Shown here piece by piece: positions 1 to 64,000 of a stretch of 64,000 bases of DNA. The translations under genes were made by a program, and so were the position numbers. The DNA comes from Alphaproteobacteria bacterium PA2 (lineage in GTDB: Bacteria > Pseudomonadota > Alphaproteobacteria > Caulobacterales > Caulobacteraceae), in NCBI GenBank assembly GCA_002256425.1, contig NKIZ01000001.1:1647001-1711000 (forward strand), given 5' to 3'. The notes beneath the pieces are model-generated. The model saw only the letters and a list, made by a program, of their open reading frames with translations. It was not told where the DNA came from and searched no databases. Position 1 is the first letter of the stretch. Every line of letters begins with the position of its first letter.

Positions 1-527
1 CGATTGGCCTCGGCCCGGGTCTGAACGGCAAGCGTCTCGTCCTTGACCAGAACCCGGTCAGAGGCGCGGATCAGGACCATGTGAACCTCCACCCGCACTT
101 CAGGCGCCGCCCTGGCGCCCCGGTCGTAGACCGCCTCGAACCTCTGAACATCCAGGCGCAGGGTGTAGTCCGCCCGGGCAGGCTCACCGCGAATGACCAG
201 GCGGGCCGGTCCCGGACCCGCGTTGAAGGCGCCCAGCAGAGCCTCATTGAACAGGGTTTCAGCCGGTTCGGCCCAACGGGCCTGGGCGACATAGGCCACT
301 TCAGACCCGGTCACGGTGAGGATCCGGTCTCCCGCCGCTGCATGGTTGAAACTGCCGCCAGCCCTGACCACCCCAATCCTTGGCCCCGCAGGGTTTGCGC
401 CCGCGATTTCCGCCTGACGCCCGTCGAAACGGTAGAGCTGCGAGGGCTTGGTCTTCGGAAAGACGGTTATGCAGCCGCTGAGCGCCAGGGCCACGACAAC
501 GACGATGAGTTTCGTGATGTGGTTCAT
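1..527 (-). CDS. ABC-type transport auxiliary lipoprotein (LinN/PqiC-like), partial at left edge
   Basis: Reading from the ATG at 527 down to base 1, the frame stays open and encodes a signal peptide with a lipobox ending LALSGC (Cys19), followed by a domain resembling the ABC_trans_aux family (YRFDGRQ early, then a long beta-rich stretch ending in a segment like ADYTLRLDVQRFEAVY). The C-terminus lies outside the window. Its ATG overlaps the stop of the MCE protein gene (ATGA at 524-527), so it is the last seen gene of the permease-ATPase-MCE-lipoprotein operon. Known family role: outer-membrane-anchored partner of MCE transporters, as LinN in the LinKLMN system. The substrate cannot be told from the sequence. 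Confidence 0.82.
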   Translation of the reverse strand, partial: MNHITKLIVVVVALALSGCITVFPKTKPSQLYRFDGRQAEIAGANPAGPRIGVVRAGGSFNHAAAGDRILTVTGSEVAYVAQARWAEPAETLFNEALLGAFNAGPGPARLVIRGEPARADYTLRLDVQRFEAVYDRGARAAPEVRVEVHMVLIRASDRVLVKDETLAVQTRAEAN

Positions 528-1462
528 GGCCTGACCTCTTTCTCGGCGGCGGGCGACTTGGCCACCAATGCCTGGGGATTTGCCTCCAGTTCCCTGACCA
601 GCCGGTCCAGGGATTGGGCGGTGGATTGCAGGGAACTGACCGCCGCCGTCAGCTGGGGCAGGCCATTGGCGGCGAACTCACTGGTGGGCCCGTCCAGCTT
701 GCCCATCATGCCCCTCAGGTCCTTGGCGGCGCTTTGCGCTTCGATGGCGGCGTCGGCGACGGACTTGAGGCTGCGCTGGCCATCGCCGTCCAGCAGGGTC
801 TGGCCGGCTGAAGAAAGGGCGGTGATCTGCTGGGCGGCGGCGTCGATGCTCTGCAAGGCGGCCTGGGCGTCGCCGAACAGCTGCTTTTTGGCGGCCAGCT
901 CGGCCGTGACGGTCTGGGTGTCATCCAGGGCCTTGCCGAAGGTCTTGATGTTCTGGTCCGAGAGGACCCGATTGACCCGGTCCAGGGCCTCGACGGTCCG
1001 CGCCAGCACAGTGCCACCGCCCTCGAGCAGGTCGGAGAGGGCGCTGCGACGGGACAGGATCAGAGGGATCTTGCCGATGGGCGTCTTGTCCTTCAGCAGG
1101 GGTTGGTTCGGCGAGCCTGCCGAGATCTGGATGAAGCTGACGCCGGTAATGCCCAGGGGTTCGATCGTGGCGTAGGAGTCGGCGCGAACGGGAACATCCG
1201 AACCCATGCGGACGTGGGCTGTCACATTCTTGGGGTCGGCCTTGGCCAGTTCGATCTTGGTGATTTCGCCGACCTTGATCCCGTTAAATCGCACCTCGCC
1301 GCCCTGGCTGAGGCCGTTGATCGGGCCCGGGAAGTTAATGTCATAGAGGTTGAAGTCGCGGTTCAGGCTGATACGCGCCAGCCAGACCGAAAAGATCACG
1401 ACCCCGAAGAACAGCAAAAGGGTCGATAGACCGACAACTGCGTAGTTTGCGTCTTTTTCCAT
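524..1462 (-). CDS. mlaD: MCE (MlaD) family protein of an ABC lipid/solvent transporter
   Basis: A 312-residue protein with a short cytoplasmic N-terminus, one membrane segment at about residues 7-30 (VVGLSTLLLFFGVVIFSVWL), and a single MCE domain at about 38-115, marked by the typical NGLSQGGEVRFNGIKVGEI stretch. The rest is a long alanine-rich helical region (about 130-300), expected for a MlaD-type protein that forms a hexameric ring in the periplasm and carries lipids between membranes. The start overlaps the upstream ATPase stop (ATGA at 1459-1462 region) and its stop overlaps the lipoprotein start. Domain content fits LinM/MlaD. Which lipid or hydrophobic compound is moved is not shown. 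Length and order are normal for the alphaproteobacterial form. Confidence 0.93.
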   Translation of the reverse strand: MEKDANYAVVGLSTLLLFFGVVIFSVWLARISLNRDFNLYDINFPGPINGLSQGGEVRFNGIKVGEITKIELAKADPKNVTAHVRMGSDVPVRADSYATIEPLGITGVSFIQISAGSPNQPLLKDKTPIGKIPLILSRRSALSDLLEGGGTVLARTVEALDRVNRVLSDQNIKTFGKALDDTQTVTAELAAKKQLFGDAQAALQSIDAAAQQITALSSAGQTLLDGDGQRSLKSVADAAIEAQSAAKDLRGMMGKLDGPTSEFAANGLPQLTAAVSSLQSTAQSLDRLVRELEANPQALVAKSPAAEKEVRP

Positions 1463-2247
1463 CAGGCGAGCGTCCTGTGTTTTTGGCCCGCAGCGCGTCC
1501 GCGCGGTCCCAGAAAGTATTCCTGAATCCAGGGATGGTCAGATTGCTCCAGGGTTTCCACCGGAGCGACCTCAACCACCTTCTTGTCAGCCAGCACCGCC
1601 ACGCGGTCGGTGATGGTGTAGAGGCTGTCCAGGTCGTGGGTGATCATGAAGACGGTCAGGGACAGGCTGCGGGACAGGTCCAGGATCATCTCGTCAAAGG
1701 CAGCCGCAGCAATGGGATCCAGTCCCGCCGTTGGCTCATCAAGGAACAGCAGGTCCGGATCCAGCACCAGCGCCCGGGCCAGCCCGACCCGCTTGCGCAT
1801 GCCGCCTGATAGCTCGGAGGGCTTCTGAAGGGCGACGTCGGGGGCCAGGCCAACCAGACCGATCCGCAGGTCGGCCAACTCGTGGATGGTCGAGCGGGAC
1901 AGGTCCGTATGCTCATAGAGGGGGGCGGCGACGTTCTCGCGGACGGTCAGGTTCGAGAACAGGGCGCCCTGCTGGAACAGCACGCCCCAGCGGCGCTCGA
2001 TGTCGCTCCAGCCCTTGCGATTGGCGGTGTGAATATCCTGGCCAAACACCTTGACCTGGCCGCCCTCGGGGCTTTTCAGGCCAATGACCGTATTGAGCAG
2101 GACCGATTTGCCGGTGCCTGACCCGCCGACGACGCCAAGGATTTCTCCTCGCTCCACCGACAGGTTCAGGTGGTCGTGGATACGATGCTCGCCGAACTGC
2201 GACACCAGATCAACGATCTCGATGACTGGATCAGACGCCCCGGTCAC
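1462..2247 (-). CDS. mlaF: ABC transporter ATP-binding protein (MlaF/LinL-like)
   Basis: A 261-residue ABC ATPase with every catalytic motif visible: Walker A GGSGTGKS at 41-48, Q-loop in FQQGALF near 91, signature LSGGM at 146-150, Walker B LLFLDE at 166-171 and the H-loop His204 (MITHD). It powers the MCE transporter encoded on both sides. The start codon is GTG (2245-2247), in a GTGA overlap with the stop of the permease gene; translational coupling is likely. Sequence around the signature (ELSGGMRKRVGLARAL) is typical of the MlaF group rather than of amino-acid or peptide importers. The operon order permease-ATPase-MCE-lipoprotein matches linKLMN of sphingomonads, known there for solvent tolerance and hexachlorocyclohexane use. 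Confidence 0.95.
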   Translation of the reverse strand: MTGASDPVIEIVDLVSQFGEHRIHDHLNLSVERGEILGVVGGSGTGKSVLLNTVIGLKSPEGGQVKVFGQDIHTANRKGWSDIERRWGVLFQQGALFSNLTVRENVAAPLYEHTDLSRSTIHELADLRIGLVGLAPDVALQKPSELSGGMRKRVGLARALVLDPDLLFLDEPTAGLDPIAAAAFDEMILDLSRSLSLTVFMITHDLDSLYTITDRVAVLADKKVVEVAPVETLEQSDHPWIQEYFLGPRGRAAGQKHRTLA

Positions 2248-3359
2248 AGGTCCATCTCCATATAGAGGAGGGCGAACAGGGCATCGATCATGATGATGGC
2301 GAAGGTGGCGTGAACGACGGCGGCGGTCACCCTGCGGCCCAGGGACTCGACATCGCCGCCGACTTCCAGGCCCTGGCGACAGCCTATGCCCGCGATGACG
2401 GCGGCCATGACCGGCGCCTTGGACATGCCGATCCAGAAGTGGGTAGGTCCCACATTGTCGAGGATGCGCTGCAGGAAGAAGGCCGGACCGACCCCAAGGA
2501 TTGACCAGGTGATCAGCAGCCCCCCGAACAGACCGGCCAGGGTTGCGACAAAGGTCAGGAGCGGAACCGTCACCAGCAGCGCGGCGAAACGTGGGAAAAC
2601 CAGGGCCTCGAACGGATCTATGCCCAGCACCAGCATGGCGTCGATTTCCTGGTTCATCTTCATCGAGCCGATTTCAGCGGCGAAGGCGGATGCCGATCGG
2701 CCCGCGAGCAGAATGGCGGCGATGACGATGTTGAATTCCCGCAGGACGGCTATGCCGATCAGGTCCACGGAAAACACCTCGGCGCCAAATTGCCGGAGGG
2801 TGTTGACCCCCAGGAGGCCGACGACAGCGCCAATGAAGAAGGATGTGGTCGCGACAATGGGCACGGCGTCCAGTCCTGCCCGCTCCGCAAGGGAGAAGCA
2901 GGCCGCCCACCGCACCTTCTGGGGCCTGACGATCGAACGACCCAGGACCACCAGCAGGTGGCCCACAAAGACCATGGTGTCGATGAATTCCCGCCACAAC
3001 TCGATCACGCCGCGACCAATGCGGATGGTCATTTCGTGGAAGCCGCGGGGCGGAAGCTTTTCCCTGACCCTGGCGTTGGTGGCCTTGGAGACCAGTTCCA
3101 GCAGTCTTCTGACCTCTGGCCGTCCCTGAGTGGCCGTCAGGTCCAGGCGTTCTCCGGCCGCGCGGATCAGCAGATAGGCGGCCGTCGTGTCCATGCGCTC
3201 GACGCCGGAAAGATCGAGGCTGAAGGGCCCCACCGTGGCCAGGCTTTTGGCCAGGTCCCGGCCGGCATCGTCCACGCCGGAGCCAGACCACTTGCCCGTG
3301 AGGGAGACGGTCGTTCCCTCCGGAGTCTGGTTCACACGGAATTCGGCGGGTTGATCCAT
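2244..3359 (-). CDS. mlaE: MlaE-type permease with N-terminal STAS domain
   Basis: I place the start at the ATG at 3359 (MDQPAEF), giving 371 residues; the open frame runs further upstream but that extension has no domain character. Residues about 10-95 form a STAS-like domain (FSLDLSGVERMDTTAAYLL), which in the gamma-proteobacterial system is a separate protein, MlaB. Residues about 115-365 are the MlaE permease with several membrane segments and the family signature around ILLAGRSASAFAAEIGSMKM. It is the inner-membrane channel of the MCE transporter and the first gene of the operon. A 177-bp gap separates it from a divergent YdcF-like gene, so the promoter should lie there. STAS-MlaE fusions are common in alphaproteobacteria. 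Confidence 0.93.
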   Translation of the reverse strand: MDQPAEFRVNQTPEGTTVSLTGKWSGSGVDDAGRDLAKSLATVGPFSLDLSGVERMDTTAAYLLIRAAGERLDLTATQGRPEVRRLLELVSKATNARVREKLPPRGFHEMTIRIGRGVIELWREFIDTMVFVGHLLVVLGRSIVRPQKVRWAACFSLAERAGLDAVPIVATTSFFIGAVVGLLGVNTLRQFGAEVFSVDLIGIAVLREFNIVIAAILLAGRSASAFAAEIGSMKMNQEIDAMLVLGIDPFEALVFPRFAALLVTVPLLTFVATLAGLFGGLLITWSILGVGPAFFLQRILDNVGPTHFWIGMSKAPVMAAVIAGIGCRQGLEVGGDVESLGRRVTAAVVHATFAIIMIDALFALLYMEMDL

Positions 3360-3536
3360 CAGCTCTTCGGTTTTGCCGCAGGAGGCTCGGGGAGGGGTGC
3401 CGCCCGGGTGAGTCCGGGTCAGGCCAAGGTGTACAGGCTTCTTGGGCCCTCGCCAAAGGTGAAACACGCCTGCGACATTGATGGTTCCTCTTTGCCCGGA
3501 CTGGCGTCATTGGCGCTTCGGCGGCAGACTGCAGCC

Positions 3537-4055
3537 ATGCATTCGGCCATCGTCATACTAGGGGCCGCCGTCCGGCCGGATGGCGCGCCAAGCCCCAGCC
3601 TGCACAGGCGAACCCTGTACGGCCTGGAAGCCGCCCGACGGGCGCCAGACGCGCCGATCTTCTGTTCGGGGGGGCCTGGCAGGCACGGCCCTTCGGAAGC
3701 TTCCGTCATGAGGCGTATCCTCATCTCCGAGGGCGTCCCGCCGGAACGGCTGACCCTGGACGAAGACAGCCGCGATACGCTCCAGAATGTTGTCGCCGCC
3801 GCCCGCTTCATCAGGATCTCTGGCCTGGAAGGCGCTGTCATCTGCACGGACGTCTACCATGCGCCCAGGGTCGCCATGCTGTTCCGGGCGCTTGGGGTTT
3901 CCTCAGAAAGGGGTCCGCTCGCCCGCGGCCGGGGGACGACCTCCCTTGCGCACTGGAGCTTCATGACCCTTCGGGAGGTGGCCGCCTATGCCTATGATTT
4001 TGCGGTAATAATGCACCGGGCCCCTGAGCTTCGAGAGGTTATTTCCCGGGCCTAA
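3537..4055 (+). CDS. YdcF/SanA family protein (DUF218)
   Basis: A 172-residue protein starting at the ATG at 3537 (MHSAIVILGAAV). The open frame extends far upstream but that part is antisense to the permease gene. Visible DUF218 features are the N-terminal strand IVILGAAVRPDG, a SGG turn (FCSGGPGRHG), and the central segment PPERLTLDEDSRDTLQNVVAAARF followed by CTDVYHAPRVAMLF. Members are membrane-associated or cytoplasmic proteins linked to envelope integrity and vancomycin resistance in enterobacteria, but their chemistry is poorly known. No signal peptide is evident. It stands alone, divergent from the MCE operon and about 100 bp before the carrier-protein cluster, so a link with either neighbour is unproven. 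Confidence 0.82.
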   Translation: MHSAIVILGAAVRPDGAPSPSLHRRTLYGLEAARRAPDAPIFCSGGPGRHGPSEASVMRRILISEGVPPERLTLDEDSRDTLQNVVAAARFIRISGLEGAVICTDVYHAPRVAMLFRALGVSSERGPLARGRGTTSLAHWSFMTLREVAAYAYDFAVIMHRAPELREVISRA

Positions 4056-4159
4056 GCTGCTGAAAGTCCACAGACTTTATTTACCAAGTTCAGTGAGCCC
4101 CGGTTTACGAGCCTGCTGTACGAAGAGGGTTAGAAAATAAGGTTTCAAGGCGTTTCATC

Positions 4160-4405
4160 ATGAACGAGCAAATTCGGGAAATCGTCGCCAGGCACGGCGG
4201 TCTGGCGGTTGATGTCGCCGGTCTGGACGAAGCGGCGGATCTTTATGAAGCGGGCATGACCTCTTTTGCTTCAGTCGACCTGATGCTGGGGCTTGAAGAG
4301 GCTTTCGACATCGAATTCCCTGACGCCCTGCTGACCCGCAAGACCTTCGCCTCGATCAGTTCCATCGCCGAGGCCGTGACCAAGCTCAGCGCCAAGGCGG
4401 CTTGA
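4160..4405 (+). CDS. Acyl-carrier-protein-like protein, partner of the aminoacyl:CP ligase
   Basis: An 81-residue protein with the four-helix carrier-protein pattern. The phosphopantetheine attachment site is read as Ser35 in [13 protein letters not shown]; the usual DSL is replaced by TSF, as expected for the specialised carrier proteins that pair with aminoacyl:carrier-protein ligases. The helix after the site ([16 protein letters not shown]) is acidic, which is normal. It lies only 4 nt before the ligase gene, so the two are almost certainly co-translated. Known from Bradyrhizobium and Agrobacterium relatives: the holo-carrier protein receives glycine or alanine as a thioester. The final acceptor of that amino acid is not known to me. 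It is not the housekeeping fatty-acid ACP, judging from its motif and context. Confidence 0.88.
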
Positions 4406-4409
4406 TCCC

Positions 4410-5318
4410 ATGACCGATCAGCCCAGCTTCCTGCAGCAACTGTTTGATCGGGGATATCTGATCCCTTCCGGTGTTCCGGGGCTGTTCGGACGTGGCGAAG
4501 TCTATGAGTCGGTCATATCCGCTTTTGACGGCCTGATTTCCCGCGTGGTCAAGGACGACAGGGCCGAGAAGATTTCCTTCCCGCCCGGCATGAACCGGAC
4601 CCAGTTCGAGAAGAGCGGCTATCTCAAGAGTTTCCCCCAGCTGGCCGGGGCGGTTCACAGCTTCTGCGGCAACGACCACGACCATGGCGAACTCCTTCGG
4701 GAACTGGATGAAGGCGGCGACTGGACCAAGGGCCTGGCCTGTACGGACGTCGCCCTGACGCCGGCCACCTGTTATCCGGTCTATCCGGTCATGGCGGCCA
4801 GAGGCCCCCTGCCGGAAGGCGGCCGGGTGTTTGACCTGCAATCCTATTGTTTCCGGCACGAGCCTTCGGAAGATCCTGCACGCATGCAGATGTTCCGGAT
4901 CCGGGAGTTTGTGCGGGCTGGAACCCAGGACGAGGTGCTGGCCTTCCGCGAGACCTGGCTGAAGCGTGGCCGGGAAATGATGGGCGCCGTCGGACTGCCC
5001 CTCGACATCGATCTGGCCAATGACCCCTTCTTCGGCCGGGGCGGACGGCTGATGCGGGCCGGACAAAGGGAGCAGGAACTTAAGTTCGAGCTGCTGGTCC
5101 AGATCGCCAATCCGGCCGGGCCGACGGCGATCATGAGCTTCAACTATCACCAGGAACACTTCGGCGAGACCTGGGGCATCCATACCGCCGACGGCGGTGT
5201 CGCCCAGACGGCCTGCACGGGGTTCGGTATGGACCGCATCGCCCTGGCATTGCTGAAGCATCACGGCCTCGACCTCGACGCCTGGCCGAAGTCGGTGCGC
5301 GACACCCTCTGGGGCTGA
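4410..5318 (+). CDS. Amino acid--[acyl-carrier-protein] ligase (truncated seryl-tRNA synthetase homologue)
   Basis: A 302-residue class II synthetase-like catalytic core without a tRNA-binding arm. Motif 2 is visible in [23 protein letters not shown] and motif 3 in [13 protein letters not shown]. Three probable zinc ligands are Cys121, Glu166 and Cys269. Their spacing equals that of the Cys131/Glu176/Cys279 set I recall for Bradyrhizobium Bll0957, each shifted by exactly ten residues. The family activates a small amino acid with ATP and loads it onto a carrier protein instead of tRNA. The gene sits between the carrier-protein gene (4 nt) and a DUF1839 gene (5 nt). Whether this one prefers glycine or alanine cannot be told by eye. 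Confidence 0.92.
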
Positions 5319-5323
5319 TCCCC

Positions 5324-6286
5324 ATGGCGGCGCGCTTCCCAGGCCTGGACCCGGCGACCTATCAGCGCCACTCCATGCACGCCCTCGAGCGGGCCTGGCC
5401 GGAAAGCAATTGCTATTCAGACCTCTGGGTCGAACTCCTGCACGCCTATGGCGTCGGGCCGCAGGGCATATTCGGATCTGCGGTCACCCAGGACTATGAG
5501 GGTGACCAGTTCACCTTCACCAAACCCCTGCTGGAAGACATCGAGCGCCTGCACGGCCTGCAGGTCCAGGAACTCGCCATCTATGATGATCTGGCGGTTC
5601 ACATTGACCGGCAACTCGCCCAGGGACGACTGAGCATTGTCGAGGTCGACAGCTATTTCCTGCCTGACACCCGGGGGCTCACTTACAGACTGGCCCACGG
5701 CAAGACATCGGTGATCTTCAACCACCTGGACATCGAGGCCCGGCGGGCGGGCTATTTCCATGGTCCGGGTTATCACAGCCTGGAGGGTGAGGACTTCGAG
5801 GGAGTGTTCCAGGGGTATGGCGACGGGGTCACGCCCTTCCTGCCCTATGTGGAGTTCATCAAGGAGCCAGCAGGCGGCGCCAGGCCAGCCGATCGCACAG
5901 AAGCCGGGCTTCTCCTGCAACGGCATCTGGCCCGGCGTCCGGTCTCCAATCCCCTGAAGCGGTTCCAGGCGGATTTTCCGACCCAGGCCGAAGCAGTGTC
6001 CCGGCGGGAGCCGGCCTTCTTCCATCTCTATGCCTTCAACACCCTGCGCCAGTTCGGCGCGAACTTCCTGTTGCTCAGCGACCATCTGGCCTGGCTGGAT
6101 CCGGAAGCCGCGGGCGTGGCGCCTGCGGACGTGATCGCTCAGACGGCCAAGGCCTGCCAGTTCCAGCTGGCCCGGGCCTGCGCCCGCAAGAAGTTCGATA
6201 CCCTGGCCGGGGCCCTGGAGCCTGCGGTTGAGGCCTGGGATCAGCTCATGGCCGACCTCGACTCCCGGTGGGGCAGGGCGGCCTGA
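5324..6286 (+). CDS. DUF1839 family protein, probable downstream partner of the aminoacyl carrier protein
   Basis: A 320-residue protein that I recognise as DUF1839 from its N-terminal region (YQRHSMHALERAWPESNCYSDLWVELL) and from VDSYFLPDTRGLTYRLAHGKTSVIFNHLD. No signal peptide or membrane segment is seen. The segment at about 100-115 holds conserved-looking Asp, Ser, Tyr and Phe residues and resembles a papain-like or transferase active-site region, but I cannot assign catalysis. From memory, DUF1839 genes are found beside aminoacyl:carrier-protein ligases in alphaproteobacteria, so the best inference is an enzyme that takes the aminoacyl group from the carrier protein and passes it to an acceptor. 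It is flanked by 5-nt and 4-nt gaps within one operon. Confidence 0.85.
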   Translation: MAARFPGLDPATYQRHSMHALERAWPESNCYSDLWVELLHAYGVGPQGIFGSAVTQDYEGDQFTFTKPLLEDIERLHGLQVQELAIYDDLAVHIDRQLAQGRLSIVEVDSYFLPDTRGLTYRLAHGKTSVIFNHLDIEARRAGYFHGPGYHSLEGEDFEGVFQGYGDGVTPFLPYVEFIKEPAGGARPADRTEAGLLLQRHLARRPVSNPLKRFQADFPTQAEAVSRREPAFFHLYAFNTLRQFGANFLLLSDHLAWLDPEAAGVAPADVIAQTAKACQFQLARACARKKFDTLAGALEPAVEAWDQLMADLDSRWGRAA

Positions 6287-6290
6287 ATTC

Positions 6291-8681
6291 ATGGCCCGCA
6301 TCAACAGCATGACGGGCCAGACCCGGTCGCCGCTTTCCGAAGGCTGGACCCTGGCCCTGACAGAGGCCGGAGCATGCCCGGATCCCTCAGCGGCCTCACG
6401 ACGGGTTGACTGGATCCCCGCCCGGGCGCCGGGAACTACTGCCGGGGCCTTGCGGGATGCAGGTCGATCCTTTGACCGATTGACGGAGCAGGATGTCTGG
6501 TGGCGGCGCGATGTGGACCTGTCTGGTCCCGGAAGCCTGAGGTTTGAGGGGCTGGCCGGTCTTGCCGAGGTCTGGCTGGACGGCAAGCTGGTCCTCACTT
6601 CAACCTCCATGTTCCTGGCCCATGAGGTCGAACTTCCTCCTGAGGGGGTGAAGACCCTCTGGCTGGCCTTCCGGGCCATGGCGCCACACCTGGAGCGCAA
6701 ACTTCCGAGGGCCCGCTGGCGCCCTCGGATGATCGACCATCAGGGCCTGCGCGGGGTGCGAACGTCCCTGATCGGCCATGTGCCTGGATGGAGTCCGGTC
6801 TTCGAAACCATCGGCCCCTGGCGACCGATCGTGGCTCTCGGTCGGCCGACGCTCAGGATCGAAAACCTCGACATCAAGACGGGATATGATGGGGGACGGG
6901 CGTGGATCTCAGCGGAGATCGCGGGCGTCGATATTTCCTCTGCTCCGGTCCTGGTCTGTGATGAGCGAAGGCTGGCTCTGACGTCCATGGGCGCCGGGCG
7001 GTATGCGGGCCGCATGGCCCTGTCCGGCGTTCGTCCCTGGTGGCCGCATACCCATGGGGACCAACCTCTCTATCCCGTCAAGCTTCAGGTCGGCGACACC
7101 ATCCTTGATCTGGTGCGCACCGGCTTTCGCGACATCGCTGTGGACAGGGGCGAAGACGGGCAGGGGTTCCAGCTTCGCATCAACGGTGTTCCGGTCTTCG
7201 CCCGCGGCGCCGTCTGGACCAGTTCAGATCCCGTCGGCCGGTCCTGTGACCGGGATCATTACGCCCCCCTGATCGCCCGGGCCAAGGCGGCCGGAATGAA
7301 CATGCTGCGGCTGAGCGGAACCGGCGCCTATGAGGGCCGGGCCTTCCATGACCTGTGCGATGAGCTGGGGATACTGGTCTGGCAGGATTTCATGTTCGCC
7401 AATTTCGACTATCCGGCTTCCGATCCTGACTTCGCCCGGGAGGTCGATCTTGAACTGGCCCAGGTGCTGTCTGACCGTCAGCTCTCGCCTTCACTTGCCG
7501 TGATCTGCGGCGGCAGCGAGGTGCACCAGCAGGCGGCGATGATGGGGCTTAGGGAAGAAAACTACGCCAGCCATCTGTTTGACGAGATCATGCCCAGGGC
7601 GGCGGCCCTGTGGCGGCCGGATGTTCCCTTTGTCCCCAACTCCCCCAGCGGCGGCGCCTTGCCTTTCGTGGTCGACAGCGGCGTGGGGCACTATTACGGG
7701 GTCGGCGCCTATCTGCGGCCCCTTGAGGATGCCCGCCGGGCCAATGTGCGGTTTGCCTCCGAGTGCCTGGCCTTCGCCAATCTGCCAGACGGCCCGGTGA
7801 CGGATCGGGGCCTTGGGGTTCCCAGAGATCTGGGCGCCGACTGGGATTTCGCAGATGTCCGGGATTACTATCTGGGAAGGCTCTATGGAGAAGACCCCGC
7901 CGGGCTGCTGGCCCGGGATCCAGTCCTCTACGCCGATTTATGCAATGCAGCTGTATCGGAAATCATGGAGGCGACCTTCGCCGAGTGGCGACGTCCCGCT
8001 TCCGCGTGCGGCGGCGGCCTGGTCTGGACCTTCCAGGATCTGGAGCCCGGGGCCGGGTGGGGCGTTCTGGATTGCAATGGGCGGCCGAAGGCGGTCTGGT
8101 ATGCCCTGAAGCGCGCCTTCCGGCCGATCCAGCTGACCCTGACAGACGAGGGCGTCAATGGTCTGGCCGTGCACGTCCTCAATGAAACAAACAGGTCCCG
8201 TACTCTGGTTCTGGAGTTCACCTGCCTGCGGGATGGGGCGACGCCGGTTCTGTCTGTCACCCACGACATCGAAGCGCCGGCGCACAGTGGCCAGACCCTG
8301 TCGGCCTTCGCCCTGATCGGCCGGTTTTTCGACCTGACCTATGCTTACAGGTTCGGCCCGCCGGGCCATGACGTCTCCATCGCCCGGTTGCGGGGCGAGG
8401 ATGGCGAGGTGCTGGCAGAGGCCTTCCACTTCCCTGGAGAGCGCCTTCGGACACCCGATGATGTGCAATTGACGGCCTCGCTCGATGGCCATGTCCTGCG
8501 GCTCGCCTCGCAGAAATTCCTGCCGTCGCTGCGCGTTGAAGCGCCAGGTTTTGAGCCCTCTGACAACGGGTTTCATCTGGCGCCGGGCATAGAGAAAGTG
8601 GTCCGCCTGACCGGTCCTGGGAACAGGGTTCCAGCGGGCAGGGTGCTCGCCCCCGGCGGCAGGATTGTCGCCGAGTTCTGA
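6291..8681 (+). CDS. Glycoside hydrolase family 2, beta-mannosidase-like
   Basis: A 796-residue protein starting at the ATG at 6291, 4 nt after the DUF1839 gene. It has the GH2 layout: a sugar-binding jelly-roll (about 20-170, with WWRRDVDLSGPGSLRFEGL and AEVWLDGKLV), an Ig-like domain, a TIM barrel (about 270-600) and C-terminal beta domains. The beta-mannosidase-type tail WTFQDLEPGAGWGVLDCNGR is clear. The nucleophile is probably Glu491 (FASECLAF) and the acid/base Glu410. The residue before Glu410 is Ser, whereas most GH2 enzymes have Asn there (GNNE). No signal peptide is visible, so it is likely cytoplasmic. Its place in the aminoacyl carrier operon suggests a glycan or glycoside intermediate; the true substrate is unknown. 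Confidence 0.87.
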   Translation: MARINSMTGQTRSPLSEGWTLALTEAGACPDPSAASRRVDWIPARAPGTTAGALRDAGRSFDRLTEQDVWWRRDVDLSGPGSLRFEGLAGLAEVWLDGKLVLTSTSMFLAHEVELPPEGVKTLWLAFRAMAPHLERKLPRARWRPRMIDHQGLRGVRTSLIGHVPGWSPVFETIGPWRPIVALGRPTLRIENLDIKTGYDGGRAWISAEIAGVDISSAPVLVCDERRLALTSMGAGRYAGRMALSGVRPWWPHTHGDQPLYPVKLQVGDTILDLVRTGFRDIAVDRGEDGQGFQLRINGVPVFARGAVWTSSDPVGRSCDRDHYAPLIARAKAAGMNMLRLSGTGAYEGRAFHDLCDELGILVWQDFMFANFDYPASDPDFAREVDLELAQVLSDRQLSPSLAVICGGSEVHQQAAMMGLREENYASHLFDEIMPRAAALWRPDVPFVPNSPSGGALPFVVDSGVGHYYGVGAYLRPLEDARRANVRFASECLAFANLPDGPVTDRGLGVPRDLGADWDFADVRDYYLGRLYGEDPAGLLARDPVLYADLCNAAVSEIMEATFAEWRRPASACGGGLVWTFQDLEPGAGWGVLDCNGRPKAVWYALKRAFRPIQLTLTDEGVNGLAVHVLNETNRSRTLVLEFTCLRDGATPVLSVTHDIEAPAHSGQTLSAFALIGRFFDLTYAYRFGPPGHDVSIARLRGEDGEVLAEAFHFPGERLRTPDDVQLTASLDGHVLRLASQKFLPSLRVEAPGFEPSDNGFHLAPGIEKVVRLTGPGNRVPAGRVLAPGGRIVAEF

Positions 8682-8733
8682 CTTTAACTCCTGGCCTTAA
8701 ATCACGCCAGAACAGGTTATTAGTCGATTTATC

Positions 8734-9585
8734 TCAAGTAACCTTGATGTAGCTTTCGACATCCCCGCGCGAGGGCATGGAGGTCTGAGCGCCCTCCCTT
8801 GTGGTGGCGATCGCACCGGCTGCGCAGGCAAAGGCAAGGGCTGCTTCCAGAGGCTGGCTTTCCAGGAGGGCGACCGACAGGGCGGCGAAGAAGCAGTCCC
8901 CAGCGCCTGTGGTGTCCACCACCTGGACGGCAGGGGGTTCTGCCCGGGCGATCTCTGATCCCTGCCGGTAGACCACCGCGCCTCGGGCGCCCAGGGTTAC
9001 AGCGACAAGTCCCTGTCCGGCATGGAGTTTGTCGCCATAGAAGGCGGCCTCTCCCTCATTGACCACCAAAAGGTCCGGCCGGGTCAGCAGAATGTCGGGG
9101 ACCGGAAGGGCAGGGGCGAGGTTCACAGCGACAAAGCCCCTGGCGGCGCCGACCGCTGCGGCGACCGTGTCCAGGGGCAGTTCCAGCTGGCATAGCAGGG
9201 CCTCAGGGCCGAGGTCCGGCACTCCGGTCAGACCCAGGTTGGCGCCGGACGCGACGATGATCTGGTTTTCACCTTCGGGCGATACGGCGATCAGGGCGAC
9301 TCCGGTCGGCAGGGTTTCATCCACTGTGACCTGGGTGAGGTTTACCCCGTCAAGCCGCAGGATCTGCAGGGCTTCTTCGGCGAACGGATCGAGACCCACC
9401 CTGCCAATCAGCGTGACCTCTGCGCCCAGCCGGCGTGCCGCCAGGGCCTGGTTGGCGCCCTTGCCGCCGGGATAGCGGGCAAGGCTGGCGCCTGTGACGG
9501 TTTCTCCCGGTGCGGGCAAGAGTGCGCCTGAGGCGACGAGGTCGAGATTGATTGAGCCGAGGACCTGCAGGCGGACCGGGTTCAT
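8734..9585 (-). CDS. rbsK: Ribokinase (PfkB family)
   Basis: A 283-residue PfkB-family kinase. The N-terminal substrate motif is visible as YPGGKGANQALAARRLG (38-54) and the ATP/anion-hole motif DTTGAGDCF at 224-232, with catalytic Asp230. The early LGSINLDLV is typical of ribokinases. It phosphorylates ribose released by the nucleoside hydrolase encoded just upstream: the two genes share an ATGA overlap (9582-9585), so they should be translated as a pair. The gene is convergent with the GH2 gene, with only 52 bp between them. At 283 residues it is slightly shorter than the usual 300-310, though both motifs are intact. A related sugar kinase activity cannot be excluded, but the context favours ribose. 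Confidence 0.9.
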   Translation of the reverse strand: MNPVRLQVLGSINLDLVASGALLPAPGETVTGASLARYPGGKGANQALAARRLGAEVTLIGRVGLDPFAEEALQILRLDGVNLTQVTVDETLPTGVALIAVSPEGENQIIVASGANLGLTGVPDLGPEALLCQLELPLDTVAAAVGAARGFVAVNLAPALPVPDILLTRPDLLVVNEGEAAFYGDKLHAGQGLVAVTLGARGAVVYRQGSEIARAEPPAVQVVDTTGAGDCFFAALSVALLESQPLEAALAFACAAGAIATTREGAQTSMPSRGDVESYIKVT

Positions 9586-10520
9586 CGGCCCAGCCGGTAG
9601 GTGAGAAGGTCAAAAACCCCCTGTGCGTCAGCGTGCGCGCCCCACTGGATGTGCGGCGCCGGGCCGTCTCCCAGCCTGAACTCCACGGCAGTGTGGCCGG
9701 CGGTGAGGGGCGAGGCGGCTTCAACCTCCATCCGGCACGGGCGCAGGGTGAAGAGGTCCGGCGCCAGCAGGTAAGCAATGGGGCAGAGGTCATGCTGCGG
9801 CGGATCGCCCCCGGAGCCCAGGGCGGCCTCGGTCCGCGCCATGAAGTCCAGGAGGTTGACGCTGGCCTCCGAGACCGCCGTCTTCAGGGCGCCTATCCTG
9901 GCGATGTGGCCCTTCGACGCCCGGACCTGATGGGTGACGTCCAGGCCCATCATGACCAGGGGCGCACCGGAGCTTGCGACGACCTGAGCGGCGTGGGGGT
10001 CGGCATAGATATTGTACTCGGCGGAAGCCGTGATGTTGCCGCCCTCGGATCTGGCGCCGCCCATGGCGACAACATTCGCCAGGCGCGCGACGATCCGGGG
10101 TTCCTTGACCATGGCCATGGCCAGATTGGTCATGGGGCCAGTCACGGCGATCGTGACGGTTCCGGACGGTCGGGACATGACTGTCTCGATAATGAAGTCG
10201 ACCCCGTGGGTCGCCTCGACGCCCTTTTCCGGGGTGAAGACCGGAAGGTCGCCAAGGCCGGTCTGACCATGAAAGTGCCCGGCGTCGATGGGCGGGCGGA
10301 CCATGGGTCGCTCGCATCCGGCATGGACCGGGACATCCTCCCGTCCACTGATCTGCCGGAGTATGCAGGCGTTGCGGGCGGTCAGGGCCGCGGCGACATT
10401 GCCGGCGACGGTCGTCACCCCCAGCAGGTCGATCTCGTCCGGGGCCGCAAAGGCCAGGAAGAGGGCGATGGCGTCGTCGACGCCCGGATCGCAATCGAAG
10501 ATCAGGGAAGTCTTGCTCAT
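9582..10520 (-). CDS. Inosine-uridine preferring nucleoside hydrolase
   Basis: I choose the ATG at 10520 (MSKTSLIFDCDPGVDD), which is preceded by GGAAGGTG at good distance; the open frame extends 12 codons further without support. The 312-residue protein carries the family's Asp cluster DCDPGVDD at residues 9-16, which binds Ca2+ and activates water, plus ITASAEYNIYADPHAA and a C-terminal Asp region (WGAHADAQGVFDLL). It cleaves the N-glycosidic bond of ribonucleosides to give base plus ribose, which the overlapping ribokinase gene can use. No signal peptide is seen, so action is cytoplasmic. Base preference cannot be fixed from the sequence. Length is normal for the family. Confidence 0.93.
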   Translation of the reverse strand: MSKTSLIFDCDPGVDDAIALFLAFAAPDEIDLLGVTTVAGNVAAALTARNACILRQISGREDVPVHAGCERPMVRPPIDAGHFHGQTGLGDLPVFTPEKGVEATHGVDFIIETVMSRPSGTVTIAVTGPMTNLAMAMVKEPRIVARLANVVAMGGARSEGGNITASAEYNIYADPHAAQVVASSGAPLVMMGLDVTHQVRASKGHIARIGALKTAVSEASVNLLDFMARTEAALGSGGDPPQHDLCPIAYLLAPDLFTLRPCRMEVEAASPLTAGHTAVEFRLGDGPAPHIQWGAHADAQGVFDLLTYRLGR

Positions 10521-10603
10521 GGGGGCACCTTCCATGGTTTCGGCGCCCTGCGGCAAGAGGGGGCTCGCCTTGGCTTCAAAGTTCTGCTTTTGTTCTTTTT
10601 GAA

Positions 10604-11194
10604 ATGCCGAGTCCGCCGTCCTCCTCTCCGCCGCCCGGTTGGCGGGTCTTCAATGATCAGCTTGTGCCTGACCAGACGGTGGGGGGCTATCTGGCCCGTG
10701 GGCAGAGTGTCAGCGGCGCCTGTGACCAGCGGGACTGCCGGCGGCGGTTCTGGATCGACTTCGACAACCTGATCCGGCGCGGCTATGCGCCCTTCCCGGT
10801 CAAGGAACTCAAGGCGCTATTGCTCTGCCGAAAGCCGGGGGGCTGCGCCATGGGCTTCAAGGACAGCCGCGAGGGCTCGGGCCTGACCCTCAAGGCGCTG
10901 AGCCGGTTTCCACAGGTGCGGATCAGGCTGAGATGCACGGGCTGCAAGTGGGAGAAGACCATCACGCCGGACAGGGCCGCGGCCCAGCTCAAGGCGGCCG
11001 GGACCGGGAGCGGCGACACCTTCCACATCGATCTGCTGGAAAAGCTCTCCAAGCCCTGCGCCAAGTGCCGCCAGACTGCCTGGGCCTGTGAAGTCATCTG
11101 GCCCCAGGCCAGGCCCAGCTGGCAGGGCAAGACCCGCAGCGGACCGCCGCTTCCCGATGAAAAACCGGGCCGTGATCGCCGCGGATCCGGCTAG
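10604..11194 (+). CDS. Conserved hypothetical protein with cysteine pairs
   Basis: A 196-residue protein of no family I recognise. It contains several cysteine groups: Cys39 and Cys44 (ACDQRDC), Cys75 and Cys80, a CTGCKWEK motif near 110, and CAKCRQTAWAC near 152-161. CxxC pairs of this kind usually hold zinc or guard a disulfide. The central and C-terminal parts are rich in Lys and Arg, and the C-terminal 30 residues look disordered. There is no signal peptide or membrane segment. It is divergent from the nucleoside hydrolase gene (83 bp) and 88 bp before purU, so it seems to be a single-gene unit. A nucleic-acid or protein-interaction role is possible but is only a guess. Confidence 0.6.
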   Translation: MPSPPSSSPPPGWRVFNDQLVPDQTVGGYLARGQSVSGACDQRDCRRRFWIDFDNLIRRGYAPFPVKELKALLLCRKPGGCAMGFKDSREGSGLTLKALSRFPQVRIRLRCTGCKWEKTITPDRAAAQLKAAGTGSGDTFHIDLLEKLSKPCAKCRQTAWACEVIWPQARPSWQGKTRSGPPLPDEKPGRDRRGSG

Positions 11195-11282
11195 GCGTCC
11201 GATTTCAGGCGCGGGCCTGAAAAAATCGCTCGCCAAACCTTCAGTCCCCCGATTTATGGCGCCGCGACAGTAAGGACTTCCC

Positions 11283-12152
11283 ATGGCGCCGCCGATTGCA
11301 AAACCCCGCTACACCCTGATCCTCAAATGCCCCGACCGTAAGGGCGTGGTGGCGGCTGTCTCCGGCTTCCTGGCTGACAATGACGCGTCGATTGTCGAGT
11401 CCAACCACTTCAATGATGGCCTGGCGGGTCAGTTCTACATGCGCACTGTCTTCCACGCGGAAGGCGACATGCCGGAAATGGGCGCCCTGAAGCAGGGCTT
11501 CGAGCTGATCGCCCACCGGTTCCACATGACCTGGTCCCTGCACGACAATCAGGTGAAGCCCCGGGTCCTGCTGGCGGTGTCGAAGTTCGGTCACTGCCTG
11601 TTCGACCTGCTGCACCGCTGGCGGGCAGGCCTGCTGCCGGCCGAGGTGGTGGGGGTGGTGTCAAACCATGATGACCTGCGCTCCTTCGTGGAGTGGAGCG
11701 GCGTGCCCTTCCATCACCTGCCGATCACCGCAGCCACCAAGGCCGAGCAGGAGGCGCAGTTTCTGGGCCTTATCAATGAGCTGCAGGTCGATCTTGTGGT
11801 GCTCGCCCGCTACATGCAGATCCTGTCGCCGCAGATGTGCGAGGCCCTGGCCGGGCGGTGCATCAACATCCACCATTCCTTCCTGCCGGGCTTCAAGGGC
11901 GCCAAGCCCTATCACCAGGCCTATGATCGCGGGGTCAAGATCATCGGCGCCACGGCCCACTATGTGACCACCGACCTGGATGAGGGGCCGATCATCGAGC
12001 AGGACGTCCAGCGGGTCGACCACAGCCTGGGCCCGGACCAGATGGTGCTGATCGGCCGGGATGTGGAATGCGCCGTCCTGGCCCGCGCCGTCACCTGGCA
12101 TTGCGAGCATCGGGTCCTGGCCGAGGGCGGCAAGACGGTGGTCTTCGTCTGA
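11283..12152 (+). CDS. purU: Formyltetrahydrofolate deformylase
   Basis: A 289-residue protein with an N-terminal ACT domain (about 8-85; LILKCPDRKGVVAAVSGFL) and a C-terminal formyl-transferase-like hydrolase domain (about 92-285). Catalytic residues by analogy with PurN/PurU are Asn195, His197 (NIHHSFLPGFKGAKPYHQA) and Asp233 (TTDLDEGPII). It hydrolyses 10-formyltetrahydrofolate to formate and tetrahydrofolate, balancing one-carbon pools, in the cytoplasm. The ACT domain is where glycine/methionine control acts in E. coli. Length is normal. A serine hydrolase gene follows 60 bp downstream on the same strand, with no metabolic link that I can see. Confidence 0.96.
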   Translation: MAPPIAKPRYTLILKCPDRKGVVAAVSGFLADNDASIVESNHFNDGLAGQFYMRTVFHAEGDMPEMGALKQGFELIAHRFHMTWSLHDNQVKPRVLLAVSKFGHCLFDLLHRWRAGLLPAEVVGVVSNHDDLRSFVEWSGVPFHHLPITAATKAEQEAQFLGLINELQVDLVVLARYMQILSPQMCEALAGRCINIHHSFLPGFKGAKPYHQAYDRGVKIIGATAHYVTTDLDEGPIIEQDVQRVDHSLGPDQMVLIGRDVECAVLARAVTWHCEHRVLAEGGKTVVFV

Positions 12153-12212
12153 TCGGGGTCGACGCCCGGTCAGGGGCTGGCTAGGTTGCTTCCAAGATTT
12201 GGGGAGAAGACC

Positions 12213-13340
12213 ATGGCTGACGGCGAAATTCTGGATCCGCGTTTTGAGGGCCTGCGCGGCGTGCTTGACGGCCATATCGCTGCGGGAAGCGATGTCGGCT
12301 CTTCCTTCTGCGCGACCCTGGAAGGCAAGACCGTGGTCGACATCTGGGGCGGTCATGCCGATGAGGCGAAGACCCGTCCCTGGGAAAAAGACACCATCAT
12401 CAACGTCTATTCGACCACCAAGACCATGACGGCCCTGACCGCCCTGCTCCTGGCCGACAGGGGAGAACTGGACTTCGACGCGCCGGTGGCCCGCTACTGG
12501 CCGGAATTCGCCGCCAACGGTAAGGCCGACGTCAAGGTCAGCCACCTGATGAGCCACTCGGCGGGCCTGTCCGGCTGGAAGGAACCCATCACCGAGGCCG
12601 ACCTCTATGACTGGGAAAAGGCCACCGCCCTGCTGGCAGCCCAGGCGCCTTATTGGGAGCCGGGAACAAAGTCGGGCTATCACGCCCTGACCCAGGGCTA
12701 TCTGGTGGGCGAAGTGATCCGCCGAGTCGCCGGCAAGAGCGTCGGGACCGTGTTCCGCGAGGAATTCGCAGACCCCATGGGCGCCGACTTCCACATCGGC
12801 CTGCCCGCCAGCGAGGATGGCCGGGTCGCCGACCTGATCCCGCCGCCCCCCGGCGGGGCCATGGGGGAGGGGACGACCGACAAGCTGGTCGCCAACATGT
12901 CGACCAATCCCGGGGTCAATGTCCTGGCCACCCGCACCCGCGAGTGGCGCGGGGCTGAAATCCCTGCGGCCGGCGGGACCGGCAATGCCCGCTCGGTCGC
13001 CGAGATCCACACCATCCTGGCCAATGGCGGGATCGGTCGGGACGGCAAGCGCTACCTGTCCGAGGCCGGCTGCCGCAAGGCCCTGGAGCCGCAGATCGAG
13101 GGCACGGACCTGATCCTCGGCATTCCGGTGAAGTTCGGCATGGGCTTTGGCCTGCAGGGCGGCGCCACACCCCTGCCCAATGACGAGTGCATCTATTGGG
13201 GCGGCTATGGCGGCTCGCTGATCATCATCGATATGAAGACCCGGGCCACCTATTCCTACGTCATGAACAAGATGGCCTCGACCACCTCCGGCGACATGCG
13301 CGGCTTTTCCCTGCTCATGGCCATGTGGGGGGCGATGTAG
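12213..13340 (+). CDS. Serine hydrolase, beta-lactamase class C / EstB-like esterase
   Basis: I start at the ATG at 12213 (MADGEILDP), preceded by GGGGAGAAG; 375 residues. The class C fold is shown by the nucleophile motif SxxK as STTK (Ser67, Lys70), a YxN-like site as SGYHA (Tyr155, with His/Ala where Asn is usual), and a C-terminal YWGGYGGS in place of KTG/HxG. There is no signal peptide, which argues against a periplasmic beta-lactamase and for an intracellular esterase of the EstB type. It is followed 6 nt later by a GNAT gene, so the two may be co-transcribed. The substrate is unknown. The same family also includes penicillin-binding proteins and peptidases. Confidence 0.87.
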   Translation: MADGEILDPRFEGLRGVLDGHIAAGSDVGSSFCATLEGKTVVDIWGGHADEAKTRPWEKDTIINVYSTTKTMTALTALLLADRGELDFDAPVARYWPEFAANGKADVKVSHLMSHSAGLSGWKEPITEADLYDWEKATALLAAQAPYWEPGTKSGYHALTQGYLVGEVIRRVAGKSVGTVFREEFADPMGADFHIGLPASEDGRVADLIPPPPGGAMGEGTTDKLVANMSTNPGVNVLATRTREWRGAEIPAAGGTGNARSVAEIHTILANGGIGRDGKRYLSEAGCRKALEPQIEGTDLILGIPVKFGMGFGLQGGATPLPNDECIYWGGYGGSLIIIDMKTRATYSYVMNKMASTTSGDMRGFSLLMAMWGAM

Positions 13341-13346
13341 CCGTCC

Positions 13347-13817
13347 ATGGCAGATCCGGTCATTGAGGTCTTCGCAGGCGACCGGCAGGACCTGGAGCAC
13401 CTGTTCCTCCTGGCGGAGGATTCAAGGGAACAGCTGGCCGCCTATCTGGGCCTGGGCGATGTGCTCGTGGCCCGTGGCGAAGGCGGCATTCTTGGGCATG
13501 CGCAGGTGATCGCCACGGGCAGCCCCGGCGAGTTCGAGCTGAAGAATATTGCCGTTCTCGAAGACATCCAGGGACAGGGTCTGGGCAGGATCCTCGTGGA
13601 AGCCGTCTTCCGCCATTGCCAGGCCAGGGGCGGCAAGCGCCTGATTGTCTCCACCGCCACAGCCGGGGTCGGGCAGTTGCGGTTCTATCAGAGGCTGGGT
13701 TTCCGCTTTGACCGGATTGTGCGGGACGCCTTTGGCCCGGCGCAGGGCTATCCGGAAGGCATAGTGATCGACGGCATTCCCCTGCGCGACCAGATATTCC
13801 TGGACCGGGATTTGTGA
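13347..13817 (+). CDS. GNAT family N-acetyltransferase
   Basis: A 156-residue GCN5-related acetyltransferase. The acetyl-CoA site (motif A) is visible as NIAVLEDIQGQGLGRILVEA, with the Q-x-x-G-x-G pattern, followed by a typical beta5-alpha4 segment VSTATAGVGQLRFYQRLGF. It transfers an acetyl group from acetyl-CoA to an unknown amine. It lies 6 nt after the serine hydrolase gene and converges on the MDR oxidoreductase gene with only a 4-bp gap. Length and motif order are usual. No sequence feature tells the substrate. Confidence 0.88.
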   Translation: MADPVIEVFAGDRQDLEHLFLLAEDSREQLAAYLGLGDVLVARGEGGILGHAQVIATGSPGEFELKNIAVLEDIQGQGLGRILVEAVFRHCQARGGKRLIVSTATAGVGQLRFYQRLGFRFDRIVRDAFGPAQGYPEGIVIDGIPLRDQIFLDRDL

Positions 13818-13821
13818 CCGC

Positions 13822-14832
13822 TCAAACGCGGATGACGATCTTGCCCATGTGGGTTCCGCTTTCCAGATGCTCGAAGGCGGCCCTGGCGTCTTCAAAGGCG
13901 AAGACCCGGTCAATGACCGGCTTGAGCCCCGTCGCCGCCACCACCCGGGTCAGCTCGATCAGTCCCGACCGGTCGCCCACGGTGATATTGCGGAAACTGG
14001 CGCCGCTGCCCTTGAGCTGGAAGAAGTCGATCCCCGGGTTCTCGGTGCTCAGGAAACCGATGGAGGCGATCTCGCCGCCCAGGGCCACGGCCCGCAGGGA
14101 CTGGGCGATGGTGCCGGGCCCGCCCACCTCGACCACCCGGTCGACGCCGCGTCCGCCGGTCAGGGCGCGGACCTGCTTTCCCCACTGGGGATCATTGGCA
14201 TAGTTGACCACCTCGGCCGCGCCCATGGCCTGCAGCTGCTCGCCCTTGGCGTCGCTGGAGGTGGTGGCGATGACGGTGGCGCCGACCGCCCGGGCCAGTT
14301 GCAGGGCGAAGATCGAAACCCCGCCGCTGCCCAGGACCAGGACCGAATGGCCCGCTCGGATCGGCGTCGGGCCGGTGAGCGCTGTCCAGGCCGTCAGGCC
14401 GGCGCAGGGCAGGGTGGCGGCCTCTTCATAGGACAGGCTGTCGGGAATGCGGACTACGGCCTCCTGGCTGATGGCCTTGAGCTCGCAGAGCCAGCCATCG
14501 CTCTCGGCGCCATAGCTGTCCTTCTGGATGGTGGAGGGCATGTCGCCGCCGAACCAGCGGGGATGGAAGGCGCCGATCACCCGGTCGCCGACCTTGAAGG
14601 ACTCCACACCCTCGCCGACCTCGACCACCTCGCCGGCCGCATCGCTGATCGGGATCAGGCCCGGCAGGCAGGGGCGGGGATAGCGACCCCGGGGCATGGC
14701 CAGGTCGCGGAAGTTCAGGGAGACGGCCCGCACCCGGACCAGCACCTCGCCCCGCTGGGGCCGGGGGTCGGCTTCCTCGCGCAGGCGCAGGGCGTCCAGG
14801 CCATCCAGGGTGTCGAAGCGGTAGGCCTTCAT
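13822..14832 (-). CDS. Zinc-independent medium-chain dehydrogenase/reductase (quinone oxidoreductase-like)
   Basis: A 336-residue MDR protein with an N-terminal GroES-like domain (about 25-130) and a Rossmann domain whose nucleotide-binding glycines appear in VLVLGSGGVSIFALQLARAVGA. The Cys/His ligands of the catalytic zinc in classical alcohol dehydrogenases are absent (NFRDLAMPRGRYP replaces the zinc-binding loop), so it is more likely an NADPH-dependent reductase of an enone or quinone. The gene follows the EamA-type gene by 37 bp on the same strand and may be co-transcribed with it. The natural substrate is not evident. Confidence 0.88.
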   Translation of the reverse strand: MKAYRFDTLDGLDALRLREEADPRPQRGEVLVRVRAVSLNFRDLAMPRGRYPRPCLPGLIPISDAAGEVVEVGEGVESFKVGDRVIGAFHPRWFGGDMPSTIQKDSYGAESDGWLCELKAISQEAVVRIPDSLSYEEAATLPCAGLTAWTALTGPTPIRAGHSVLVLGSGGVSIFALQLARAVGATVIATTSSDAKGEQLQAMGAAEVVNYANDPQWGKQVRALTGGRGVDRVVEVGGPGTIAQSLRAVALGGEIASIGFLSTENPGIDFFQLKGSGASFRNITVGDRSGLIELTRVVAATGLKPVIDRVFAFEDARAAFEHLESGTHMGKIVIRV

Positions 14833-14869
14833 GATCAGATCCAGTGCCTGGCGGGAGCTGGTGGCGTGC

Positions 14870-15304
14870 CTATCTCAGGCTGACCATCCAGAGCCCGACG
14901 GCGCACACCGCAAGGCCCGCGAGGTTTACGGGCGACAGTGTCTCGCGGAAAGCAAAATAGCTGATCGGCAGCAGGACCACAGCCGTTCCAACCGTCACCA
15001 TCACCCCCGTGGTGCTGACCGGCCAGCCCAGCCGGAAGGCGGCCACATAGGCGAATTCCAGCCCCACCACCGACAGGCCAAACAGGACCGGCAGGATCAT
15101 CTCCTTCGCCGTCATCCGGTTGTCCCCAAGCCCCATATTCCGCCACCACAGAAACGCCGCCGCCACCAGGGCCACGGCATAGGCGAAGGTCTGGAAGGCC
15201 AGGATGTTCAGCCCCGGCCGGGGCAGTTTCAGCAGGACCTGATAGGCGACCAGGGTCGACACCATCAAAAGGTAGGGCCAGGCCGGCAGGCCGCCAATCT
15301 GCAT
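14870..15304 (-). CDS. EamA/DMT-type membrane protein, four-helix half transporter
   Basis: A 144-residue hydrophobic protein with about four membrane segments: near 8-25, 33-55, 68-90 and 95-140. The end PISYFAFRETLSPVNLAGLAVCAVGLWMV is the characteristic C-terminal signature of EamA repeats. It is half the length of a normal ten-helix EamA transporter, so it resembles the small single-repeat members that work as dimers. The substrate is unknown. It lies upstream of the MDR oxidoreductase gene on the same strand. The start at 15304 gives a reasonable N-terminus, with GGAGGAGATTCCC just before it. Beyond it the base composition drops sharply at the SEC-C/nuclease island. Confidence 0.75.
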   Translation of the reverse strand: MQIGGLPAWPYLLMVSTLVAYQVLLKLPRPGLNILAFQTFAYAVALVAAAFLWWRNMGLGDNRMTAKEMILPVLFGLSVVGLEFAYVAAFRLGWPVSTTGVMVTVGTAVVLLPISYFAFRETLSPVNLAGLAVCAVGLWMVSLR

Positions 15305-15534
15305 GGGAATCTCCTCCGCCGAAGGGGGCAGTCTAGGGGATGGGGCGTGATGTGGGAGTCCCGTTGGGGAGGGGGGGGATGGCCTGGAGTCATGGGCCGG
15401 GTCCGACCCTCTAAGGAAATTCGCCTGCCAAAACTTCGAGTCTGAGATGCACCAAAAGCGGACGCTTGAAGTCGACCGTAGACCAGATATTCAACTCTAT
15501 GCCCATTGAGTCTAACGCCCATTGGCGTCGATCG

Positions 15535-17733
15535 TTACCTCAAGTGGCACTTCTTAAACTTGATGCCGCTTCCACAGGGGCACAGATCGTTGCGCCCGAT
15601 CTTTCCCCTACTGAAAGGCGGGAGGCCCTTTGTTACCCGACGACCCACCGGGAGCCCGGCCGATATCCTGTCCATATCCGCGTCTTGTTTCCACGGCTCG
15701 TTTATCGTCATTCCAAACCGCAGGACTCCGCTCGCGGGTCGGAACACAACGCCAAACCATACCTCGGCGCGCTGCGTGTATTTCCGCAACCGGCAGTGTG
15801 CACCTAGCTTTTCTCGAGCCTCCATGTCCGGCAGGGCATTTGCGTGGAGTGTTACGCCGCCACCGCCAACCGCAACCGTTGCGTCGTGGTGCATTCCATC
15901 GTTCGCGGCGAGCGCCACGATTCTGTCGATGGCCAGACTGATCTGACGGAAGGTGTCTTCGTCGACCTCTAGCAGGAATAGGCCAAACGCCATCGTAGCT
16001 GGGTCTGGGTTCGCGTCGATCCAAGCCAGCAAACGCTCCGCACTTAGGCCTTTCAAGCGTGTTAGAATTCCGGGGGGAGTTCGTTCTCCCGGCTGACCCT
16101 CTCTTCGAACAATCATGGCTATGTCGAGGTCAATGGCGAAATCGTCATGAAGCGCAACGAGGTGGTGCTCGTCGCTCAGCCAGAGATTGTTTTTGAGATG
16201 ATAGCCGAGCAGGTTGATCTCATGGGTGAAGAGCATCTTGCTGGCGAATCGGTCACGCAAAATCAGGTAGCTGAAGAAGCGGAGCGGCGACGAAAGCATC
16301 TCAGTCATCACATCGAGGGCGAAAACGTCACTGATGAGCGGTGAGGCCACGCCAGCCGCCGTTTCAAATTTCAGGAACTGGCGGGCTTGGAAGTTCAGCG
16401 CTGGGTAGTGGTCCGCCACTAAGCAGATCGGGAACACCCGTGTAATCTTCGTATTCAGGGCAATATCAGTGCCATCGGCACCGACCAGACTGCACCCGGG
16501 TTCCAGAAGTGCTGCAGAACAGTCCGCAGCTTGGTCACATGCGTCCTGGATCGCCTTATTGAAGTCGTCCTTCAGTACTTGGTCATTGCCTTTGCGCGCC
16601 TCCAGAGTGAGTCGCTTGGCCTTGGCTTGGATGACTATCGCCTGATCCCCGAATAGAACGAGGACGTCGATCTCGCCGCGTGTCGCGCCCTTTCTGGTCG
16701 GTAACAGAACATTCGTGTGGACTCTGGCTTGTCCGAACACCCGGCGCATGAAGTCCCGGGCGACGGTCTCTGTGAAATCTCCTCGATTGCTGAATGCGGT
16801 ATTTTGGTATGCCTTGTCGGATCCCATCCAATAGAAAGGGCCTTCGTACAGGGCCTCTACAAGGCTGTAATGTTGGAAAAGTAGGTACTGGCCGCTGCCA
16901 GCTGGCAGGAGTGGGGCGGCGTTGGTGCTGTTGTAGTCCTGAACCGACTGGAAAGTCGGATTTCGATCATCAGGTGGGAGGGCGAAGGCTTGCAGCACCG
17001 GGGCGACGGCACCTTCCGGGAGGCGGGCCTCGGCCGCTACTTCGACGTCTGTTAGCAGGAAGCCCGGCAATAACGTCCACTCGGCAGGCTCTACGCCGCG
17101 CAGGCCCTTGAGCTGATCGAAAACTTTGCGGGCCTGGATCTTGCCGACAGCCTCGACCACGCGGCGGGCTGTGGCGATGTCGAAACCCTTGGTAGCCCGC
17201 AGCCAATCGTCGTCAGCTTGGTATTTGGGGATTGCGAGATCGCGATATTGGAAGCTGTAGGCGGACTCGCCGCTGTAGAAGATCGGTTCACGGAGTGTCT
17301 CAGCGTTTGCGAACGGGTTAAAGTTCGGGTCCGCGACTTTCTCCGCAGTGAGGCCAGCGAACCACTTCCCTGACATGCCGAGGTGCAGTTCGTGAAGCAA
17401 GGCCTCCGCCCTGTCGCTGTATTCCTGGACGCATGTTGCGCCAGGGTGGGTCAGATCCAGCGGGTGGCGCGCCATAAGTCCAATAAGGGTGGAGATTTCC
17501 GTTCGGATGAGGCGCGTTTGCGTAAACATGTGGGCCATCGCCTCGCTCGACAGCTTGTCGCCGAATCCCATCATGTTGTCGCGAAAGCAGAAAGCCGCGA
17601 TCGTGTGTGCGAATCCTGGGCTAGCACAAAGGGCTGCGAGATCGGCGAACACCAAGCCTTCGTCTCTAGTAGGATCGGCCTTCTTGGGCTGCTGCGGCTT
17701 CAGCATGCCTGTTTTTTTATGTCGGTAGGCCAT
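15535..17733 (-). CDS. Large protein with PD-(D/E)XK (NERD/Mrr-like) nuclease domain and C-terminal SEC-C motif
   Basis: I use the ATG at 17733 (MAYRHKKTG), giving 732 residues; a TTG four codons upstream is an alternative. Residues 318-400 look like a restriction-type nuclease core: helix with Glu322 (FTETVARDFMRRVFG), strand with Asp356 (GEIDVLVLF), then strand with the Q-x-K motif Gln369/Lys371 (AIVIQAKAKR). The last 20 residues form a SEC-C zinc motif (NDLCPCGSGIKFKKCH). The first 300 residues and the 420-690 segment match nothing I recognise. The gene is visibly lower in GC than its neighbours and has no partner gene, suggesting transfer. SEC-C plus nuclease proteins occur among suspected phage-defence genes; a role in DNA cleavage is inference. 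Confidence 0.75.
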   Translation of the reverse strand: MAYRHKKTGMLKPQQPKKADPTRDEGLVFADLAALCASPGFAHTIAAFCFRDNMMGFGDKLSSEAMAHMFTQTRLIRTEISTLIGLMARHPLDLTHPGATCVQEYSDRAEALLHELHLGMSGKWFAGLTAEKVADPNFNPFANAETLREPIFYSGESAYSFQYRDLAIPKYQADDDWLRATKGFDIATARRVVEAVGKIQARKVFDQLKGLRGVEPAEWTLLPGFLLTDVEVAAEARLPEGAVAPVLQAFALPPDDRNPTFQSVQDYNSTNAAPLLPAGSGQYLLFQHYSLVEALYEGPFYWMGSDKAYQNTAFSNRGDFTETVARDFMRRVFGQARVHTNVLLPTRKGATRGEIDVLVLFGDQAIVIQAKAKRLTLEARKGNDQVLKDDFNKAIQDACDQAADCSAALLEPGCSLVGADGTDIALNTKITRVFPICLVADHYPALNFQARQFLKFETAAGVASPLISDVFALDVMTEMLSSPLRFFSYLILRDRFASKMLFTHEINLLGYHLKNNLWLSDEHHLVALHDDFAIDLDIAMIVRREGQPGERTPPGILTRLKGLSAERLLAWIDANPDPATMAFGLFLLEVDEDTFRQISLAIDRIVALAANDGMHHDATVAVGGGGVTLHANALPDMEAREKLGAHCRLRKYTQRAEVWFGVVFRPASGVLRFGMTINEPWKQDADMDRISAGLPVGRRVTKGLPPFSRGKIGRNDLCPCGSGIKFKKCHLR

Positions 17734-18040
17734 GCATTCATCCAATTCATCTCAAAGCAGTTTCTCGCCACTCGCCCTGCACGGCCTAGCCCTGATTTGG
17801 CGGAGACCCTTGTTCCTGCCGAAGCGTGGCAACCGGGTTGTAGGCGAAGCGGACAGTAGCATGCTTGGCCTTCGGCGCGCCGAAAGCGGACTTTTTGAAA
17901 GTCTGCGATGAGTCAGGAACGGCCTTAGGAAGATCGTGGAACCAATGGCAGACTTTCCCCCCTCTCGGAACTTTGGATGGTCTGCTCACGGGTAGAAAGC
18001 CCAAGCGTCGACGTTGAGAGTGGTGTCACTACAACCTCCC
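17734..18040. other. Intergenic region upstream of the nuclease/SEC-C gene
   Basis: About 300 bp without a supported gene. A 72-codon open frame on the minus strand (17786-18004) exists, but its middle covers a stretch with repeated AAGCGGAC words (17849, 17880) of a kind I recall as noncoding repeats in related genomes. The word AAAGCGGAC also occurs near 15450 on the far side of the nuclease gene. The promoter of the nuclease/SEC-C gene should lie here, but I cannot point to a confident -35/-10 pair. Confidence 0.4.
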
Positions 18041-19186
18041 TTAAGCCCACACCTCCAGATGATCCCGCCGCTCAATCCTGCGACTGGCCCGCAGGGTCAA
18101 AAGCTCCGACAACCCCGTCTCCGCCAGCAGGGCGGACATGGCGGCCTGATCAGCAGGCGCAGCGGCGTCAAAGACATCCTGGATCTTCTGGAGGAGGTAG
18201 ATCCGGTAGGGCATGACGGCGACGGTGATCTCGTGGCCGCGCCAGGCGAAGCTGGTCAGGCCGATGCCGCGGTCCTGTTTGCGGGGCAGGCCGTTGGTTC
18301 CGGCTTCCAGGTTCGGGTGTCTGGCGATCCAGTCATTGGTGTAGGCGACATAGGCGCGGACTTCGGGAAGGTAGTCCTCGGCCACGAAGGCCAGCAGGGC
18401 CTTGAGGGTGTCGGGGACCTGGTCGTCTTCGAAGAGGTCCGGGGCGACCTCGCCATACTCCCCGGCGTCCTGGTCTGAGGCGTTCATGCGCTCGGTCCAG
18501 CGCCAGACCCGGAAGGCGGTCTGCTTCATCATCTGGGCGGGGTAGGGGTCACGGCCCAGGTGGGCGTAGAGGGGGGCGATCAGGCCGTAGTCGCCCAGGG
18601 TGGGGCGGCCGCCCAGCAAGTAGGGGCAGGCCGCCAGATGGGCCTCGAACAGGGCCAGGAATTGGGCATAGCTGGCCTCGATGGCCGGGATGGACTCCGG
18701 AGAGACGCCGAACTGGCCCATGGCCTTGCGCATGCGGCCGCTGGACATGGCGAAGACTTCGGCCTGGGCCTCGTCAGAGGCGCCGGTGGGGGCCAGGGCG
18801 GCGGGGAAGTCCTTGGCCAGGAAGGCGCGGTTGGTCTCGTCGAAGTTCCAGCGATAGTGCATGGCGGGCCGCAGCAGGCCTTCGCCGCCGAACAGTTCGA
18901 AGATCTGGGCGATCAGACGGTGGCGGGGCGTGTCGGGATAGGCCGGGAGGCGGGTCTGACCCCTGGCCTCGAAGTGGGCGATGATTTCCGAGCCGTCCTG
19001 GACCAGGGATCCGTCATCGGCTTCGAGGATCGGGATGATCCAGCGGCCGGTCCGGGGCACGATCTCGGCGCGGAAACGGGCCTCGCCGGCGGCGCGGTTT
19101 TCGAAGGGGATGCCCTGCTTGATCAGATAGGACCGGGCCTTGCCGGTATAGAGCGATCCCGGCGTGCCGTAGAGTTTGTAGACCAT
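18041..19186 (-). CDS. Glutathione S-transferase family protein, long form
   Basis: A 381-residue protein. Residues 1-80 are a thioredoxin-like GST N-terminal domain (MVYKLYGTPGSLYTGKARSYLIKQGIPFE ... WIIPILEADDGSLVQDGSEIIAHFEA) with the glutathione-binding DGSEI turn. Residues about 90-225 are the helical GST C-terminal domain. The remaining 150 residues are an extra region without a family I recognise, so the protein is about 1.7 times the usual GST length. Members of this longer type are common in Caulobacterales and sphingomonads, with unknown substrates. It lies 85 bp downstream of the carotenoid oxygenase gene on the same strand. Catalytic activity is not proven by the sequence. Confidence 0.83.
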   Translation of the reverse strand: MVYKLYGTPGSLYTGKARSYLIKQGIPFENRAAGEARFRAEIVPRTGRWIIPILEADDGSLVQDGSEIIAHFEARGQTRLPAYPDTPRHRLIAQIFELFGGEGLLRPAMHYRWNFDETNRAFLAKDFPAALAPTGASDEAQAEVFAMSSGRMRKAMGQFGVSPESIPAIEASYAQFLALFEAHLAACPYLLGGRPTLGDYGLIAPLYAHLGRDPYPAQMMKQTAFRVWRWTERMNASDQDAGEYGEVAPDLFEDDQVPDTLKALLAFVAEDYLPEVRAYVAYTNDWIARHPNLEAGTNGLPRKQDRGIGLTSFAWRGHEITVAVMPYRIYLLQKIQDVFDAAAPADQAAMSALLAETGLSELLTLRASRRIERRDHLEVWA

Positions 19187-19271
19187 CGATTTTCCCCGCC
19201 CGACTTTCCGGAACAGCTATCAGCGGATTGGCTGGCGCGCTCAAGGGGGCAGGGCGGGGAAAACGACAGGG

Positions 19272-20717
19272 TCAGGCGGCGGTGGGCGCCCAGTTGCCGT
19301 GGAAGCCGGGCGGAATCCGGTGGGGGATGTGAACCTCCGCCTGGGGGGCGCCTTCGAAGTTGTCGGCGTTGAGGATCACCAGGGCGGTGGTCTGGGCTTT
19401 CAGATCGACCACATAGCCCATCAGCCAGCCGTCATCCTCGGCCTTGGCGCCTGATCTCGGGATGAAGACGAATTCGCCGGGCAGGCGGCCTTCGCCGAAG
19501 TCGTGGACCTGGCGGGTTCCGGCCTCAAGGTCGTGCTTGTAGATCCGGGTCTGGTCCGGGGCGGCGGCGTCAAAGCCTTTGGGCAGGGACATGGCGTAGG
19601 CATAGCGATAGGGCTTGCCCATCAGGGTCTCGTTGGGGCGCGGGAATTCCTGGCTCTCTGCGTCGATCACCTTGCGGGCGACGGTCTTTGCCGCGGGATC
19701 AATGGTCCAGCGCTCGAAGGGAACGGTGTTGGAATCCGGCCCGCCGGTGGTTTCGGCGAACATGGTGTCGTGGGCGCAGACGTCGAGGATGACCTTGCCG
19801 TCCGCCGTCTCATAGCCATTGCAGGGATGGAAGACATAGCAGGGCTCCACATCGCACCAGATGATCTCGTCGGCGGTTCCGGTCTTGGGCAGAAGGCCGA
19901 CCCGGGCCTTGTGGTCGGGGTTCCAGCGATAGGGGAAGGCGTGGCCGGCCAGCATGGTCTTCATGGAGAAGGTCACCGGCAGGTCGAGAATGATCACATA
20001 GTTCCTGGTGATCATGCAGTCGTGGATGGAGGGGCCATTGCGGACAGGGATCGGCAGTTCGCGGGTTACCTGGCCCTGGGCGTTCACCACCACGTGGCGG
20101 ATGGTGTTGAGCTCTGGCCCCTCATAGCAGATGGCGTGCATGTCGCCGGTGTCGGGATCCAGATGGGGGTGGGCCGAGAAGCCGCCCTTCAGCGTGCCGC
20201 CAAAGGGGTCGTGGGCGAGGGTTTCCAGGTCTTCGCCCAGACGAACCGGATAACCGCCGGCCTCCACCAGGGCCCAGGTGGTTCCGGCATGGCCCAGGAC
20301 ATTGGTGTTGACCGTGTCAGAGGGGCCGTGGCGCGGACCGGGCGCCTCTGGCTCGCCGAGGGCCTTGGAGACCTTCTTCGAGCGGATCCAGCGATTGCGG
20401 TACCAGAGGGCCTGACCGTCCTTCAGCCGCACCCCGTGGACCATGCCGTCGCCGGTGAACCAGTGATAGGCCGCAGGGTTGGGCGGCGTCGCGGGGTTCG
20501 GGCCAATGCGCAGATAGCGGCCGTCCAGCTCCTTCGGGATTTCGCCGGTGACGCTGAGGGTTTCAAGGGTCAGCTCGGCGTCCATCGGCTTGTGGACACC
20601 TTCCAGATAGGGGCTGGTCGCTTCGGTGGCGGCCAGACGGGCGCGATTGATGTCAGCCACCATGCCAAGGCCCTTGGTGACCGTGGCGCGGATGGCGGTT
20701 TCGATGGGGCTGGACAT
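19272..20717 (-). CDS. Carotenoid cleavage oxygenase family protein (lignostilbene dioxygenase-like)
   Basis: I start at the ATG at 20717 (MSSPIETAIRATV), 481 residues; the frame extends upstream only as antisense of the TetR gene. It is a beta-propeller non-haem iron oxygenase. Candidate iron-binding histidines are in FSAHPHLDPDTGD, SIHDCMITRNY, CYVFHPCNGYE and, near the C-terminus, PPGFHGNWAPT, matching the four-His pattern of the family. The early DGRYLRIGPNPATPP is diagnostic. Such enzymes cleave a C=C bond in carotenoids or stilbenes with O2. The gene is divergent from a TetR regulator with 48 bp between them, and a palindromic operator sits in that gap, so repression by that regulator is likely. 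Confidence 0.92.
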   Translation of the reverse strand: MSSPIETAIRATVTKGLGMVADINRARLAATEATSPYLEGVHKPMDAELTLETLSVTGEIPKELDGRYLRIGPNPATPPNPAAYHWFTGDGMVHGVRLKDGQALWYRNRWIRSKKVSKALGEPEAPGPRHGPSDTVNTNVLGHAGTTWALVEAGGYPVRLGEDLETLAHDPFGGTLKGGFSAHPHLDPDTGDMHAICYEGPELNTIRHVVVNAQGQVTRELPIPVRNGPSIHDCMITRNYVIILDLPVTFSMKTMLAGHAFPYRWNPDHKARVGLLPKTGTADEIIWCDVEPCYVFHPCNGYETADGKVILDVCAHDTMFAETTGGPDSNTVPFERWTIDPAAKTVARKVIDAESQEFPRPNETLMGKPYRYAYAMSLPKGFDAAAPDQTRIYKHDLEAGTRQVHDFGEGRLPGEFVFIPRSGAKAEDDGWLMGYVVDLKAQTTALVILNADNFEGAPQAEVHIPHRIPPGFHGNWAPTAA

Positions 20718-20748
20718 GACAGGCCTGCTCTTGAGTGGGGGAGATGAA

Positions 20749-20767
20749 ATGTTTACAGTGGAAACAT
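20749..20767. promoter_or_regulatory. Palindromic operator between carotenoid oxygenase and TetR genes
   Basis: The 19-bp site ATGTTTACAGTGGAAACAT has 6-bp perfect outer arms (ATGTTT/AAACAT) and four further matching inner bases. It ends on the first two bases of the TetR start codon. A sequence matching 11 of 12 bases of its left half lies inverted at 20783-20794 (ATGTTGACAGTG on the minus strand), inside the first codons of the TetR gene. TetR-family repressors commonly bind such palindromes next to their own gene. Confidence 0.6.
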
Positions 20768-21365
20768 GTCCGCAGATGCTAACACTGTCAACATCGAAAA
20801 CGGCAAGCGCCCCTATCATCACGGGGACCTGCGGGCGGCCCTGGTGAAGGCGGGGCTGGACCTGCTGGAAACCCAGTCGGCGGAGGGGCTGAGCCTGCGG
20901 GAAGTCGCCCGTCAGGTGGGGGTCAGTCCGACGGCGGTCTACCGGCACTTTCCCAACAAGCAGAGCCTGCTCTACGCCCTCTGCAAGCACGGTGCGGACG
21001 GCCTCTACGAGGCCCAGGCCGCGGCCATGAAGGCGGCTGGCGGTGGTCCGGCGGGCTTTGCGGCCACAGGCCAGGCCTATGTGCGCTACGCCCTGGCCAA
21101 TCCGGCCCTGTTCCGTCTGCTCATGACCACTAAACCGCCCGCCGAGATGCTTGATCCCGAAGGGACCTATGTGGACGCCGCCATGGACCTTCTGCGACGC
21201 AATGTGGCGGCCGTGCTTCCCGCTGATGCATCTCCGGATGTGCGGAAGGCGGCCGTGACCCTGGCCTGGTCCCAGGTCCACGGCATGGCCATGCTGATGC
21301 TGGACGGCCAGCTTCCGGCGGATGAGAAGCTGATTTCAGTGATCGGACGCGCCGCGCCTTTCTGA
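20766..21365 (+). CDS. TetR/AcrR family transcriptional regulator
   Basis: A 199-residue regulator. The N-terminal DNA-binding domain (about 15-62) shows the classical TetR pattern HHGDLRAALVKAGLDLL followed by LREVARQVGVSPTAVYRHFPNKQSLLYAL, with the recognition helix in SPTAVYRHF. The C-terminal part resembles the WHG domain seen in regulators of this subgroup (PALFRLLMTTKPPAEML). It is divergent from the carotenoid oxygenase gene and probably represses it and itself through the palindrome at 20749-20767. Its ligand is unknown; a carotenoid- or stilbene-derived compound would be a natural guess. Three repeat units follow directly after its stop codon. Confidence 0.93.
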   Translation: MSADANTVNIENGKRPYHHGDLRAALVKAGLDLLETQSAEGLSLREVARQVGVSPTAVYRHFPNKQSLLYALCKHGADGLYEAQAAAMKAAGGGPAGFAATGQAYVRYALANPALFRLLMTTKPPAEMLDPEGTYVDAAMDLLRRNVAAVLPADASPDVRKAAVTLAWSQVHGMAMLMLDGQLPADEKLISVIGRAAPF

Positions 21366-21387
21366 TGAAGGCCACAAGCGATCCACC

Positions 21388-21846
21388 ACCCCGGTCATAC
21401 CGGCGAAGGCCGGTATCCAGTTCATAGGTCACACCCTGTCCAGAGAGGCCGCTCCTTGGGCTTGCATGCCACGCTGAGCCTTACGAACTGGACCCCGGCC
21501 TCCGCCGGGGTGACCGGTGTTTCGGGATAGCCCGCGATCGACTTTCCACCCTCGGTCATACCGGCGAAGGCCGGTATCCAGTTCATAGGTCACACCCTGT
21601 CCGGAGAGGCCGCTCCAGGGGCTTGCATGCCACGTTGAGCCCTACGAACTGGACCCCGGCCTCCGCCGGGGTGACCGGTGTTTGGGGAATGGCCGCGCTC
21701 GACTTCCCACCCCCGGTCATGCCGGCGAAGGCCGGTATCCAGGTCATAGGTCACGCCCTGTCCGGAGAGGCCGCTCCCGGGGCATGCATGCAACACTGAG
21801 CCCTAGGAACTGGACCCCGGCCTCCGCCGGGGTGACCGGTGTTTGG
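21388..21846. repeat. Three tandem copies of a 161-bp unit, each with two inverted REP-like palindromes
   Basis: The word CGGTCATACC (CGGTCATGCC in copy 3) begins at 21392, 21553 and 21714, giving a period of exactly 161 bp. Each unit has a first palindrome around CCGGCGAAGGCCGG and a second around CCCCGGCCTCCGCCGGGG. The first, read on the minus strand, is nearly the same as the second (both begin GAACTGGA and end TGACC), so a unit is two REP-like elements facing each other, separated by about 80 bp that also repeat. This fills the whole 500-bp gap between the TetR gene and the convergent alkylsulfatase gene. Similar GC-rich palindromes are dispersed in related genomes. The long period excludes a CRISPR. 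Confidence 0.9.
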
Positions 21847-21866
21847 GGTCAGGTCGCATCATTGTC

Positions 21867-23750
21867 CTAGGGCGCGACGATCTCGAACCAGAAGTCGAAC
21901 TGGTCCAGCAGACTGAGCAGGTCCTGGAACTCGGCCGTGTTTCCGGAAACCTTCCCCGCCGCCACGGCGTCCGCCATGGTGGCTTCGCCGATCAGCAGGG
22001 CGATCAGGGCGGCGCAGGTCAGGGAGACTTCGTGTGCCTGTCCCGCTGTATGGCCGGGAGCATGGTGCATGACGCCATTGCGGACGCTCAAGCTGAAGCC
22101 TTCGCCCGTCTCGGTGAAGGTCAGGTTGAAAGCGAAGGTGCGCTCGCCGATCTCATCGCCATTCAGCCGGACCGCCAGGGCCTCCAGCAGACTGCCGGGG
22201 GGGAGGGCGCGGAGCTGACCCGCCGCCCCTTGCCGGGGCTTGTCTGACTTGGGCCGCGGATTGCGCAGCTCCTGGGCGCCGGTGAGATAGAAGGCGCGCC
22301 AGGGGCCGGACTCGGCCTGATAACCCATCTGTTCCAGGGCGTTGGCCTGCAGGGTCCGGGCCGCGACATTGTCGGGCTCGGCGAAGACCAGGTGGTTCAC
22401 CAGTTCGGCCACCCAGCGATAGTCGCCCTGGTCGAAGGCGTCCTGGGCCTGGGCCAGCAGGGCGTCCGCGCCGCCGGCCAGGGCGACATAGCGGGCGCCG
22501 GCCTGGACGGGAGGGTGCTTGTGGAGGTTGGCCGGATTGCCGTCGAACCAGCCCAGATAGCGCTGATAGACCGCCTTGGCGTTGTGATTGAGCGTCCCGT
22601 AATAGCTGCGGGTATGCCATTCGGCCTCGAGGCTGGGGGGCAGGCGGAGGCGCTCGGCGATCTCGGTGGGGTTCAGGCCGTGATTGGCCAGGCGCAGGGT
22701 CTGGTCGTGGATGAACTTGTAGAGGTCGCCCTGCTTGGCCAGGAAGTCCCGAGCCCGGTCCTGACCCCAGCGGGGCCAGTGGTGGCTGGCGAAGAGGACG
22801 TCGGTGTCCTCGCAGAACATGGCTGAGGCTTCGTCGATATAGTGGCTCCATGACCGGGCGTCCCGCACCAGGGCGCCGCGCGGGGTGTAGAGATTATGCA
22901 GGTTGCAGGTGCAGTTCTCGGCCATGCAGAGGGCGCGGAACTGCGGGAAGAAGAAGTTCATCTCGGCCGGGGCTTCTGTGTCCGGCGTCACCTGGAAGAC
23001 GATGTCCACGCCATCGACAGTCAGGCGCGATCCGGTGGTCGAGACGCTCTCGGTGGGCGGGACCAGGGTGACCTTGCCGGTGGAGACCGTCTTGCCGAGG
23101 CCGGAGTCCACATGGCCGCGAGGGCCCTTGGGCAGGGTTGCCCCGTACATGTAGGTGGCCCGGCGGCCCATGACATTGCCCAGCAGGACGTTCTCACTGA
23201 CCGCCTCGGCCAGGAATCCTTCCGGTGCGATGATCCGCAGGCCATTGCGGATGTCCTCGTCGGACAGCACCCCCATGACCCCGCCATAGTGGTCCACATG
23301 GCTGTGCGTATAGATCACCGCTGTCACCGGCTTGTCGCCCCGGTGCTGGCGCATGAGGGCCAGGGCCGCCCGGGCGGTTTCCTCGGAAATCAGGGGATCA
23401 ATGACGATATAGCCGGTCTTGCCCTCGATGAAGGTGATGTTGGAAATGTCGAAATTGCGGACTTGGTAGATGCCCGGCGTCACCTCGAACAGGCCATGGA
23501 TGGCGTTCAGCCGGGCCTGACGCCAGAGGCTGGGATTGACCGTATCCGGGCGTTCGCCATCGAGGAAATCGAAGGGCTTGAGGCTCCAGACATTGTTTCC
23601 TGCGGGGCCGGTGATGGTCGCGTCGGGAATGGTCCCAAGAAAGCCCCGTCGGGCGTCCCTGAAATCCTGGCCGTCGTCGACCGGCAGGAGGTGCTCAAGG
23701 GCGGCGTGGGCGGCGCGGGTGAATGGGGTCGCGTCCTGCTGCTGTGACAT
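21867..23750 (-). CDS. Alkyl sulfatase, metallo-beta-lactamase fold (SdsA/YjcS-like)
   Basis: A 627-residue protein with a binuclear zinc motif THSHVDH (His149, His151, Asp153, His154), further metal-ligand regions in ENCTCNLHNLYTPRGA and FASHHWPRWG, then a helical dimerisation domain (about 390-500) and a C-terminal SCP2-like domain (about 510-625). These are the three domains of SdsA1-type primary or secondary alkylsulfatases, which hydrolyse alkyl sulfate esters to alcohol and sulfate. No N-terminal signal peptide is visible, unlike the secreted Pseudomonas enzyme, so it may act in the cytoplasm. The ribosome binding site GGGAGGACAG before the ATG is strong. A 16-bp inverted repeat lies just upstream. 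Confidence 0.93.
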   Translation of the reverse strand: MSQQQDATPFTRAAHAALEHLLPVDDGQDFRDARRGFLGTIPDATITGPAGNNVWSLKPFDFLDGERPDTVNPSLWRQARLNAIHGLFEVTPGIYQVRNFDISNITFIEGKTGYIVIDPLISEETARAALALMRQHRGDKPVTAVIYTHSHVDHYGGVMGVLSDEDIRNGLRIIAPEGFLAEAVSENVLLGNVMGRRATYMYGATLPKGPRGHVDSGLGKTVSTGKVTLVPPTESVSTTGSRLTVDGVDIVFQVTPDTEAPAEMNFFFPQFRALCMAENCTCNLHNLYTPRGALVRDARSWSHYIDEASAMFCEDTDVLFASHHWPRWGQDRARDFLAKQGDLYKFIHDQTLRLANHGLNPTEIAERLRLPPSLEAEWHTRSYYGTLNHNAKAVYQRYLGWFDGNPANLHKHPPVQAGARYVALAGGADALLAQAQDAFDQGDYRWVAELVNHLVFAEPDNVAARTLQANALEQMGYQAESGPWRAFYLTGAQELRNPRPKSDKPRQGAAGQLRALPPGSLLEALAVRLNGDEIGERTFAFNLTFTETGEGFSLSVRNGVMHHAPGHTAGQAHEVSLTCAALIALLIGEATMADAVAAGKVSGNTAEFQDLLSLLDQFDFWFEIVAP

Positions 23751-24078
23751 CTGTCCTCCCGGGGATGATCTTCAACCGAAGATTAGCGTCGAATGGGCGC
23801 GCCGTCAGGACGGGTTCCGGGCTTTAATTCTGCACGCCTTTACGGCGCTCGGGTTGGCTGCGCATTGAGGCCCAGAGCCCGGAGCGTCCCGCGGCCTCAA
23901 CCCAGACATGAATGTCTGTAATCGCGATGCTGCAAGGCTTCCCTAAATTGAGTAGAAACCACAACCTCTAGCGGCTGAAGGGGATGAAAAGCACGAGTCC
24001 CGGTTGATTTTTCAATCGAGTATTAAGGGTGCTCGCTTAGGTCTGGCGCTACCGGGCGTAGTTCCGGGTTCAATCGTG
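23751..24078. other. Divergent intergenic region with a small inverted repeat
   Basis: A 328-bp gap between the alkylsulfatase (minus) and TadG-like (plus) genes. The perfect inverted repeat ATCTTC-AACC-GAAGAT at 23768-23783 lies 18 bp upstream of the alkylsulfatase ATG and could be an operator or a short hairpin in its leader. The rest, including an AT-richer stretch near 23940-24020 before the TadG-like gene, shows no gene and no promoter that I can place with confidence. Confidence 0.45.
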
Positions 24079-25389
24079 ATGGTCATGAGCTTCAACCTTC
24101 GGCAGCGCCTTGGCGCCAAATTGCGAGCTTTTGGCGCGGCCCGCGGCGGAAACGTCGCGGTGATGTTCGCCCTGACCTTTTCCACGGTCATGATGCTGTC
24201 CGGCTTTGCCGTCGACTTCCAGCGCAGCAGCGGCGTGAAGCAGAGACTGCAGGACATTGCCGACCAGGCCGCCCTGGCGGGTGTCGGGCATAATGCGGTC
24301 TATGATGGCGAATCCTACCGATACGACGCCGGGAAATCCAAGGCGGCGGCCAAGGCCTTCTTCGAAGCCAATCTGAAACTTGCTGACTTCGGCGACGATG
24401 TGGTGGTTACGCCCAGCTACAAGGCCGTCGTGGACGGCGCCAGCGTGACGGCGACCGTGGGCTACAAGGCGCGGGTCAAGACAGTCATAGCCGGCATGTT
24501 CGGCATGAGCACAATGAAGGTGTCCGGCCAGGCCGTCGGCAATTCCGCCACGCCAAACTATGTCGACATCATTGTTCTGGTGGATACCTCGCCTTCAATG
24601 CTCATGGGCGCCTCTGATGCAGACCAGGACACAATGATCGCAAAGTCTGGCTGTTATCTGGCCTGCCACGGCCAGGAGGCCGGATATCGCGCGCTGGGGG
24701 TCGTCTTCCGCCTTGATGTGGTCGCAGCCGCTGTGGCGGCCATGATCGATGACCTGAAGACCAATACCCTGGTGCCCCAGCAGTACAGGGTGACCATCTA
24801 CGGGTTCTCAAACACCCTCTTCAAGATCCAGAACGCCACGACGGACCTTGATGTCGCCAAGGCCGCGGCCGCAAACATTGAGGCCATGGATCCCGAAGGC
24901 ACGAACAGCACCAAGAGCCTGCAACAGCTGGCTCAATCCCTGCCGACAGGCGGCACGGGCTCAGACATCAACCACCGTCAGCAATTCATGCTGCTGTTTA
25001 CGGACGGCACCACAAATGACGTGGCGCGGAACTATGACGCCGCCGGCAATTATATCGGCTGGAAGGTCAATCCGGACTTCACGGCCTTTGCCCCGACACA
25101 GCCCGTGGGCTGGCGAACCCAGGGTTTCAATCCTGCTGACTGTGCGCCGATCAAGGCCAAGAAGACGACGGTCATGACCCTGAACACGACCTATGTGGTC
25201 CGCCCCGGCGAGACCGACCAGCGTACCCTGTTCATCAAGGACAAGCTGCTGGACAAGATCGAAAACAACATGGCCCAGTGCGCCAGCCAGTCGGACTATG
25301 CTTTCGTGGCCAATGATGCAGCTCAGATCAAGGATGCGACCGAGAAGCTGACCCTGGCGCTTCTGTCTTCAGCCCACATTACCAACTGA
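24079..25389 (+). CDS. TadG-like pilus-assembly / von Willebrand factor A domain protein
   Basis: I place the start at the ATG at 24079 (MVMSFNLRQRL; a second ATG two codons later is equally good), about 436 residues. The N-terminus has a TadE/TadG-type membrane segment (GGNVAVMFALTFSTVMMLSGFAVDFQRSS) followed by the typical LQDIADQAALAG helix. After about residue 155 comes a VWA domain with the MIDAS motif DTSPS in VDIIVLVDTSPSML. Proteins of this kind are minor pilins or surface proteins of the Tad (Flp) pilus, held in the inner membrane with the VWA domain outside. No other tad genes are nearby, so it is an orphan. It converges with, and overlaps by 11 bp, the COG0523 GTPase gene. Confidence 0.87.
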   Translation: MVMSFNLRQRLGAKLRAFGAARGGNVAVMFALTFSTVMMLSGFAVDFQRSSGVKQRLQDIADQAALAGVGHNAVYDGESYRYDAGKSKAAAKAFFEANLKLADFGDDVVVTPSYKAVVDGASVTATVGYKARVKTVIAGMFGMSTMKVSGQAVGNSATPNYVDIIVLVDTSPSMLMGASDADQDTMIAKSGCYLACHGQEAGYRALGVVFRLDVVAAAVAAMIDDLKTNTLVPQQYRVTIYGFSNTLFKIQNATTDLDVAKAAAANIEAMDPEGTNSTKSLQQLAQSLPTGGTGSDINHRQQFMLLFTDGTTNDVARNYDAAGNYIGWKVNPDFTAFAPTQPVGWRTQGFNPADCAPIKAKKTTVMTLNTTYVVRPGETDQRTLFIKDKLLDKIENNMAQCASQSDYAFVANDAAQIKDATEKLTLALLSSAHITN

Positions 25390-26287
25390 CGCTGAGGTCC
25401 GCGAAGATCCGGCCCCGCTGGACCGCGTTCTTGCGGGCAATCCAGACCAGGCCCTCGCCCAGGGAGCCCGGGTCGGAAAGCCGCCACCGGCGTCCGGCCA
25501 ATTGAACGCCACGACGTACTCCATCCAGACCGGTCAGGGCGCCCTTGGCCCGGAGTATTCCGCAGGCCGGGTCTGACAGGGCCAGACCCAGACGGTCCAG
25601 ATCCACCGGTCCGTCCGGCAGGAAGACACCGGTCTCGAAAATCTCATCTGCATGATGGTGCAGGGCCCTGGCTTCGCCCGGACCTGCCGGACCAAATATC
25701 AGGGCTGATGGCAGGCGGTTGTGGTCGGTTTCAACAATCGGGGCGGGCAGGGCCAGGCTGCCCAGCCACTGGGCCGTATCGTTCGCCATCCCGGGGGTCA
25801 GCAGGTCTGTCTTGTTCAGAAGCAGCAGGTCGGCCTGGGCCAGCTGCCGCATGACCGTGTCGCCCACATATCGATCTTCTGCAGCGGAACGGACCGTCTC
25901 GGCGTCCATGAGGACAACCACGCCTTCGACAACCAGATCCGCCAGGAGACTGACGGTCTGGGCCACGGCGCCTGGCATGCCTACGCCGCTGGTCTCGATC
26001 AGCAGCAGGTCCGGGCGCGGCTCCCGGGCCAGCAGGGTCTCCAGGGCGCCGATCAGATCTTCACCAATGGTGCAGCAGACACATCCCCCCGCAAGGCTCA
26101 GCACGCCGCCTTCGGCGCCCAGGATCAGATCTGCGTCAATGGCGATTTCGCCGAAGTCATTGACCAGAACGGCGATCCTGCGCCCGTCCGCGGCCCGCAG
26201 CAGGTGGTTGACCAGGGTGGTCTTGCCAGCGCCCAGATAGCCGCCGATCACAACCGCCGGTATGACCTGGGTTCCGGCAGGCGTCAT
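25379..26287 (-). CDS. CobW/COG0523 family GTP-binding metallochaperone
   Basis: Start chosen at the ATG at 26287 (MTPAGTQVIPAVV), which overlaps the stop of the amidohydrolase gene (ATGA); 302 residues. Walker A is GGYLGAGKT (15-23), followed by NDFGEIAIDADLI and the metal-binding CxCC motif at 69-72 (GGCVCC), then Walker B LLIETSG and the base-specificity NKTD. A short CobW C-terminal domain ends the protein. G3E GTPases of this group deliver Zn, Co or Fe to client enzymes. The overlap with a putative metal-dependent amidohydrolase gene suggests that enzyme as a possible client. No Zur box was identified. Its 3' end overlaps the convergent TadG-like gene by 11 bp. Confidence 0.93.
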   Translation of the reverse strand: MTPAGTQVIPAVVIGGYLGAGKTTLVNHLLRAADGRRIAVLVNDFGEIAIDADLILGAEGGVLSLAGGCVCCTIGEDLIGALETLLAREPRPDLLLIETSGVGMPGAVAQTVSLLADLVVEGVVVLMDAETVRSAAEDRYVGDTVMRQLAQADLLLLNKTDLLTPGMANDTAQWLGSLALPAPIVETDHNRLPSALIFGPAGPGEARALHHHADEIFETGVFLPDGPVDLDRLGLALSDPACGILRAKGALTGLDGVRRGVQLAGRRWRLSDPGSLGEGLVWIARKNAVQRGRIFADLSVSW

Positions 26288-27915
26288 GCGGCGAAGACCC
26301 GGCCGTCCTGAACCGTCCCCCAGACCTTCACATCCTTGAGGTCCTGCGGCGCGACCTCGTAGGGGTCGTCCTCCAGAACGCAGAAGTCGGCCCGCTTGCC
26401 GCACTCGATGGAGCCGATTTCTCCGTCCAGCTTCAGGGTCCAGGCGGCCCCAAGAGTGATGGCGTGCAGGGCCTGGGCTACGGAGATCCGCTGGTGGTCG
26501 CCCAGGGTCCGCCCTTCAGCAGTGGTGCGGTTGACGGCCGCCCAGGCGGTGAACAGGGGGCTCAAGGGGGTGATCGGCGCATCAGAATGGATCGCCATGG
26601 GCACGCCGGTCTCCAGCGCCGTGCGGCAGGCGTTCATCCGTTCGGCCCGCTCTGGTCCCACCGTCATGGCCCGGTGCTGTTCGCCCCAGTAGAAGTGGTG
26701 ATTGGCGAAGAGATTGACCCCCATGCCCAGGGCTTTCATCCGCCGGAACTGGGCTGCATCCGCCAGTTGGCAGTGCTGCAGGATGAACCTGTGGTCGGGC
26801 CCGGCATGGCGCTTGAGGGCGCCTTCCAGACAGTCCAGGGCCAGGTCTGTGGCCTCGTCGCCATTGGTATGGGTATGCACCTGCACCCCCGCCGCCAGGG
26901 CCAGGGCATAGACTTCGGCCAGGGTTTCCGGCGGCGTATACCAGAGGCCGTTCGGTGCGCCATTGTAATAACCGGGCCAGCGCAGGCGGGCGGAAAATCC
27001 CTGGATCGAGCCGTCGGCCACCATCTTGATGCCCTGAAGCCTCAGCCGGTCCGTGCTGCGGGCGGCCAGGGCCAGGGCGCGCTCGACCATGGCGGCGGGC
27101 GCCAGATCCATGGCCCGCAGGGGCGCCACCAGTCGCAGGGGAAAGTCTTCCGCGCCGGCCTGGGCGGCCATGGCGTCAATGTCCTGGTCGCGCAGGGTCG
27201 CCCCCAGCTCGGTGGCCGTCGTGACCCCGGCCACCACCGCCAGACGGCCCAGATTTGAGAGGGCGAGGGGATCACCTGCCAGAAACATCTTCTGCAGGCC
27301 CACATGGCGCAGGGCCATCATCATGGCCTCGGGGCCCTTGAGTTCGCCGGAAGGCAGGCCGTCCTCGCCCAGGGGAACCCCCGGGTGATCGATCCCGGTC
27401 CGCATCAGGCCGGCCTTCTCCAGGGCCAGGGTATTCACATTGGCGATGTGGCCGCTGGCGTGCATGACGCCCACCGGCCGGTCGGCGCTGACCTGATCCA
27501 GGTCCTGGCGGGTCATCCGCGCCGCGCCGAAATAGATGGGGTCATAACCCCAGCCGCCGACAGGCTGGTCGTCAGGGGTCTCGGCCGCCTGCGCCGCGAG
27601 GGCCTCCACGACGGCGGCGGGCGACTTGCGCCCTGGGGCAACGGCGCCCTGCGGATTACGCACGTCGAAGACGCCGCAATAGACAAACCGCCAGACCCCG
27701 CCGGCCATGAGATGGCTGTGTCCTTCGATCAGCCCGGGCAGCAGGACCTTGTCGGCGAACCGCTCATCCAATTGATACTCCCCCCAACCGGTCAAATCCT
27801 CCAGCGTCCCGGCCCCCAGAATCCGCCCCGCCCTTACCGCGACGTGGGTCGCCACGGGCTGGTTGGGATTGTGGGTATGGATGCGTCGGGCGCGGTAGAT
27901 GATGATGGGGGGCAT
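26284..27915 (-). CDS. Amidohydrolase family protein (YtcJ-like, amidohydrolase 3)
   Basis: A 543-residue protein from the ATG at 27915 (MPPIIIYRARRIHTHN). The metal motif HxH is at His66 and His68 (LIEGHSHLM). The long central segment, with LRLQGIKMVADGSIQGFSARL, HTHTNGDEATDLALD and SDAPITPLSPLFTAW, is typical of the YtcJ/AepA-like group, whose members hydrolyse N-acyl or amide bonds in unknown substrates. The C-terminus GEIGSIECGKRADFCVLEDDPYEV is the usual end of the family. No signal peptide is seen. It is upstream of and translationally overlapped with the COG0523 GTPase gene, and divergent from the CocE-type hydrolase gene 190 bp away. Confidence 0.92.
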   Translation of the reverse strand: MPPIIIYRARRIHTHNPNQPVATHVAVRAGRILGAGTLEDLTGWGEYQLDERFADKVLLPGLIEGHSHLMAGGVWRFVYCGVFDVRNPQGAVAPGRKSPAAVVEALAAQAAETPDDQPVGGWGYDPIYFGAARMTRQDLDQVSADRPVGVMHASGHIANVNTLALEKAGLMRTGIDHPGVPLGEDGLPSGELKGPEAMMMALRHVGLQKMFLAGDPLALSNLGRLAVVAGVTTATELGATLRDQDIDAMAAQAGAEDFPLRLVAPLRAMDLAPAAMVERALALAARSTDRLRLQGIKMVADGSIQGFSARLRWPGYYNGAPNGLWYTPPETLAEVYALALAAGVQVHTHTNGDEATDLALDCLEGALKRHAGPDHRFILQHCQLADAAQFRRMKALGMGVNLFANHHFYWGEQHRAMTVGPERAERMNACRTALETGVPMAIHSDAPITPLSPLFTAWAAVNRTTAEGRTLGDHQRISVAQALHAITLGAAWTLKLDGEIGSIECGKRADFCVLEDDPYEVAPQDLKDVKVWGTVQDGRVFAA

Positions 27916-28104
27916 GGGCGAATCCGGCTGCAGGACTTTCACCAAGGAGCCTACAGGCGTTTGCAGAGGGCGCCGCTTCAAATTGGCCATTGCACCTGGG
28001 CCGGCCGACAAAGCTCCATCCGGCGGCGCGAGGCTGCTATGGTTTTGCGGCCGGGCCCTTTCCGGCCCTGCAATCAAGAACTCCAGCTGGAGATCCCCTT
28101 GCGT

Positions 28105-30147
28105 ATGTCCCGAAGAACAGCCCTGACCGGCGCCGTCGCCACAGCCGGTGTCGCCGCCGGCGTCACCTCGGTGGGCGCATGGGCTCTGCCGGCGCCCCGG
28201 GAGGTCGAAGTCACGGAGCATGTCTGGATCTCCATGGCCGACGGGGTCCGTTTGTCGGCCCGGCTGTTCCTGCCCAGGGGCTCTGACAAGGCGCCTGTCC
28301 CCGCCGTGCTGGAATACATCCCCTATCGCAAACGCGACGCCTATCGCGGACACGACACCGCCTGGGGCCATCAACTGGCCAGCCATGGGATCGCCTATGT
28401 CCGCCTCGATGTGCGGGGATCAGGCGACTCCGAAGGGGTGCTGGTCGATGAGTATGATGTCCCGGAGCTCAATGACGGGGGCGAGGCCATTGCCTGGATA
28501 GCGGCCCAGTCCTGGTGCTCCGGCGCTGTGGGCTTGCGCGGCATCTCCTGGGGCGGGATCAACACCCTGCAGATCGCCGCCATGCGGCCGCCGGCCCTGA
28601 AGGCGATCATGGCCCTTGGCTGCTCGGACAACCGCTACACCAATGACGCCCACTATGTGGGCGGCGCCCTGGGACATACCAACCTGCAATGGGGCATAGG
28701 TTTCAAGACGGTGATGGCCGGTCCGCCCGACCCCGCCATTGTGGGGGAGTCCTGGGAGGCCATGTGGCGCCAGCGCCTGGAGGCCACCCCCGCCATCATG
28801 GAAACCTGGCTTCGCCACCAGACCTTTGATGAATACTGGCGGCGGGGATCGGTGGCCCTCGACTGGGGGGCGATCTCCGTCCCGACCTATCTGGTGGGCG
28901 GGTGGCAGGACACCTATTCCAATCCCATCGGCCGCCTGCTGCAGAATCTGAAGGTCCCGCGAAAGGGCCTGATCGGGCCCTGGGGCCACACCTATCCCTG
29001 GGCGGCCGAGCCCATGAGCCTGGACTGGACCTTCGAAGAGGTCCGCTGGTGGCGGCATTGGCTGATGGGTGAAGCCACCGGCATCATGGACGAACCCATG
29101 CTGCGGGCCTTCATGCCCTACGCCACATGGACCCAGAGCCGCCCCGCAGAAATCCCCGGTCGCTGGATCGCCGAGGGGGCCTGGCCTTCCAGGGCCATCA
29201 AACCCAGGTCCCTGCACCTCACCCCCGCCGGACTGACCGATCGCCCTGGACCTGCCCATGTGGCGCAGATTGTCGGCGACAGGATCGTGGGGCTCACCAA
29301 GCCCGAATGGCTGGATCGCGCCCCCATCGAGCAGTCCCTGGATGACGAGAAGTCGCTCAGCTTCGAAAGTGCGGTCCTGGACCGCGACACGGAAATCCTT
29401 GGCTATCCGATGGCGCACCTGCGGATCGCCGCCGACCGTACCGTCGCCAAGGTCGCCGTGCGGATCACCGAGGTTACCGCTGACGGCAAGTCCTGGCTCG
29501 TCAGTTACGGCCTGAAAAACCTGACCCACCGCGACTCTGACACGACGCCGACGCCACTCAGGCCGGGAGAATTCTACGACCTGGACTTTCCTCTGTTCAT
29601 GGTCGGTCACAGGTTCTCGAAGGGCAGTCGCATCCGCGTGGCCATCAGCGAGAACCTCTGGCCTCTGGCCTGGCCTTCCCCGGAAATCGTCACGCTCAAG
29701 CTGGCCCTGGACCATTGTCGGGTGGACTTGCCGGTGCGTCCGCGGGAGCGGGCCGCCACGGCCTTCCCGATACCCGTCCGGCACGCCGAGCCCTCTGCTG
29801 CGCCGGCGCCTTTCGTGGTTACAGAGCCGGTATCACCTGGCCACTACCGGATCATCCTGGAGAGCCCGCCCGTCGCGAGCACCCTGGCCGATATTCAGAC
29901 CGTCGCGTCCCGAGGCCGCCGGGAGACCAGCGAAATCATCGAGGGCCAGGCCAATAGCGGCCTTTGGCGCCATGAGGCCTCCAGCTCGTGGGCGAGGGGC
30001 GACTGGGATTGCAGCCTGTCTGCGATGATCGAACTGAAATCCACGGCCACAGAATTCCTGATCACCGAATCCCTCACCGCCAGCAAGGGGCCGCAGATCA
30101 TCTTCACCCGTCAGAGCGAGGCGCGGATCCCCCGGCAGCTGGTATAG
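28105..30147 (+). CDS. CocE/NonD family alpha/beta hydrolase with Tat-type signal (X-Pro dipeptidyl-peptidase S15-like)
   Basis: From the ATG at 28105 the protein has 680 residues and begins with a twin-arginine signal (MSRRTALTGAVATAGVAAG), so export to the periplasm is expected. A TTG two codons earlier is better spaced from GGAG and is an alternative start. The catalytic triad is readable: Ser148 (GISWGG), Asp269 (GGWQDTY) and His295 (GPWGHTYPW). A C-terminal jelly-roll (about 360-570, ESAVLDRDTEILGYPMAHL, VGHRFSKGSRIRVAISENLWP) is typical of CocE and glutaryl-7-ACA acylases. It cleaves ester or amide bonds of an unknown substrate. The last 130 residues are poorly conserved by eye. Confidence 0.92.
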   Translation: MSRRTALTGAVATAGVAAGVTSVGAWALPAPREVEVTEHVWISMADGVRLSARLFLPRGSDKAPVPAVLEYIPYRKRDAYRGHDTAWGHQLASHGIAYVRLDVRGSGDSEGVLVDEYDVPELNDGGEAIAWIAAQSWCSGAVGLRGISWGGINTLQIAAMRPPALKAIMALGCSDNRYTNDAHYVGGALGHTNLQWGIGFKTVMAGPPDPAIVGESWEAMWRQRLEATPAIMETWLRHQTFDEYWRRGSVALDWGAISVPTYLVGGWQDTYSNPIGRLLQNLKVPRKGLIGPWGHTYPWAAEPMSLDWTFEEVRWWRHWLMGEATGIMDEPMLRAFMPYATWTQSRPAEIPGRWIAEGAWPSRAIKPRSLHLTPAGLTDRPGPAHVAQIVGDRIVGLTKPEWLDRAPIEQSLDDEKSLSFESAVLDRDTEILGYPMAHLRIAADRTVAKVAVRITEVTADGKSWLVSYGLKNLTHRDSDTTPTPLRPGEFYDLDFPLFMVGHRFSKGSRIRVAISENLWPLAWPSPEIVTLKLALDHCRVDLPVRPRERAATAFPIPVRHAEPSAAPAPFVVTEPVSPGHYRIILESPPVASTLADIQTVASRGRRETSEIIEGQANSGLWRHEASSSWARGDWDCSLSAMIELKSTATEFLITESLTASKGPQIIFTRQSEARIPRQLV

Positions 30148-30249
30148 CTTCCGGGCGCCGGCTCTCCGGGCCATGAAATCTGAACTCAACATCCTGCCGG
30201 GTCTCTGACATAAGCGCGAAACGCGCTTCGCCCTGGGAGGGGAAAGATC

Positions 30250-31482
30250 ATGACCGCCCCGTCCGCCGCCGGCAGCAACCCCAAGTCCGGCATCGCCGTC
30301 ATGACCGTCGCCCTTTGCTGGCTTGTGGCCATTTGCGAGGGCATGGATCTCCAGGCGGCTGGCGTTGTCGCCGCCAAGCTGGCGTCGGCCTTCAAGCTGG
30401 GGCCGGGGCCCATGGGGTGGTTTTTCAGCGCCAGTACGGCGGGGCTGCTGATCGGCGCGGTGATCGGCGGTCGCCTTGCTGACCACTTTGGACGCAAACG
30501 GGTGCTGATCGGCTCTGTGGTGGTGTTTGGCCTACTGACGGCGGCGACAGCCATGTCCACCACCTTTCCGGTGCTGCTGACCACGCGTTTCCTCACGGGC
30601 CTTGGCCTCGGCGGCGCCCTGCCCAACCTTATCGCCCTGGTGGCCGAAGGCTCGGATCCCCGGCAGAAGAACCTGGCGGTCTCCATCATGTATTCGGGCA
30701 TGCCCCTTGGCGGCGCCCTGGTCAGCCTGATCACCCTGGCTCCGGGCTTCGGGGCAAGCTGGACGTCGGTCTTCTATGTTGCCGGGATCGCGCCCCTGGT
30801 GGTTGTTCCGCTGCTGATCCGCTTTTTGCCGGAATCGCGCCAGTTCCTCGAGGTTCGCGAGACAAAGGCCCCCCGATCGACCTTCATCTCGGCCCTGTTT
30901 CATCAAGGCCGCGCCGCACCAACCCTGTTCCTGTGGGCCAGTTTCTTCTGTACCCTGCTGGTCCTCTATCTGCTGCTCAACTGGCTGCCGACCCTGCTGG
31001 TGTCCAGGGGACTGACCAAGCCCGAGGCGGCCAGGGTCCAGCTCTTCTTCAACCTGATCGGCGCCTTTGCAGCCATGGCGGCCGGCTGGGCCATTGATAC
31101 ACGCTACAGGCTGCTGGGCATTGTGGTGACCTTCCTGTCCCTGGGCGCTGGTCTGTTGCTGCTGATCGTCGTGCCGACCTCGCCGGGCTCGGCCCTGCTG
31201 ATTGGCAGCCTGCTGGGCGCAGCGGCCCTGGCCTCCCAGAGCATACTCTACGCCGTAGCGCCGGACTGTTATCCGACCGAGGTTCGGGGGCGCGGCGTCG
31301 GCGCAGCGGTCAGCGCCGGCCGGTTCGGCTCCATTGCCGGACCGATTGTCGCCGCCCAGCTTCTGGTGGGCGGCCGCAGTCCAGCCGATGTCCTGCAGGC
31401 CATGCTGCCTCTGGTGGCCGTCGGCTTCACCTGCACCCTGCTGCTGGGCTGGGCCCGCGGGCGACAGGCGAATTCACTCTAG
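30250..31482 (+). CDS. MFS transporter, aromatic acid:H+ symporter type
   Basis: A 410-residue protein with twelve membrane segments. The loop motif GGRLADHFGRKRVLIGS (about 76-92) is the MFS signature between helices 2 and 3, and the early CEGMDLQAAGVVAAKL, with an acidic residue in helix 1, is typical of the AAHS family (PcaK, BenK, MhpT). The end of the protein (DCYPTEVRGRGVGAAVSAGRFGSIAGP) also matches AAHS and metabolite:H+ symporters. It should import an aromatic or other organic acid. The ribosome binding site GGGAGGGG is strong. No aromatic catabolic gene is next to it; the nearest meta-pathway genes are 30 kb away. Confidence 0.9.
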   Translation: MTAPSAAGSNPKSGIAVMTVALCWLVAICEGMDLQAAGVVAAKLASAFKLGPGPMGWFFSASTAGLLIGAVIGGRLADHFGRKRVLIGSVVVFGLLTAATAMSTTFPVLLTTRFLTGLGLGGALPNLIALVAEGSDPRQKNLAVSIMYSGMPLGGALVSLITLAPGFGASWTSVFYVAGIAPLVVVPLLIRFLPESRQFLEVRETKAPRSTFISALFHQGRAAPTLFLWASFFCTLLVLYLLLNWLPTLLVSRGLTKPEAARVQLFFNLIGAFAAMAAGWAIDTRYRLLGIVVTFLSLGAGLLLLIVVPTSPGSALLIGSLLGAAALASQSILYAVAPDCYPTEVRGRGVGAAVSAGRFGSIAGPIVAAQLLVGGRSPADVLQAMLPLVAVGFTCTLLLGWARGRQANSL

Positions 31483-31529
31483 GCCTGTCGGCCATAAACC
31501 TGCGTCGGCCCAGGGGGCAGAACGACCCG

Positions 31530-32372
31530 TCAGCGCGGCTTGACGAAGCGTAGGGTCATCCTGTCGCTCTCGCCGATGGCGTCGTACTTGCTGCGGTCGA
31601 AGGCCGGATCAGCAGAACGTCCACCAGCCGCCGTCCAGCGGGATGGCGGCAGGGTCCAGACGCCGAAGGGGTGGTCCTTGGTGTCCTTGGGATTGGCGTT
31701 GGCCTCAGAAGATCCAGCCAGTTTGAACCCTGCCTTTATGGCGGCGTCCACCACAATCTGGGTGGCGACATAGCCATCGCGGGCGTCGCCGGTCTGGGGG
31801 CGGGGATCAGCACGATGTTCTTCCACCGCCAACACGCCGCCCGGCTTCAGCACGGCATAGAAATCGGCCAGAGACTTGTCCAGCACGCCCGGCTGCCACA
31901 TCCAGTTGTGGATGTTCCTGGCGGTTATCACCATGTCGGCCGAGCCCGGAGCCCCCAGAGGCTTGGAGGCCGGTCCGAAGTTGACGAAGCCGACCTTCCC
32001 GAACCTGGTCTCATCGGCGTACCTGGCCTCAAAGGCAGCCCTGCCCTTGCGCGCGGCCTCCGACAGCTTGGGATTGTCCAGATCAGCCGCACTGGCGATA
32101 TAGGCGCCCTTGGTAGCCTTTGCGTATGGGGCGAGGATTTCGGTCCAGTAGCCGCTGCCGGGTGAGATCTCGATGATGGTCTGACGCGGCTTGACCCCCC
32201 AGAAGGACAGGGTTTCCAACGGATGGCGGGCGCCGTCCCGGGCAGTATTCTCGGCTGAGCGCACCGGTCCGGCGATGGCGGCCTCCAGGGCGCGATCGGC
32301 CTTGGCCTGGGCGGCCGGCGCCACCATCAGGGCGGCAAGGGCGGTCAGGAGGGTCAGGGCGCGGTGCGACAT
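31530..32372 (-). CDS. Exported class I SAM-dependent methyltransferase-like protein (COG4798)
   Basis: A 280-residue protein with a signal peptide (MSHRALTLLTALAALMVAPAAQA, cleavage near residue 23) and a Rossmann-type methyltransferase core. Motif I is read as IIEISPGSGYWTEILAPYA, and ADMVITARNIHNWMW resembles motif IV of the COG4798 group. Sequences of this group often carry a signal peptide, which is puzzling because SAM is cytoplasmic. Substrate and reaction are unknown. It converges on the MFS gene with a 47-bp gap. The export prediction is from sequence; the methyltransferase name is by family only. Confidence 0.82.
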   Translation of the reverse strand: MSHRALTLLTALAALMVAPAAQAKADRALEAAIAGPVRSAENTARDGARHPLETLSFWGVKPRQTIIEISPGSGYWTEILAPYAKATKGAYIASAADLDNPKLSEAARKGRAAFEARYADETRFGKVGFVNFGPASKPLGAPGSADMVITARNIHNWMWQPGVLDKSLADFYAVLKPGGVLAVEEHRADPRPQTGDARDGYVATQIVVDAAIKAGFKLAGSSEANANPKDTKDHPFGVWTLPPSRWTAAGGRSADPAFDRSKYDAIGESDRMTLRFVKPR

Positions 32373-32679
32373 CGAGGCTGGCTTTCAATGGGTTTCAGGA
32401 CCGTATGAACGTGGGGGGCGACCTCGACTTCGCAAGGGGGGCAATGACAATTGTGCCAAACCTTCGGTTATGAACCCACGCGGACAGGCCCCGCCAGCGA
32501 AGAGGAGGCGCTGGATGTCCGGGCCTTCCAGGCGGGGCGAGCGCGAACTCCAGCGCCGGTACCAACTTGCCGACTATGTGGTGGTCAATGAGGCCAAGCT
32601 TCTGGACGGTCTGCAACCAATCCCCCACGGGCGGCCAGCATGTCTTCTGATGTATGCCGAAGGCTGTGTCGTTTCCCGA
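32373..32679. other. Intergenic region between methyltransferase and amidohydrolase genes
   Basis: About 307 bp with no gene I can support. The plus strand is open through 32469-32690 (beginning MNPRGQAPPAKRRR) but continues antisense into the amidohydrolase gene and resembles nothing I know. It may be a decayed gene. Promoter elements for the methyltransferase gene should lie in its left part. Confidence 0.35.
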
Positions 32680-33561
32680 CTATCCCCTGCAACTTCCGTA
32701 GAGACGCTCGGTGTTGGCGTAGGCGATGGCGTTGCGGACAGCCTCGGGCAGGGGAGCCAGCGCTTTGCGTCCAGTGGCGATCAGGTCGTCCATGATGGTG
32801 TAACGGGGGCCGAAGGAGTTGATGTCCATGGCGAAGAGGAAGCGGTCCGGGTGGCGGGTCATCACCGCGCGCCAGTCCGGCGGGATCTCCCCGTCCTTGG
32901 TGAGGATGGACAGATCCAGCCCGTTGTTGCGCCAGGGCAGGGACCCCACCGCATCGAAGCGGATGGAAAGGTCGGTATACATGTTGGGGTGGGCGTCCAG
33001 CAGGCGGCTGATCACTTGGGGCCCGGCAGTCCAACCCAGGTGAGCCAGGACGAAGCGGGCTTTCGGGTGTGCGGTCATGGCCTTTTCCAGGGTCTCGGTC
33101 GCCCCGGCCCTGGCCAGATCGAAGTGGAGGTTGATGGGCGTGCCCTGGACCTCGGCGGCGGCATAGACGGCGTCCAGGTCAGGCGAGTCGCTGAAGACGA
33201 AACCGGGGATTTCACCAAAGCCGCAGACTCTTCCCGCGGCCCTCTCCCTTGCCATTTTCGGTCCCGTGTCCCTGTCCAGCTGCAAGCCCTTGACCGTTGG
33301 CCGGGCCACGCCGAGGGAGGGGATGACGAAGCCGGGATGGGCGGCCGCCAGCTTGCGCAGGCTGTCGACGTCCACGTGCATCAGCACCACCCGCGATAAG
33401 CCGGCCTTCTGCAGGCGGGCGATTTCATCCTCGGGGTCCAGGTTTTCGACCATGACATGGGTGTGGGCGTCCACCAGTCGAAGGGGCGCTGCAGGCTGTG
33501 CCAGGGCGGACGAGATCAGTGTGGAGGCGAGGGCGGCTGAAACCAGAAGGCGCCCGATCAT
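32680..33561 (-). CDS. Exported amidohydrolase-2 family protein
   Basis: A 293-residue protein with a signal peptide (MIGRLLVSAALASTLISSALA, cleavage near residue 21) and a TIM-barrel amidohydrolase fold. The metal-binding strand is LVDAHTHVMVEN; RFVLAHLGWTAGP and a late DINSF segment supply the other expected ligands. Amidohydrolase-2 members include decarboxylases and lactonases such as 2-pyrone-4,6-dicarboxylate hydrolase, so a lactone or aromatic acid is a possible substrate. Its start overlaps the stop of the sugar isomerase-like gene (ATGA, 33558-33561), making it the last gene of the operon that begins with the dienelactone hydrolase. The operon is probably under the LacI-type operator at 35430. 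Confidence 0.86.
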   Translation of the reverse strand: MIGRLLVSAALASTLISSALAQPAAPLRLVDAHTHVMVENLDPEDEIARLQKAGLSRVVLMHVDVDSLRKLAAAHPGFVIPSLGVARPTVKGLQLDRDTGPKMARERAAGRVCGFGEIPGFVFSDSPDLDAVYAAAEVQGTPINLHFDLARAGATETLEKAMTAHPKARFVLAHLGWTAGPQVISRLLDAHPNMYTDLSIRFDAVGSLPWRNNGLDLSILTKDGEIPPDWRAVMTRHPDRFLFAMDINSFGPRYTIMDDLIATGRKALAPLPEAVRNAIAYANTERLYGSCRG

Positions 33562-34475
33562 CTCATTTCCTCCGAAATCATCTGCATGAACGACCGGACG
33601 GCCCGTGCAGTATCAGCGGGCGCGGGGGTGGCGAAAAGTTCGATGGAATAGATACCCTTGAAGCCCGCCCTTTCAGCCTCACGCACCAGGCGCCTTACGT
33701 CAAAGCTGGGGTGGCGATAGTCGGCCTCATCGAAGATCTCGCCCTTGGCGGACACCATGTGCACATAGGGCATGGCCGACAGGATTTCCGCATAGCGATC
33801 GCCGGGCGGAGACCAGGAGCCCCAGTCGATCTCGATGCGGCAATGGTCATGATCCACCGCGCGGACCATGGCGATCAGGTCGGAAATGCGCGCGGTCTGG
33901 CCGCCATGGTTCTCGAGCTGCACATAGAGACCGATTGCCCGGCCGTAGTCTGCGGCGGCGCGGAGCACCTCTATGGCTGAGGGCACATCAACGGGGTCTT
34001 GCCTACGACTGACATTGACCCGGATCGATGTCGCCCCCAGGGCCTTGCCCTTGTCGAGCCAGACCTTGCAAGCGGCTATGGCGGCGGTCCGGGCGGCGGG
34101 ATCGGCGGGCCCCAGATTAGGCAGGTCCTCAACCTCGACGTTTACGATGGCGACGCCGGCCTTGTCGGCTGCTGAGCGGACGGCGTGGCAGGCCTCAAAC
34201 GTCGCACCGCCGGGACCAAATTGCTGGTCCCACAATTCCACATGTCGCAGGCCGAAGGTCTGGCGGACAAAGGCCGGAAAGCTTTCATGTGAGAGGCGCG
34301 GGCTCGCGGTCGCCACGGCGTACCGCCCATCATAGTTGGCCCTGTAGCTCGAGCTGCTGAGGGCCAGACGCTCCAGCTTGCGCCGGGGAATCTTCAGGTC
34401 TTCGGCGGCGGCGAACGCGTCGGCGGGTAACCCCAGGATGATACCGGCGCCGGCCAGGAAGGATCGACGACGCAT
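33558..34475 (-). CDS. Exported sugar phosphate isomerase/epimerase-like TIM-barrel protein
   Basis: Start at the ATG at 34475, overlapping the dienelactone hydrolase stop (ATGA); 305 residues. It opens with a Tat-type signal (MRRRSFLAGAGIILGLPADAFA) and continues as a xylose-isomerase-like barrel. Metal ligands are suggested by Glu in YVQLENHGG, Asp in IEIDWGSW, His in VHMVSAKGE and Glu in YSIELFATP. This fold includes isomerases, epimerases, and subunits of C-glycoside-cleaving enzymes. Because a twin-arginine signal would send it to the periplasm, a free or oxidised sugar is a more likely substrate than a sugar phosphate. It is translated between two other exported hydrolases in one operon. 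Confidence 0.87.
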   Translation of the reverse strand: MRRRSFLAGAGIILGLPADAFAAAEDLKIPRRKLERLALSSSSYRANYDGRYAVATASPRLSHESFPAFVRQTFGLRHVELWDQQFGPGGATFEACHAVRSAADKAGVAIVNVEVEDLPNLGPADPAARTAAIAACKVWLDKGKALGATSIRVNVSRRQDPVDVPSAIEVLRAAADYGRAIGLYVQLENHGGQTARISDLIAMVRAVDHDHCRIEIDWGSWSPPGDRYAEILSAMPYVHMVSAKGEIFDEADYRHPSFDVRRLVREAERAGFKGIYSIELFATPAPADTARAVRSFMQMISEEMR

Positions 34476-35383
34476 CAGGTGCGCGTATGGGTGTTGAACC
34501 ACTCAATCATCCGGGCCCAGGCCTGGGGCGCGGTCACCTTGTTGTAGCGTTCTGGAGTCGCGTCATTGAAGAAGCCATGGACAGAGTTTGGCCAGAGGTG
34601 GCCCTCATGGCGGATGTTGTTCTTCTTCAGCTCGGCCTCCTGGGCCGGATAGCCCGCAGCCAGGCCGGAATCCAGGGCGCCGTGGTTGATCAGGATGGCC
34701 GCCTTGATCTTGGGGACCTCCGCGGGCGGCGTCGGGGCGCCATAGAAGGGCGCGGCCGCTGCAAGGTCATCGCCCAGGATGGCCGCCAGGGCGTTGGAGG
34801 CTCCGCCGCCATAGCAGAAGCCGGTGGCGGCGATCTTGCCCGTGCAGTCCGGACGCGCCTTCAGCCAGCGGGCTGCAGCCACAAGGTCAGCGGTCATCTT
34901 TGTTCTGTCGATCCTGGCGAACATCTGGCCGCCCTTGTAGTCGTCGCCCGGATATCCCCCCAGGGAGGTCAGGGTGTCCGGGGCAAAGGCCATGAAGTTC
35001 TCCAGGGCGAACCGGCGGGCGACATCCTCGGTATGGGGGTTGAGGCCACGATTTTCATGGATGACGATCACGCCGGGCAATCTGGCCGGGGTGGCGCTAC
35101 GGGTGTCGGCGCTGTTGGGGCGGACAAGGTAACCCCGGATCGAACCATTCCCGTCAGGAGAGGGGATGGTCACATAGGAGGCCCGGATGCGCTCATCATC
35201 CTTCGCAATTTGCTGGCCCAGGGCGTAGTCGGGCATGAGGGCATTGATGATGGTCGCCGTGGTCAGTCCCGCAGCCGCATGCCTGGCCACCCCGGAGACA
35301 AAGGCACGGCGACTGATCTCGCCGTGCATGAAGCGGGTATAGAGATCCACCGCCTCGGCTGGAATCTTGCGACCTTCAGTCAT
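34475..35383 (-). CDS. Dienelactone hydrolase family protein with Tat-like N-terminus
   Basis: I start at the ATG at 35383 (MTEGRKIPAEAVDLY), preceded by the strong site GGGAGGATGTC; 302 residues. Residues 24-58 hold a twin-arginine-like segment (ISRRAFVSGVARHAAAGLTTATI). The alpha/beta hydrolase triad of dienelactone hydrolases is complete: Cys190 (ATGFCYGGG), Asp238 and His269 (SVHGFFND). The late position of the RR motif is usual for the YghX-like subgroup. It hydrolyses a lactone or ester. It is the first gene of the operon dienelactone hydrolase - isomerase-like - amidohydrolase, divergent from a cupin gene, with a LacI-type operator in the 84-bp gap. Confidence 0.92.
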   Translation of the reverse strand: MTEGRKIPAEAVDLYTRFMHGEISRRAFVSGVARHAAAGLTTATIINALMPDYALGQQIAKDDERIRASYVTIPSPDGNGSIRGYLVRPNSADTRSATPARLPGVIVIHENRGLNPHTEDVARRFALENFMAFAPDTLTSLGGYPGDDYKGGQMFARIDRTKMTADLVAAARWLKARPDCTGKIAATGFCYGGGASNALAAILGDDLAAAAPFYGAPTPPAEVPKIKAAILINHGALDSGLAAGYPAQEAELKKNNIRHEGHLWPNSVHGFFNDATPERYNKVTAPQAWARMIEWFNTHTRT

Positions 35384-35429
35384 GACATCCTCCCTTTTAT
35401 TGTCGACGCAGTGAATTTCTGCAAAGCTA

Positions 35430-35445
35430 ATGAAATCGTTTGCAT
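35430..35445. promoter_or_regulatory. LacI-type operator A (ATGAAATCGTTTGCAT)
   Basis: This 16-bp site contains TGAAATCGTTTGCA, a full match to the LacI-family consensus TGNAANCGNTTNCA. It lies in the 84-bp gap between the dienelactone hydrolase operon and the divergent cupin gene and could control both. It differs by one base from operator B at 40444. The likely binding protein is the LacI regulator encoded at 49930-50949. Confidence 0.72.
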
Positions 35446-35467
35446 AATCAAGTGGACAGTCACAGGC

Positions 35468-36385
35468 ATGGCTCTGAATAAGTTGGCGATTGGACTGGCG
35501 GTGGGTGGACTGCTGGGTCTGGCTACAGGCCCCGCCCTGGGACAGGCGCCTGTCAGGCGGCCGGTTCCGCCGGCGGGCCCTGAAAGCGGCGCGCCCCACG
35601 AGCTTCCGTCAAACCAGGAAAGCGCTGTCGATATTGACCGGTTCATCGGGCGGCCGAACGGCGCCTTCATGGGAGTGTTCGAGGGGCTTCTGACAAGGTC
35701 CATGCTGAGGGCCGGCGATCCCTATGCGGCAGGGCCCGCTGGAGCGGTTCTGGAATACCGCGACGACCTCTCGCTCGCCAGCCTCCCGTCCCACGGCCAG
35801 TCCCGTCTGATCCAGGCCGAAGGCGTATCGTTCTACTATGTGGTGGGGGGAAGCGGTCGACTGGATGCCGGTGCAGGAAGCCCTGCTCACGACCTTCACG
35901 CCGGGGTGGGCGTTCTCGCGGCTCCGAAGGCCAAGCACCGGTTCCTGAACACGGGAGATACGCCCCTGGACATGATCCGCCTCACCTGGAAGGACAATGA
36001 AGGTCTGACTGTCGCCCAGGATCTGAAGGTAGTGGATACGGATCAGGTTCCCTACGGCGCGCGACGCGCCCATTGGGTTCATGCCAGCAAGCCCATGTTC
36101 GGGGTGGCTGATGGCGTCAACATCACCCTGTCGGCCATCATGATCCCGCCTCTCAGCTATGCGGGGCCTCACGCCCATATCAAGGGCGTCGAGGAAATCT
36201 GGGTAAAGGCGGGACCGGGGGTCGGCTACGCCCTGCTGGGCAGCGAAATTCGCAAGTTTGATGGGGTGGGGGCGTTCCTGTCACCGCCAAACGGCCTGAC
36301 CACCCATTCATCCATGAACCTGGATGAGACCTCGCCACAGACCTGGCTTTACCTGTCCCGGCGATTGCCAACCGCGGACAGATAA
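35468..36385 (+). CDS. Exported cupin-domain protein
   Basis: A 305-residue protein starting at the ATG at 35468 with a signal peptide (MALNKLAIGLAVGGLLGLATGPALG). It has two cupin-like halves: one around RLIQAEGVSFYYVVGGSGRLDAG with GVLAAPKAKHRFLNTGD (about 118-165), and one around SYAGPHAHIKGVEEIWVKAGPGVGYALLG (about 235-265). The second keeps a metal-binding HxH and a Glu; the first lacks a clear HxH. Function is unknown; bicupins include oxalate decarboxylases, sugar isomerases and dioxygenases. It is divergent from the dienelactone hydrolase operon and shares operator A, so it belongs to the same regulon. Its stop faces a hairpin and a convergent gene. Confidence 0.84.
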   Translation: MALNKLAIGLAVGGLLGLATGPALGQAPVRRPVPPAGPESGAPHELPSNQESAVDIDRFIGRPNGAFMGVFEGLLTRSMLRAGDPYAAGPAGAVLEYRDDLSLASLPSHGQSRLIQAEGVSFYYVVGGSGRLDAGAGSPAHDLHAGVGVLAAPKAKHRFLNTGDTPLDMIRLTWKDNEGLTVAQDLKVVDTDQVPYGARRAHWVHASKPMFGVADGVNITLSAIMIPPLSYAGPHAHIKGVEEIWVKAGPGVGYALLGSEIRKFDGVGAFLSPPNGLTTHSSMNLDETSPQTWLYLSRRLPTADR

Positions 36386-36393
36386 CCGGAGAG

Positions 36394-36417
36394 GGGCCCC
36401 GCCTGGACCCGGGGCCC
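36394..36417. terminator. Hairpin between convergent cupin and hypothetical genes
   Basis: GGGCCCCG (36394-36401) pairs with CGGGGCCC (36410-36417) around an 8-base loop, in the 49-bp gap between two convergent stops. There is no T-run on either side, so it is a GC-rich hairpin that may protect or end both transcripts rather than a classical intrinsic terminator. Confidence 0.5.
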
Positions 36418-36434
36418 TGACGGGGACCTTCGCC

Positions 36435-36935
36435 TCATCGGCGGTTGAAGATGTCCCTGGACACCTGGTCCTTCGCCGGCAAACTGCGGACTGTGGTGAC
36501 GGTCAGCACCCTGCCGTCAGCCGAGAGGCTCCAGCTCTCCTTGAAGGTCGCAGAGACATTGCCCGGCATGCCGCCATAGGGCTGGGCCGTGGTGATGGTC
36601 AGGCCGTCGTCCTGGGTCGCCGCCGTGATGGTGGCCTTTTGCAGACCCGTATCGGTGAGGGTTTCGTGAGGCCTGCCGTCCAGGACATAGCTGCGGAAGG
36701 GTCGGGTTGGATTGATCACCTGCAGCGCGGTCGCTGACTGTTTGACCTCTACGACGGTTTCCTGATTGCCGAAGCCGCCAGCGCCAGGGGTGACCCGGGT
36801 CAGCCAGTAAACCGGATAGTTGTTGGGATCGCTCTTGGCGTTGTCACGCACCCAGATTCCCGTGAAGTCCGGCGCCGCGAGGGCCAGGCTTGGCAGCAGG
36901 GCCAGACAAATGGCCGGAGCCAGATACTTCTTCAT
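36435..36935 (-). CDS. Exported hypothetical protein, small beta-rich
   Basis: I start at the ATG at 36935 (MKKYLAPAICLALLPSLALA), which has GAGGAGCGG at good distance; another ATG five codons upstream overlaps the previous stop and is possible. The 166-residue product has a clear signal peptide of 20 residues, then a mainly beta-strand domain beginning PDFTGIWVRDNAKSDP. The FTGIW pattern with a C-terminal EVKQSATALQV and WSLSADGRVLTV resembles the lipocalin-like exported proteins often found beside catabolic genes, but I cannot name a family. It is the last gene of the operon RraA-like - MFS - isomerase-like - this gene and is probably periplasmic. Confidence 0.72.
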   Translation of the reverse strand: MKKYLAPAICLALLPSLALAAPDFTGIWVRDNAKSDPNNYPVYWLTRVTPGAGGFGNQETVVEVKQSATALQVINPTRPFRSYVLDGRPHETLTDTGLQKATITAATQDDGLTITTAQPYGGMPGNVSATFKESWSLSADGRVLTVTTVRSLPAKDQVSRDIFNRR

Positions 36936-36946
36936 GTCGCCGCTCC

Positions 36947-38038
36947 TCATGGCTGGGTTCCGTAGATTTTCACGCCCACCTTGTTGGCGATGTTGCGGAT
37001 ATTGCGCTGGGCCTCGACATAGTCCCCATTGGCGTTGAGGAACTCGACCAGCATGAAGATTTCCTTGTGCTTCAGTCGGCTTATACGGGCCAGGAACAGC
37101 TCGTAGTCCATGTTGCCGGTGCCGTTCATGGCCCAGTTCATGCCGGGCAGCATGTCGTTCCAGACGAAGTCCTTGGCGTGCACGTAGCGGATCTGGTCGC
37201 CGATCAGGTCGAAGGTCAGATCGATCATTTCCGACATGCGGAAGGCGTTGTTCGGGAACACCATGTTGGTGATGTCGAGGCCGCAGGTGATGCGCGCGTC
37301 GCCCACGTCCTCCCTCAACCGCTTGTGGGCCCAGGGGTTGTTGATGCTCTCCGTATTCACGGCCTCGATGGCGATCTCGACCTTGCTGCCAGCGGTGTCC
37401 TTGCAGATGCGCTTCAGGGCGTTGACCGATCGCATCCAGGCTTCACGACTCCAGTTCTTGGGATGGGCCCAGTTCCGGTTGGAGTACATGCCGCCTGCAT
37501 GTGTCAGGATCAACGGCAGGCCGAACTCTTCCGCCGAGTGGATGGCGTCGATGATATGGCGCTGCCACTTGTCAGCGTCTGGGTCCGGGGCGATGATGTT
37601 TCCGGCGCAATGGATGTTGTAGAAGGTCACGTCATTGGCCTTCAGGGCGCCCTTGATCTCGCGGACTTCGGAGTCGGGGATCTTGCGGTTCAGCCAGGTC
37701 GCCGAGCCGGCCTCGATGGCCGTCCATCCCGCATCACGGTGGGTCTTGAACAGCGCGTTCCAATCCTGGCCAGCGGCGCTGGTGAGCCGGGGCATGATCT
37801 GGCTGGAAAGGCGGATGGTCGCCTGCCCTGGGGTCGTATTGCGCTTCAGGTTTTCGGGCGGGCTCCACTGATAGAGGAAGTCTTCCCCCCAGACATCTTT
37901 CAGGCCGGGCACGGAATGTTTCGGGGCCGCCGCGGCCTTGGGCTTTGAGGGGGCAGCCCCGCTGGCGCCAGCGGCCACAGCCGCCGCGCCCGCGGCGAGG
38001 CTGCCGGCGAACAGGCTGCGCCTAGAAGGTTTGGTCAT
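36947..38038 (-). CDS. Exported sugar phosphate isomerase/epimerase-like protein, second copy
   Basis: A 363-residue protein with a twin-arginine signal (MTKPSRRSLFAGSLAAGAAA) and an alanine/proline-rich linker before a xylose-isomerase-like TIM barrel. Candidate metal ligands are Glu in IAIEAVNTES, Asp in CGLDITNMVF, His in RYVHAKDFVW and Glu in FMLVEFLNANG. It is not closely similar by eye to the isomerase-like protein at 33558-34475 but has the same fold and the same kind of signal. It should act in the periplasm on a sugar or sugar derivative. It lies 45 bp downstream of the ACS-type MFS gene, suggesting use of the same compound. Confidence 0.88.
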   Translation of the reverse strand: MTKPSRRSLFAGSLAAGAAAVAAGASGAAPSKPKAAAAPKHSVPGLKDVWGEDFLYQWSPPENLKRNTTPGQATIRLSSQIMPRLTSAAGQDWNALFKTHRDAGWTAIEAGSATWLNRKIPDSEVREIKGALKANDVTFYNIHCAGNIIAPDPDADKWQRHIIDAIHSAEEFGLPLILTHAGGMYSNRNWAHPKNWSREAWMRSVNALKRICKDTAGSKVEIAIEAVNTESINNPWAHKRLREDVGDARITCGLDITNMVFPNNAFRMSEMIDLTFDLIGDQIRYVHAKDFVWNDMLPGMNWAMNGTGNMDYELFLARISRLKHKEIFMLVEFLNANGDYVEAQRNIRNIANKVGVKIYGTQP

Positions 38039-38083
38039 CTGATTTGCTCCAGGATTGACTCAGGACAGAGGGCTTGGACGGGT

Positions 38084-39379
38084 TCAGGCCCCGGCGGCCG
38101 CCTCACCGTCCGGGGTGGAATCGGTAATGGGGTCCTTGACCACGAAGAGGTAGATGAGGGCGCCGGCCAGGGAGACCGCGGCGCTGATCAAGAGGGCGTT
38201 CACAAAAGAGCCCGTGCGGTCGACGACCATGCCGGTGATGAGAGGGGCGGCGGATCCACCGAAATAGCCGCCGAAATTCTGGATGCTGCCGAGGGAAGCG
38301 ATCAGTCGCCGCGGTGCGCTGACGCTCACCAGGGCCCAGCCGCCGCCGCTGGCCAGGTTCACGAAAAACATGGCAAGGGTAAGATAGACGATGGCGAGGG
38401 TCAGGTTTGGCGTGTAGGCCGCCGGAACCGTGAAAGCCGCCGCACCGACCAGGCCAAGACAGATAGGCCATTTGCGGCTGGTTACAGGCTTCAGGCCACG
38501 GGCCAAGAGCCAGTCGGCGAAGACGCCGCTGGACAGCTGTCCGAAGGTGCCGCCCACAAAGGGTATCATCAGGACCCAGCCGGACTGGGAAATGCTGAGA
38601 CCCCGCTCCTGCTGCAGATAGGCTGGGAGCCAGGTGACATAGAGGAACACCATGTAGATGACACCCATCCAGCCGAAGATCATTCCCCAGGTGGTGCGCT
38701 TGGTGAACAGGCTCCGCCATTCAGCGAAGCTCATCTGATTGTCCTCGTTTTCAGAGCGGTCCGTTCCCGACAGGTAGTCGACCTCGGCGGGCTCAAGCGC
38801 CACATCCCGACGATCCCGATAGATGGAGTACCAGGCCAGGGCTGCGGCTATTCCCAGTACACCCATGATGAGAAACATCCCGCGCCAGCCAAAGCTGAGC
38901 ATCAGGGCTGTCAGGATTGGTGGCGCCAGTGCAGGGGCGATTGTGGAGGAGGCGACGAAAATGCCTGTCGGACGTCCACGCTCGTGAATGGCGAACCAGT
39001 CTGCGAGAACCTTGGCTCCCGCGGGAAATTGCGGCCCTTCGCCGACGCCCAGGGCCAGTCTGGCCAGGATGAACTGGTTCAGGGTCTGGACGAGGCCAGC
39101 ACCTGCCTGGGCGACAGACCATAGCAGCATGCCGGCGCCGAGCATGACCCGGGCGCCGAACCGGTCGAGCATGACGCCGATGGGCAACTGGGCGAAGGCG
39201 TAGGGCAGGGAGAAGGCTGAGAGCAGCAGGCCCATCTGTGAGGCCGACAAATGCATCTCACTGCTGATCGCCTTGTTGGCGATGGAAAGCGTGCTGCGGT
39301 CCAGATAGTTGATCAGGCCCGCGATCACCAGGAGAGTCACGGCAGCGACTTGTATCCGCTGGATTTTCTTGGATTTCAT
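38084..39379 (-). CDS. MFS transporter, anion:cation symporter type (hexonate/hexuronate-like)
   Basis: Start at the ATG at 39379 (MKSKKIQRIQ); 431 residues, twelve membrane segments. Helix 1 ends in INYLDRSTLSIANKAI, a hallmark of the ACS family (ExuT, GudP, DgoT), followed by LLSAFSLPYAFAQLPIGVMLDRFGARVMLG. The glycine-rich ARLALGVGEGPQFPAGAKVLADWF is also typical. Relatives import hexuronates, galactonate, glucarate or similar organic acids with protons. In this locus galactonate or 2-keto-3-deoxygalactonate would fit the DgoK/DgoA genes. It lies between the RraA-like gene (28 bp) and the isomerase-like gene in one operon. Confidence 0.92.
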   Translation of the reverse strand: MKSKKIQRIQVAAVTLLVIAGLINYLDRSTLSIANKAISSEMHLSASQMGLLLSAFSLPYAFAQLPIGVMLDRFGARVMLGAGMLLWSVAQAGAGLVQTLNQFILARLALGVGEGPQFPAGAKVLADWFAIHERGRPTGIFVASSTIAPALAPPILTALMLSFGWRGMFLIMGVLGIAAALAWYSIYRDRRDVALEPAEVDYLSGTDRSENEDNQMSFAEWRSLFTKRTTWGMIFGWMGVIYMVFLYVTWLPAYLQQERGLSISQSGWVLMIPFVGGTFGQLSSGVFADWLLARGLKPVTSRKWPICLGLVGAAAFTVPAAYTPNLTLAIVYLTLAMFFVNLASGGGWALVSVSAPRRLIASLGSIQNFGGYFGGSAAPLITGMVVDRTGSFVNALLISAAVSLAGALIYLFVVKDPITDSTPDGEAAAGA

Positions 39380-39407
39380 TTTGTTTCCCCCCGGTTGTCT
39401 GCGGCCG

Positions 39408-40079
39408 CTAGATGCGGCCGAATTCAGCCAGCAAATCTTCCACGGTCTTGCCGCGTGCAACCCATTCCCGGGTGCGCTGCTCACGTTCGGCCTGTTCCGC
39501 CGCCAGGGTCAGGAATTCATCAGCGCGTTCCAGAGGTACAACCACGGCGGCGATGGTGTCAGCCACGATGAAGTCACCAGGCCTTACGATCACGCCACCG
39601 CAGGTGATGGGCACATTGATGGAGAGCTCTTCCTTGCGCTCGGAGAACATGGTGTGGGTGCCGCGGGCCGTGATGGCCCGGGTCCAGATCGGGAAGTTGA
39701 TGTCCTCAAGCTCGTCGGTATCCCGGCCGGCCCCGTCAATCACCATGGCCCGGATGCCGCGGTTCTTTGCCAGACCGCCCATCAGGCCGCCACAGACGGA
39801 GGTCTCGGTGTCGCCACCGGCGTCCACGACGATGATATCTCCGGGCTGACCCATTTCCAGGGCCTTGAGGGGATCGACCAGATCGCCGCCGGAAAGCTGG
39901 ACGGTGATGGCCTGGCCGCAGGCCTTGGCCTTGAACGGCGGCTTGATCGCCGAAACCATGACATTCTGGCGGTACATGACATCTGCAAAAATGCAGGAAA
40001 TCGAATAGCTCGGGAGCAGCTTGTCGAAGCGCTCCAGAAGGTCAGGACGACGTTCGAATTCGTTGAAAATCTTGAGCAC
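39408..40079 (-). CDS. RraA-like family protein (possible hydroxy-oxoacid aldolase / oxaloacetate decarboxylase)
   Basis: A 223-residue protein, start codon GTG at 40079. The family core is visible: VDAGGDTETSVCGGLMGGLAKNRGIRAMVIDGAGRD, where the G-x-G-x-x-A loop and the Arg-Asp pair bind Mg2+ and the substrate carboxylate in HMG/CHA aldolases, and the later GGVIVRPGDFIVADTIAAVVVP. The same fold also includes RraA, the RNase E inhibitor, but the catabolic setting favours a class II aldolase or decarboxylase giving pyruvate. It is first in the operon with the MFS transporter and isomerase-like genes, and divergent from dgoK across a 404-bp gap. Confidence 0.85.
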   Translation of the reverse strand: MLKIFNEFERRPDLLERFDKLLPSYSISCIFADVMYRQNVMVSAIKPPFKAKACGQAITVQLSGGDLVDPLKALEMGQPGDIIVVDAGGDTETSVCGGLMGGLAKNRGIRAMVIDGAGRDTDELEDINFPIWTRAITARGTHTMFSERKEELSINVPITCGGVIVRPGDFIVADTIAAVVVPLERADEFLTLAAEQAEREQRTREWVARGKTVEDLLAEFGRI

Positions 40080-40427
40080 GGTCAGAATACTCCATGCGGG
40101 CGCAAATGTGCTGCCGCCACGCTACCAATGTGAACCCGGGCGGATCGGCCAGAACCGTTTTGTCCACGATCAGGATAAGTCGGACAAGCCGCCGACACTC
40201 CCCTGCATCGTCAGGCCAAGCCCTGCCGAAAATGCGAAGATTCCCGCAAAAACGTCAGATCCTGACCTACAGGATGAAAACGATTGTCGGGGAGAGGGGG
40301 CCGTATTGTCAAGCTGACCCCAGGCCCAGTGAATGAGTCTCTGCACTAGGTGAGACATCAGTTTATTTCAGGTCCGACGGAGGAGGTGTCCCTCTGCCGA
40401 GGGCCTAGTCTGATGCCTGATTGGTCC

Positions 40428-40433
40428 TATAAT
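40428..40433 (+). promoter_or_regulatory. Probable -10 box of the dgoK promoter (TATAAT)
   Basis: A perfect TATAAT stands 51 bp before the dgoK ATG. No good -35 hexamer is seen 16-18 bp upstream, so a weak or activated promoter is likely. Transcription would begin near 40440, a few bases before operator B, so bound repressor would block initiation or early elongation. Confidence 0.5.
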
Positions 40434-40443
40434 GGCCCTACTG

Positions 40444-40459
40444 ATGAAATCGGTTGCAT
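40444..40459. promoter_or_regulatory. LacI-type operator B (ATGAAATCGGTTGCAT)
   Basis: Contains TGAAATCGGTTGCA, a full match to TGNAANCGNTTNCA, and differs from operator A by one base. It lies just after the expected transcription start of dgoK-dgoA-galM, 24 bp before the dgoK start codon. It could also affect the divergent RraA-like operon, though that start is 365 bp away. Confidence 0.75.
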
Positions 40460-40483
40460 GATGGAACACGCAGGCAGAATCCC

Positions 40484-41398
40484 ATGAATTCACCCTTTCT
40501 GGCCATCGATTGGGGCACCACCAACCTGCGCGCATGGGTTGTAGGTGATGACGGACAGCCAAAGGCGCATCGGGAGTTTCCCCTGGGGGTCGGTCGACTC
40601 GCACCGGGTGAAGCAATCCTGCGGTTCGCCGACACTGTGCAGCCGGCTATGGGCGCTGAGGAATTGCCCGCCGTCATGTGCGGCATGATCGGATCAAACC
40701 TTGGATGGACGCCGGTTCCTTATCTGGAATGTCCGGCATCGATCGACCCGGTGAGCCGGAAACTGCACCGGATCGAGCGTGAAGGAACTGCGGCATGGAT
40801 TGTCCCTGGCCTGCGGTGCGAGCGTCCGGATGGCGGGCCTGACGTCATGCGCGGCGAAGAGACCCATGTGCTGGGTTGGGTTGCCGCCAATCCCTCGCGG
40901 GCTCAGGGCGAGCACCTGATCTGCCATCCCGGAACCCATGCGAAGTGGGTGCGGGTGGTCGATGGACGGATCGAGGGCTTCGTCAGCTGCATGACGGGTG
41001 AAGTTTTCGACCTGCTCACCACACACAGTGTTCTCGCCAGCCCTGGCGATGCAGACAATGAGGGCGCCTTCACTGAGGGGGTGATGGCCGCAGGGCCAGG
41101 GGACGCTCTGGCCTCAAGGATGTTTACCGCCAGATCTCGTGTGGTCGGCGGCGGCATGCCGGCTGACCATGTGAACGCCTACCTTTCCGGTCTCCTGATC
41201 GGATCCGAAGTCGCCTCGGTTCCAGGTCTATTCGGTGTCGGACCCGGCACGCTCGTGTCAGTCATTGGAGACCTCAGGCTTGCCGGGCGGTATCGTCGCG
41301 TACTGGAGTTGCTCGGCTACAGGGTCGAAGTCCATGACGGAGAGTCCGCAGCCCTCTCCGGGATCGCCGCCCTGGCGGCTGGAGTCCTTGCCCGATGA
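40484..41398 (+). CDS. dgoK: 2-dehydro-3-deoxygalactonokinase
   Basis: Start at the ATG at 40484 (MNSPFLAIDWGTTNLRAWV); the frame extends ten codons upstream into the operator, which argues against the longer form. The 304-residue protein opens with the phosphate-binding AIDWGTTNLRAW of this kinase family and has the conserved MCGMIGSNLGW, GVAPGLRC-like IVPGLRCERPDG, MRGEETHVLGW and CHPGTHAKWV segments. It phosphorylates 2-keto-3-deoxygalactonate to the 6-phosphate (De Ley-Doudoroff pathway), in the cytoplasm. Its stop overlaps the dgoA start (ATGA). A galactonate dehydratase is not in the window. Confidence 0.95.
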   Translation: MNSPFLAIDWGTTNLRAWVVGDDGQPKAHREFPLGVGRLAPGEAILRFADTVQPAMGAEELPAVMCGMIGSNLGWTPVPYLECPASIDPVSRKLHRIEREGTAAWIVPGLRCERPDGGPDVMRGEETHVLGWVAANPSRAQGEHLICHPGTHAKWVRVVDGRIEGFVSCMTGEVFDLLTTHSVLASPGDADNEGAFTEGVMAAGPGDALASRMFTARSRVVGGGMPADHVNAYLSGLLIGSEVASVPGLFGVGPGTLVSVIGDLRLAGRYRRVLELLGYRVEVHDGESAALSGIAALAAGVLAR

Positions 41399-42024
41399 TC
41401 ACCTTCCAGTCGGCCTTCGAGGAAGCGCCGCTTGTGGCGATCCTTCGGGGGGTGCGTCCTGATGAGGTGGTCTCCATTGCTGAGGTACTGCATGAAACGG
41501 GCTTCCGACTGGTGGAAGTCCCGCTCAACTCGCCCCACCCCCTGGACAGCATCGCGGCCCTTCGCAAGATGGAGGGCCGGATGGTCTGGGGCGCCGGCAC
41601 CGTACTTGAGCCTGACCAGGTCAATGCCGTCGCCGCCGCAGGCGGTCGCATGATCGTCAGCCCAAATACCAATCCTGCAGTCATCACCAGGGCGGTTGAG
41701 CTAGGCCTTGAGTCGCTTCCGGGATTCGCCACCACCAGCGAAGCCTTTGCCGCCATTTCCGCCGGAGCACGTCGGCTGAAACTCTTTCCCGCGGCCAGCT
41801 ATGGTCCCGAGCACCTGAAGGCCCTTAAAGCGGTCCTGCCTGCGGAGGCTGATGTCATCCCCGTGGGCGGTGTGGGCCCGGATCAGATGGCGGCATGGGT
41901 TGCTGCAGGCGCCAGAGGGTTTGGCCTAGGTTCGGACCTCTATAAGCCTGGCATGACGGCCGAAGACGTCGGCCGCCGCGGGGCCGCCGCTCTTTCGGCC
42001 CTGCGGGCAGCCAGGGAAGGCTGA
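41395..42024 (+). CDS. dgoA: 2-dehydro-3-deoxy-6-phosphogalactonate aldolase
   Basis: A 209-residue class I aldolase of the KDPG/KDPGal family. The Schiff-base lysine is Lys129 (RRLKLFPAASYG) and the general base Glu41 (VEVPLNSP); both positions fit the E. coli enzyme. The phosphate-binding turn VGGVGPDQM follows. It splits 2-keto-3-deoxy-6-phosphogalactonate into pyruvate and glyceraldehyde 3-phosphate. The NSP after VEVPL and FPAASYGP favour the galacto form over the gluco form (KDPG aldolase), and the adjacent dgoK supports this. It is translationally coupled to dgoK and 3 nt before the aldose epimerase gene. Confidence 0.94.
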   Translation: MITFQSAFEEAPLVAILRGVRPDEVVSIAEVLHETGFRLVEVPLNSPHPLDSIAALRKMEGRMVWGAGTVLEPDQVNAVAAAGGRMIVSPNTNPAVITRAVELGLESLPGFATTSEAFAAISAGARRLKLFPAASYGPEHLKALKAVLPAEADVIPVGGVGPDQMAAWVAAGARGFGLGSDLYKPGMTAEDVGRRGAAALSALRAAREG

Positions 42025-42027
42025 CCG

Positions 42028-43194
42028 GTGCGACTCCTCCCAGTAATGGTCCTCGTCGGCATGCTGAACTCCAGCGTCGCAGCGGCAGGCGAGGTTCAGG
42101 TCGCTGACTTTGGGATCACCAGGGACGGGGCGCAGGTCAGGGCCTACACCCTGCTCAATGACAAAGGGGCCAGTGCCACCATCATGAACTATGGCGGCGC
42201 CATAACCTCGATCCGCGTGCCAGACCGGCGGGGCCAGTTCGGTAATGTGGTGATGAGCTATGCCGACCTGACGGGTTGGGAGACGGTCGGCCACGCAAAT
42301 TCCATCACCGGCCGCTACGCCAACCGTATCCGCAAGGGGTTCACCCTGGATGGCGCCTATTATCCGCTGCAGCAGAACCCGGCGGGCATCACCCTGCACG
42401 GGGGCCCGCCCGCCTATGCCACCCGGATCTGGACGGCCGAGCCCATCCGCCCGAAGGACGGCGCCGCCCTGACCCTTATCCTGGACAGCCCGGACGGCGA
42501 CCAGGGCTTTCCGGGGCGCCTCAAGGTTCTGGCGACCTACCGTCTGACCAACGACAACGCCTTGCGTCTGGACTTCCGGGCGACAACCGACGAGCCAACG
42601 GTGCTCAACCTCACCAACCACATCTATTTCAATCTCAGCGGCGCCAGCACGACTTCTGTCCATGACCATCGCCTGAGGCTTGAAGCCGACCGTATCGCCG
42701 TCAAGGACGGGCAGGGCATGCTCTCGGGAGAGCTGAAGCCCGTGGCCGGCACGGCCCTGGCCCTCGATGGTTCGGCGCCGCTCGGCAGGCTCGCTGCGGC
42801 GGCCGCCGATCCGGCCTTCGCCGCCCCACGCCAGGACGCCCAGCCCCTGGCGCCCGGCCAGGTGCGCAGCTTTGACCACTCCTATGTCTTCAAGCCCGGG
42901 GTGAACCGATTGGACCGGATCTCGGCGCGCCTGGAGGATGACGCCAGCGGTCGGGTCATGGAAATGCGGACGACCGAGACTTCGGTGCAGGTCTTCATCC
43001 CGGCCGGATCCAGACCCGGTCTGCTCAGCGACTCAGGCAAGCCCTTCCAGCCGGGGCCTGCCGTGGCGCTGGAAACCCAGCACCTGCCCGACAGCCCCAA
43101 TCATCCGGAATTTCCGTCCACGGTCCTGCGGCCGGGTCAGATATTCCATTCCACGACAGTGTTCAGATTCGGCCTTCTGCAGGATCATCCCTAG
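42028..43194 (+). CDS. galM: Aldose 1-epimerase with signal peptide
   Basis: A 388-residue protein with GTG start (42028), 3 nt after dgoA. The first 20 residues (RLLPVMVLVGMLNSSVAAA) form a signal peptide, so this mutarotase is probably periplasmic, unlike the E. coli enzyme. Catalytic residues are clear: His in ITLHGGPP, His in LNLTNHIYFNLSG, and Glu in the C-terminal ALETQHLPDSPNHPEFP. It interconverts alpha and beta anomers of galactose or glucose. Periplasmic anomer conversion would supply the beta form to the PQQ sugar dehydrogenase encoded convergently just downstream (21-bp gap). It ends the dgoK operon. Confidence 0.93.
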   Translation: MRLLPVMVLVGMLNSSVAAAGEVQVADFGITRDGAQVRAYTLLNDKGASATIMNYGGAITSIRVPDRRGQFGNVVMSYADLTGWETVGHANSITGRYANRIRKGFTLDGAYYPLQQNPAGITLHGGPPAYATRIWTAEPIRPKDGAALTLILDSPDGDQGFPGRLKVLATYRLTNDNALRLDFRATTDEPTVLNLTNHIYFNLSGASTTSVHDHRLRLEADRIAVKDGQGMLSGELKPVAGTALALDGSAPLGRLAAAAADPAFAAPRQDAQPLAPGQVRSFDHSYVFKPGVNRLDRISARLEDDASGRVMEMRTTETSVQVFIPAGSRPGLLSDSGKPFQPGPAVALETQHLPDSPNHPEFPSTVLRPGQIFHSTTVFRFGLLQDHP

Positions 43195-43215
43195 TCCTGC
43201 AGGCGTGTACGGCGT

Positions 43216-45351
43216 CTATTTTGGCAGGGCGAAGGCGACATAGCCGCCCTGGGCGGCGCCCGTTGAGATCGCCTGACTGTTGTCCTGACCTTGAGGCGCC
43301 CGCCCGCCGGGCGCCCGCCGGGCGCTGGCGGCGATCACCACATACTGGCGGCCGCCCGCCATGTAGACGGCGGGCGTGGCCTGGGCTGGCGCGGTGAGCG
43401 TGGTTTCCCACAGCAGCTTGCCGGTCCGTGTGTCATAGGCGTGGAGCTTGCGATCGGTTGTCGCGCCAATGAACAGCAAGCCGCTGCCGGTGACGACGCC
43501 CCCGCCGGTATTGGCTCCGCCGAACTCCGGACCCATGGAGCCCGTAATGCCGAACGGTACTGTCCACAGATACTTGCCCGTATTCATGTCGACGGCGTTG
43601 AGCGTGCCCCATGGCGGCTTGGTCCCGGGATAGCCCTCCGGATCCAGCCACTGCCGGTTTCCGGTCGAGGTATAACGCGTGACCGATGGGGCGAACCGCC
43701 CCTGCAGGGAAATGGCCGGCCGATCAGCGCCCGGCAGGTCGGCGCCGGTCATCAGATAGGCTGTCAGGTTGGCTATGGTCGCGGGCGGAAGATTGGCGAA
43801 GGCCGGCATGCGACCGCGGCCGTTCCTGATCACCTCGGTGACCTCCGCCGCTGTTGCGTGGGACTTGAGGTCAGTCAGGGCGGGGAACATGGGCGGGCTG
43901 CCCTTCATCTGCATGCCGTGACAGCCGGCGCACTGGGTCCGGTAGGCGCCTTCTCCAACCCCGGAGGTCAGCAGGCTCTTGGACTCCACAATGCTGCTGA
44001 CGCCCGGCATGCGGGTTGCGTTAGCGTAGACGACGCCCTTGCGATCAGCGGCCATGCCGCCCCATTCCACCCCGCCGATGAAGCCGGCGAGGATCAGGGT
44101 CTCCTTGCCGATGGTCATGGGGGTGAACTGCTTTCCGGCCCCATTCATGGCGGCATAGGAATCCCGCGCCCAGACCTTTGCGGCCGGTGAGCGGTCGCTG
44201 AGGTCGTTCTCTGTGACCCTGGTCCACGAAAGCGGCTTTGGCGTTGTCGGGACGGGCTGGGTCGGCCAGGCCTGTTCACCGGGAACCGTGCTGGCAGGAA
44301 CCGGGATTTCCTTGATCGGGAACAGGGATTTTCCGGTGGTCCGCTCGAACAGGTAGAGATAGCTCAGCTTGTTGGTGGCGGCGACGGCGTCCACCGCCTT
44401 GCCCCTGTGCATGACTGTCAGCAGAACCGGCGGTGCGGCGAAGTCCATGTCCCAGATGTCGTGATGCACGGACTGGAAATCCCACAGGCGTTTACCGGTC
44501 GAAGCGTTGATGGCGATCAGGGCGTTGGCGAACCGGTTGGAGCCCGGACGTTCGCCGCCGAAGAAGTCGTCAGCCGCCGACCCGGTCGCAACAAAGACAA
44601 TGCCGCGCTTGGCGTCGAGGACTGACCCGGCCCAGGCGTTGGCTCCGCCCTGGGTTTTGTAAGCTTCCTTCGGCCAAGTCTCAGCGCCCGGCTCTCCCGG
44701 ATGTGGGACGGTGTGGAAGGTCCAACGGAGCTTGCCGGTGTGGACGTCGAAGGCCCTGACATCACCAGGCGACGCCGGTGTGCTCTCCGAGACCCGGCCA
44801 TTGACGATGTAGAGATCCCGCCAGACAGACCCGGGCGAGGTCATGAAGAAGCCGTTCTCCTCCGCAGGGCCGCGAAGGTTGGCGCGAAGGTCGATCCGGC
44901 CACCGGTCCCGAAGGCCGGGATCGGCTTACCTGTCGCCGCGTCGACGGCGTAGAGGTACTCGCCGACGCTGTAGAGCAGGCGCAGGCTTTCGCCGGACCC
45001 GTGGCTCAGGAGCCCGCGGATCGGCTGGCTGGATGAAAATCCGGGATTGAAGGTCCACTTCACAGCGCCGGTGGCTGCGTCCAGGGCGACAAGCTTGCCT
45101 GTGGGGGTAGGGCCATATAGCACCCCGCCGATCACCATGGGTTGGGACTGGGACCCACCGGCCTCGAAATCAAACCGCCAGGCGGGCTGAAGCCTGGAGA
45201 CATTGGCCGGGGTCACCTGGGTGAGGGGCGAGTAGTGGTCGCCAGCCGGACTGCCGTTGTAGATCCAGTCCCGCGTTTCACCAGCTGCAAGGGCGGCGCC
45301 GACGCTCAGGCCGGCGGCGGCGACTGCGCCGAGAAGGAATGCTGAGCGCAT
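43216..45351 (-). CDS. PQQ-dependent dehydrogenase with inserted cytochrome c domain
   Basis: Start at the ATG at 45351 (MRSAFLLGAV, after GGAGAGATCC); 711 residues with a signal peptide of about 22 residues. Repeated quinoprotein propeller blades are visible (VALDAATGAVKWTF, AFDVHTGKLRWTF, AINASTGKRLWDF). A single haem site CAGCH stands at 474-478, inside the chain, and the propeller resumes after about residue 575 (AVDMNTGKYLWTVPFG). So a cytochrome c domain is inserted between blades. The enzyme would oxidise a sugar or alcohol in the periplasm and pass electrons internally to haem. The TonB receptor gene lies upstream, separated by a strong terminator. The C-terminus carries GC-rich Ala/Gly/Arg repeats. 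Confidence 0.92.
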   Translation of the reverse strand: MRSAFLLGAVAAAGLSVGAALAAGETRDWIYNGSPAGDHYSPLTQVTPANVSRLQPAWRFDFEAGGSQSQPMVIGGVLYGPTPTGKLVALDAATGAVKWTFNPGFSSSQPIRGLLSHGSGESLRLLYSVGEYLYAVDAATGKPIPAFGTGGRIDLRANLRGPAEENGFFMTSPGSVWRDLYIVNGRVSESTPASPGDVRAFDVHTGKLRWTFHTVPHPGEPGAETWPKEAYKTQGGANAWAGSVLDAKRGIVFVATGSAADDFFGGERPGSNRFANALIAINASTGKRLWDFQSVHHDIWDMDFAAPPVLLTVMHRGKAVDAVAATNKLSYLYLFERTTGKSLFPIKEIPVPASTVPGEQAWPTQPVPTTPKPLSWTRVTENDLSDRSPAAKVWARDSYAAMNGAGKQFTPMTIGKETLILAGFIGGVEWGGMAADRKGVVYANATRMPGVSSIVESKSLLTSGVGEGAYRTQCAGCHGMQMKGSPPMFPALTDLKSHATAAEVTEVIRNGRGRMPAFANLPPATIANLTAYLMTGADLPGADRPAISLQGRFAPSVTRYTSTGNRQWLDPEGYPGTKPPWGTLNAVDMNTGKYLWTVPFGITGSMGPEFGGANTGGGVVTGSGLLFIGATTDRKLHAYDTRTGKLLWETTLTAPAQATPAVYMAGGRQYVVIAASARRAPGGRAPQGQDNSQAISTGAAQGGYVAFALPK

Positions 45352-45414
45352 GGATCTCTCCTGTATTTCGAGGCAAGCCAGACAGGCGGGGCCGCCAAAA
45401 CTCAAGCCTCACAT

Positions 45415-45448
45415 AAAAAAGGCGGGGGAGACTTTCGTCGCCCCCGCC
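45415..45448 (-). terminator. Intrinsic terminator of the TonB receptor gene
   Basis: On the minus strand an 8-bp GC stem GGCGGGGG/CCCCCGCC extended by three more pairs (one mismatch) closes a four-base loop, and is followed directly by six T residues. It lies about 50 bp after the receptor stop codon and should separate the receptor transcript from the PQQ dehydrogenase gene. Confidence 0.88.
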
Positions 45449-45495
45449 CAGGTCAGCGCCCTGGGGAGGCGCTTACCGAATGCTTTTCAATCTGA

Positions 45496-48300
45496 TCAGC
45501 GCTTCATCCGGAAGCCGATGATGAAGTAGCGGCCGACAATGTCGTCGCCCTGCGGATAACCGCCAAACAGACCAGGTACGCCCGACGCACCGCCCACGCC
45601 GCCGAAGGGCTCAGGTTGCTTGTCGAACAGGTTCTCCACTGTGCCGTACACCTGGGCGTCCTTCAGCTGATAGGTCAGAGTCAGGTTGGTGTAGGCAATT
45701 GGCTTGATCCTGGGCACGTCGTACTTGAGGGACCGGTCAGAGTTGAACTGGTAGCCGCTGCGGTAACGCTCCTGCACATCAACAGAGAAGTCGTTGATCT
45801 GATATTTCAGGAAGGCGGCCACACGCCACTTGGGCAGGGGCGGAACGTCCGCTGCGTCAAGCACCGGAGCGCCCGGGAACTGCACTGTGGTGAAGTGCGG
45901 CTGGTAGGTCGACAGAACCCGCAGGCTCATACGACCCGGGCCAACGTCATGGAAGTAGTTGGCCTCGGCGTCGACGCCCTTGGTTTCGACGGTCTGGGCG
46001 TTTTCCGGTCGCGAAAGGAAGGACGTAACGAAGTTGGCTGCGGTCCTGTTGCTGAAGGGCAGGGGACGCACGATCAGGTTACAGAAGGACGAGGTGCCGC
46101 CCGAAGCTTCGCAGATGTTCTGGATGGTGACGCTCTGCCCCTGGATGGTCGTGATCGCGTTCTCGATGCTGATATTGTACCAGTCCAGAGCAAGGCTGAA
46201 GTTCGGGATCATGTCCGGACGGATCACAACACCGGCTGTCCAGGTCTTCGCCACTTCCGGAACCAGGTTCGGATTTGACGAGGTAATGAACGGGGCCTGG
46301 CCGACAATCCCGGTGTGAACGTCCGTCACGCCCGCCGGATTGATCAGGGCTGGCGCAAACAGTTCGTTCAGGTTGGGCGCGCGGATGTCCTTTGAGCGCG
46401 TGGCCCGGAAGGAGAGCTGGCTGTTGACATGCCAGTCAAGGCCCACCTTCCAGGTGTTGACGGCGCCCGAGGTGTCATAGTGCGTATAGCGGGCCGCGCC
46501 GTTCAGGTTCAAGGATTCTGCGAAGGCCGCATCCTTCAGGAGCGGGACGTTAACTTCGACCGCACCTTCATACACCGTCTGATGCTGGTCATGGGCGTCG
46601 TTCAGAACGTTGGAGATGTAGAGGCCGGTATTGGCGGTGCAGTTGAACCGCAGGCCCGTGCAGTTGGCCTTGGCCGAAGCCTGGGCGTTGCTGGTCAGGT
46701 CAAAGGTGGTCCGACGCCATTCTCCGCTGACTGCCACGCCGACCGGGCCGGCCCAGGTATGGAAGGGCTGGCCGGAAATGCTTCCGCCAAGGTCGTTCAT
46801 TGTGGTTTCGGCCTCATACCGGGTCACCGCCAGGATATAATTCAGGGCAGCGGCGCTTTCCGAGGTCGGGCCGAACAGGTTCAGGGGAACGCATCCAGGA
46901 TAAAGCCCCGGATTGGTAATCGCCACGTTACAGACAATGTTGCCATTGGGATCACGCACGGCGTCCAGAGCGGCATAGGCGCGCTGCAGGTCGATATTGG
47001 CGTTGTTCTGGGTTTCCTGGGTATTGCTGCTGTGGACGAAGGACAGGTCCCATTTGTAGCCGTCACCGAACTTGCCCTCGAGGCCGAAATTGGCCAGGTA
47101 GCCCTTGGTGTGGCTTTCCGGCTGAAGGGGCGGGGCCTGTTGCATCATCTTGGAGAAGGTGAACTGCGTCGCCTTCGCCGCCGCCATGGCGGCCTGATAT
47201 TCAGGTGCCAGGAAGGCGTTTTGTGCACTCAGCGTGATGTTGCGGAATTCGTTGGTCTGGTGGTTGTTCAGATTTTCCGAGGTGTAGCCAGTCGCCTCAG
47301 CATAGAACTTGACGTTGTCGGTCAGATCAAAATCAAAACGGCCAAATCCCTGGTTCGACTTCAAACTGGCAAGCAAGGAGGCCTGATAGTAGTAGGCTCC
47401 ATCGCCACCGCTCTCCACGCCATTGCCACCCGTCGCCGTGCCGTGCTGGAACGGCGTCAGGACTCCGTTCAGACGGAAGACCTTGTCAGCCAGCGGGCCC
47501 GAGCGGATCACGCCCAGAAAGCTGGTGCTGGACAGGCGGGTATTCTGGACAAGGCGATAGGGGTTTGCCGCCGTGCCGGCGCCTTGCATTGACCACACCT
47601 TGCTGCCCCAACCGCGGTTCAGCTTATTGAAGGCGCCTTCGTTGTTGTAATATTCGTAGCTGCCTTCGATATGACCGCGACCGTCGAACAGGGGCGTTCC
47701 GCCAGCAAAACCGACGCGGATTTCCTGTCCGTCATTGAGCTCTGACGTACCCACATGGGCGTTGAACTTGTAGCCGTTGAAATTGCGGTCGGTGATGAAG
47801 TTCACCACCCCGGCGACGGCGTCCGAACCGTAAACGGCGGAGGCGCCGCCCGTCACAACATCAACCCGCTGCAAAAGCATGGACGGCACGATGTCTGCAT
47901 TGACCTCGCCGATCGGCGAGGTTGGCGGAAGGCGGCGGCCATCGAAGAGCACCAGGGTGCGTGTATTGCCAACATTGCGAAGGTTCAGAACATGCGCGCC
48001 GTTGTTCTGCGAACTGTTGCCAGGCTGGCTCATGGGCTGGCGGCCGCCGGCGAAGACCGGAAGCTGCTGCAGGGCGTCGATGACTGTCGACGGCGTGGTG
48101 CGCGTCAGTTGTTCTGCGGAGACGATCGTCACCGGAGTCGGCATGTTGTTGCCGTTCTGGATGACGCGCGAACCGGTGACGACGACTTCTTCAACCTGCT
48201 TGGCGTCAGAGGCCGCAGGCGCAGCATAGGCCGCTCCCGCCATGATGGATGCACTTGCGCCGGCCAGGAGCGCAGCCGTGAATTTTGTTCGATAGGTCAT
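45496..48300 (-). CDS. TonB-dependent outer-membrane receptor
   Basis: Start at the ATG at 48300 (MTYRTKFTAALLAGASAS), preceded by GGGGAGAAAAC; 934 residues. After a signal peptide of about 28 residues comes a TonB-box-like EEVVVTGSRV, then a plug domain (about 40-160; TPVTIVSAEQLTRTTPSTVIDALQQLPVF) and a 22-strand-type barrel with the GSDAVAGVVNFITDRNFNG and RYTHYDTSGAVNTWKVGLDW segments. It imports a large or scarce substrate across the outer membrane. Its place among sugar-acid genes suggests an oligosaccharide or glycoside. An operator and a -35/-10 pair are found about 300 bp upstream, so it is a predicted member of the LacI regulon. Confidence 0.95.
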   Translation of the reverse strand: MTYRTKFTAALLAGASASIMAGAAYAAPAASDAKQVEEVVVTGSRVIQNGNNMPTPVTIVSAEQLTRTTPSTVIDALQQLPVFAGGRQPMSQPGNSSQNNGAHVLNLRNVGNTRTLVLFDGRRLPPTSPIGEVNADIVPSMLLQRVDVVTGGASAVYGSDAVAGVVNFITDRNFNGYKFNAHVGTSELNDGQEIRVGFAGGTPLFDGRGHIEGSYEYYNNEGAFNKLNRGWGSKVWSMQGAGTAANPYRLVQNTRLSSTSFLGVIRSGPLADKVFRLNGVLTPFQHGTATGGNGVESGGDGAYYYQASLLASLKSNQGFGRFDFDLTDNVKFYAEATGYTSENLNNHQTNEFRNITLSAQNAFLAPEYQAAMAAAKATQFTFSKMMQQAPPLQPESHTKGYLANFGLEGKFGDGYKWDLSFVHSSNTQETQNNANIDLQRAYAALDAVRDPNGNIVCNVAITNPGLYPGCVPLNLFGPTSESAAALNYILAVTRYEAETTMNDLGGSISGQPFHTWAGPVGVAVSGEWRRTTFDLTSNAQASAKANCTGLRFNCTANTGLYISNVLNDAHDQHQTVYEGAVEVNVPLLKDAAFAESLNLNGAARYTHYDTSGAVNTWKVGLDWHVNSQLSFRATRSKDIRAPNLNELFAPALINPAGVTDVHTGIVGQAPFITSSNPNLVPEVAKTWTAGVVIRPDMIPNFSLALDWYNISIENAITTIQGQSVTIQNICEASGGTSSFCNLIVRPLPFSNRTAANFVTSFLSRPENAQTVETKGVDAEANYFHDVGPGRMSLRVLSTYQPHFTTVQFPGAPVLDAADVPPLPKWRVAAFLKYQINDFSVDVQERYRSGYQFNSDRSLKYDVPRIKPIAYTNLTLTYQLKDAQVYGTVENLFDKQPEPFGGVGGASGVPGLFGGYPQGDDIVGRYFIIGFRMKR

Positions 48301-48779
48301 GTTTTCTCCCCGATTATTTTGACTGAAAGGGCTCTGGGCCCTTGCCTGACGCGCGTACTCATTGGCGTCGTTCATTGCTGGTCTTGGTCTGGGTAAAAGT
48401 GTCTACGCCTACAGTGGCTTGCGCCAAACGCGGCGGCTGCCCCGGTCTCTCATTTGTTGAGAGATATGCGCCGTATTCCGGCCAATGGCCCCTCCGGAAA
48501 CTGTCGAAGGGCGTCTTGAGTTGGAATATCAGCGCCGAGGCCGCGCGATGATTGTGTCCCCTCCCTGGCAAAAGTGCGGTCATCAGCCGATTTTGCCAAA
48601 GGTTATGCAATCGATGTCATTTGCGCAAGGCGCCGATTCCGCCCCCCAGGAGCCTGCGGTCAATTCCGGCAAAAGGGGCGGGGCTGCACGGTGCAAAGCC
48701 CCAAAGAATTGACAGCCTTCCGCTGGATGTGGAGGCCCGGACGGTTGTCCCGGGAATGCCTTGATCGGACCGTGGGGGC
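48301..48779. other. Leader and promoter region of the TonB receptor gene
   Basis: A 479-bp gap between the receptor start and the stop of the SMP-30 gene. It contains operator C and a candidate promoter near 48600-48628, which would give a leader of roughly 290 nt before the receptor ATG. No real open frame is seen; short ones have no family character. I could not recognise a riboswitch in the leader. Confidence 0.5.
48600..48628 (-). promoter_or_regulatory. Candidate TonB receptor promoter overlapped by LacI-type operator C
   Basis: On the minus strand TTGCGC (48623-48628) and TAACCT (48600-48605) are separated by exactly 17 bp. Operator C, ATGACATCGATTGCAT on the minus strand (48605-48620), fills that spacer. 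It matches TGNAANCGNTTNCA at all but one position (TGACATCG). Repressor bound here would exclude RNA polymerase. Confidence 0.6.
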
Positions 48780-49865
48780 CTATTGGCCGTGCAGGGGCTT
48801 CACGCCAGGAATGGCGGCCTTGAGGCGGTACACATTTGTGCTGGCGGTGATGTAGACAGTTCGCCAGTCATCCCCGCCAAAGGCGATGTTTGACTGGGCC
48901 TTGTCCGGCGTCTTGATCTGCCCAAGAACCTTGCCCTCAGGCGTCACAATGCGGATACCCCCGGGACCAGTCGTCCAGACATTACCTTTAGAGTCGACCT
49001 TCAGACCGTCCGGCACGTCATCGGGCAGCGGGGCCGGGTAGCTGAGGAATTTCCGGGCCTTCGAGACCGTGCCGTTCGGACCGACATCATAGACATTCAC
49101 GAACATCTCCGGTGCAGAATTGGACACGTAAAGCTTTGTCCCGTCCGGAGAAAACGCAATGCCATTGGGCCGGGTCAAGTCTGTGATAACAGCAACGGCC
49201 TTCCCATCCTTGTAACGATAGACAGCATTGAACCTGGCTTCCTTGGCCGGATCCTTGTCCTGACCTACCAGTCCGAGAGGCGGATCCGTAAACCAGAGGG
49301 CGCCATCAGGTGCGAATGCCATGTCATTGGGGCTGTTCAGGTGAGCGCCATTGCTGTTGCGCTCGACCAGGGTCGTGACGGTCAAGTCGTCCGCCACCCG
49401 GGCGATGCGTCTCAGACCATGCTGGGCCATGAGCACCGAGCCGTCCTTGTCGACGGTCATGCCATTGGATCCCTGATAGGAATTCGGGGCGGTCTCCTGC
49501 AGTCCGCCGGACTTGTCCATGATGACGCGGGTCTTGCCGTCTGCCCCGACGGCATAGAGCTTGTTTCCGACTAGGTCGGCGAACCAGACTTCGCCCTTGC
49601 GCCAGAGCGGCCCCTCTACGAACTGGAAATCACCGGCGACTTTTTCGACCACAGTCCCTGGGGCGATAACTGCGTCCAGAGCAGGGTCCATTCTTGCAAC
49701 CGACGAGCCCGCAGCGGCGACAGGCGCGCCTGCAGTCGCAGCCTCAGATTTCGCCTTGGGGGCCGATTGCCCGGAGCAGCCGGCGAGGGCTGTAGCGGCG
49801 ACGGACAGGACCAGCGCGGCGCGAACCGTCCCAGAAAAAAGCAGCGATTGGCGCTTCAAGATCAT
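48780..49865 (-). CDS. SMP-30/gluconolactonase family lipoprotein
   Basis: Start at the ATG at 49865 (MILKRQSLLF); GGGGAG is very close to it, so a slightly different start is possible. About 361 residues. The signal peptide ends in a lipobox LAGC, so the protein should be a lipoprotein. The six-bladed propeller shows VEGPLWRKGEVWFADLVGNKLY with the metal-ligand Glu, AHLNSPNDMAFAPDGALWFTD with Asn and Asp, and TRPNGIAFSPDGTKLYVSN. Such enzymes open gluconolactone or related sugar lactones. In this locus it may hydrolyse the lactone made by the PQQ dehydrogenase. It follows the lacI-family gene by 64 bp, with operator D in the gap. Confidence 0.92.
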   Translation of the reverse strand: MILKRQSLLFSGTVRAALVLSVAATALAGCSGQSAPKAKSEAATAGAPVAAAGSSVARMDPALDAVIAPGTVVEKVAGDFQFVEGPLWRKGEVWFADLVGNKLYAVGADGKTRVIMDKSGGLQETAPNSYQGSNGMTVDKDGSVLMAQHGLRRIARVADDLTVTTLVERNSNGAHLNSPNDMAFAPDGALWFTDPPLGLVGQDKDPAKEARFNAVYRYKDGKAVAVITDLTRPNGIAFSPDGTKLYVSNSAPEMFVNVYDVGPNGTVSKARKFLSYPAPLPDDVPDGLKVDSKGNVWTTGPGGIRIVTPEGKVLGQIKTPDKAQSNIAFGGDDWRTVYITASTNVYRLKAAIPGVKPLHGQ

Positions 49866-49882
49866 GCTCCCCAAGAATTGTC

Positions 49883-49896
49883 TGCAAAGGTTTGCA
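49883..49896. promoter_or_regulatory. LacI-type operator D (TGCAAAGGTTTGCA)
   Basis: A 14-bp palindrome with perfect arms TGCAAA/TTTGCA and one departure from TGNAANCGNTTNCA in the centre. It lies 18-31 bp before the SMP-30 start, within the 64-bp gap after the regulator gene. A perfect TTGACA on the minus strand (49912-49917) just upstream could be the -35 element, but the matching -10 is poor. Confidence 0.6.
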
Positions 49897-49929
49897 AAGC
49901 GCTGGGACGACTGTCAAGGCTGGGCTCTG

Positions 49930-50949
49930 TCAGGCCTTGGGCGCGCCGGTGGTAGCGCGAATGACCAGCGATGTCGGCAGGACGATGTCTTCCCCGCTGG
50001 ACTTGCCCTGGAGCTGGTCCACAAGCATCAGAATCGCCCTGTATCCGAGCTCTTCTGTCGGGACGCGTATGGTGGTCAATGGCGGCTCGTAAAGGCTGGC
50101 GAGGCGTTGATCATCAAAGCCGATAACCGAGATATCGCGCCCGGCCTGGAGGCCTACCCGCTTGATGGCGCGGATCGCGCCAATGGCGATTTCGTCATTG
50201 CCAGCGAAAACTGCGGTCGGCGAGGGATGGAAGGTCAGAAGGGTTTCCATGGCCTGTTCGCCAAGCTCAACGGAATAGTCCACCGCCAGATAGGGATAGG
50301 CGTCCGGATCCAGGCCTGCCTGAGTCATCGCCAGGCGAAAGCCTTCCCGGCGATGCCCGGCGATGACCTGCTTTTCCGGGCCGCCTATATAGGCGACCCG
50401 TTTATGGCCCAGGGCCAGCAGGTGGTTTGTGGCGTCAATCGCACCCTTTCGATGGTCCACCCGGACCGCCGGAGCTGCCAGGCCTTCAATTTCCTCAAGG
50501 GCGGCGACAACGGGCGGCATTCGCTTCCTGCGGGCCAGAAGGGCCGCGGGGTCTGAGCTGGTGACAAGGATGACGCCATCGCCCCGGTGACTGGCGACCT
50601 GATCCAGAAACAGCTGCTCCCGTTGGACATTTCGGCCCGTATGGCCGACCAGGGCCGCATACCCGGTCTCGCGGGCGCCCCGTTCGACACCGCGGAAGAC
50701 TTCAAGGAAAAAGGGGCTGAGCGTTGGTATGACCACATAGATGAGGCGCGTTTCCTGCAGCCTCAGGTCCCGAGCCACGAGATTTGGCTGATAGCCGAGG
50801 CGATCCACCGCCTCCAGAACGCGTTCGCGGGTCTCAGCTGACAGGAGTTCCGGGCGCGCAAGGGCCCGGGAAATCGTTGACGCCGATACCCCAAGTTGGC
50901 TGGCCACCTCCTTGATGGTGACCGACCGGGTAGATTTACGTGAACTCAC
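49930..50949 (-). CDS. LacI family transcriptional regulator
   Basis: A 339-residue repressor with GTG start (50949) and GAGGAACG upstream. The N-terminal helix-turn-helix is clear (about 10-35: VTIKEVASQLGVSASTISRALARPE) with the hinge region GYQPNLVARDLR. The effector domain (60-330) is a periplasmic-binding-protein fold, with FFLEVFRGVERGARETGYAALVG and the usual IGFDDQRLASLYEPPLTTIRVP near the end. It probably binds the four operators found at 35430, 40444, 48605 and 49883, and so controls the catabolic locus from 32680 to 49865. The inducer is unknown; a pathway sugar acid or the incoming glycoside would be typical. Confidence 0.95.
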   Translation of the reverse strand: MSSRKSTRSVTIKEVASQLGVSASTISRALARPELLSAETRERVLEAVDRLGYQPNLVARDLRLQETRLIYVVIPTLSPFFLEVFRGVERGARETGYAALVGHTGRNVQREQLFLDQVASHRGDGVILVTSSDPAALLARRKRMPPVVAALEEIEGLAAPAVRVDHRKGAIDATNHLLALGHKRVAYIGGPEKQVIAGHRREGFRLAMTQAGLDPDAYPYLAVDYSVELGEQAMETLLTFHPSPTAVFAGNDEIAIGAIRAIKRVGLQAGRDISVIGFDDQRLASLYEPPLTTIRVPTEELGYRAILMLVDQLQGKSSGEDIVLPTSLVIRATTGAPKA

Positions 50950-51109
50950 TTCGCTCGTTCCTCAGGGCGCATACTGCCTAACCTCCATGTGAGCCAAAGC
51001 CCAGTCCTGACGGCAAGTCCTGTTTGGCGCCATGAGGTCAGCACTTGAAGGAGCAGGACACTCTACCTTTGAAACCCGTCAAGGGTAGCCGGAATTCTGC
51101 CTGTCCTGA

Positions 51110-52573
51110 CTAAAACCGCGTCGTGATCTGAACGCGGCTGTACAGTGCGTTGTGTCCGCCGGCGGCGCGCAATCCGCCCAGGGCCTGGGCCCGAACGAGC
51201 GAGGCATAGATTTCCGATCTCTCGGAGAAGGGTCGGCGCATGCTGACCTGCGGGAGCAGGCTGGTCGGGCGCTGTGCGTTGTTTGTACCCGGAATCGGTC
51301 GGCTGTTGGCGTAGACAGAATCCGAGGTTGAATGGCGGACCAGCAGATTGGCGCCTGCCGTCCAGGTCGCACCGGCCCACCTCGTGCTTACGCTGCCGCC
51401 CCCGAAGACGTAGTTGGTCTGATAGAACAGCGGAGCGTCAGACAGGCCGAAATTGTTCGGGTAAACGGGATCGAAGGTCTCAATTGTCCGTGTGCCTGAT
51501 TTGTCGCCGCTGGCCGCCACCAGATCAAATCCAAGTACGATTGGTCGATCCGGGGCGAACTCCTGATCCAGGGAAAGGGCTGCTCCATAGGCCCGGACCG
51601 GGTGACCTGCCGATCGGCCTGTCTGCCAGGTCGCCTGGGTCTCAACCCGCCAGTCCGCCACATGACCGAGATAGCGAACGCCCATCGAGTATCGTCGTTC
51701 CCGACCCTGGGCGCGTAGCCAGTGGGCGTCCTGTCGTTGACGATCCAGATAGTAGAGCGTCGCCTGCCCCCCCGGCGAAAGGGCAGGGGGAAGGTCAAGC
51801 GAAACAGCATTGAATCGCTCGGTCCTGTCTGCCCGGTCGGCGAAGGCTTCGTCGCGCAGATCCATGGGTCTTGCGCTGACCATGGACAGTCTCGAGCCCT
51901 TGAGGTTTAGGTCCAGCTTGGCGCCTTCGAAGGCCCTGCGGATTGTTGCGCCGTCTCTGGTGGTGACGAGGCGGTTCCCGGACAGGTCAAGCTCCTGTCG
52001 GCCCAGCCGCACAAGTCCGGACACTTCGCCCAGTCTGAAGGGCGCGTCGACAAACACCTGGGTGACGTCGATGGCGCTCTCGTCCTGAGGTTTGGGTCCG
52101 GGCCGGCGCCCGGTCTGTTGGGCAACCGCCATCTGCAGGAAAAGTCGGGGGCCGGCTCGCGTACGAAGGTCAGCGTTTCCAAGCAGCCGTCCCGCGAACT
52201 GAGTGTAGGCCGGACCATCATCAATTCCGAAGTCCAGGTCGTGGAGCAGATCCATTCTGACGCGGGCTTCGCCGCCAAGGGTCAGCCATACCTCACCATT
52301 GTCTGACAGCGGCTGGTAACGAAGTGCTTCGACACCCGTAAGGTTCTTGCCGGCAAGGTTGCTGCAGTCCTCCTGCCATCGGTAGTTTCGGGGCGGGCAT
52401 GCCGTTCCAGCCCTGGCTGCGTCCGGTCCGGCAGTCGTTTGACCTGCCGCGCCGTGTGCTGATCCAAGGACAAGCGCCAGGAAAACCAGCGCCGCGCCCA
52501 AGGTGTGGCGCGACCGTCTGTTTACCCAGCCCAACGGAGTCGGGCGGTCAGGTCCGCCTGATTTTGAAATCAC
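51110..52573 (-). CDS. Alginate-export-family outer-membrane porin
   Basis: A 487-residue protein; the frame opens with GTG at 52573, though the true start is uncertain because no good ribosome binding site is visible. A signal peptide lies at about 24-45 (LGAALVFLALVLGSAHGAAG). The body is a beta-barrel with many alternating strands (EVWLTLGGEARVRMDLL, LVRLGRQELDLSGNRLV, YSMGVRYLGHVADWRVE) and ends in Phe (YSRVQITTRF), as outer-membrane porins do. The LGRQE...GNRL segment is characteristic of the AlgE/alginate_exp family, whose members pass anionic sugars or other small molecules. It lies upstream, on the same strand, of the lacI gene (160 bp), but no operator was found at either gene. Confidence 0.82.
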   Translation of the reverse strand: MISKSGGPDRPTPLGWVNRRSRHTLGAALVFLALVLGSAHGAAGQTTAGPDAARAGTACPPRNYRWQEDCSNLAGKNLTGVEALRYQPLSDNGEVWLTLGGEARVRMDLLHDLDFGIDDGPAYTQFAGRLLGNADLRTRAGPRLFLQMAVAQQTGRRPGPKPQDESAIDVTQVFVDAPFRLGEVSGLVRLGRQELDLSGNRLVTTRDGATIRRAFEGAKLDLNLKGSRLSMVSARPMDLRDEAFADRADRTERFNAVSLDLPPALSPGGQATLYYLDRQRQDAHWLRAQGRERRYSMGVRYLGHVADWRVETQATWQTGRSAGHPVRAYGAALSLDQEFAPDRPIVLGFDLVAASGDKSGTRTIETFDPVYPNNFGLSDAPLFYQTNYVFGGGSVSTRWAGATWTAGANLLVRHSTSDSVYANSRPIPGTNNAQRPTSLLPQVSMRRPFSERSEIYASLVRAQALGGLRAAGGHNALYSRVQITTRF

Positions 52574-52605
52574 AGCACCCAGTGGTCTGAGGAGAGACTT
52601 GGCGC

Positions 52606-54681
52606 CTATAGCGGGTCAACCTGACGGCGCGAAGCTGGCGCTGCGTTGCGATCGGGCAAAGCATAGGCAATCAGGTCTGCGCCGCGCGATCCGCCCATTG
52701 CGAAGGCGATGAACTGCCTTCCTCCGAGCATATAGGTCATCGGCGCGCCGGTCTGGGCCTTCTCCATGAAGACGGCGCCGACCTCGCGGCCTGTCGCCTT
52801 GTCATAGGCCCGCAGGCGTCCGGCCTTCCTTCCCTTCTCATCGGTGAAGAGGCCACAGTCGCCGCAGATGACCAGGGATTTGGTGGTCAGAACGCCGAGA
52901 ATGCCGCCCTGGCCAGTCCGCGGTATTGTGACGCCCTTGAGCAGGGGGTTGTTGCGGATGAAGTCCGGGGTCTCGCCATGGGCAACCTGCCAGGCCTTGG
53001 TCCCCGTCTTGAGATCAATGGCGGTGATCCGGCCGTAGGGCGGCTTCAGCAGGGGAAGGCCGCCAATGGAAAGCAGGCCGGGCGTGATTGGATCATTCAA
53101 TCCATCCTTGACCCCAGGCTGTGGCGTTCCGCGTCCGCTGGCTCCGCCTTTCAGGCTCGCCGTGCCGCCAAAGGTACCGCCATCAGCATCAGCAATTGGA
53201 GGTACGCCATTGATTTTCTGAACGAGTTTGCCGTCATCATTCAGCGAGACACTAAGCGCCTCGAGCGCCGTCTTCGAATAAATATAGACCGTCGACGTTT
53301 CGGGGTCATAGGAGCCGCCCGGCCAGTTGGCGCCGCCCTGGGTCGCCGGCGTGTAGAGGGTTCCCCAGGGATCCTTGCCCTTGGTCACAAAGGCTGGCGG
53401 CGTGTAGAGGGGCCCCATTTTGTAATGGCTGGCGATCTCAAGGGCCCGGGCCTTGATCTCGGGCGTCCAGTCGATGAGGTCGTCAGGCATGACGCCCTGG
53501 CGCTCGAAGGGCGGCGGCTTGGAGGGAATGGGCTGGGTCGGGGCGTAGACCTCGCCCGGCGCATCGCCCTTGGGGACCTTGCGTTCCGGGATAGGCCAGA
53601 TCGGTTTGCCCGTGACCCGATCAAGAACATACAGGAAGCCCTGTTTGCTGGGCTGGGCCAGGGCCTTGACGATCTTTCCGCCCACGGGGATGTCGCAAAG
53701 GATTGCTGCGGCGGGCAGGTCTGTGTCCCATACGCCATGGTGAATGGTCTGGTAGTGCCAGCGACGCTGGCCGGTTTCGACATCAACGGCAACCAGGGCT
53801 TCAGAGAACAGGGTGTCGCCGATCCGGGTTACACCCACGAGGTCAGTCGGCGGAGTCTCCACGGGCAGATAGACAAGGCCCAGCTCGGGGTCAGCCGACA
53901 TGGGCGACCAGACGCCAGTATTGCCAGCGGTCTCAGCCTGGCCTGGCTTCCATGTGTCGTAGCCGAACTCACCCTTCATCGGGATGGTGTGGAAGATCCA
54001 CTTCCGCTTGCCGGTGACAGCGTCGAAGCCGCGCACATAGGCCTTCGCCGCCGCCGTCGGCGCCGTACCGACCACAATGGTGTTTCCGATCACCAGGGGC
54101 GGAGCGTGCAGGCCGACCACGCTGCGCTTGAGGTCGATTTCCTGATCCCAGTCCAGACGCAGGTCCACTTCGCCATTGACCCCGAACTTCGGGTCGGGGA
54201 GCCCGGTCCGGGCGTCCAGTGAAATCAGCTGATAGCTGCGGGTCACATATAGGACCCGCTCCTTGTCGCCGTCGGTCCAGAAGGACAGGCCGAAGCCCGA
54301 GCCCGCTCGGGATCCGGCGCGACCCTTTTCGTCATGGCGGTAACTCCAGAGGAGCTGACCCGTGGCGCCGTCGAGGGCGACGCAGTAGCGTCCGGTTCCT
54401 GCCGTGGCGAACAGCCGACCCTTCGAAATCAGGGGTGTGCAGTTGTAATAGGCATCCAGCGTGGCCCCGAAGGCGTTGGTGTTGAACCGCCAGGCCACCT
54501 CAAGGTCATTGAAGTTTTCTGCATTGATCTGGGACAGCGGCGAGTACCGGCTGGCTGCAAGATCGTTGGCGTAGTTCAGCCAGTCCGTGTCGCGGGCGAC
54601 CTGGGCCCGGGCTGAAACCGCGCCGAACGCCAGGAACGCCGTGGTTGACGCGAGGAGCCCCCGCCGACTGATCGCCTTCAT
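52606..54681 (-). CDS. PQQ-dependent dehydrogenase without cytochrome domain (glucose/quinate dehydrogenase-like)
   Basis: A 691-residue quinoprotein with a Tat-like signal (MKAISRRGLLASTTAFLAFG) and no CxxCH. Propeller repeats are visible (VALDGATGQLLWSYR, GFDAVTGKRKWIFHT, AVDVETGQRRWHYQT, RAYDKATGREVGAVF). The segments WLNYANDLAASRYSPLSQI and WDTDLPAAAILCDI are like those in membrane-bound glucose and quinate dehydrogenases, but the N-terminal membrane helices of those enzymes are missing, so it is probably soluble in the periplasm and needs an external electron acceptor. The region around PPIADADGGTFGG is a long loop. It follows another PQQ gene by a gap with a strong hairpin. Confidence 0.9.
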   Translation of the reverse strand: MKAISRRGLLASTTAFLAFGAVSARAQVARDTDWLNYANDLAASRYSPLSQINAENFNDLEVAWRFNTNAFGATLDAYYNCTPLISKGRLFATAGTGRYCVALDGATGQLLWSYRHDEKGRAGSRAGSGFGLSFWTDGDKERVLYVTRSYQLISLDARTGLPDPKFGVNGEVDLRLDWDQEIDLKRSVVGLHAPPLVIGNTIVVGTAPTAAAKAYVRGFDAVTGKRKWIFHTIPMKGEFGYDTWKPGQAETAGNTGVWSPMSADPELGLVYLPVETPPTDLVGVTRIGDTLFSEALVAVDVETGQRRWHYQTIHHGVWDTDLPAAAILCDIPVGGKIVKALAQPSKQGFLYVLDRVTGKPIWPIPERKVPKGDAPGEVYAPTQPIPSKPPPFERQGVMPDDLIDWTPEIKARALEIASHYKMGPLYTPPAFVTKGKDPWGTLYTPATQGGANWPGGSYDPETSTVYIYSKTALEALSVSLNDDGKLVQKINGVPPIADADGGTFGGTASLKGGASGRGTPQPGVKDGLNDPITPGLLSIGGLPLLKPPYGRITAIDLKTGTKAWQVAHGETPDFIRNNPLLKGVTIPRTGQGGILGVLTTKSLVICGDCGLFTDEKGRKAGRLRAYDKATGREVGAVFMEKAQTGAPMTYMLGGRQFIAFAMGGSRGADLIAYALPDRNAAPASRRQVDPL

Positions 54682-54722
54682 GTCTTTGTCTTCCTGTTAG
54701 GGATTGCCAATTGGTGGATCAG

Positions 54723-54754
54723 CCGGTTCCCGGCGTCAAAGCAGCGGGAACCGG
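54723..54754. terminator. Strong hairpin between two PQQ dehydrogenase genes
   Basis: CCGGTTCCCG (54723-54732) and CGGGAACCGG (54745-54754) form a perfect 10-bp stem with a 12-base loop, 36 bp after the stop of the upstream gene on the minus strand. No T-run follows, so it may be a processing or stability element, or a Rho-independent terminator of the T-poor kind. Confidence 0.55.
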
Positions 54755-54789
54755 TAGGGGCTGTGTCCTCTCACCCAATGAACGTCTGA

Positions 54790-56883
54790 CTAGTCCGGCA
54801 GGGCGTAAACCACATAAGCGCCTGGCTTCTGGGGGCCGGCATTGGCGGCCTGCCGTCCTCGCGGCGATCCAGTTGCGACCGCCACATACTGCTTCCCGCC
54901 GATCATGTAGGTGATCGGCGTTGTCCCGAAGCCGGGTAGGGTTGTTTCCCAGACCAGTTTTCCGTTTGTCTTGTCATAGGCCTGCAGTTTGGGGCCGCTG
55001 CTGATGAGCAGAAGTCCGCCGCCCGTGACCAGGGGGCCGCCTCCCATGGTGAAGGGCACGGTCCAGATGTAGGCCCCCGTATTCATGTCGATGGCGTTCA
55101 GGGTTGCAAGCGGCCCCTTCAGATAGGACTGCCCCGTGGGATCCACGAACGATCTGTAGCCGGTGAAGACGTATCGCGAAGATCCGGCCCCCTCGCCAAC
55201 TCCGGGCTTGCGGAGAGGCGGCGGCTCGGTTCCTGGCAGGTCTGCGCCGGTGGTGAGGTAGGAGACCAGATTGTCCAGGGTGGATTGGGGCAGGCTTGCA
55301 AAGGGCGGCATGCGTCCCCGGCCCTTGCGGATCACTTCGGCGATTTCGGCCTCGGTCATGCGGCCCTTCAGATCTGCAACCCCCGGGAATTCCGGCGGAT
55401 TGCCGCTGCGATCGCGGCCGTGGCAGGACGAACAGCTGGTCAGATAGGCGTTTTCGCCAATGCCCGCTGCGCGCATCTTGGTGTAGTCCACCAGTCCAGA
55501 AATCGACGACCCATTTGCCGAACTGGCGTAGAGAACGCCACTCTGGTCAGCAGCCAGGCCGAAAAGGGAAGGGCCCCCTGCAAAACCAGGCGCCACAAGG
55601 GTCTCCTTGTCGATGCTGAGCGGGACGAAATGCCTGCCGCCGCCCGCGAGGGCTCCGTAGGCTCTTCTTGCTCGGGCTGCGGCCTCGGGGGAGCGATCGG
55701 TCAGATCCGCAGGGCTGATGCTGGTGCGGGAAAGCGGCCGGGGCATGGTGGGGATCGGCTGGGTTGGCCAGGCCTGTTCGCCGGGGACCGTACTGGCCGG
55801 GAAGGGGGTTTCCCTGATCGGCCAGAGGGCCTTTCCGCTGACGCGATCAAAGGCATAGACCAGGCTGTGCTTGTTGGTTGCGACCACGATATCCTGGGTC
55901 TTGCCGTTTCGCTTGACGCTCATCAGGAGGGGTGCGGACGTTGAGTCCGAATCCCACAGGTCGTGGTGCACCTGCTGGAAGTCCCACAGACGCCTTCCGG
56001 TATTGGCGTCCAGGGCGATGGTCGAGTTGGCGAACCGGTTGCTGCCAATCCGGTCGGCGCCATAGAAGTCCTCGGACGGCGAGCCGGTATTGATGAAGAC
56101 AATCCCCCGCTTGATGTCGATGGTCGTCCCTTGCCAGGCATTGGCGCCACCCTGGGTCTTCCAGGCGTCCCTGGGCCAGGTATCTGCGCCCGGCTGACCC
56201 TCATGGGGAATGGTGTGGAAGGTCCAGACCAGCTTGCCGGTCCTGACGTTGTAGGCGCGGGCCGGGCTGGGAGAGGCGGGTAGGGTCTCTGCTACACGTC
56301 CCCCGCCTACGATGATGAGGTCACGGTAGACCTGGGCCGGCGAGGTCAGGAAGAAGACATTGTCCTCGGCCTTGCCGCGCAGGTTTTCACGCAGGTCGAT
56401 ATGTCCGCCATCGCCAAAGCGGGCATCTGGCTTGCCTGTAGCCGGATCGATCAGGAAGATCATGTTCTGGTTCGAGAAAACCAGGCGGGTGGACTTGCCG
56501 TCGCTCCAGCTCGTAAGGCCGCGGATTGGCTGTCCGCCGGGAATCTTGGGGTCAAACTCCCATTTCAGGGCGCCTGTAACTGCGTCCAGTGCAAGCAGTC
56601 TCTGGGTTGGGGTTGTTGCGTAAAGGGTCCGGCCCAGGACCATGGGCTGGCCCTGAAGTGCGCCAGGTTCAAGCGGGAAGCTCCATACCGGCTTCAGTCC
56701 GCCGACATTCGACTTGGTGATCTGGGCCAGTGGCGAATAGTGATCCTGACCCTGTCCGCCATTATAGGCCCATCCGACATCGCCGCCGCGGGTTACCGCT
56801 GCTGCGCCCGCCAGTCCGCCTGCCGCCAGCACGGCTGCTGCTGCTAAACCGGCCTGCAAGGCGAATGCTCGGGATTTGGCCAT
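54790..56883 (-). CDS. PQQ-dependent dehydrogenase with inserted cytochrome c domain, second copy
   Basis: I choose the ATG at 56883 (MAKSRAFALQAG), with TGAGGA at 7 nt; ATG at 56895 is also possible. 697 residues with a signal peptide. It shares with the enzyme at 43216-45351 the start (AYNGGQGQDHYSPLAQIT), the TQGGANAW, VHHDLWDSD and VPGEQAWPTQP segments, and the inserted haem site CSSCH (484-488) followed by a second propeller part (AIDMNTGAYIWTVPFTMG). The two are clear paralogues. It should oxidise a sugar or alcohol in the periplasm. It lies 28 bp downstream of an SMP-30 gene, so oxidation and lactone opening may be coupled. Confidence 0.92.
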   Translation of the reverse strand: MAKSRAFALQAGLAAAAVLAAGGLAGAAAVTRGGDVGWAYNGGQGQDHYSPLAQITKSNVGGLKPVWSFPLEPGALQGQPMVLGRTLYATTPTQRLLALDAVTGALKWEFDPKIPGGQPIRGLTSWSDGKSTRLVFSNQNMIFLIDPATGKPDARFGDGGHIDLRENLRGKAEDNVFFLTSPAQVYRDLIIVGGGRVAETLPASPSPARAYNVRTGKLVWTFHTIPHEGQPGADTWPRDAWKTQGGANAWQGTTIDIKRGIVFINTGSPSEDFYGADRIGSNRFANSTIALDANTGRRLWDFQQVHHDLWDSDSTSAPLLMSVKRNGKTQDIVVATNKHSLVYAFDRVSGKALWPIRETPFPASTVPGEQAWPTQPIPTMPRPLSRTSISPADLTDRSPEAAARARRAYGALAGGGRHFVPLSIDKETLVAPGFAGGPSLFGLAADQSGVLYASSANGSSISGLVDYTKMRAAGIGENAYLTSCSSCHGRDRSGNPPEFPGVADLKGRMTEAEIAEVIRKGRGRMPPFASLPQSTLDNLVSYLTTGADLPGTEPPPLRKPGVGEGAGSSRYVFTGYRSFVDPTGQSYLKGPLATLNAIDMNTGAYIWTVPFTMGGGPLVTGGGLLLISSGPKLQAYDKTNGKLVWETTLPGFGTTPITYMIGGKQYVAVATGSPRGRQAANAGPQKPGAYVVYALPD

Positions 56884-56911
56884 GGGATTCCTCATTGGTT
56901 TTCCAGTATGC

Positions 56912-57967
56912 CTAGCGCGGCGCAAATGGCGGAGACTGGCCCCTGGTCAGGGTGCGAATTCGATAGATGTTGACCCCGGAGGTCAGGAACAGGCTCCGTC
57001 CATCCTCTCCAAAGGCAATATTGCTGGTCATGGCTGGCGTCTGGATACGCCCGAGCATGCGCCCGTCTGGCGCGAGGACGATGATCCCCCCCGGCCCTGT
57101 CGTCCAGACATTGCCCCGGGCGTCCACCTTCAGCCCATCAGGAACGCCCCGGCCCATGGGTGAATTCGTAGCAAAGCGCGCGAAATCCCTCTGGTTCGAC
57201 AGGGTTCCGTCGCGCCGGACATCATAAGCGCGGATGTACATTTGAGGTATGCTGTTCGCGACATAGAGCGTCTTTCCATCCGGAGAGAGCCCGATCCCGT
57301 TCGGCATGGTCATATCGGTAATGACGGCTTCAACCTTGCCGTCCTTCCACCGGAAAACACCATTGAAAGGGATGTCCTTGTCGGGTGGCGGCGGGGCGCC
57401 TGGAGTCCGGTCGAAACTGGGAAGGCCAAAGGGCGGGTCAGTAAACCAGACGCTCCCGTCCCTTCCGACAGTGATGTCATTGGGGCTGTTGAACCGCTTG
57501 CCATCGAGGCCTGGAACCATCGATCTTGCTGTGCCGTCCCGCGAGAGGACACCGATGTCGCGGGCGGCCTGTCTGGCGATCAGGATCTCACCGGATTTCC
57601 AGATCGCCAGGCTGGTTGGGCCCTGGTTGACCCGGGAAGCCGGGTCGATCCGACCGCTTGCCTTGTCCAGCAGCAACCGGAAGGTCCCGTCGAGGCTGAC
57701 CTCGTAGATCGGACCGTTCTTCTGATCGGAGACCAGGAGCTTGCCGTTGCGCCAAAGTGGCCCTTCTCCGCTGAAGCCCGGAATGACGGCGATGGTCTCG
57801 AGTTTTGTGTCGGGCGCTATCAGCCGGTCAAAGCCTGGATCAAGCCGGATGACCTCGAAGGGTCGGGCCGGGGCAGGGATTGAGGCAGGAGCCGGCTGGG
57901 GCGCCTGGGCGACAGCCCCCCCAGCCAGGGCCAGCAAGCCCAAAAGCCCTGCAAATGTGCGCCACAT
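56912..57967 (-). CDS. SMP-30/gluconolactonase family protein, exported, second copy
   Basis: A 351-residue protein with a signal peptide (MWRTFAGLLGLLALAGGAVA) and no lipobox Cys. The propeller contains GEGPLWRNGKLLVSDQKNG with the metal-ligand Glu, KRFNSPNDITVGRDGSVWFTDPPFG, and MTMPNGIGLSPDGKTLYVANS, all parallel to the lactonase at 48780-49865. It should open a sugar lactone in the periplasm. It lies between an MFS gene (5-nt gap) and the PQQ/cytochrome dehydrogenase gene on the same strand, so transporter, lactonase and dehydrogenase probably form one transcript. Confidence 0.92.
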   Translation of the reverse strand: MWRTFAGLLGLLALAGGAVAQAPQPAPASIPAPARPFEVIRLDPGFDRLIAPDTKLETIAVIPGFSGEGPLWRNGKLLVSDQKNGPIYEVSLDGTFRLLLDKASGRIDPASRVNQGPTSLAIWKSGEILIARQAARDIGVLSRDGTARSMVPGLDGKRFNSPNDITVGRDGSVWFTDPPFGLPSFDRTPGAPPPPDKDIPFNGVFRWKDGKVEAVITDMTMPNGIGLSPDGKTLYVANSIPQMYIRAYDVRRDGTLSNQRDFARFATNSPMGRGVPDGLKVDARGNVWTTGPGGIIVLAPDGRMLGRIQTPAMTSNIAFGEDGRSLFLTSGVNIYRIRTLTRGQSPPFAPR

Positions 57968-57972
57968 GACGA

Positions 57973-59190
57973 TCAGGCAGCCGCCTTGGACAGGTTGCGC
58001 GACAGGAAGGCCGACACCACCAGGGATGCGATCAGATAGGGGAAGGCTCCGTGGAAGTGCATGCCTGTCACCAGGGGGGCGCCGAAGCCCTGCAGACTGA
58101 TGACGATCGGGCTCATGAGACCCATGACCTGGGGCAGGGCGCGGGGGCCGAACCGGAAAGCCACCAAGCCCGGCCAGACCGGCAGGACCCCACCTGCTGA
58201 TCCCCCGATCATCGCGCTTGCGGCGATGAGGATGGAGTAGCCGGGGACGGTCAGCATAAGCACGAGGGCCACAAGGTTGAGGCTTATGGCGATCCAGAAG
58301 GTGTTTCTCAGACCCATCCTGTCGGTGAAGGTTGCAAAGCCGATCTTTCCGACAATGGCGGCGATACCCATGGTGGCTGTTAGTTGCGCTGCCTGAACCG
58401 GGGACACGCCGAATGTCCGCGCATAGGGCACGATCGTCGCCACCAGGCCCAGATAGACAATGACCGTCATGAGATAGCTGAACAGGATGATCCAGAAGTC
58501 CGAGCGACCCAGGATTTCACGGTTGGACAGGATCGCTGCAGGCTCGACCGTCGCTTCCGGTGATGCGGCGTCCGCCTTGTGGTCACGTGTTGATGGGTGA
58601 TCAACCAGGATCAGGCCAACCGGCACGGCGACAGCCAGAAGGATCATGGCGAAGGCGCGATAGGCGCTCGGCCATCCGCCGGACTCGATCATCTGGGCCG
58701 CAAAGGGCGGGATCAGGAGCTGGCCAAAGGATGTGCCCAGAGTGGCGATGGTCAGGGCGCGGCCACGATTGGTCGCAAACCAGTTCGCGACCACTGACGA
58801 GGCGCCCATGGGGGCCACAATGGCGGCGCCGAAGGCGACAATCAGGCTGTAGACCAGATAGAACTGCCAGATTGCAGTAACATGAGACAGGGCGAAGAAG
58901 CCTGCGGAAAGCGCCAGCAGGCCACCGACCATCACATTGCGGATAGGGAACCGGGCCAGGAGTCGACCGGCGAAAATGCCCAGGACACCTGTTCCAATGT
59001 TCACCAGGGTAAAGCCGAGCACCACCCGTGTCGGTGAGATATTGAAGGCCTTGGCGATCGGATTGACGAAGATCGTGAAGGCGTAGGTGACTGTGCCGAA
59101 CACCACGCCGAAGCATAGGAATGCGGCCAGCAAAACCACCCAGGCGTAAAGCTCGCTGCTACCCCTCGGCTTAGACTCGACAGCGTCCAT
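57973..59190 (-). CDS. MFS transporter, monocarboxylate/oxalate-formate type
   Basis: A 405-residue membrane protein with twelve predicted segments. The first (AWVVLLAAFLCFGVVFGTVTYAFTIFVNPI) and the middle loop are like the OFA/MCT families (oxalate:formate antiporter, monocarboxylate transporters); IFAGRLLARFPIRNVMVGG is the helix 2-3 loop. It should carry a small organic acid, perhaps an aldonate made in the periplasm. It starts the group MFS - SMP-30 - PQQ/cytochrome - PQQ on the minus strand. Exact substrate is not determinable. Confidence 0.88.
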   Translation of the reverse strand: MDAVESKPRGSSELYAWVVLLAAFLCFGVVFGTVTYAFTIFVNPIAKAFNISPTRVVLGFTLVNIGTGVLGIFAGRLLARFPIRNVMVGGLLALSAGFFALSHVTAIWQFYLVYSLIVAFGAAIVAPMGASSVVANWFATNRGRALTIATLGTSFGQLLIPPFAAQMIESGGWPSAYRAFAMILLAVAVPVGLILVDHPSTRDHKADAASPEATVEPAAILSNREILGRSDFWIILFSYLMTVIVYLGLVATIVPYARTFGVSPVQAAQLTATMGIAAIVGKIGFATFTDRMGLRNTFWIAISLNLVALVLMLTVPGYSILIAASAMIGGSAGGVLPVWPGLVAFRFGPRALPQVMGLMSPIVISLQGFGAPLVTGMHFHGAFPYLIASLVVSAFLSRNLSKAAA

Positions 59191-59310
59191 GTCCCATCTC
59201 CCTTTGGCCTGCGGCTTTGCCGCCGCTTCTGGAAAACAGACTAGGCAGATCGGCCTGCCGACGACAGGCGAGGGACCCGCATAAGCGCCCCGCCTGTCTC
59301 AACAGGTGAG

Positions 59311-59329
59311 AAAAAAGCCCTATTTCAGG
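59311..59329 (-). terminator. Probable intrinsic terminator of the NHL-repeat gene
   Basis: On the minus strand CCCT-GAAAT-AGGG overlaps the stop codon and is followed by CTTTTTT. The stem is short. A second hairpin, CCTGT-CTCA-ACAGG (59292-59305), follows in the 129-bp gap before the MFS gene. Confidence 0.5.
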
Positions 59330-60441
59330 GTATATTTCGCAAGGCCGGGCGGGGTTACCTGCGAAACATAGATCGCGCCATTCCCGGCCACTATGCCCTC
59401 AGCGCCGGTGGTTCCACGCAGGGGGAACCAGGGGGTCGGATTTCCGAGGGGATCGGGAATGAAGGCGGTCACCTTGCCGGTCTTCGCACTACCGACATGG
59501 ACGCCGCGGATATAGGCGTTCTGTTGGCGAATGCCGGACTGGGAGTCCGCAGAATAGAGGATGTCGTCCTTGTCGATGAACAGGCCGCTGGGCTTGCCGA
59601 ATTGTTTCCAGGTGTCCAGCAGCTTGCCGTCCTGATCGTAGATCAGGATCCGGTTGTTGCCCCGGTCTGCGACGAAGAGGCGCCCCTGTGAGTCCATGGC
59701 CAGTGCGTGGGGGCAGTTCATGTCCTCCGGTCCGCCCCAGGCCTTGATGAATTTACCGGTCCGGTCATAGCGCACGATCCGGTTGTTCGAAGGGGCGCTG
59801 TCATGGCCATCGGCCACGAAGATGTCGCCGTTCGGCGCCGTGATCACCGCGGAAGGTTGGGAGAGGTGGGCGCTGTCGGTTCCGTACTCACCCTGGACCC
59901 CAAGGCGCAGGAGCACCTTTCCGTCCGGGCTGAATTTCACCACCTGGGCGCCATTCGGCTTGGCTCCGGGAATTCGCTTTGCGGACTGTCCCTGTTGCTC
60001 GTGGGTGTTTGTTCGAACGTCGGTGACCCATATGGCGCCGTCCCGATCCACATGCAGCCCGTGGGGATATGTGATCAGTCCCTTGCCGAAGTGTTTGACG
60101 AGGCGACCCTGGCCGTCGAACTTCCAGATGGGGTCAGCGTCAGATCCGATGCAGTAATCCTGGCCGCCACAACGCTGGGCGATCCAGATCGACTTGCCAT
60201 CATGGTCGAAATCGATGCCGCTGGTTCCGCCCAGGTTCATCGTCTTCGGAATCCTGAAATAGGTTTCGTCCCGGGCGTAGGGATTGGGCAGGGCCTTGTC
60301 GGCGTCTGATCGCGCCGAGATGTTATAGTCTCCCTGAGCCCCGCCCTGGCCGCCGCCAGGCGCCTGCTGGGCAGTTGCGAGACCGGCGACCAGCGAAAGC
60401 GCGGCGCCGACCATCAGGCGACGGATCATCGAATTTCTCAT
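59320..60441 (-). CDS. Exported NHL-repeat beta-propeller protein
   Basis: Start at the ATG at 60441 (MRNSMIRRLMVGAALSLVAG); 373 residues with a signal peptide ending near AQQA. The rest is a six-bladed NHL propeller: TYPHGLHVDRDGAIWVTD, LSQPSAVITAPNGDIFVADGH, CPHALAMDSQGRLFVADRGNNRI and KPSGLFIDKDDILYSAD. The resemblance to peptidyl-alpha-hydroxyglycine alpha-amidating lyase is in this repeat only; such annotation would be unsafe. It may be a lactonase-like or binding protein in the periplasm. It lies 5 nt after the cupin gene and the two are probably co-transcribed. Confidence 0.84.
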   Translation of the reverse strand: MRNSMIRRLMVGAALSLVAGLATAQQAPGGGQGGAQGDYNISARSDADKALPNPYARDETYFRIPKTMNLGGTSGIDFDHDGKSIWIAQRCGGQDYCIGSDADPIWKFDGQGRLVKHFGKGLITYPHGLHVDRDGAIWVTDVRTNTHEQQGQSAKRIPGAKPNGAQVVKFSPDGKVLLRLGVQGEYGTDSAHLSQPSAVITAPNGDIFVADGHDSAPSNNRIVRYDRTGKFIKAWGGPEDMNCPHALAMDSQGRLFVADRGNNRILIYDQDGKLLDTWKQFGKPSGLFIDKDDILYSADSQSGIRQQNAYIRGVHVGSAKTGKVTAFIPDPLGNPTPWFPLRGTTGAEGIVAGNGAIYVSQVTPPGLAKYTLK

Positions 60442-60446
60442 TTGAA

Positions 60447-60977
60447 TTACTCCGGGCGCGGGGCGCTTGGGGCGCTGGGTGTTCTGGGCGGGAGGGGTTT
60501 GCCGTCCTCGCCCACATTGATGTTCGGTGAAGGTCCCTCGCCAGATATCTCGAGGATGACCGGTGCGTCCTTTGCCCCATCCCAATGAACCGTCATGGGC
60601 TCATCGCGCACCACGGTCCCGGCGGGGAGGGGATAGGTCTTTGAGGGGTCATAGCGATTGCTGGAGCTGACCCACCATGTGCCGGAAATTACGGTGATGT
60701 AGCGGGTCTTCTCGTGATAGTGCGGTCGGCTGAAAGCGCCTGGATACCACTTCATCAGAAGGACATAGGGGCCCGGCTTCGCGGGATCTCCAAAGATCTT
60801 GAACTGCTGCTGCCGCCCCACCGTGCCAGTCCATGGAATGTCCGCAGGCAGGATGAAAGGGATGTGGGTCGGATCAGGCTTTTCAGGCTGAGCCGCCGGC
60901 TGGGCGAAAGCCAGCGTGCAGGCCGCAGTTGTCGATATCGCAGCAAGTCCCAGACCCAGCCAGATTTTGGCTTTCAT
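60447..60977 (-). CDS. Exported cupin-domain protein
   Basis: A 176-residue protein with a strong ribosome binding site (GGCGGAGGAAACAAC) and a signal peptide (KIWLGLGLAAISTTAACTLAFA). One cupin domain is seen: FSRPHYHEKTRYITVISGTWWV (motif 1 with two His and a Glu-like position) and YPLPAGTVVRDEPMTVHWDGAKDAPVILEISG (motif 2). The C-terminal 20 residues are proline-rich. Single-domain periplasmic cupins of this type often lie in catabolic clusters with no proven reaction. It is divergent from the acetaldehyde dehydrogenase gene across a 183-bp gap. Confidence 0.84.
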   Translation of the reverse strand: MKAKIWLGLGLAAISTTAACTLAFAQPAAQPEKPDPTHIPFILPADIPWTGTVGRQQQFKIFGDPAKPGPYVLLMKWYPGAFSRPHYHEKTRYITVISGTWWVSSSNRYDPSKTYPLPAGTVVRDEPMTVHWDGAKDAPVILEISGEGPSPNINVGEDGKPLPPRTPSAPSAPRPE

Positions 60978-61160
60978 GTTGTTTCCTCCGCCTTGTCACT
61001 GCGATTAGGGCCCCTTCTGATCTGTTGCAAAGCAGGGGGGCGACGGGGCCCTGTGCCTTCATTCACTCTGTGAGAGAGGGGTAGAAGTCGAGGTTTGAGT
61101 TTTGAGGCCCGCCTCTGTTTAACGGTTTCCCATACTAGCAGCAGAATTAGGGCGGAGCCT

Positions 61161-62114
61161 TTGGCCGTAATCCATGACAATCGCCTGAAGGTTGCGATCA
61201 TCGGCTCGGGCAATATCGGCACGGACCTCATGATCAAGGTCCTGCGCAATTCCAAAGTCCTGCAGATGGGCGCCCTGGTGGGCATAGACCCTGACAGTGA
61301 TGGCCTGCGCCGCGCGGAAAAGCTGGGCGTCGCCACTACGTCTGATGGTGTCGAGGGACTTACCCGTCTTCCGGTCTGGCCGGAGATCGGGATCGTTTTC
61401 GACGCCACCAGCGCAGGCGCCCACCCGAAGAACGCCGAGATCTGTGGGGCGGCCGGCAAGGTGATCATCGATCTGACGCCAGCGGCTATCGGGCCGTATG
61501 TGGTGCCGGTGGTGAACGGGGACGATCACCTCGATGCTCCCAACCTCAACATGGTCACCTGCGGCGGACAGGCGACCATACCCATCGTTGCGGCGGTCAG
61601 CAGCGTCGCAACCGTCCACTATGCAGAAATCGTGGCGTCAATTGCGTCCAAGTCTGCGGGCCCGGGCACCCGGGCCAATATCGACGAGTTTACCGAGACG
61701 ACATCCAGGGGCATTGAGACTGTCGGCGGAGCCCGCAAGGGAAAGGCGATCATCGTCCTCAATCCTGCCGAGCCACCGATGATCATGCGCGACACGGTCT
61801 TCACCCTGTCTTCGGGCGCCACGGAAGATCAGATCCGTTCCGCCATCCACGCCCAGATCGAGAAGGTGCAGACCTACGTCCCGGGTTATCGCTTGAAGCA
61901 GCAAATCCAGTTCGAACGGTTCGGTGCGAACGATCCCGTCCGCATCCCGGGCTATGGTGAGTTTGAAGGCATCAAGGCGACGGTGCTTCTTGAGGTCGAA
62001 GGCGCCGCCCACTACCTGCCAGCCTATGCCGGCAACCTGGATATCATGACCTCCGCGGCCCTGCGCACGGCCGAGAAAATTGCAGTGCGCAAGCTCGCGC
62101 CCATGGCGGCCTGA
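61161..62114 (+). CDS. mhpF: Acetaldehyde dehydrogenase (acylating)
   Basis: I propose the TTG at 61161 (preceded by GGCGGAG); the frame also opens at a TTG at 61095, but the shorter form gives 317 residues, normal for the family. The Rossmann start [18 protein letters not shown] is clear and the nucleophile is Cys134 ([11 protein letters not shown]). The C-terminal dimerisation domain ends [21 protein letters not shown]. The enzyme turns acetaldehyde, channelled from the aldolase partner, into acetyl-CoA with NAD+ and CoA. The aldolase gene begins 2 nt after its stop, as is usual for this complex. It closes the lower meta-cleavage pathway. Confidence 0.95.
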
Positions 62115-62116
62115 CC

Positions 62117-63148
62117 ATGTTTGATCCGACAGTCGACAAGCTGTACATCCAGGACGTCACCCTTCGGGACGGCATGCACGCCATAAGGCACAAGTATTCG
62201 ACCGAGCATGTGGCGGCCATCGCCCTCGCCCTCGATGAGGGCGGAGTTGACGCCATCGAGGTGGCACATGGCGACGGCCTTTCTGGATCTTCCTTCAATT
62301 ACGGATTTGGCGCCCACACGGACTGGGACTGGATCGAAGCGGTCGGCAAGGTCATCAAGCGCGCCAAGCTCACCACCCTTCTGCTGCCTGGCATAGGCAC
62401 GGTGGAAGACCTGCACCGGGCACATGATCTGGGCGTTGCGTCTGTGCGTGTCGCCACCCATTGCACCGAGGCCGACATTGCGGCTCAACACATTGGCTTC
62501 GCCCGCAAGCTTGGCATGGACGTCTCAGGTTTCCTGATGATGAGTCACATGTCCGAGCCACAGGCCCTGGCGGTGCAGGCGAAGAAGATGGAGGATTACG
62601 GCGCTCATTGTGTCTACGTGACCGACTCCGGCGGCGCTCTGGACATGGATGGCTATCGTGCAAGGCTTGAGGCCTATGACGCCGTCCTGCGCCCTGAAAC
62701 CGAACGCGGTATTCATGCTCACCACAATCTATCTCTGGGGGTCGCCAACTCCATGGTCGGCGCCCAGTCCGGCGCGCGCCGCATAGACGCCTCCCTCGCC
62801 GGCATGGGCGCAGGGGCGGGCAATGCGCCCCTGGAGGTCTTTATCGCTGCGGTGGATCGGCGGAACTGGGTGCACGGCTGTGATCTCTACAAGCTCATGG
62901 ATGCAGCCGAAGATCTGGTTCGACCGCTTCAGGACCGGCCGGTCCGCGTCGACCGTGAGACCCTGAGCCTCGGCTATGCAGGGGTATACTCCTCCTTCCT
63001 GCGCCACGCCGAAAAGGCCAGCCAGGAATATGGCGTAGATACCCGGAAGATACTGGTCGAATTGGGACGGCGCCGCATGGTGGGCGGTCAGGAAGACATG
63101 ATCGTCGATGTCGCCCTGGACCTCATGAACGCCGAAAAGGCTTCGTAA
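62117..63148 (+). CDS. mhpE: 4-hydroxy-2-oxovalerate aldolase
   Basis: A 343-residue class II pyruvate aldolase of the DmpG group. Arg17 and Asp18 (VTLRDGMH) bind the pyruvate enolate and the metal; His200 and His202 ([11 protein letters not shown]) complete the metal site. The C-terminal region ([23 protein letters not shown]) is the domain that contacts the aldehyde dehydrogenase. It cleaves 4-hydroxy-2-oxovalerate to pyruvate and acetaldehyde. The two partner genes are 2 nt apart, and the hydratase for the preceding step is encoded on the opposite strand at the right edge. Together they show that aromatic or related ring-cleavage products can be finished here. Confidence 0.96.
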
Positions 63149-63212
63149 ATCCGCCGTTCAGGTTGGAGGTTGTTTACTGACCTCTGGCTCCCTCACGCCA
63201 CGGGAATTTCCA

Positions 63213-63545
63213 ATGCGTCTTGTTCATTCTGCCGCCGCAGTTCCGGCCTTCGCCCTCGCGCTGGTGCTGTCATCGACATCCGTCGCCCAGGACGCCCTGC
63301 CGGAGGGGCCCGCAAAGGTCGCTATTCAGGAATCCTGCACCCAGTGTCACGACCTTGGCACGGCGGTCGGTCAAAAGCGCACCCCGGATGAGTGGGTCGA
63401 CATCGTGGATCGCATGGTGGGCTTTGGCCTTACCCTCAGCGACGGCAAGCGGACCGAGATTCTGGACTATCTCAACGCCCATGTCGGAACCGCGCCGGCC
63501 CAACCGGCCGCCGGTCCCGCCGCCCAGCCGTCAAAGAAGCCATGA
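63213..63545 (+). CDS. Small periplasmic c-type cytochrome-like protein
   Basis: A 110-residue protein with a signal peptide (MRLVHSAAAVPAFALALVLSSTSVAQ) and one haem-attachment motif CTQCH at 42-46. A following segment WVDIVDRMVGFGLTL holds Met68, a likely sixth haem ligand. The tail is rich in Pro and Ala. It resembles the haem domains that accompany quinoproteins, and could accept electrons from the PQQ dehydrogenase without its own cytochrome (52606-54681). It is 64 bp after the aldolase gene and convergent with the hydratase gene. The electron-transfer link is inference. Confidence 0.82.
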   Translation: MRLVHSAAAVPAFALALVLSSTSVAQDALPEGPAKVAIQESCTQCHDLGTAVGQKRTPDEWVDIVDRMVGFGLTLSDGKRTEILDYLNAHVGTAPAQPAAGPAAQPSKKP

Positions 63546-63565
63546 CGCCAGGACCTGTCGCGCCC

Positions 63566-64000
63566 TCAGTTGAAGGCGAGCGTCAGGTCAGGCTGGCCGG
63601 TAAGAGAGAAGGTAAACATGTCCCCCGCATTGGCCGGGAGCATGCGGGTAATAGCGCCCGAGATCACGATGTCGCCTTCATTCAGGCCGACCCCGAACTC
63701 CGACAACTTGTTGACCAGCCAGGCCGCGGACGTGGCTGGATGACCCAGAACGGCTGAACCCAGCCCTTCTGCCGCCAGTTCACCATTCTGGTGAACCCGC
63801 ATGGCCAGAGCTGGCATGTCTGCCCGCACAAGACCTGAGTCCCAGGGGCCAACCACGAAGCCGCCATACGACGCATTGTCGGCGATGGTGTCCACCAGCT
63901 TGATCTTCCAGTCGGCTATGCGGCTGTCGACGATCTCCACGGCCAGGGCGCACGCGTCGGTCGCGGCCAGTACATCCTCGGCAGTCACGGCCCCGCCATG
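63566..64000 (-). CDS. mhpD: 2-keto-4-pentenoate hydratase family protein, partial at right edge
   Basis: The frame is open from the right edge to the stop at 63566, giving the C-terminal 144 residues; the N-terminus is outside the window. The family is recognised from ALAVEIVDSRIADWKIKLVDTIADNASYGGFVVG (with the Glu of the metal site), AAEGLGSAVLGHPATSAAWLVNKL and GDIVISGAITRM. It adds water to 2-hydroxypenta-2,4-dienoate to give 4-hydroxy-2-oxovalerate, the substrate of the aldolase at 62117. A decarboxylase of the same family (4-oxalocrotonate decarboxylase) cannot be excluded from this part. It converges on the cytochrome gene with a 20-bp gap. Confidence 0.9.
   Translation of the reverse strand, partial: HGGAVTAEDVLAATDACALAVEIVDSRIADWKIKLVDTIADNASYGGFVVGPWDSGLVRADMPALAMRVHQNGELAAEGLGSAVLGHPATSAAWLVNKLSEFGVGLNEGDIVISGAITRMLPANAGDMFTFSLTGQPDLTLAFN

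Follow-up and report, generated by a model that had tools for sequence, protein, structure and literature searches.

Four adjoining genes in the window, i.e. the whole 64,000-nucleotide stretch analysed here, probably help to N-aminoacylate an amino sugar destined for an exported glycan, with acceptor and amino acid both being predicted. They constitute only part of the full system. The reading is based on the predicted fold of the DUF1839 protein, on a gene order conserved across alpha- and betaproteobacteria and on a second locus of the same genome which lies among polysaccharide-export genes.

Organization of the cluster

All four genes are on the + strand. A carrier protein (CP) of 81 amino acids (4160..4405) is followed by a SerRS-like amino acid--[carrier-protein] ligase, type 1 (4410..5318, 302 amino acids), a DUF1839 protein with a papain-like fold, which we propose to be a CP-dependent amide synthase (5324..6286, 320 amino acids), and a beta-mannosidase-like GH2 enzyme (6291..8681, 796 amino acids counted from ATG; the mechanical ORF begins at TTG 6228). 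ORFs and family matches confirmed the earlier note in its description of a four-gene cluster with gaps of 4, 5 and 4 nt. Absent from this cluster is the usual fifth gene, which normally follows that of the CP, precedes that of the ligase and codes for a flavoprotein resembling acyl-CoA dehydrogenases; the earlier note does not refer to it. A foreign or unusual composition was considered and rejected; GC across 4-10 kb of the window is an unremarkable 0.617-0.663. Chance adjacency of the four genes was rejected as well because the arrangement is conserved across the surveyed loci.

The CP matched PF00550 with 33.1 bits (cut-off 20.8) and NF005480 with 108.5 bits (cut-off 72). By eye, its phosphopantetheine site is likely Ser35 in AGMTSFASV. 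The ligase, the sole ligase match in its genome, scored 479.2 bits against NF005479, above the curated cut-off of 357, and 311 bits against Bll0957 (PDB 4h2w). Cys121, Glu166 and Cys269 had been noted before as retained predicted zinc ligands. Their conservation stands: they are invariant in 38/38 aligned module ligases (alignment A4, 38 of 106 ligase matches after a similarity filter) and are also kept in the alignment with 4h2w. The zinc-binding role itself is reported from the work on Bll0957 and is assumed here. That ligases of this family load a carrier has reportedly been known since 2010. Activity is reported for Bll0957 and Atu2573 (secondary account in PMC9437257). Two omics papers mention Bll0957 or Atu2573 once each.

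The predicted fold of DUF1839 resembles that of CcbD-type amide synthases

The DUF1839 protein matched PF08893 with 349.3 bits (gathering cut-off 22.5), and its AlphaFold2 model had a pLDDT of 92.6. A sequence search of solved structures with DUF1839 gave no significant match; therefore, the link to CcbD rests on fold. Among the fold matches listed only CcbD, CtaG and an AziU2-U3 subunit could be aligned from end to end (Z 16.9-18.1, 275-286 residues); the best of the others reached Z 7.4. CcbD gave Z 17.6-18.1 over 283-286 residues, CtaG 16.9-17.7 and the AziU2-U3 subunit 17.4. The model matches both the papain-like domain and the C-terminal helical part of the CcbD/LmbD/CtaG-type synthases. 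BtrH was not among the matches listed, which is uninformative.

In alignment A2 (65 of 111 matches after a similarity filter) the predicted catalytic cysteine, C30, was kept in 63/65 sequences. The two exceptions, with R or Q, are the operon copies of L117 and L125, whose genomes (G681 and G613) each contain a second DUF1839 copy. T128 is present in 62/65 (the others being two Ser and one Ala) and H146 in 65/65. As sequence positions, they fit the C(T/S)H order of a published DUF1839 model in which the fold is papain-like and Thr/Ser occupies the usual His site. The ordinary Cys-His-Glu order is absent, and this counts against the main reading. Towards the C-terminus DUF1839 has conserved basic residues (R284 in 65/65, R288 in 62/65). 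They may be the counterpart of Arg312, 316, 323 and 324, which CcbD uses for its CP (PMC12945683). From fold and residues we propose that DUF1839 may form an amide from aminoacyl-CP. The predicted fold link to CcbD is new here and narrows the question to which amine DUF1839 would acylate.

A papain-like fold is also compatible with a hydrolase or editing thioesterase which unloads wrong aminoacyl-CP, the acceptor enzyme being encoded elsewhere. Seven ligase-positive loci without nearby DUF1839, drawn from 12 ligase-positive genomes without DUF1839, contain ligase and flavoprotein in 7/7 and a CP in 6/7. Hence DUF1839 is not needed for loading, as an editing role would have it. Yet CtaG and AziU2-U3 are biosynthetic enzymes and CcbD is amide-forming, i.e. 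the whole-length fold relatives are biosynthetic, and DUF1839 travels with a glycosidase. We consider an editing role unlikely and retain amide synthesis as the preferred assignment.

The GH2 enzyme

The GH2 protein matched PF22666 with 37.4 bits (cut-off 27). Among solved structures beta-mannosidases (BtMan2A, 2vjx/2je8, and others) come nearest to it, which bears out its earlier description as beta-mannosidase-like. E410 and E491, conserved in 39/39 sequences (57 of 103 matches passed the similarity filter, 39 were aligned), align with the catalytic glutamates of BtMan2A; we take E410 to be the acid/base and E491 the nucleophile, by the roles of their counterparts in BtMan2A. The residue preceding the acid/base, position 409, is Ser in 38/39, the window included, and Asn in 1/39, whereas BtMan2A has Asn (NNE). 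No signal peptide was seen on the GH2 protein by eye.

Conservation of the gene cluster

The order CP-flavoprotein-ligase-DUF1839-GH2 is conserved in alpha- and betaproteobacteria. In a 398-genome sample of the phylum the ligase scored above the cut-off in 16/16 genomes with DUF1839 versus 12/382 others; a further 16 genomes matched the ligase model below the cut-off. Two sets of loci were surveyed. The first comprised the best-scoring 80 of at least 583, mostly Rhizobiales, the second 29 loci, i.e. the window plus L103-L130. The idea of sugar aminoacylation had been tied to a conserved association of GH2 with this system, and such an association was found: a GH2 gene was located on the same strand within 7 kb of DUF1839 in 80/80 and 26/29 loci, and a CP within 7 kb in 78/80 and 27/29. 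Misses in the first set were L039 and L066 for the CP, L007 and L039 for the flavoprotein and L012 for the ligase. In the second set CP and ligase were missed in L110 and L116, the flavoprotein in these two and the window, and GH2 in these two and L103. The counted copy in L110 and L116 is a lone DUF1839, and L106 and L111 are near duplicates. L110, L111, L112 and L115 are from plasmid records in which they are unannotated, and their gene order is profile-based. EpmA-like and EpmB-like genes were seen by eye in 49/81 loci each of the rhizobia-heavy set; they were treated as local synteny and not as a link of the system to EF-P/EpmA/EpmB.

The missing genes are located elsewhere in the genome

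Loss of the flavoprotein was rejected because a close homologue is located 1.31 Mb from the cluster in the same genome. In genome coordinates the cluster spans 1651160-1655681 and the detached half 2964299-2967185. It adjoins a gene for a two-domain alpha/beta hydrolase, and this detached locus contains GH10, Wza-type export, Wzy_C, Bac_transf and a GT2. In the related genome G854 the same flavoprotein/hydrolase order continues contiguously into CP-ligase-DUF1839-GH2. A close flavoprotein homologue (E <= 1e-30) was present in 4/4 DUF1839 genomes of the family and in 0/6 hand-picked genomes of the same genus without DUF1839. The relocated flavoprotein and that of G854 share a long branch (0.97) in a tree which is unrooted, the outgroups being too long. 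The relocated protein may have changed in function, which counts against the main reading. Nor does the ligase tree, in which the fork is open, place G854 as sister to the window; this is a further point against the main reading. By eye, the flavoprotein consensus RDAHSAPLMISNDR has no Glu at the Glu376-type catalytic place. In a PDB search DnmZ, a nitrososynthase and 3m9v/4kcf (taken to be KijD3) ranked beside dehydrogenases.

With the flavoprotein missing between CP and ligase, the cluster in the window might be a decayed remnant which has lost its function. This is very improbable. The four frames are open, the checked residues are retained, the relative L007 also has its CP immediately upstream of the ligase, and the genome still encodes flavoprotein and hydrolase at another site. 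A system split in two loci is the reading we follow, and the split points to a specific polysaccharide-export locus as the likely site of the product.

Polysaccharide or small molecule

Polysaccharide genes were detected near 9/19 DUF1839 loci versus 0/19 control windows, with hand-picked controls and with profiles for which rhizobial loci and the organism's own genome had supplied part of the training set. When L118-L122 and L124, which belong to a single family, were left out, the counts were 6/13 versus 0/13. In 10/19 loci, including the window, the profiles used found no polysaccharide gene within about 9 kb. In R. leguminosarum a five-gene cassette is on a conjugative plasmid without polysaccharide genes; this counts against the main reading. 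DUF1839 is also encoded on plasmids of several genera (59 records). Possibly, the same chemistry yields a small molecule that diffuses away, such as a siderophore-like compound or another metabolite with an aminoacylated amino sugar. GH2 would then free its active aglycone, and the polysaccharide genes would have no part in the process. The origin of CcbD, CtaG and AziU2-U3, the three relatives by fold, in antibiotic pathways would agree with this. However, no exporter or regulator beyond the core was common to the loci read by eye, the 19 loci differ from their controls as stated, and the detached half is in an export locus. We regard a small molecule as rather unlikely, and an exported glycan remains the preferred destination. 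A sugar acceptor is now better supported than when it was first suggested because of the CcbD fold match and the nearby polysaccharide genes; the cluster for which it was suggested proved incomplete.

Proposed pathway

The ligase would activate a small amino acid and load it onto the phosphopantetheine arm of the CP, as is established for the family. The relocated flavoprotein probably modifies the CP-held amino acid. Judged by its fold and residues, DUF1839 would then accept the aminoacyl group on Cys30 and, in the manner of CcbD, join it through an amide bond to the nitrogen of an amino sugar. This acceptor would most likely be in the cytoplasm, either as a sugar nucleotide or as a lipid-linked repeat unit of an exported polysaccharide. 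GH2 might act in the cytoplasm on a glycoside of the acceptor sugar, as an editing or release step, and the two-domain hydrolase of the detached half might act late in the same pathway. A more specific version is offered tentatively, as one that may well be wrong: a SerRS-derived ligase, CP, a CP-acting flavin oxidase and a CcbD-type synthase make up a dedicated route, split in two distant loci in the window's species, which puts an oxidised amino acid on the amino group of an amino sugar in an exported polysaccharide, and a Ser-Glu GH2 is specific for the modified sugar. Should the proposed pathway be right, it would explain enzymatically how amino sugars at the bacterial surface come to bear aminoacyl amides, and rhizobia and Azospirillum would be a genetic system for studying it.

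Comparison with known systems

The ligases and transferases of DltABCD and AlmEFG belong to other families. In these systems an adenylating ligase loads a CP and the amino acid then goes to a surface glycan or lipid (PMC12930378, in which DltA and AlmE were tested, not the SerRS-like ligase). Literature searches on carrier-protein ligases and exopolysaccharide gave no match, and no proven acceptor for the carrier-loaded amino acid of this ligase family was found in the literature. Bll0957 (PDB 3mey, 4h2w) is of the same enzyme family as the window ligase, which is 49% identical to the ligase of the Bll0957-like locus L183. Neither DUF1839 nor GH2 accompanies the CP, flavoprotein and ligase of this locus. 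Bll0957, which is characterised and solved, represents a sister type, and its chemistry is uninformative on the product of the type discussed here.

CtaG of closthioamide biosynthesis matches DUF1839 in fold over the whole length and uses other substrates; the variants in its PDB entries are C11A, H128A and D144N, and the ligand is PHBA. The lincosamide amide synthases CcbD and LmbD have in common with DUF1839 the whole-length fold, a conserved Cys at a helix start and a CP-bound donor, and the acceptor of CcbD is an amino sugar. In CcbD, CP-bound proline goes onto the Cys and then to this sugar (PMC12945683). Identity to DUF1839 is about 13%, the published DUF1839 model has Thr/Ser in the usual place of His, and in the system described here a SerRS-like ligase, instead of an NRPS adenylation domain, charges the carrier-bound donor.

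The idea of sugar aminoacylation is not new, since a note added in proof in 2010 (PMC2922099) reported the neighbourhood of ACP, ligase, redox enzyme, conserved ORF Atu2574 and glycosidase and predicted that an amino acid would be joined to a sugar of the cell surface through an amide bond. We take Atu2574 to be DUF1839 because DUF1839 comes after the ligase in the Agrobacterium loci L024 and L084. The system was presented there without fold or residue data; the one described here differs in its split locus and in the distance of the redox enzyme from the other genes.

Conservation of the gene module

The ORF reading confirmed exactly the four genes and the spacing described in the earlier note: carrier protein (CP; 4160-4405), ligase (4410-5318), DUF1839 (5324-6286) and GH2 (6291-8681) lie on the plus strand with gaps of 4, 5 and 4 nt. 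Searches bore out the families it had named, i.e. carrier protein, amino acid--[carrier-protein] ligase, DUF1839 and a GH2 related to beta-mannosidases, and its ligase residues Cys121, Glu166 and Cys269 are kept in 38/38 aligned members. By family searches, the cluster is preceded by an MCE/Mla-type transporter set (MCE/MlaD, ATPase, MlaE permease; 524-3467, minus strand) and, immediately upstream, by a DUF218 (ElyC/SanA-like) gene (3537-4055, plus strand) which ends 104 nt before the CP. Ribokinase-like and nucleoside-hydrolase genes follow downstream on the minus strand. A 3.7 kb contig of an uncultured Phenylobacterium MAG has the order CP-ligase-DUF1839-GH2 as in the window and a similar DUF218 gene upstream (422-937). 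Because of this recurrence and the 104-nt spacing, the DUF218 gene may be co-transcribed with the window cluster.

Scanning the genome collection turned up relatives of DUF1839 encoded in at least 583 stretches. The 80 best-scoring of these, mostly Rhizobiales, and a broader set of 29 loci (window, plasmids and further genomes) were surveyed; a partner was counted when its profile match lay no more than 7 kb from DUF1839 and on its strand. GH2 was present in 80/80 and 26/29 loci, the ligase in 79/80 and 27/29, the CP in 78/80 and 27/29 and a flavoprotein in 78/80 and 26/29, respectively. Association of GH2 with the ligase-carrier pair is thus conserved across genomes, and the objection which the earlier note had raised against its own proposal, a GH2 unconnected with this pair elsewhere, therefore falls away. 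In five annotated plasmid records (Azospirillum, two; Mycetohabitans; Caballeronia; R. leguminosarum) the order is CP, acyl-CoA dehydrogenase family protein, amino acid--[ACP] ligase, DUF1839 and GH2, in three of them directly followed by an alpha/beta hydrolase. DUF1839 itself is uncommon (5/385 genomes of the class, 16/398 of the phylum).

A complete five-gene cassette on an R. leguminosarum conjugative plasmid (L113) has annotated transposase genes some kb off on both sides and is possibly mobile. At a Rhizobium locus (L064:4529-7357) the module adjoins genes which by eye resemble EF-P, EpmA and EpmB.

A probable detached half in the same genome

The window cluster has no flavoprotein between CP and ligase. 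Homology searches of its own genome identified a flavoprotein that shares 44% identity with the enzyme of the Azospirillum module (C1:2964365-2965462) and, adjoining it, a two-domain alpha/beta hydrolase (30% identity; C1:2965554-2967125), 1.31 Mb from the cluster. The pair is followed by a GH10, a protein similar to chain-length determinants (below cut-off), an export protein of the Wza type, an unassigned protein that looks like a flippase by eye, Wzy_C, a polyprenyl sugar-phosphate transferase and a GT2; farther along are a heptose-phosphatase-like protein (below the model cut-off), a nucleotidyltransferase and two GHMP kinases.

DUF1839 occurs in 4/249 Caulobacteraceae genomes. A flavoprotein homologue (E <= 1e-30) was present in 4/4 of these and in 0/6 same-genus genomes without DUF1839, the latter picked by hand. 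The related genome G854 has the order Wza, Wzc-like, GH10, hydrolase, flavoprotein and then, divergently, CP, ligase, DUF1839, GH2. Order and relative orientation match both halves in the window's genome, with the break at the junction of flavoprotein and CP. The flavoproteins of the two genomes share 61% identity and are sisters (support 100/100). Against a simple split stand the ligase tree, in which the G854 and window ligases do not group (an open fork), and the long branch of both flavoproteins in a tree whose outgroups are too long to root it. Of the three DUF1839 genomes of the family besides the window's own, two (G881, G965) still have the flavoprotein between CP and ligase.

The two-domain hydrolase, found also at other loci (e.g. 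L139:10507-12186), is similar to hydrolases 1 and 2 of the exosortase A system, at scores under the cut-off. Its first domain looks degenerate by eye; the second carries GxCxG (Cys) at the nucleophile elbow in seven singly listed copies. Of 80 copies, a pattern search found a motif of this type in 25 and none in 50. One predicted ORF (L064:14755-18066) joins the hydrolase to a domain resembling polysaccharide flippases; Polysacc_synt_3 and Hydrolase_4 exceeded the cut-off, a second hydrolase match was below it.

Two ligase types

In the 398-genome phylum sample 28 genomes had a ligase over cut-off, including all 16 with DUF1839. Among the 12 without it, seven loci were examined: flavoprotein and ligase occurred together in 7/7, with a recognisable CP beside them in 6/7, and neither DUF1839 nor GH2 was nearby in any. 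One such ligase (L183) matches the solved Bll0957 (PDB 3mey) over its whole length (710 bits) and is 49% identical to the window ligase. Because of this match and the tree, which separates the two types with 100/100 support, Bll0957 is assigned by sequence to the type without DUF1839. Since the flavoprotein accompanies the ligase in both types, its substrate is probably the amino acid on the carrier and not the sugar. Its best PDB match is a short-chain acyl-CoA dehydrogenase; 3m9v/4kcf (KijD3), DnmZ and a nitrososynthase rank beside acyl-CoA dehydrogenases. The usual acyl-CoA dehydrogenase catalytic Glu is seemingly absent (by eye).

A Wzc-like gene is present at 3/7 of the Bll0957-type loci (L186-L188 of L182-L188). 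GNAT-like genes, seen by eye in L183 and L184, are possible alternative transferases.

Sugar-related features

Both catalytic Glu residues of GH2 are kept in 39/39 aligned members. The residue preceding the acid/base is Ser in 38/39, whereas BtMan2A has Asn. In clan GH-A this Asn contacts the sugar 2-hydroxyl; the replacement suggests that the sugar is modified at C2, e.g. an amino sugar. Since no signal peptide was visible by eye, GH2 is probably cytoplasmic.

Polysaccharide-gene profiles matched near 9/19 DUF1839 loci compared with 0/19 control windows picked by hand from those genomes, and 6/13 versus 0/13 after removal of six loci of one rhizobial-type family near the training set. The link is partial because these profiles found no such genes at 10/19 loci, including the window, nor were any present at one plasmid cassette.

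DUF1839 and known amide synthases

The AlphaFold2 model of DUF1839 was of high confidence, with a pLDDT of 92.6 and a pTM of 0.91. Among the matches listed by Foldseek and VIA-align, the only whole-length relatives were CcbD, CtaG and a subunit of the AziU2-U3 complex (Z 16.9-18.1 over 275-286 residues; next match Z 7.4). In the model Cys30 starts a helix (30-41), and T128 and H146 are on strands 127-136 and 141-146. Conservation was 63/65 for C30, 62/65 for T128 (2 Ser, 1 Ala), 65/65 for H146 and R284, and 62/65 for R288. A published survey (PMC10318531) assigned DUF1839 to the papain-like superfamily, gave its active site as C(T/S)H and guessed at glycan processing. CcbD uses Cys-His-Glu in a ping-pong reaction (PMC12945683), carrying proline from a CP via the Cys onto a thiooctose amino group, and binds the CP by arginines (312-324). 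We conclude that DUF1839 probably works like CcbD and is a candidate member of this type of amide synthase.

A Cupriavidus plasmid (L110) and genomes G681 and G613 have two DUF1839 copies each, possibly a catalytic/non-catalytic pair. The C30 exceptions are the operon copies of G681 and G613 (L117, L125); the L110 operon copy was outside the alignment. Because the copies lacking C30 reside in genomes with a second DUF1839, the lone copy may have taken over catalysis in G681 and G613.

Our literature search, with most subscription journals beyond its reach, turned up no experiments on the acceptor. A note added in proof (PMC2922099) had described the gene neighbourhood in 2010 and proposed that an amino acid is joined to a surface sugar by an amide bond. 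As far as our searches show, the following are new: the likeness in fold of DUF1839 to CcbD and CtaG, the division of the ligases into two types, the Ser-Glu pair of GH2, and a split locus which connects the pathway with one polysaccharide locus.
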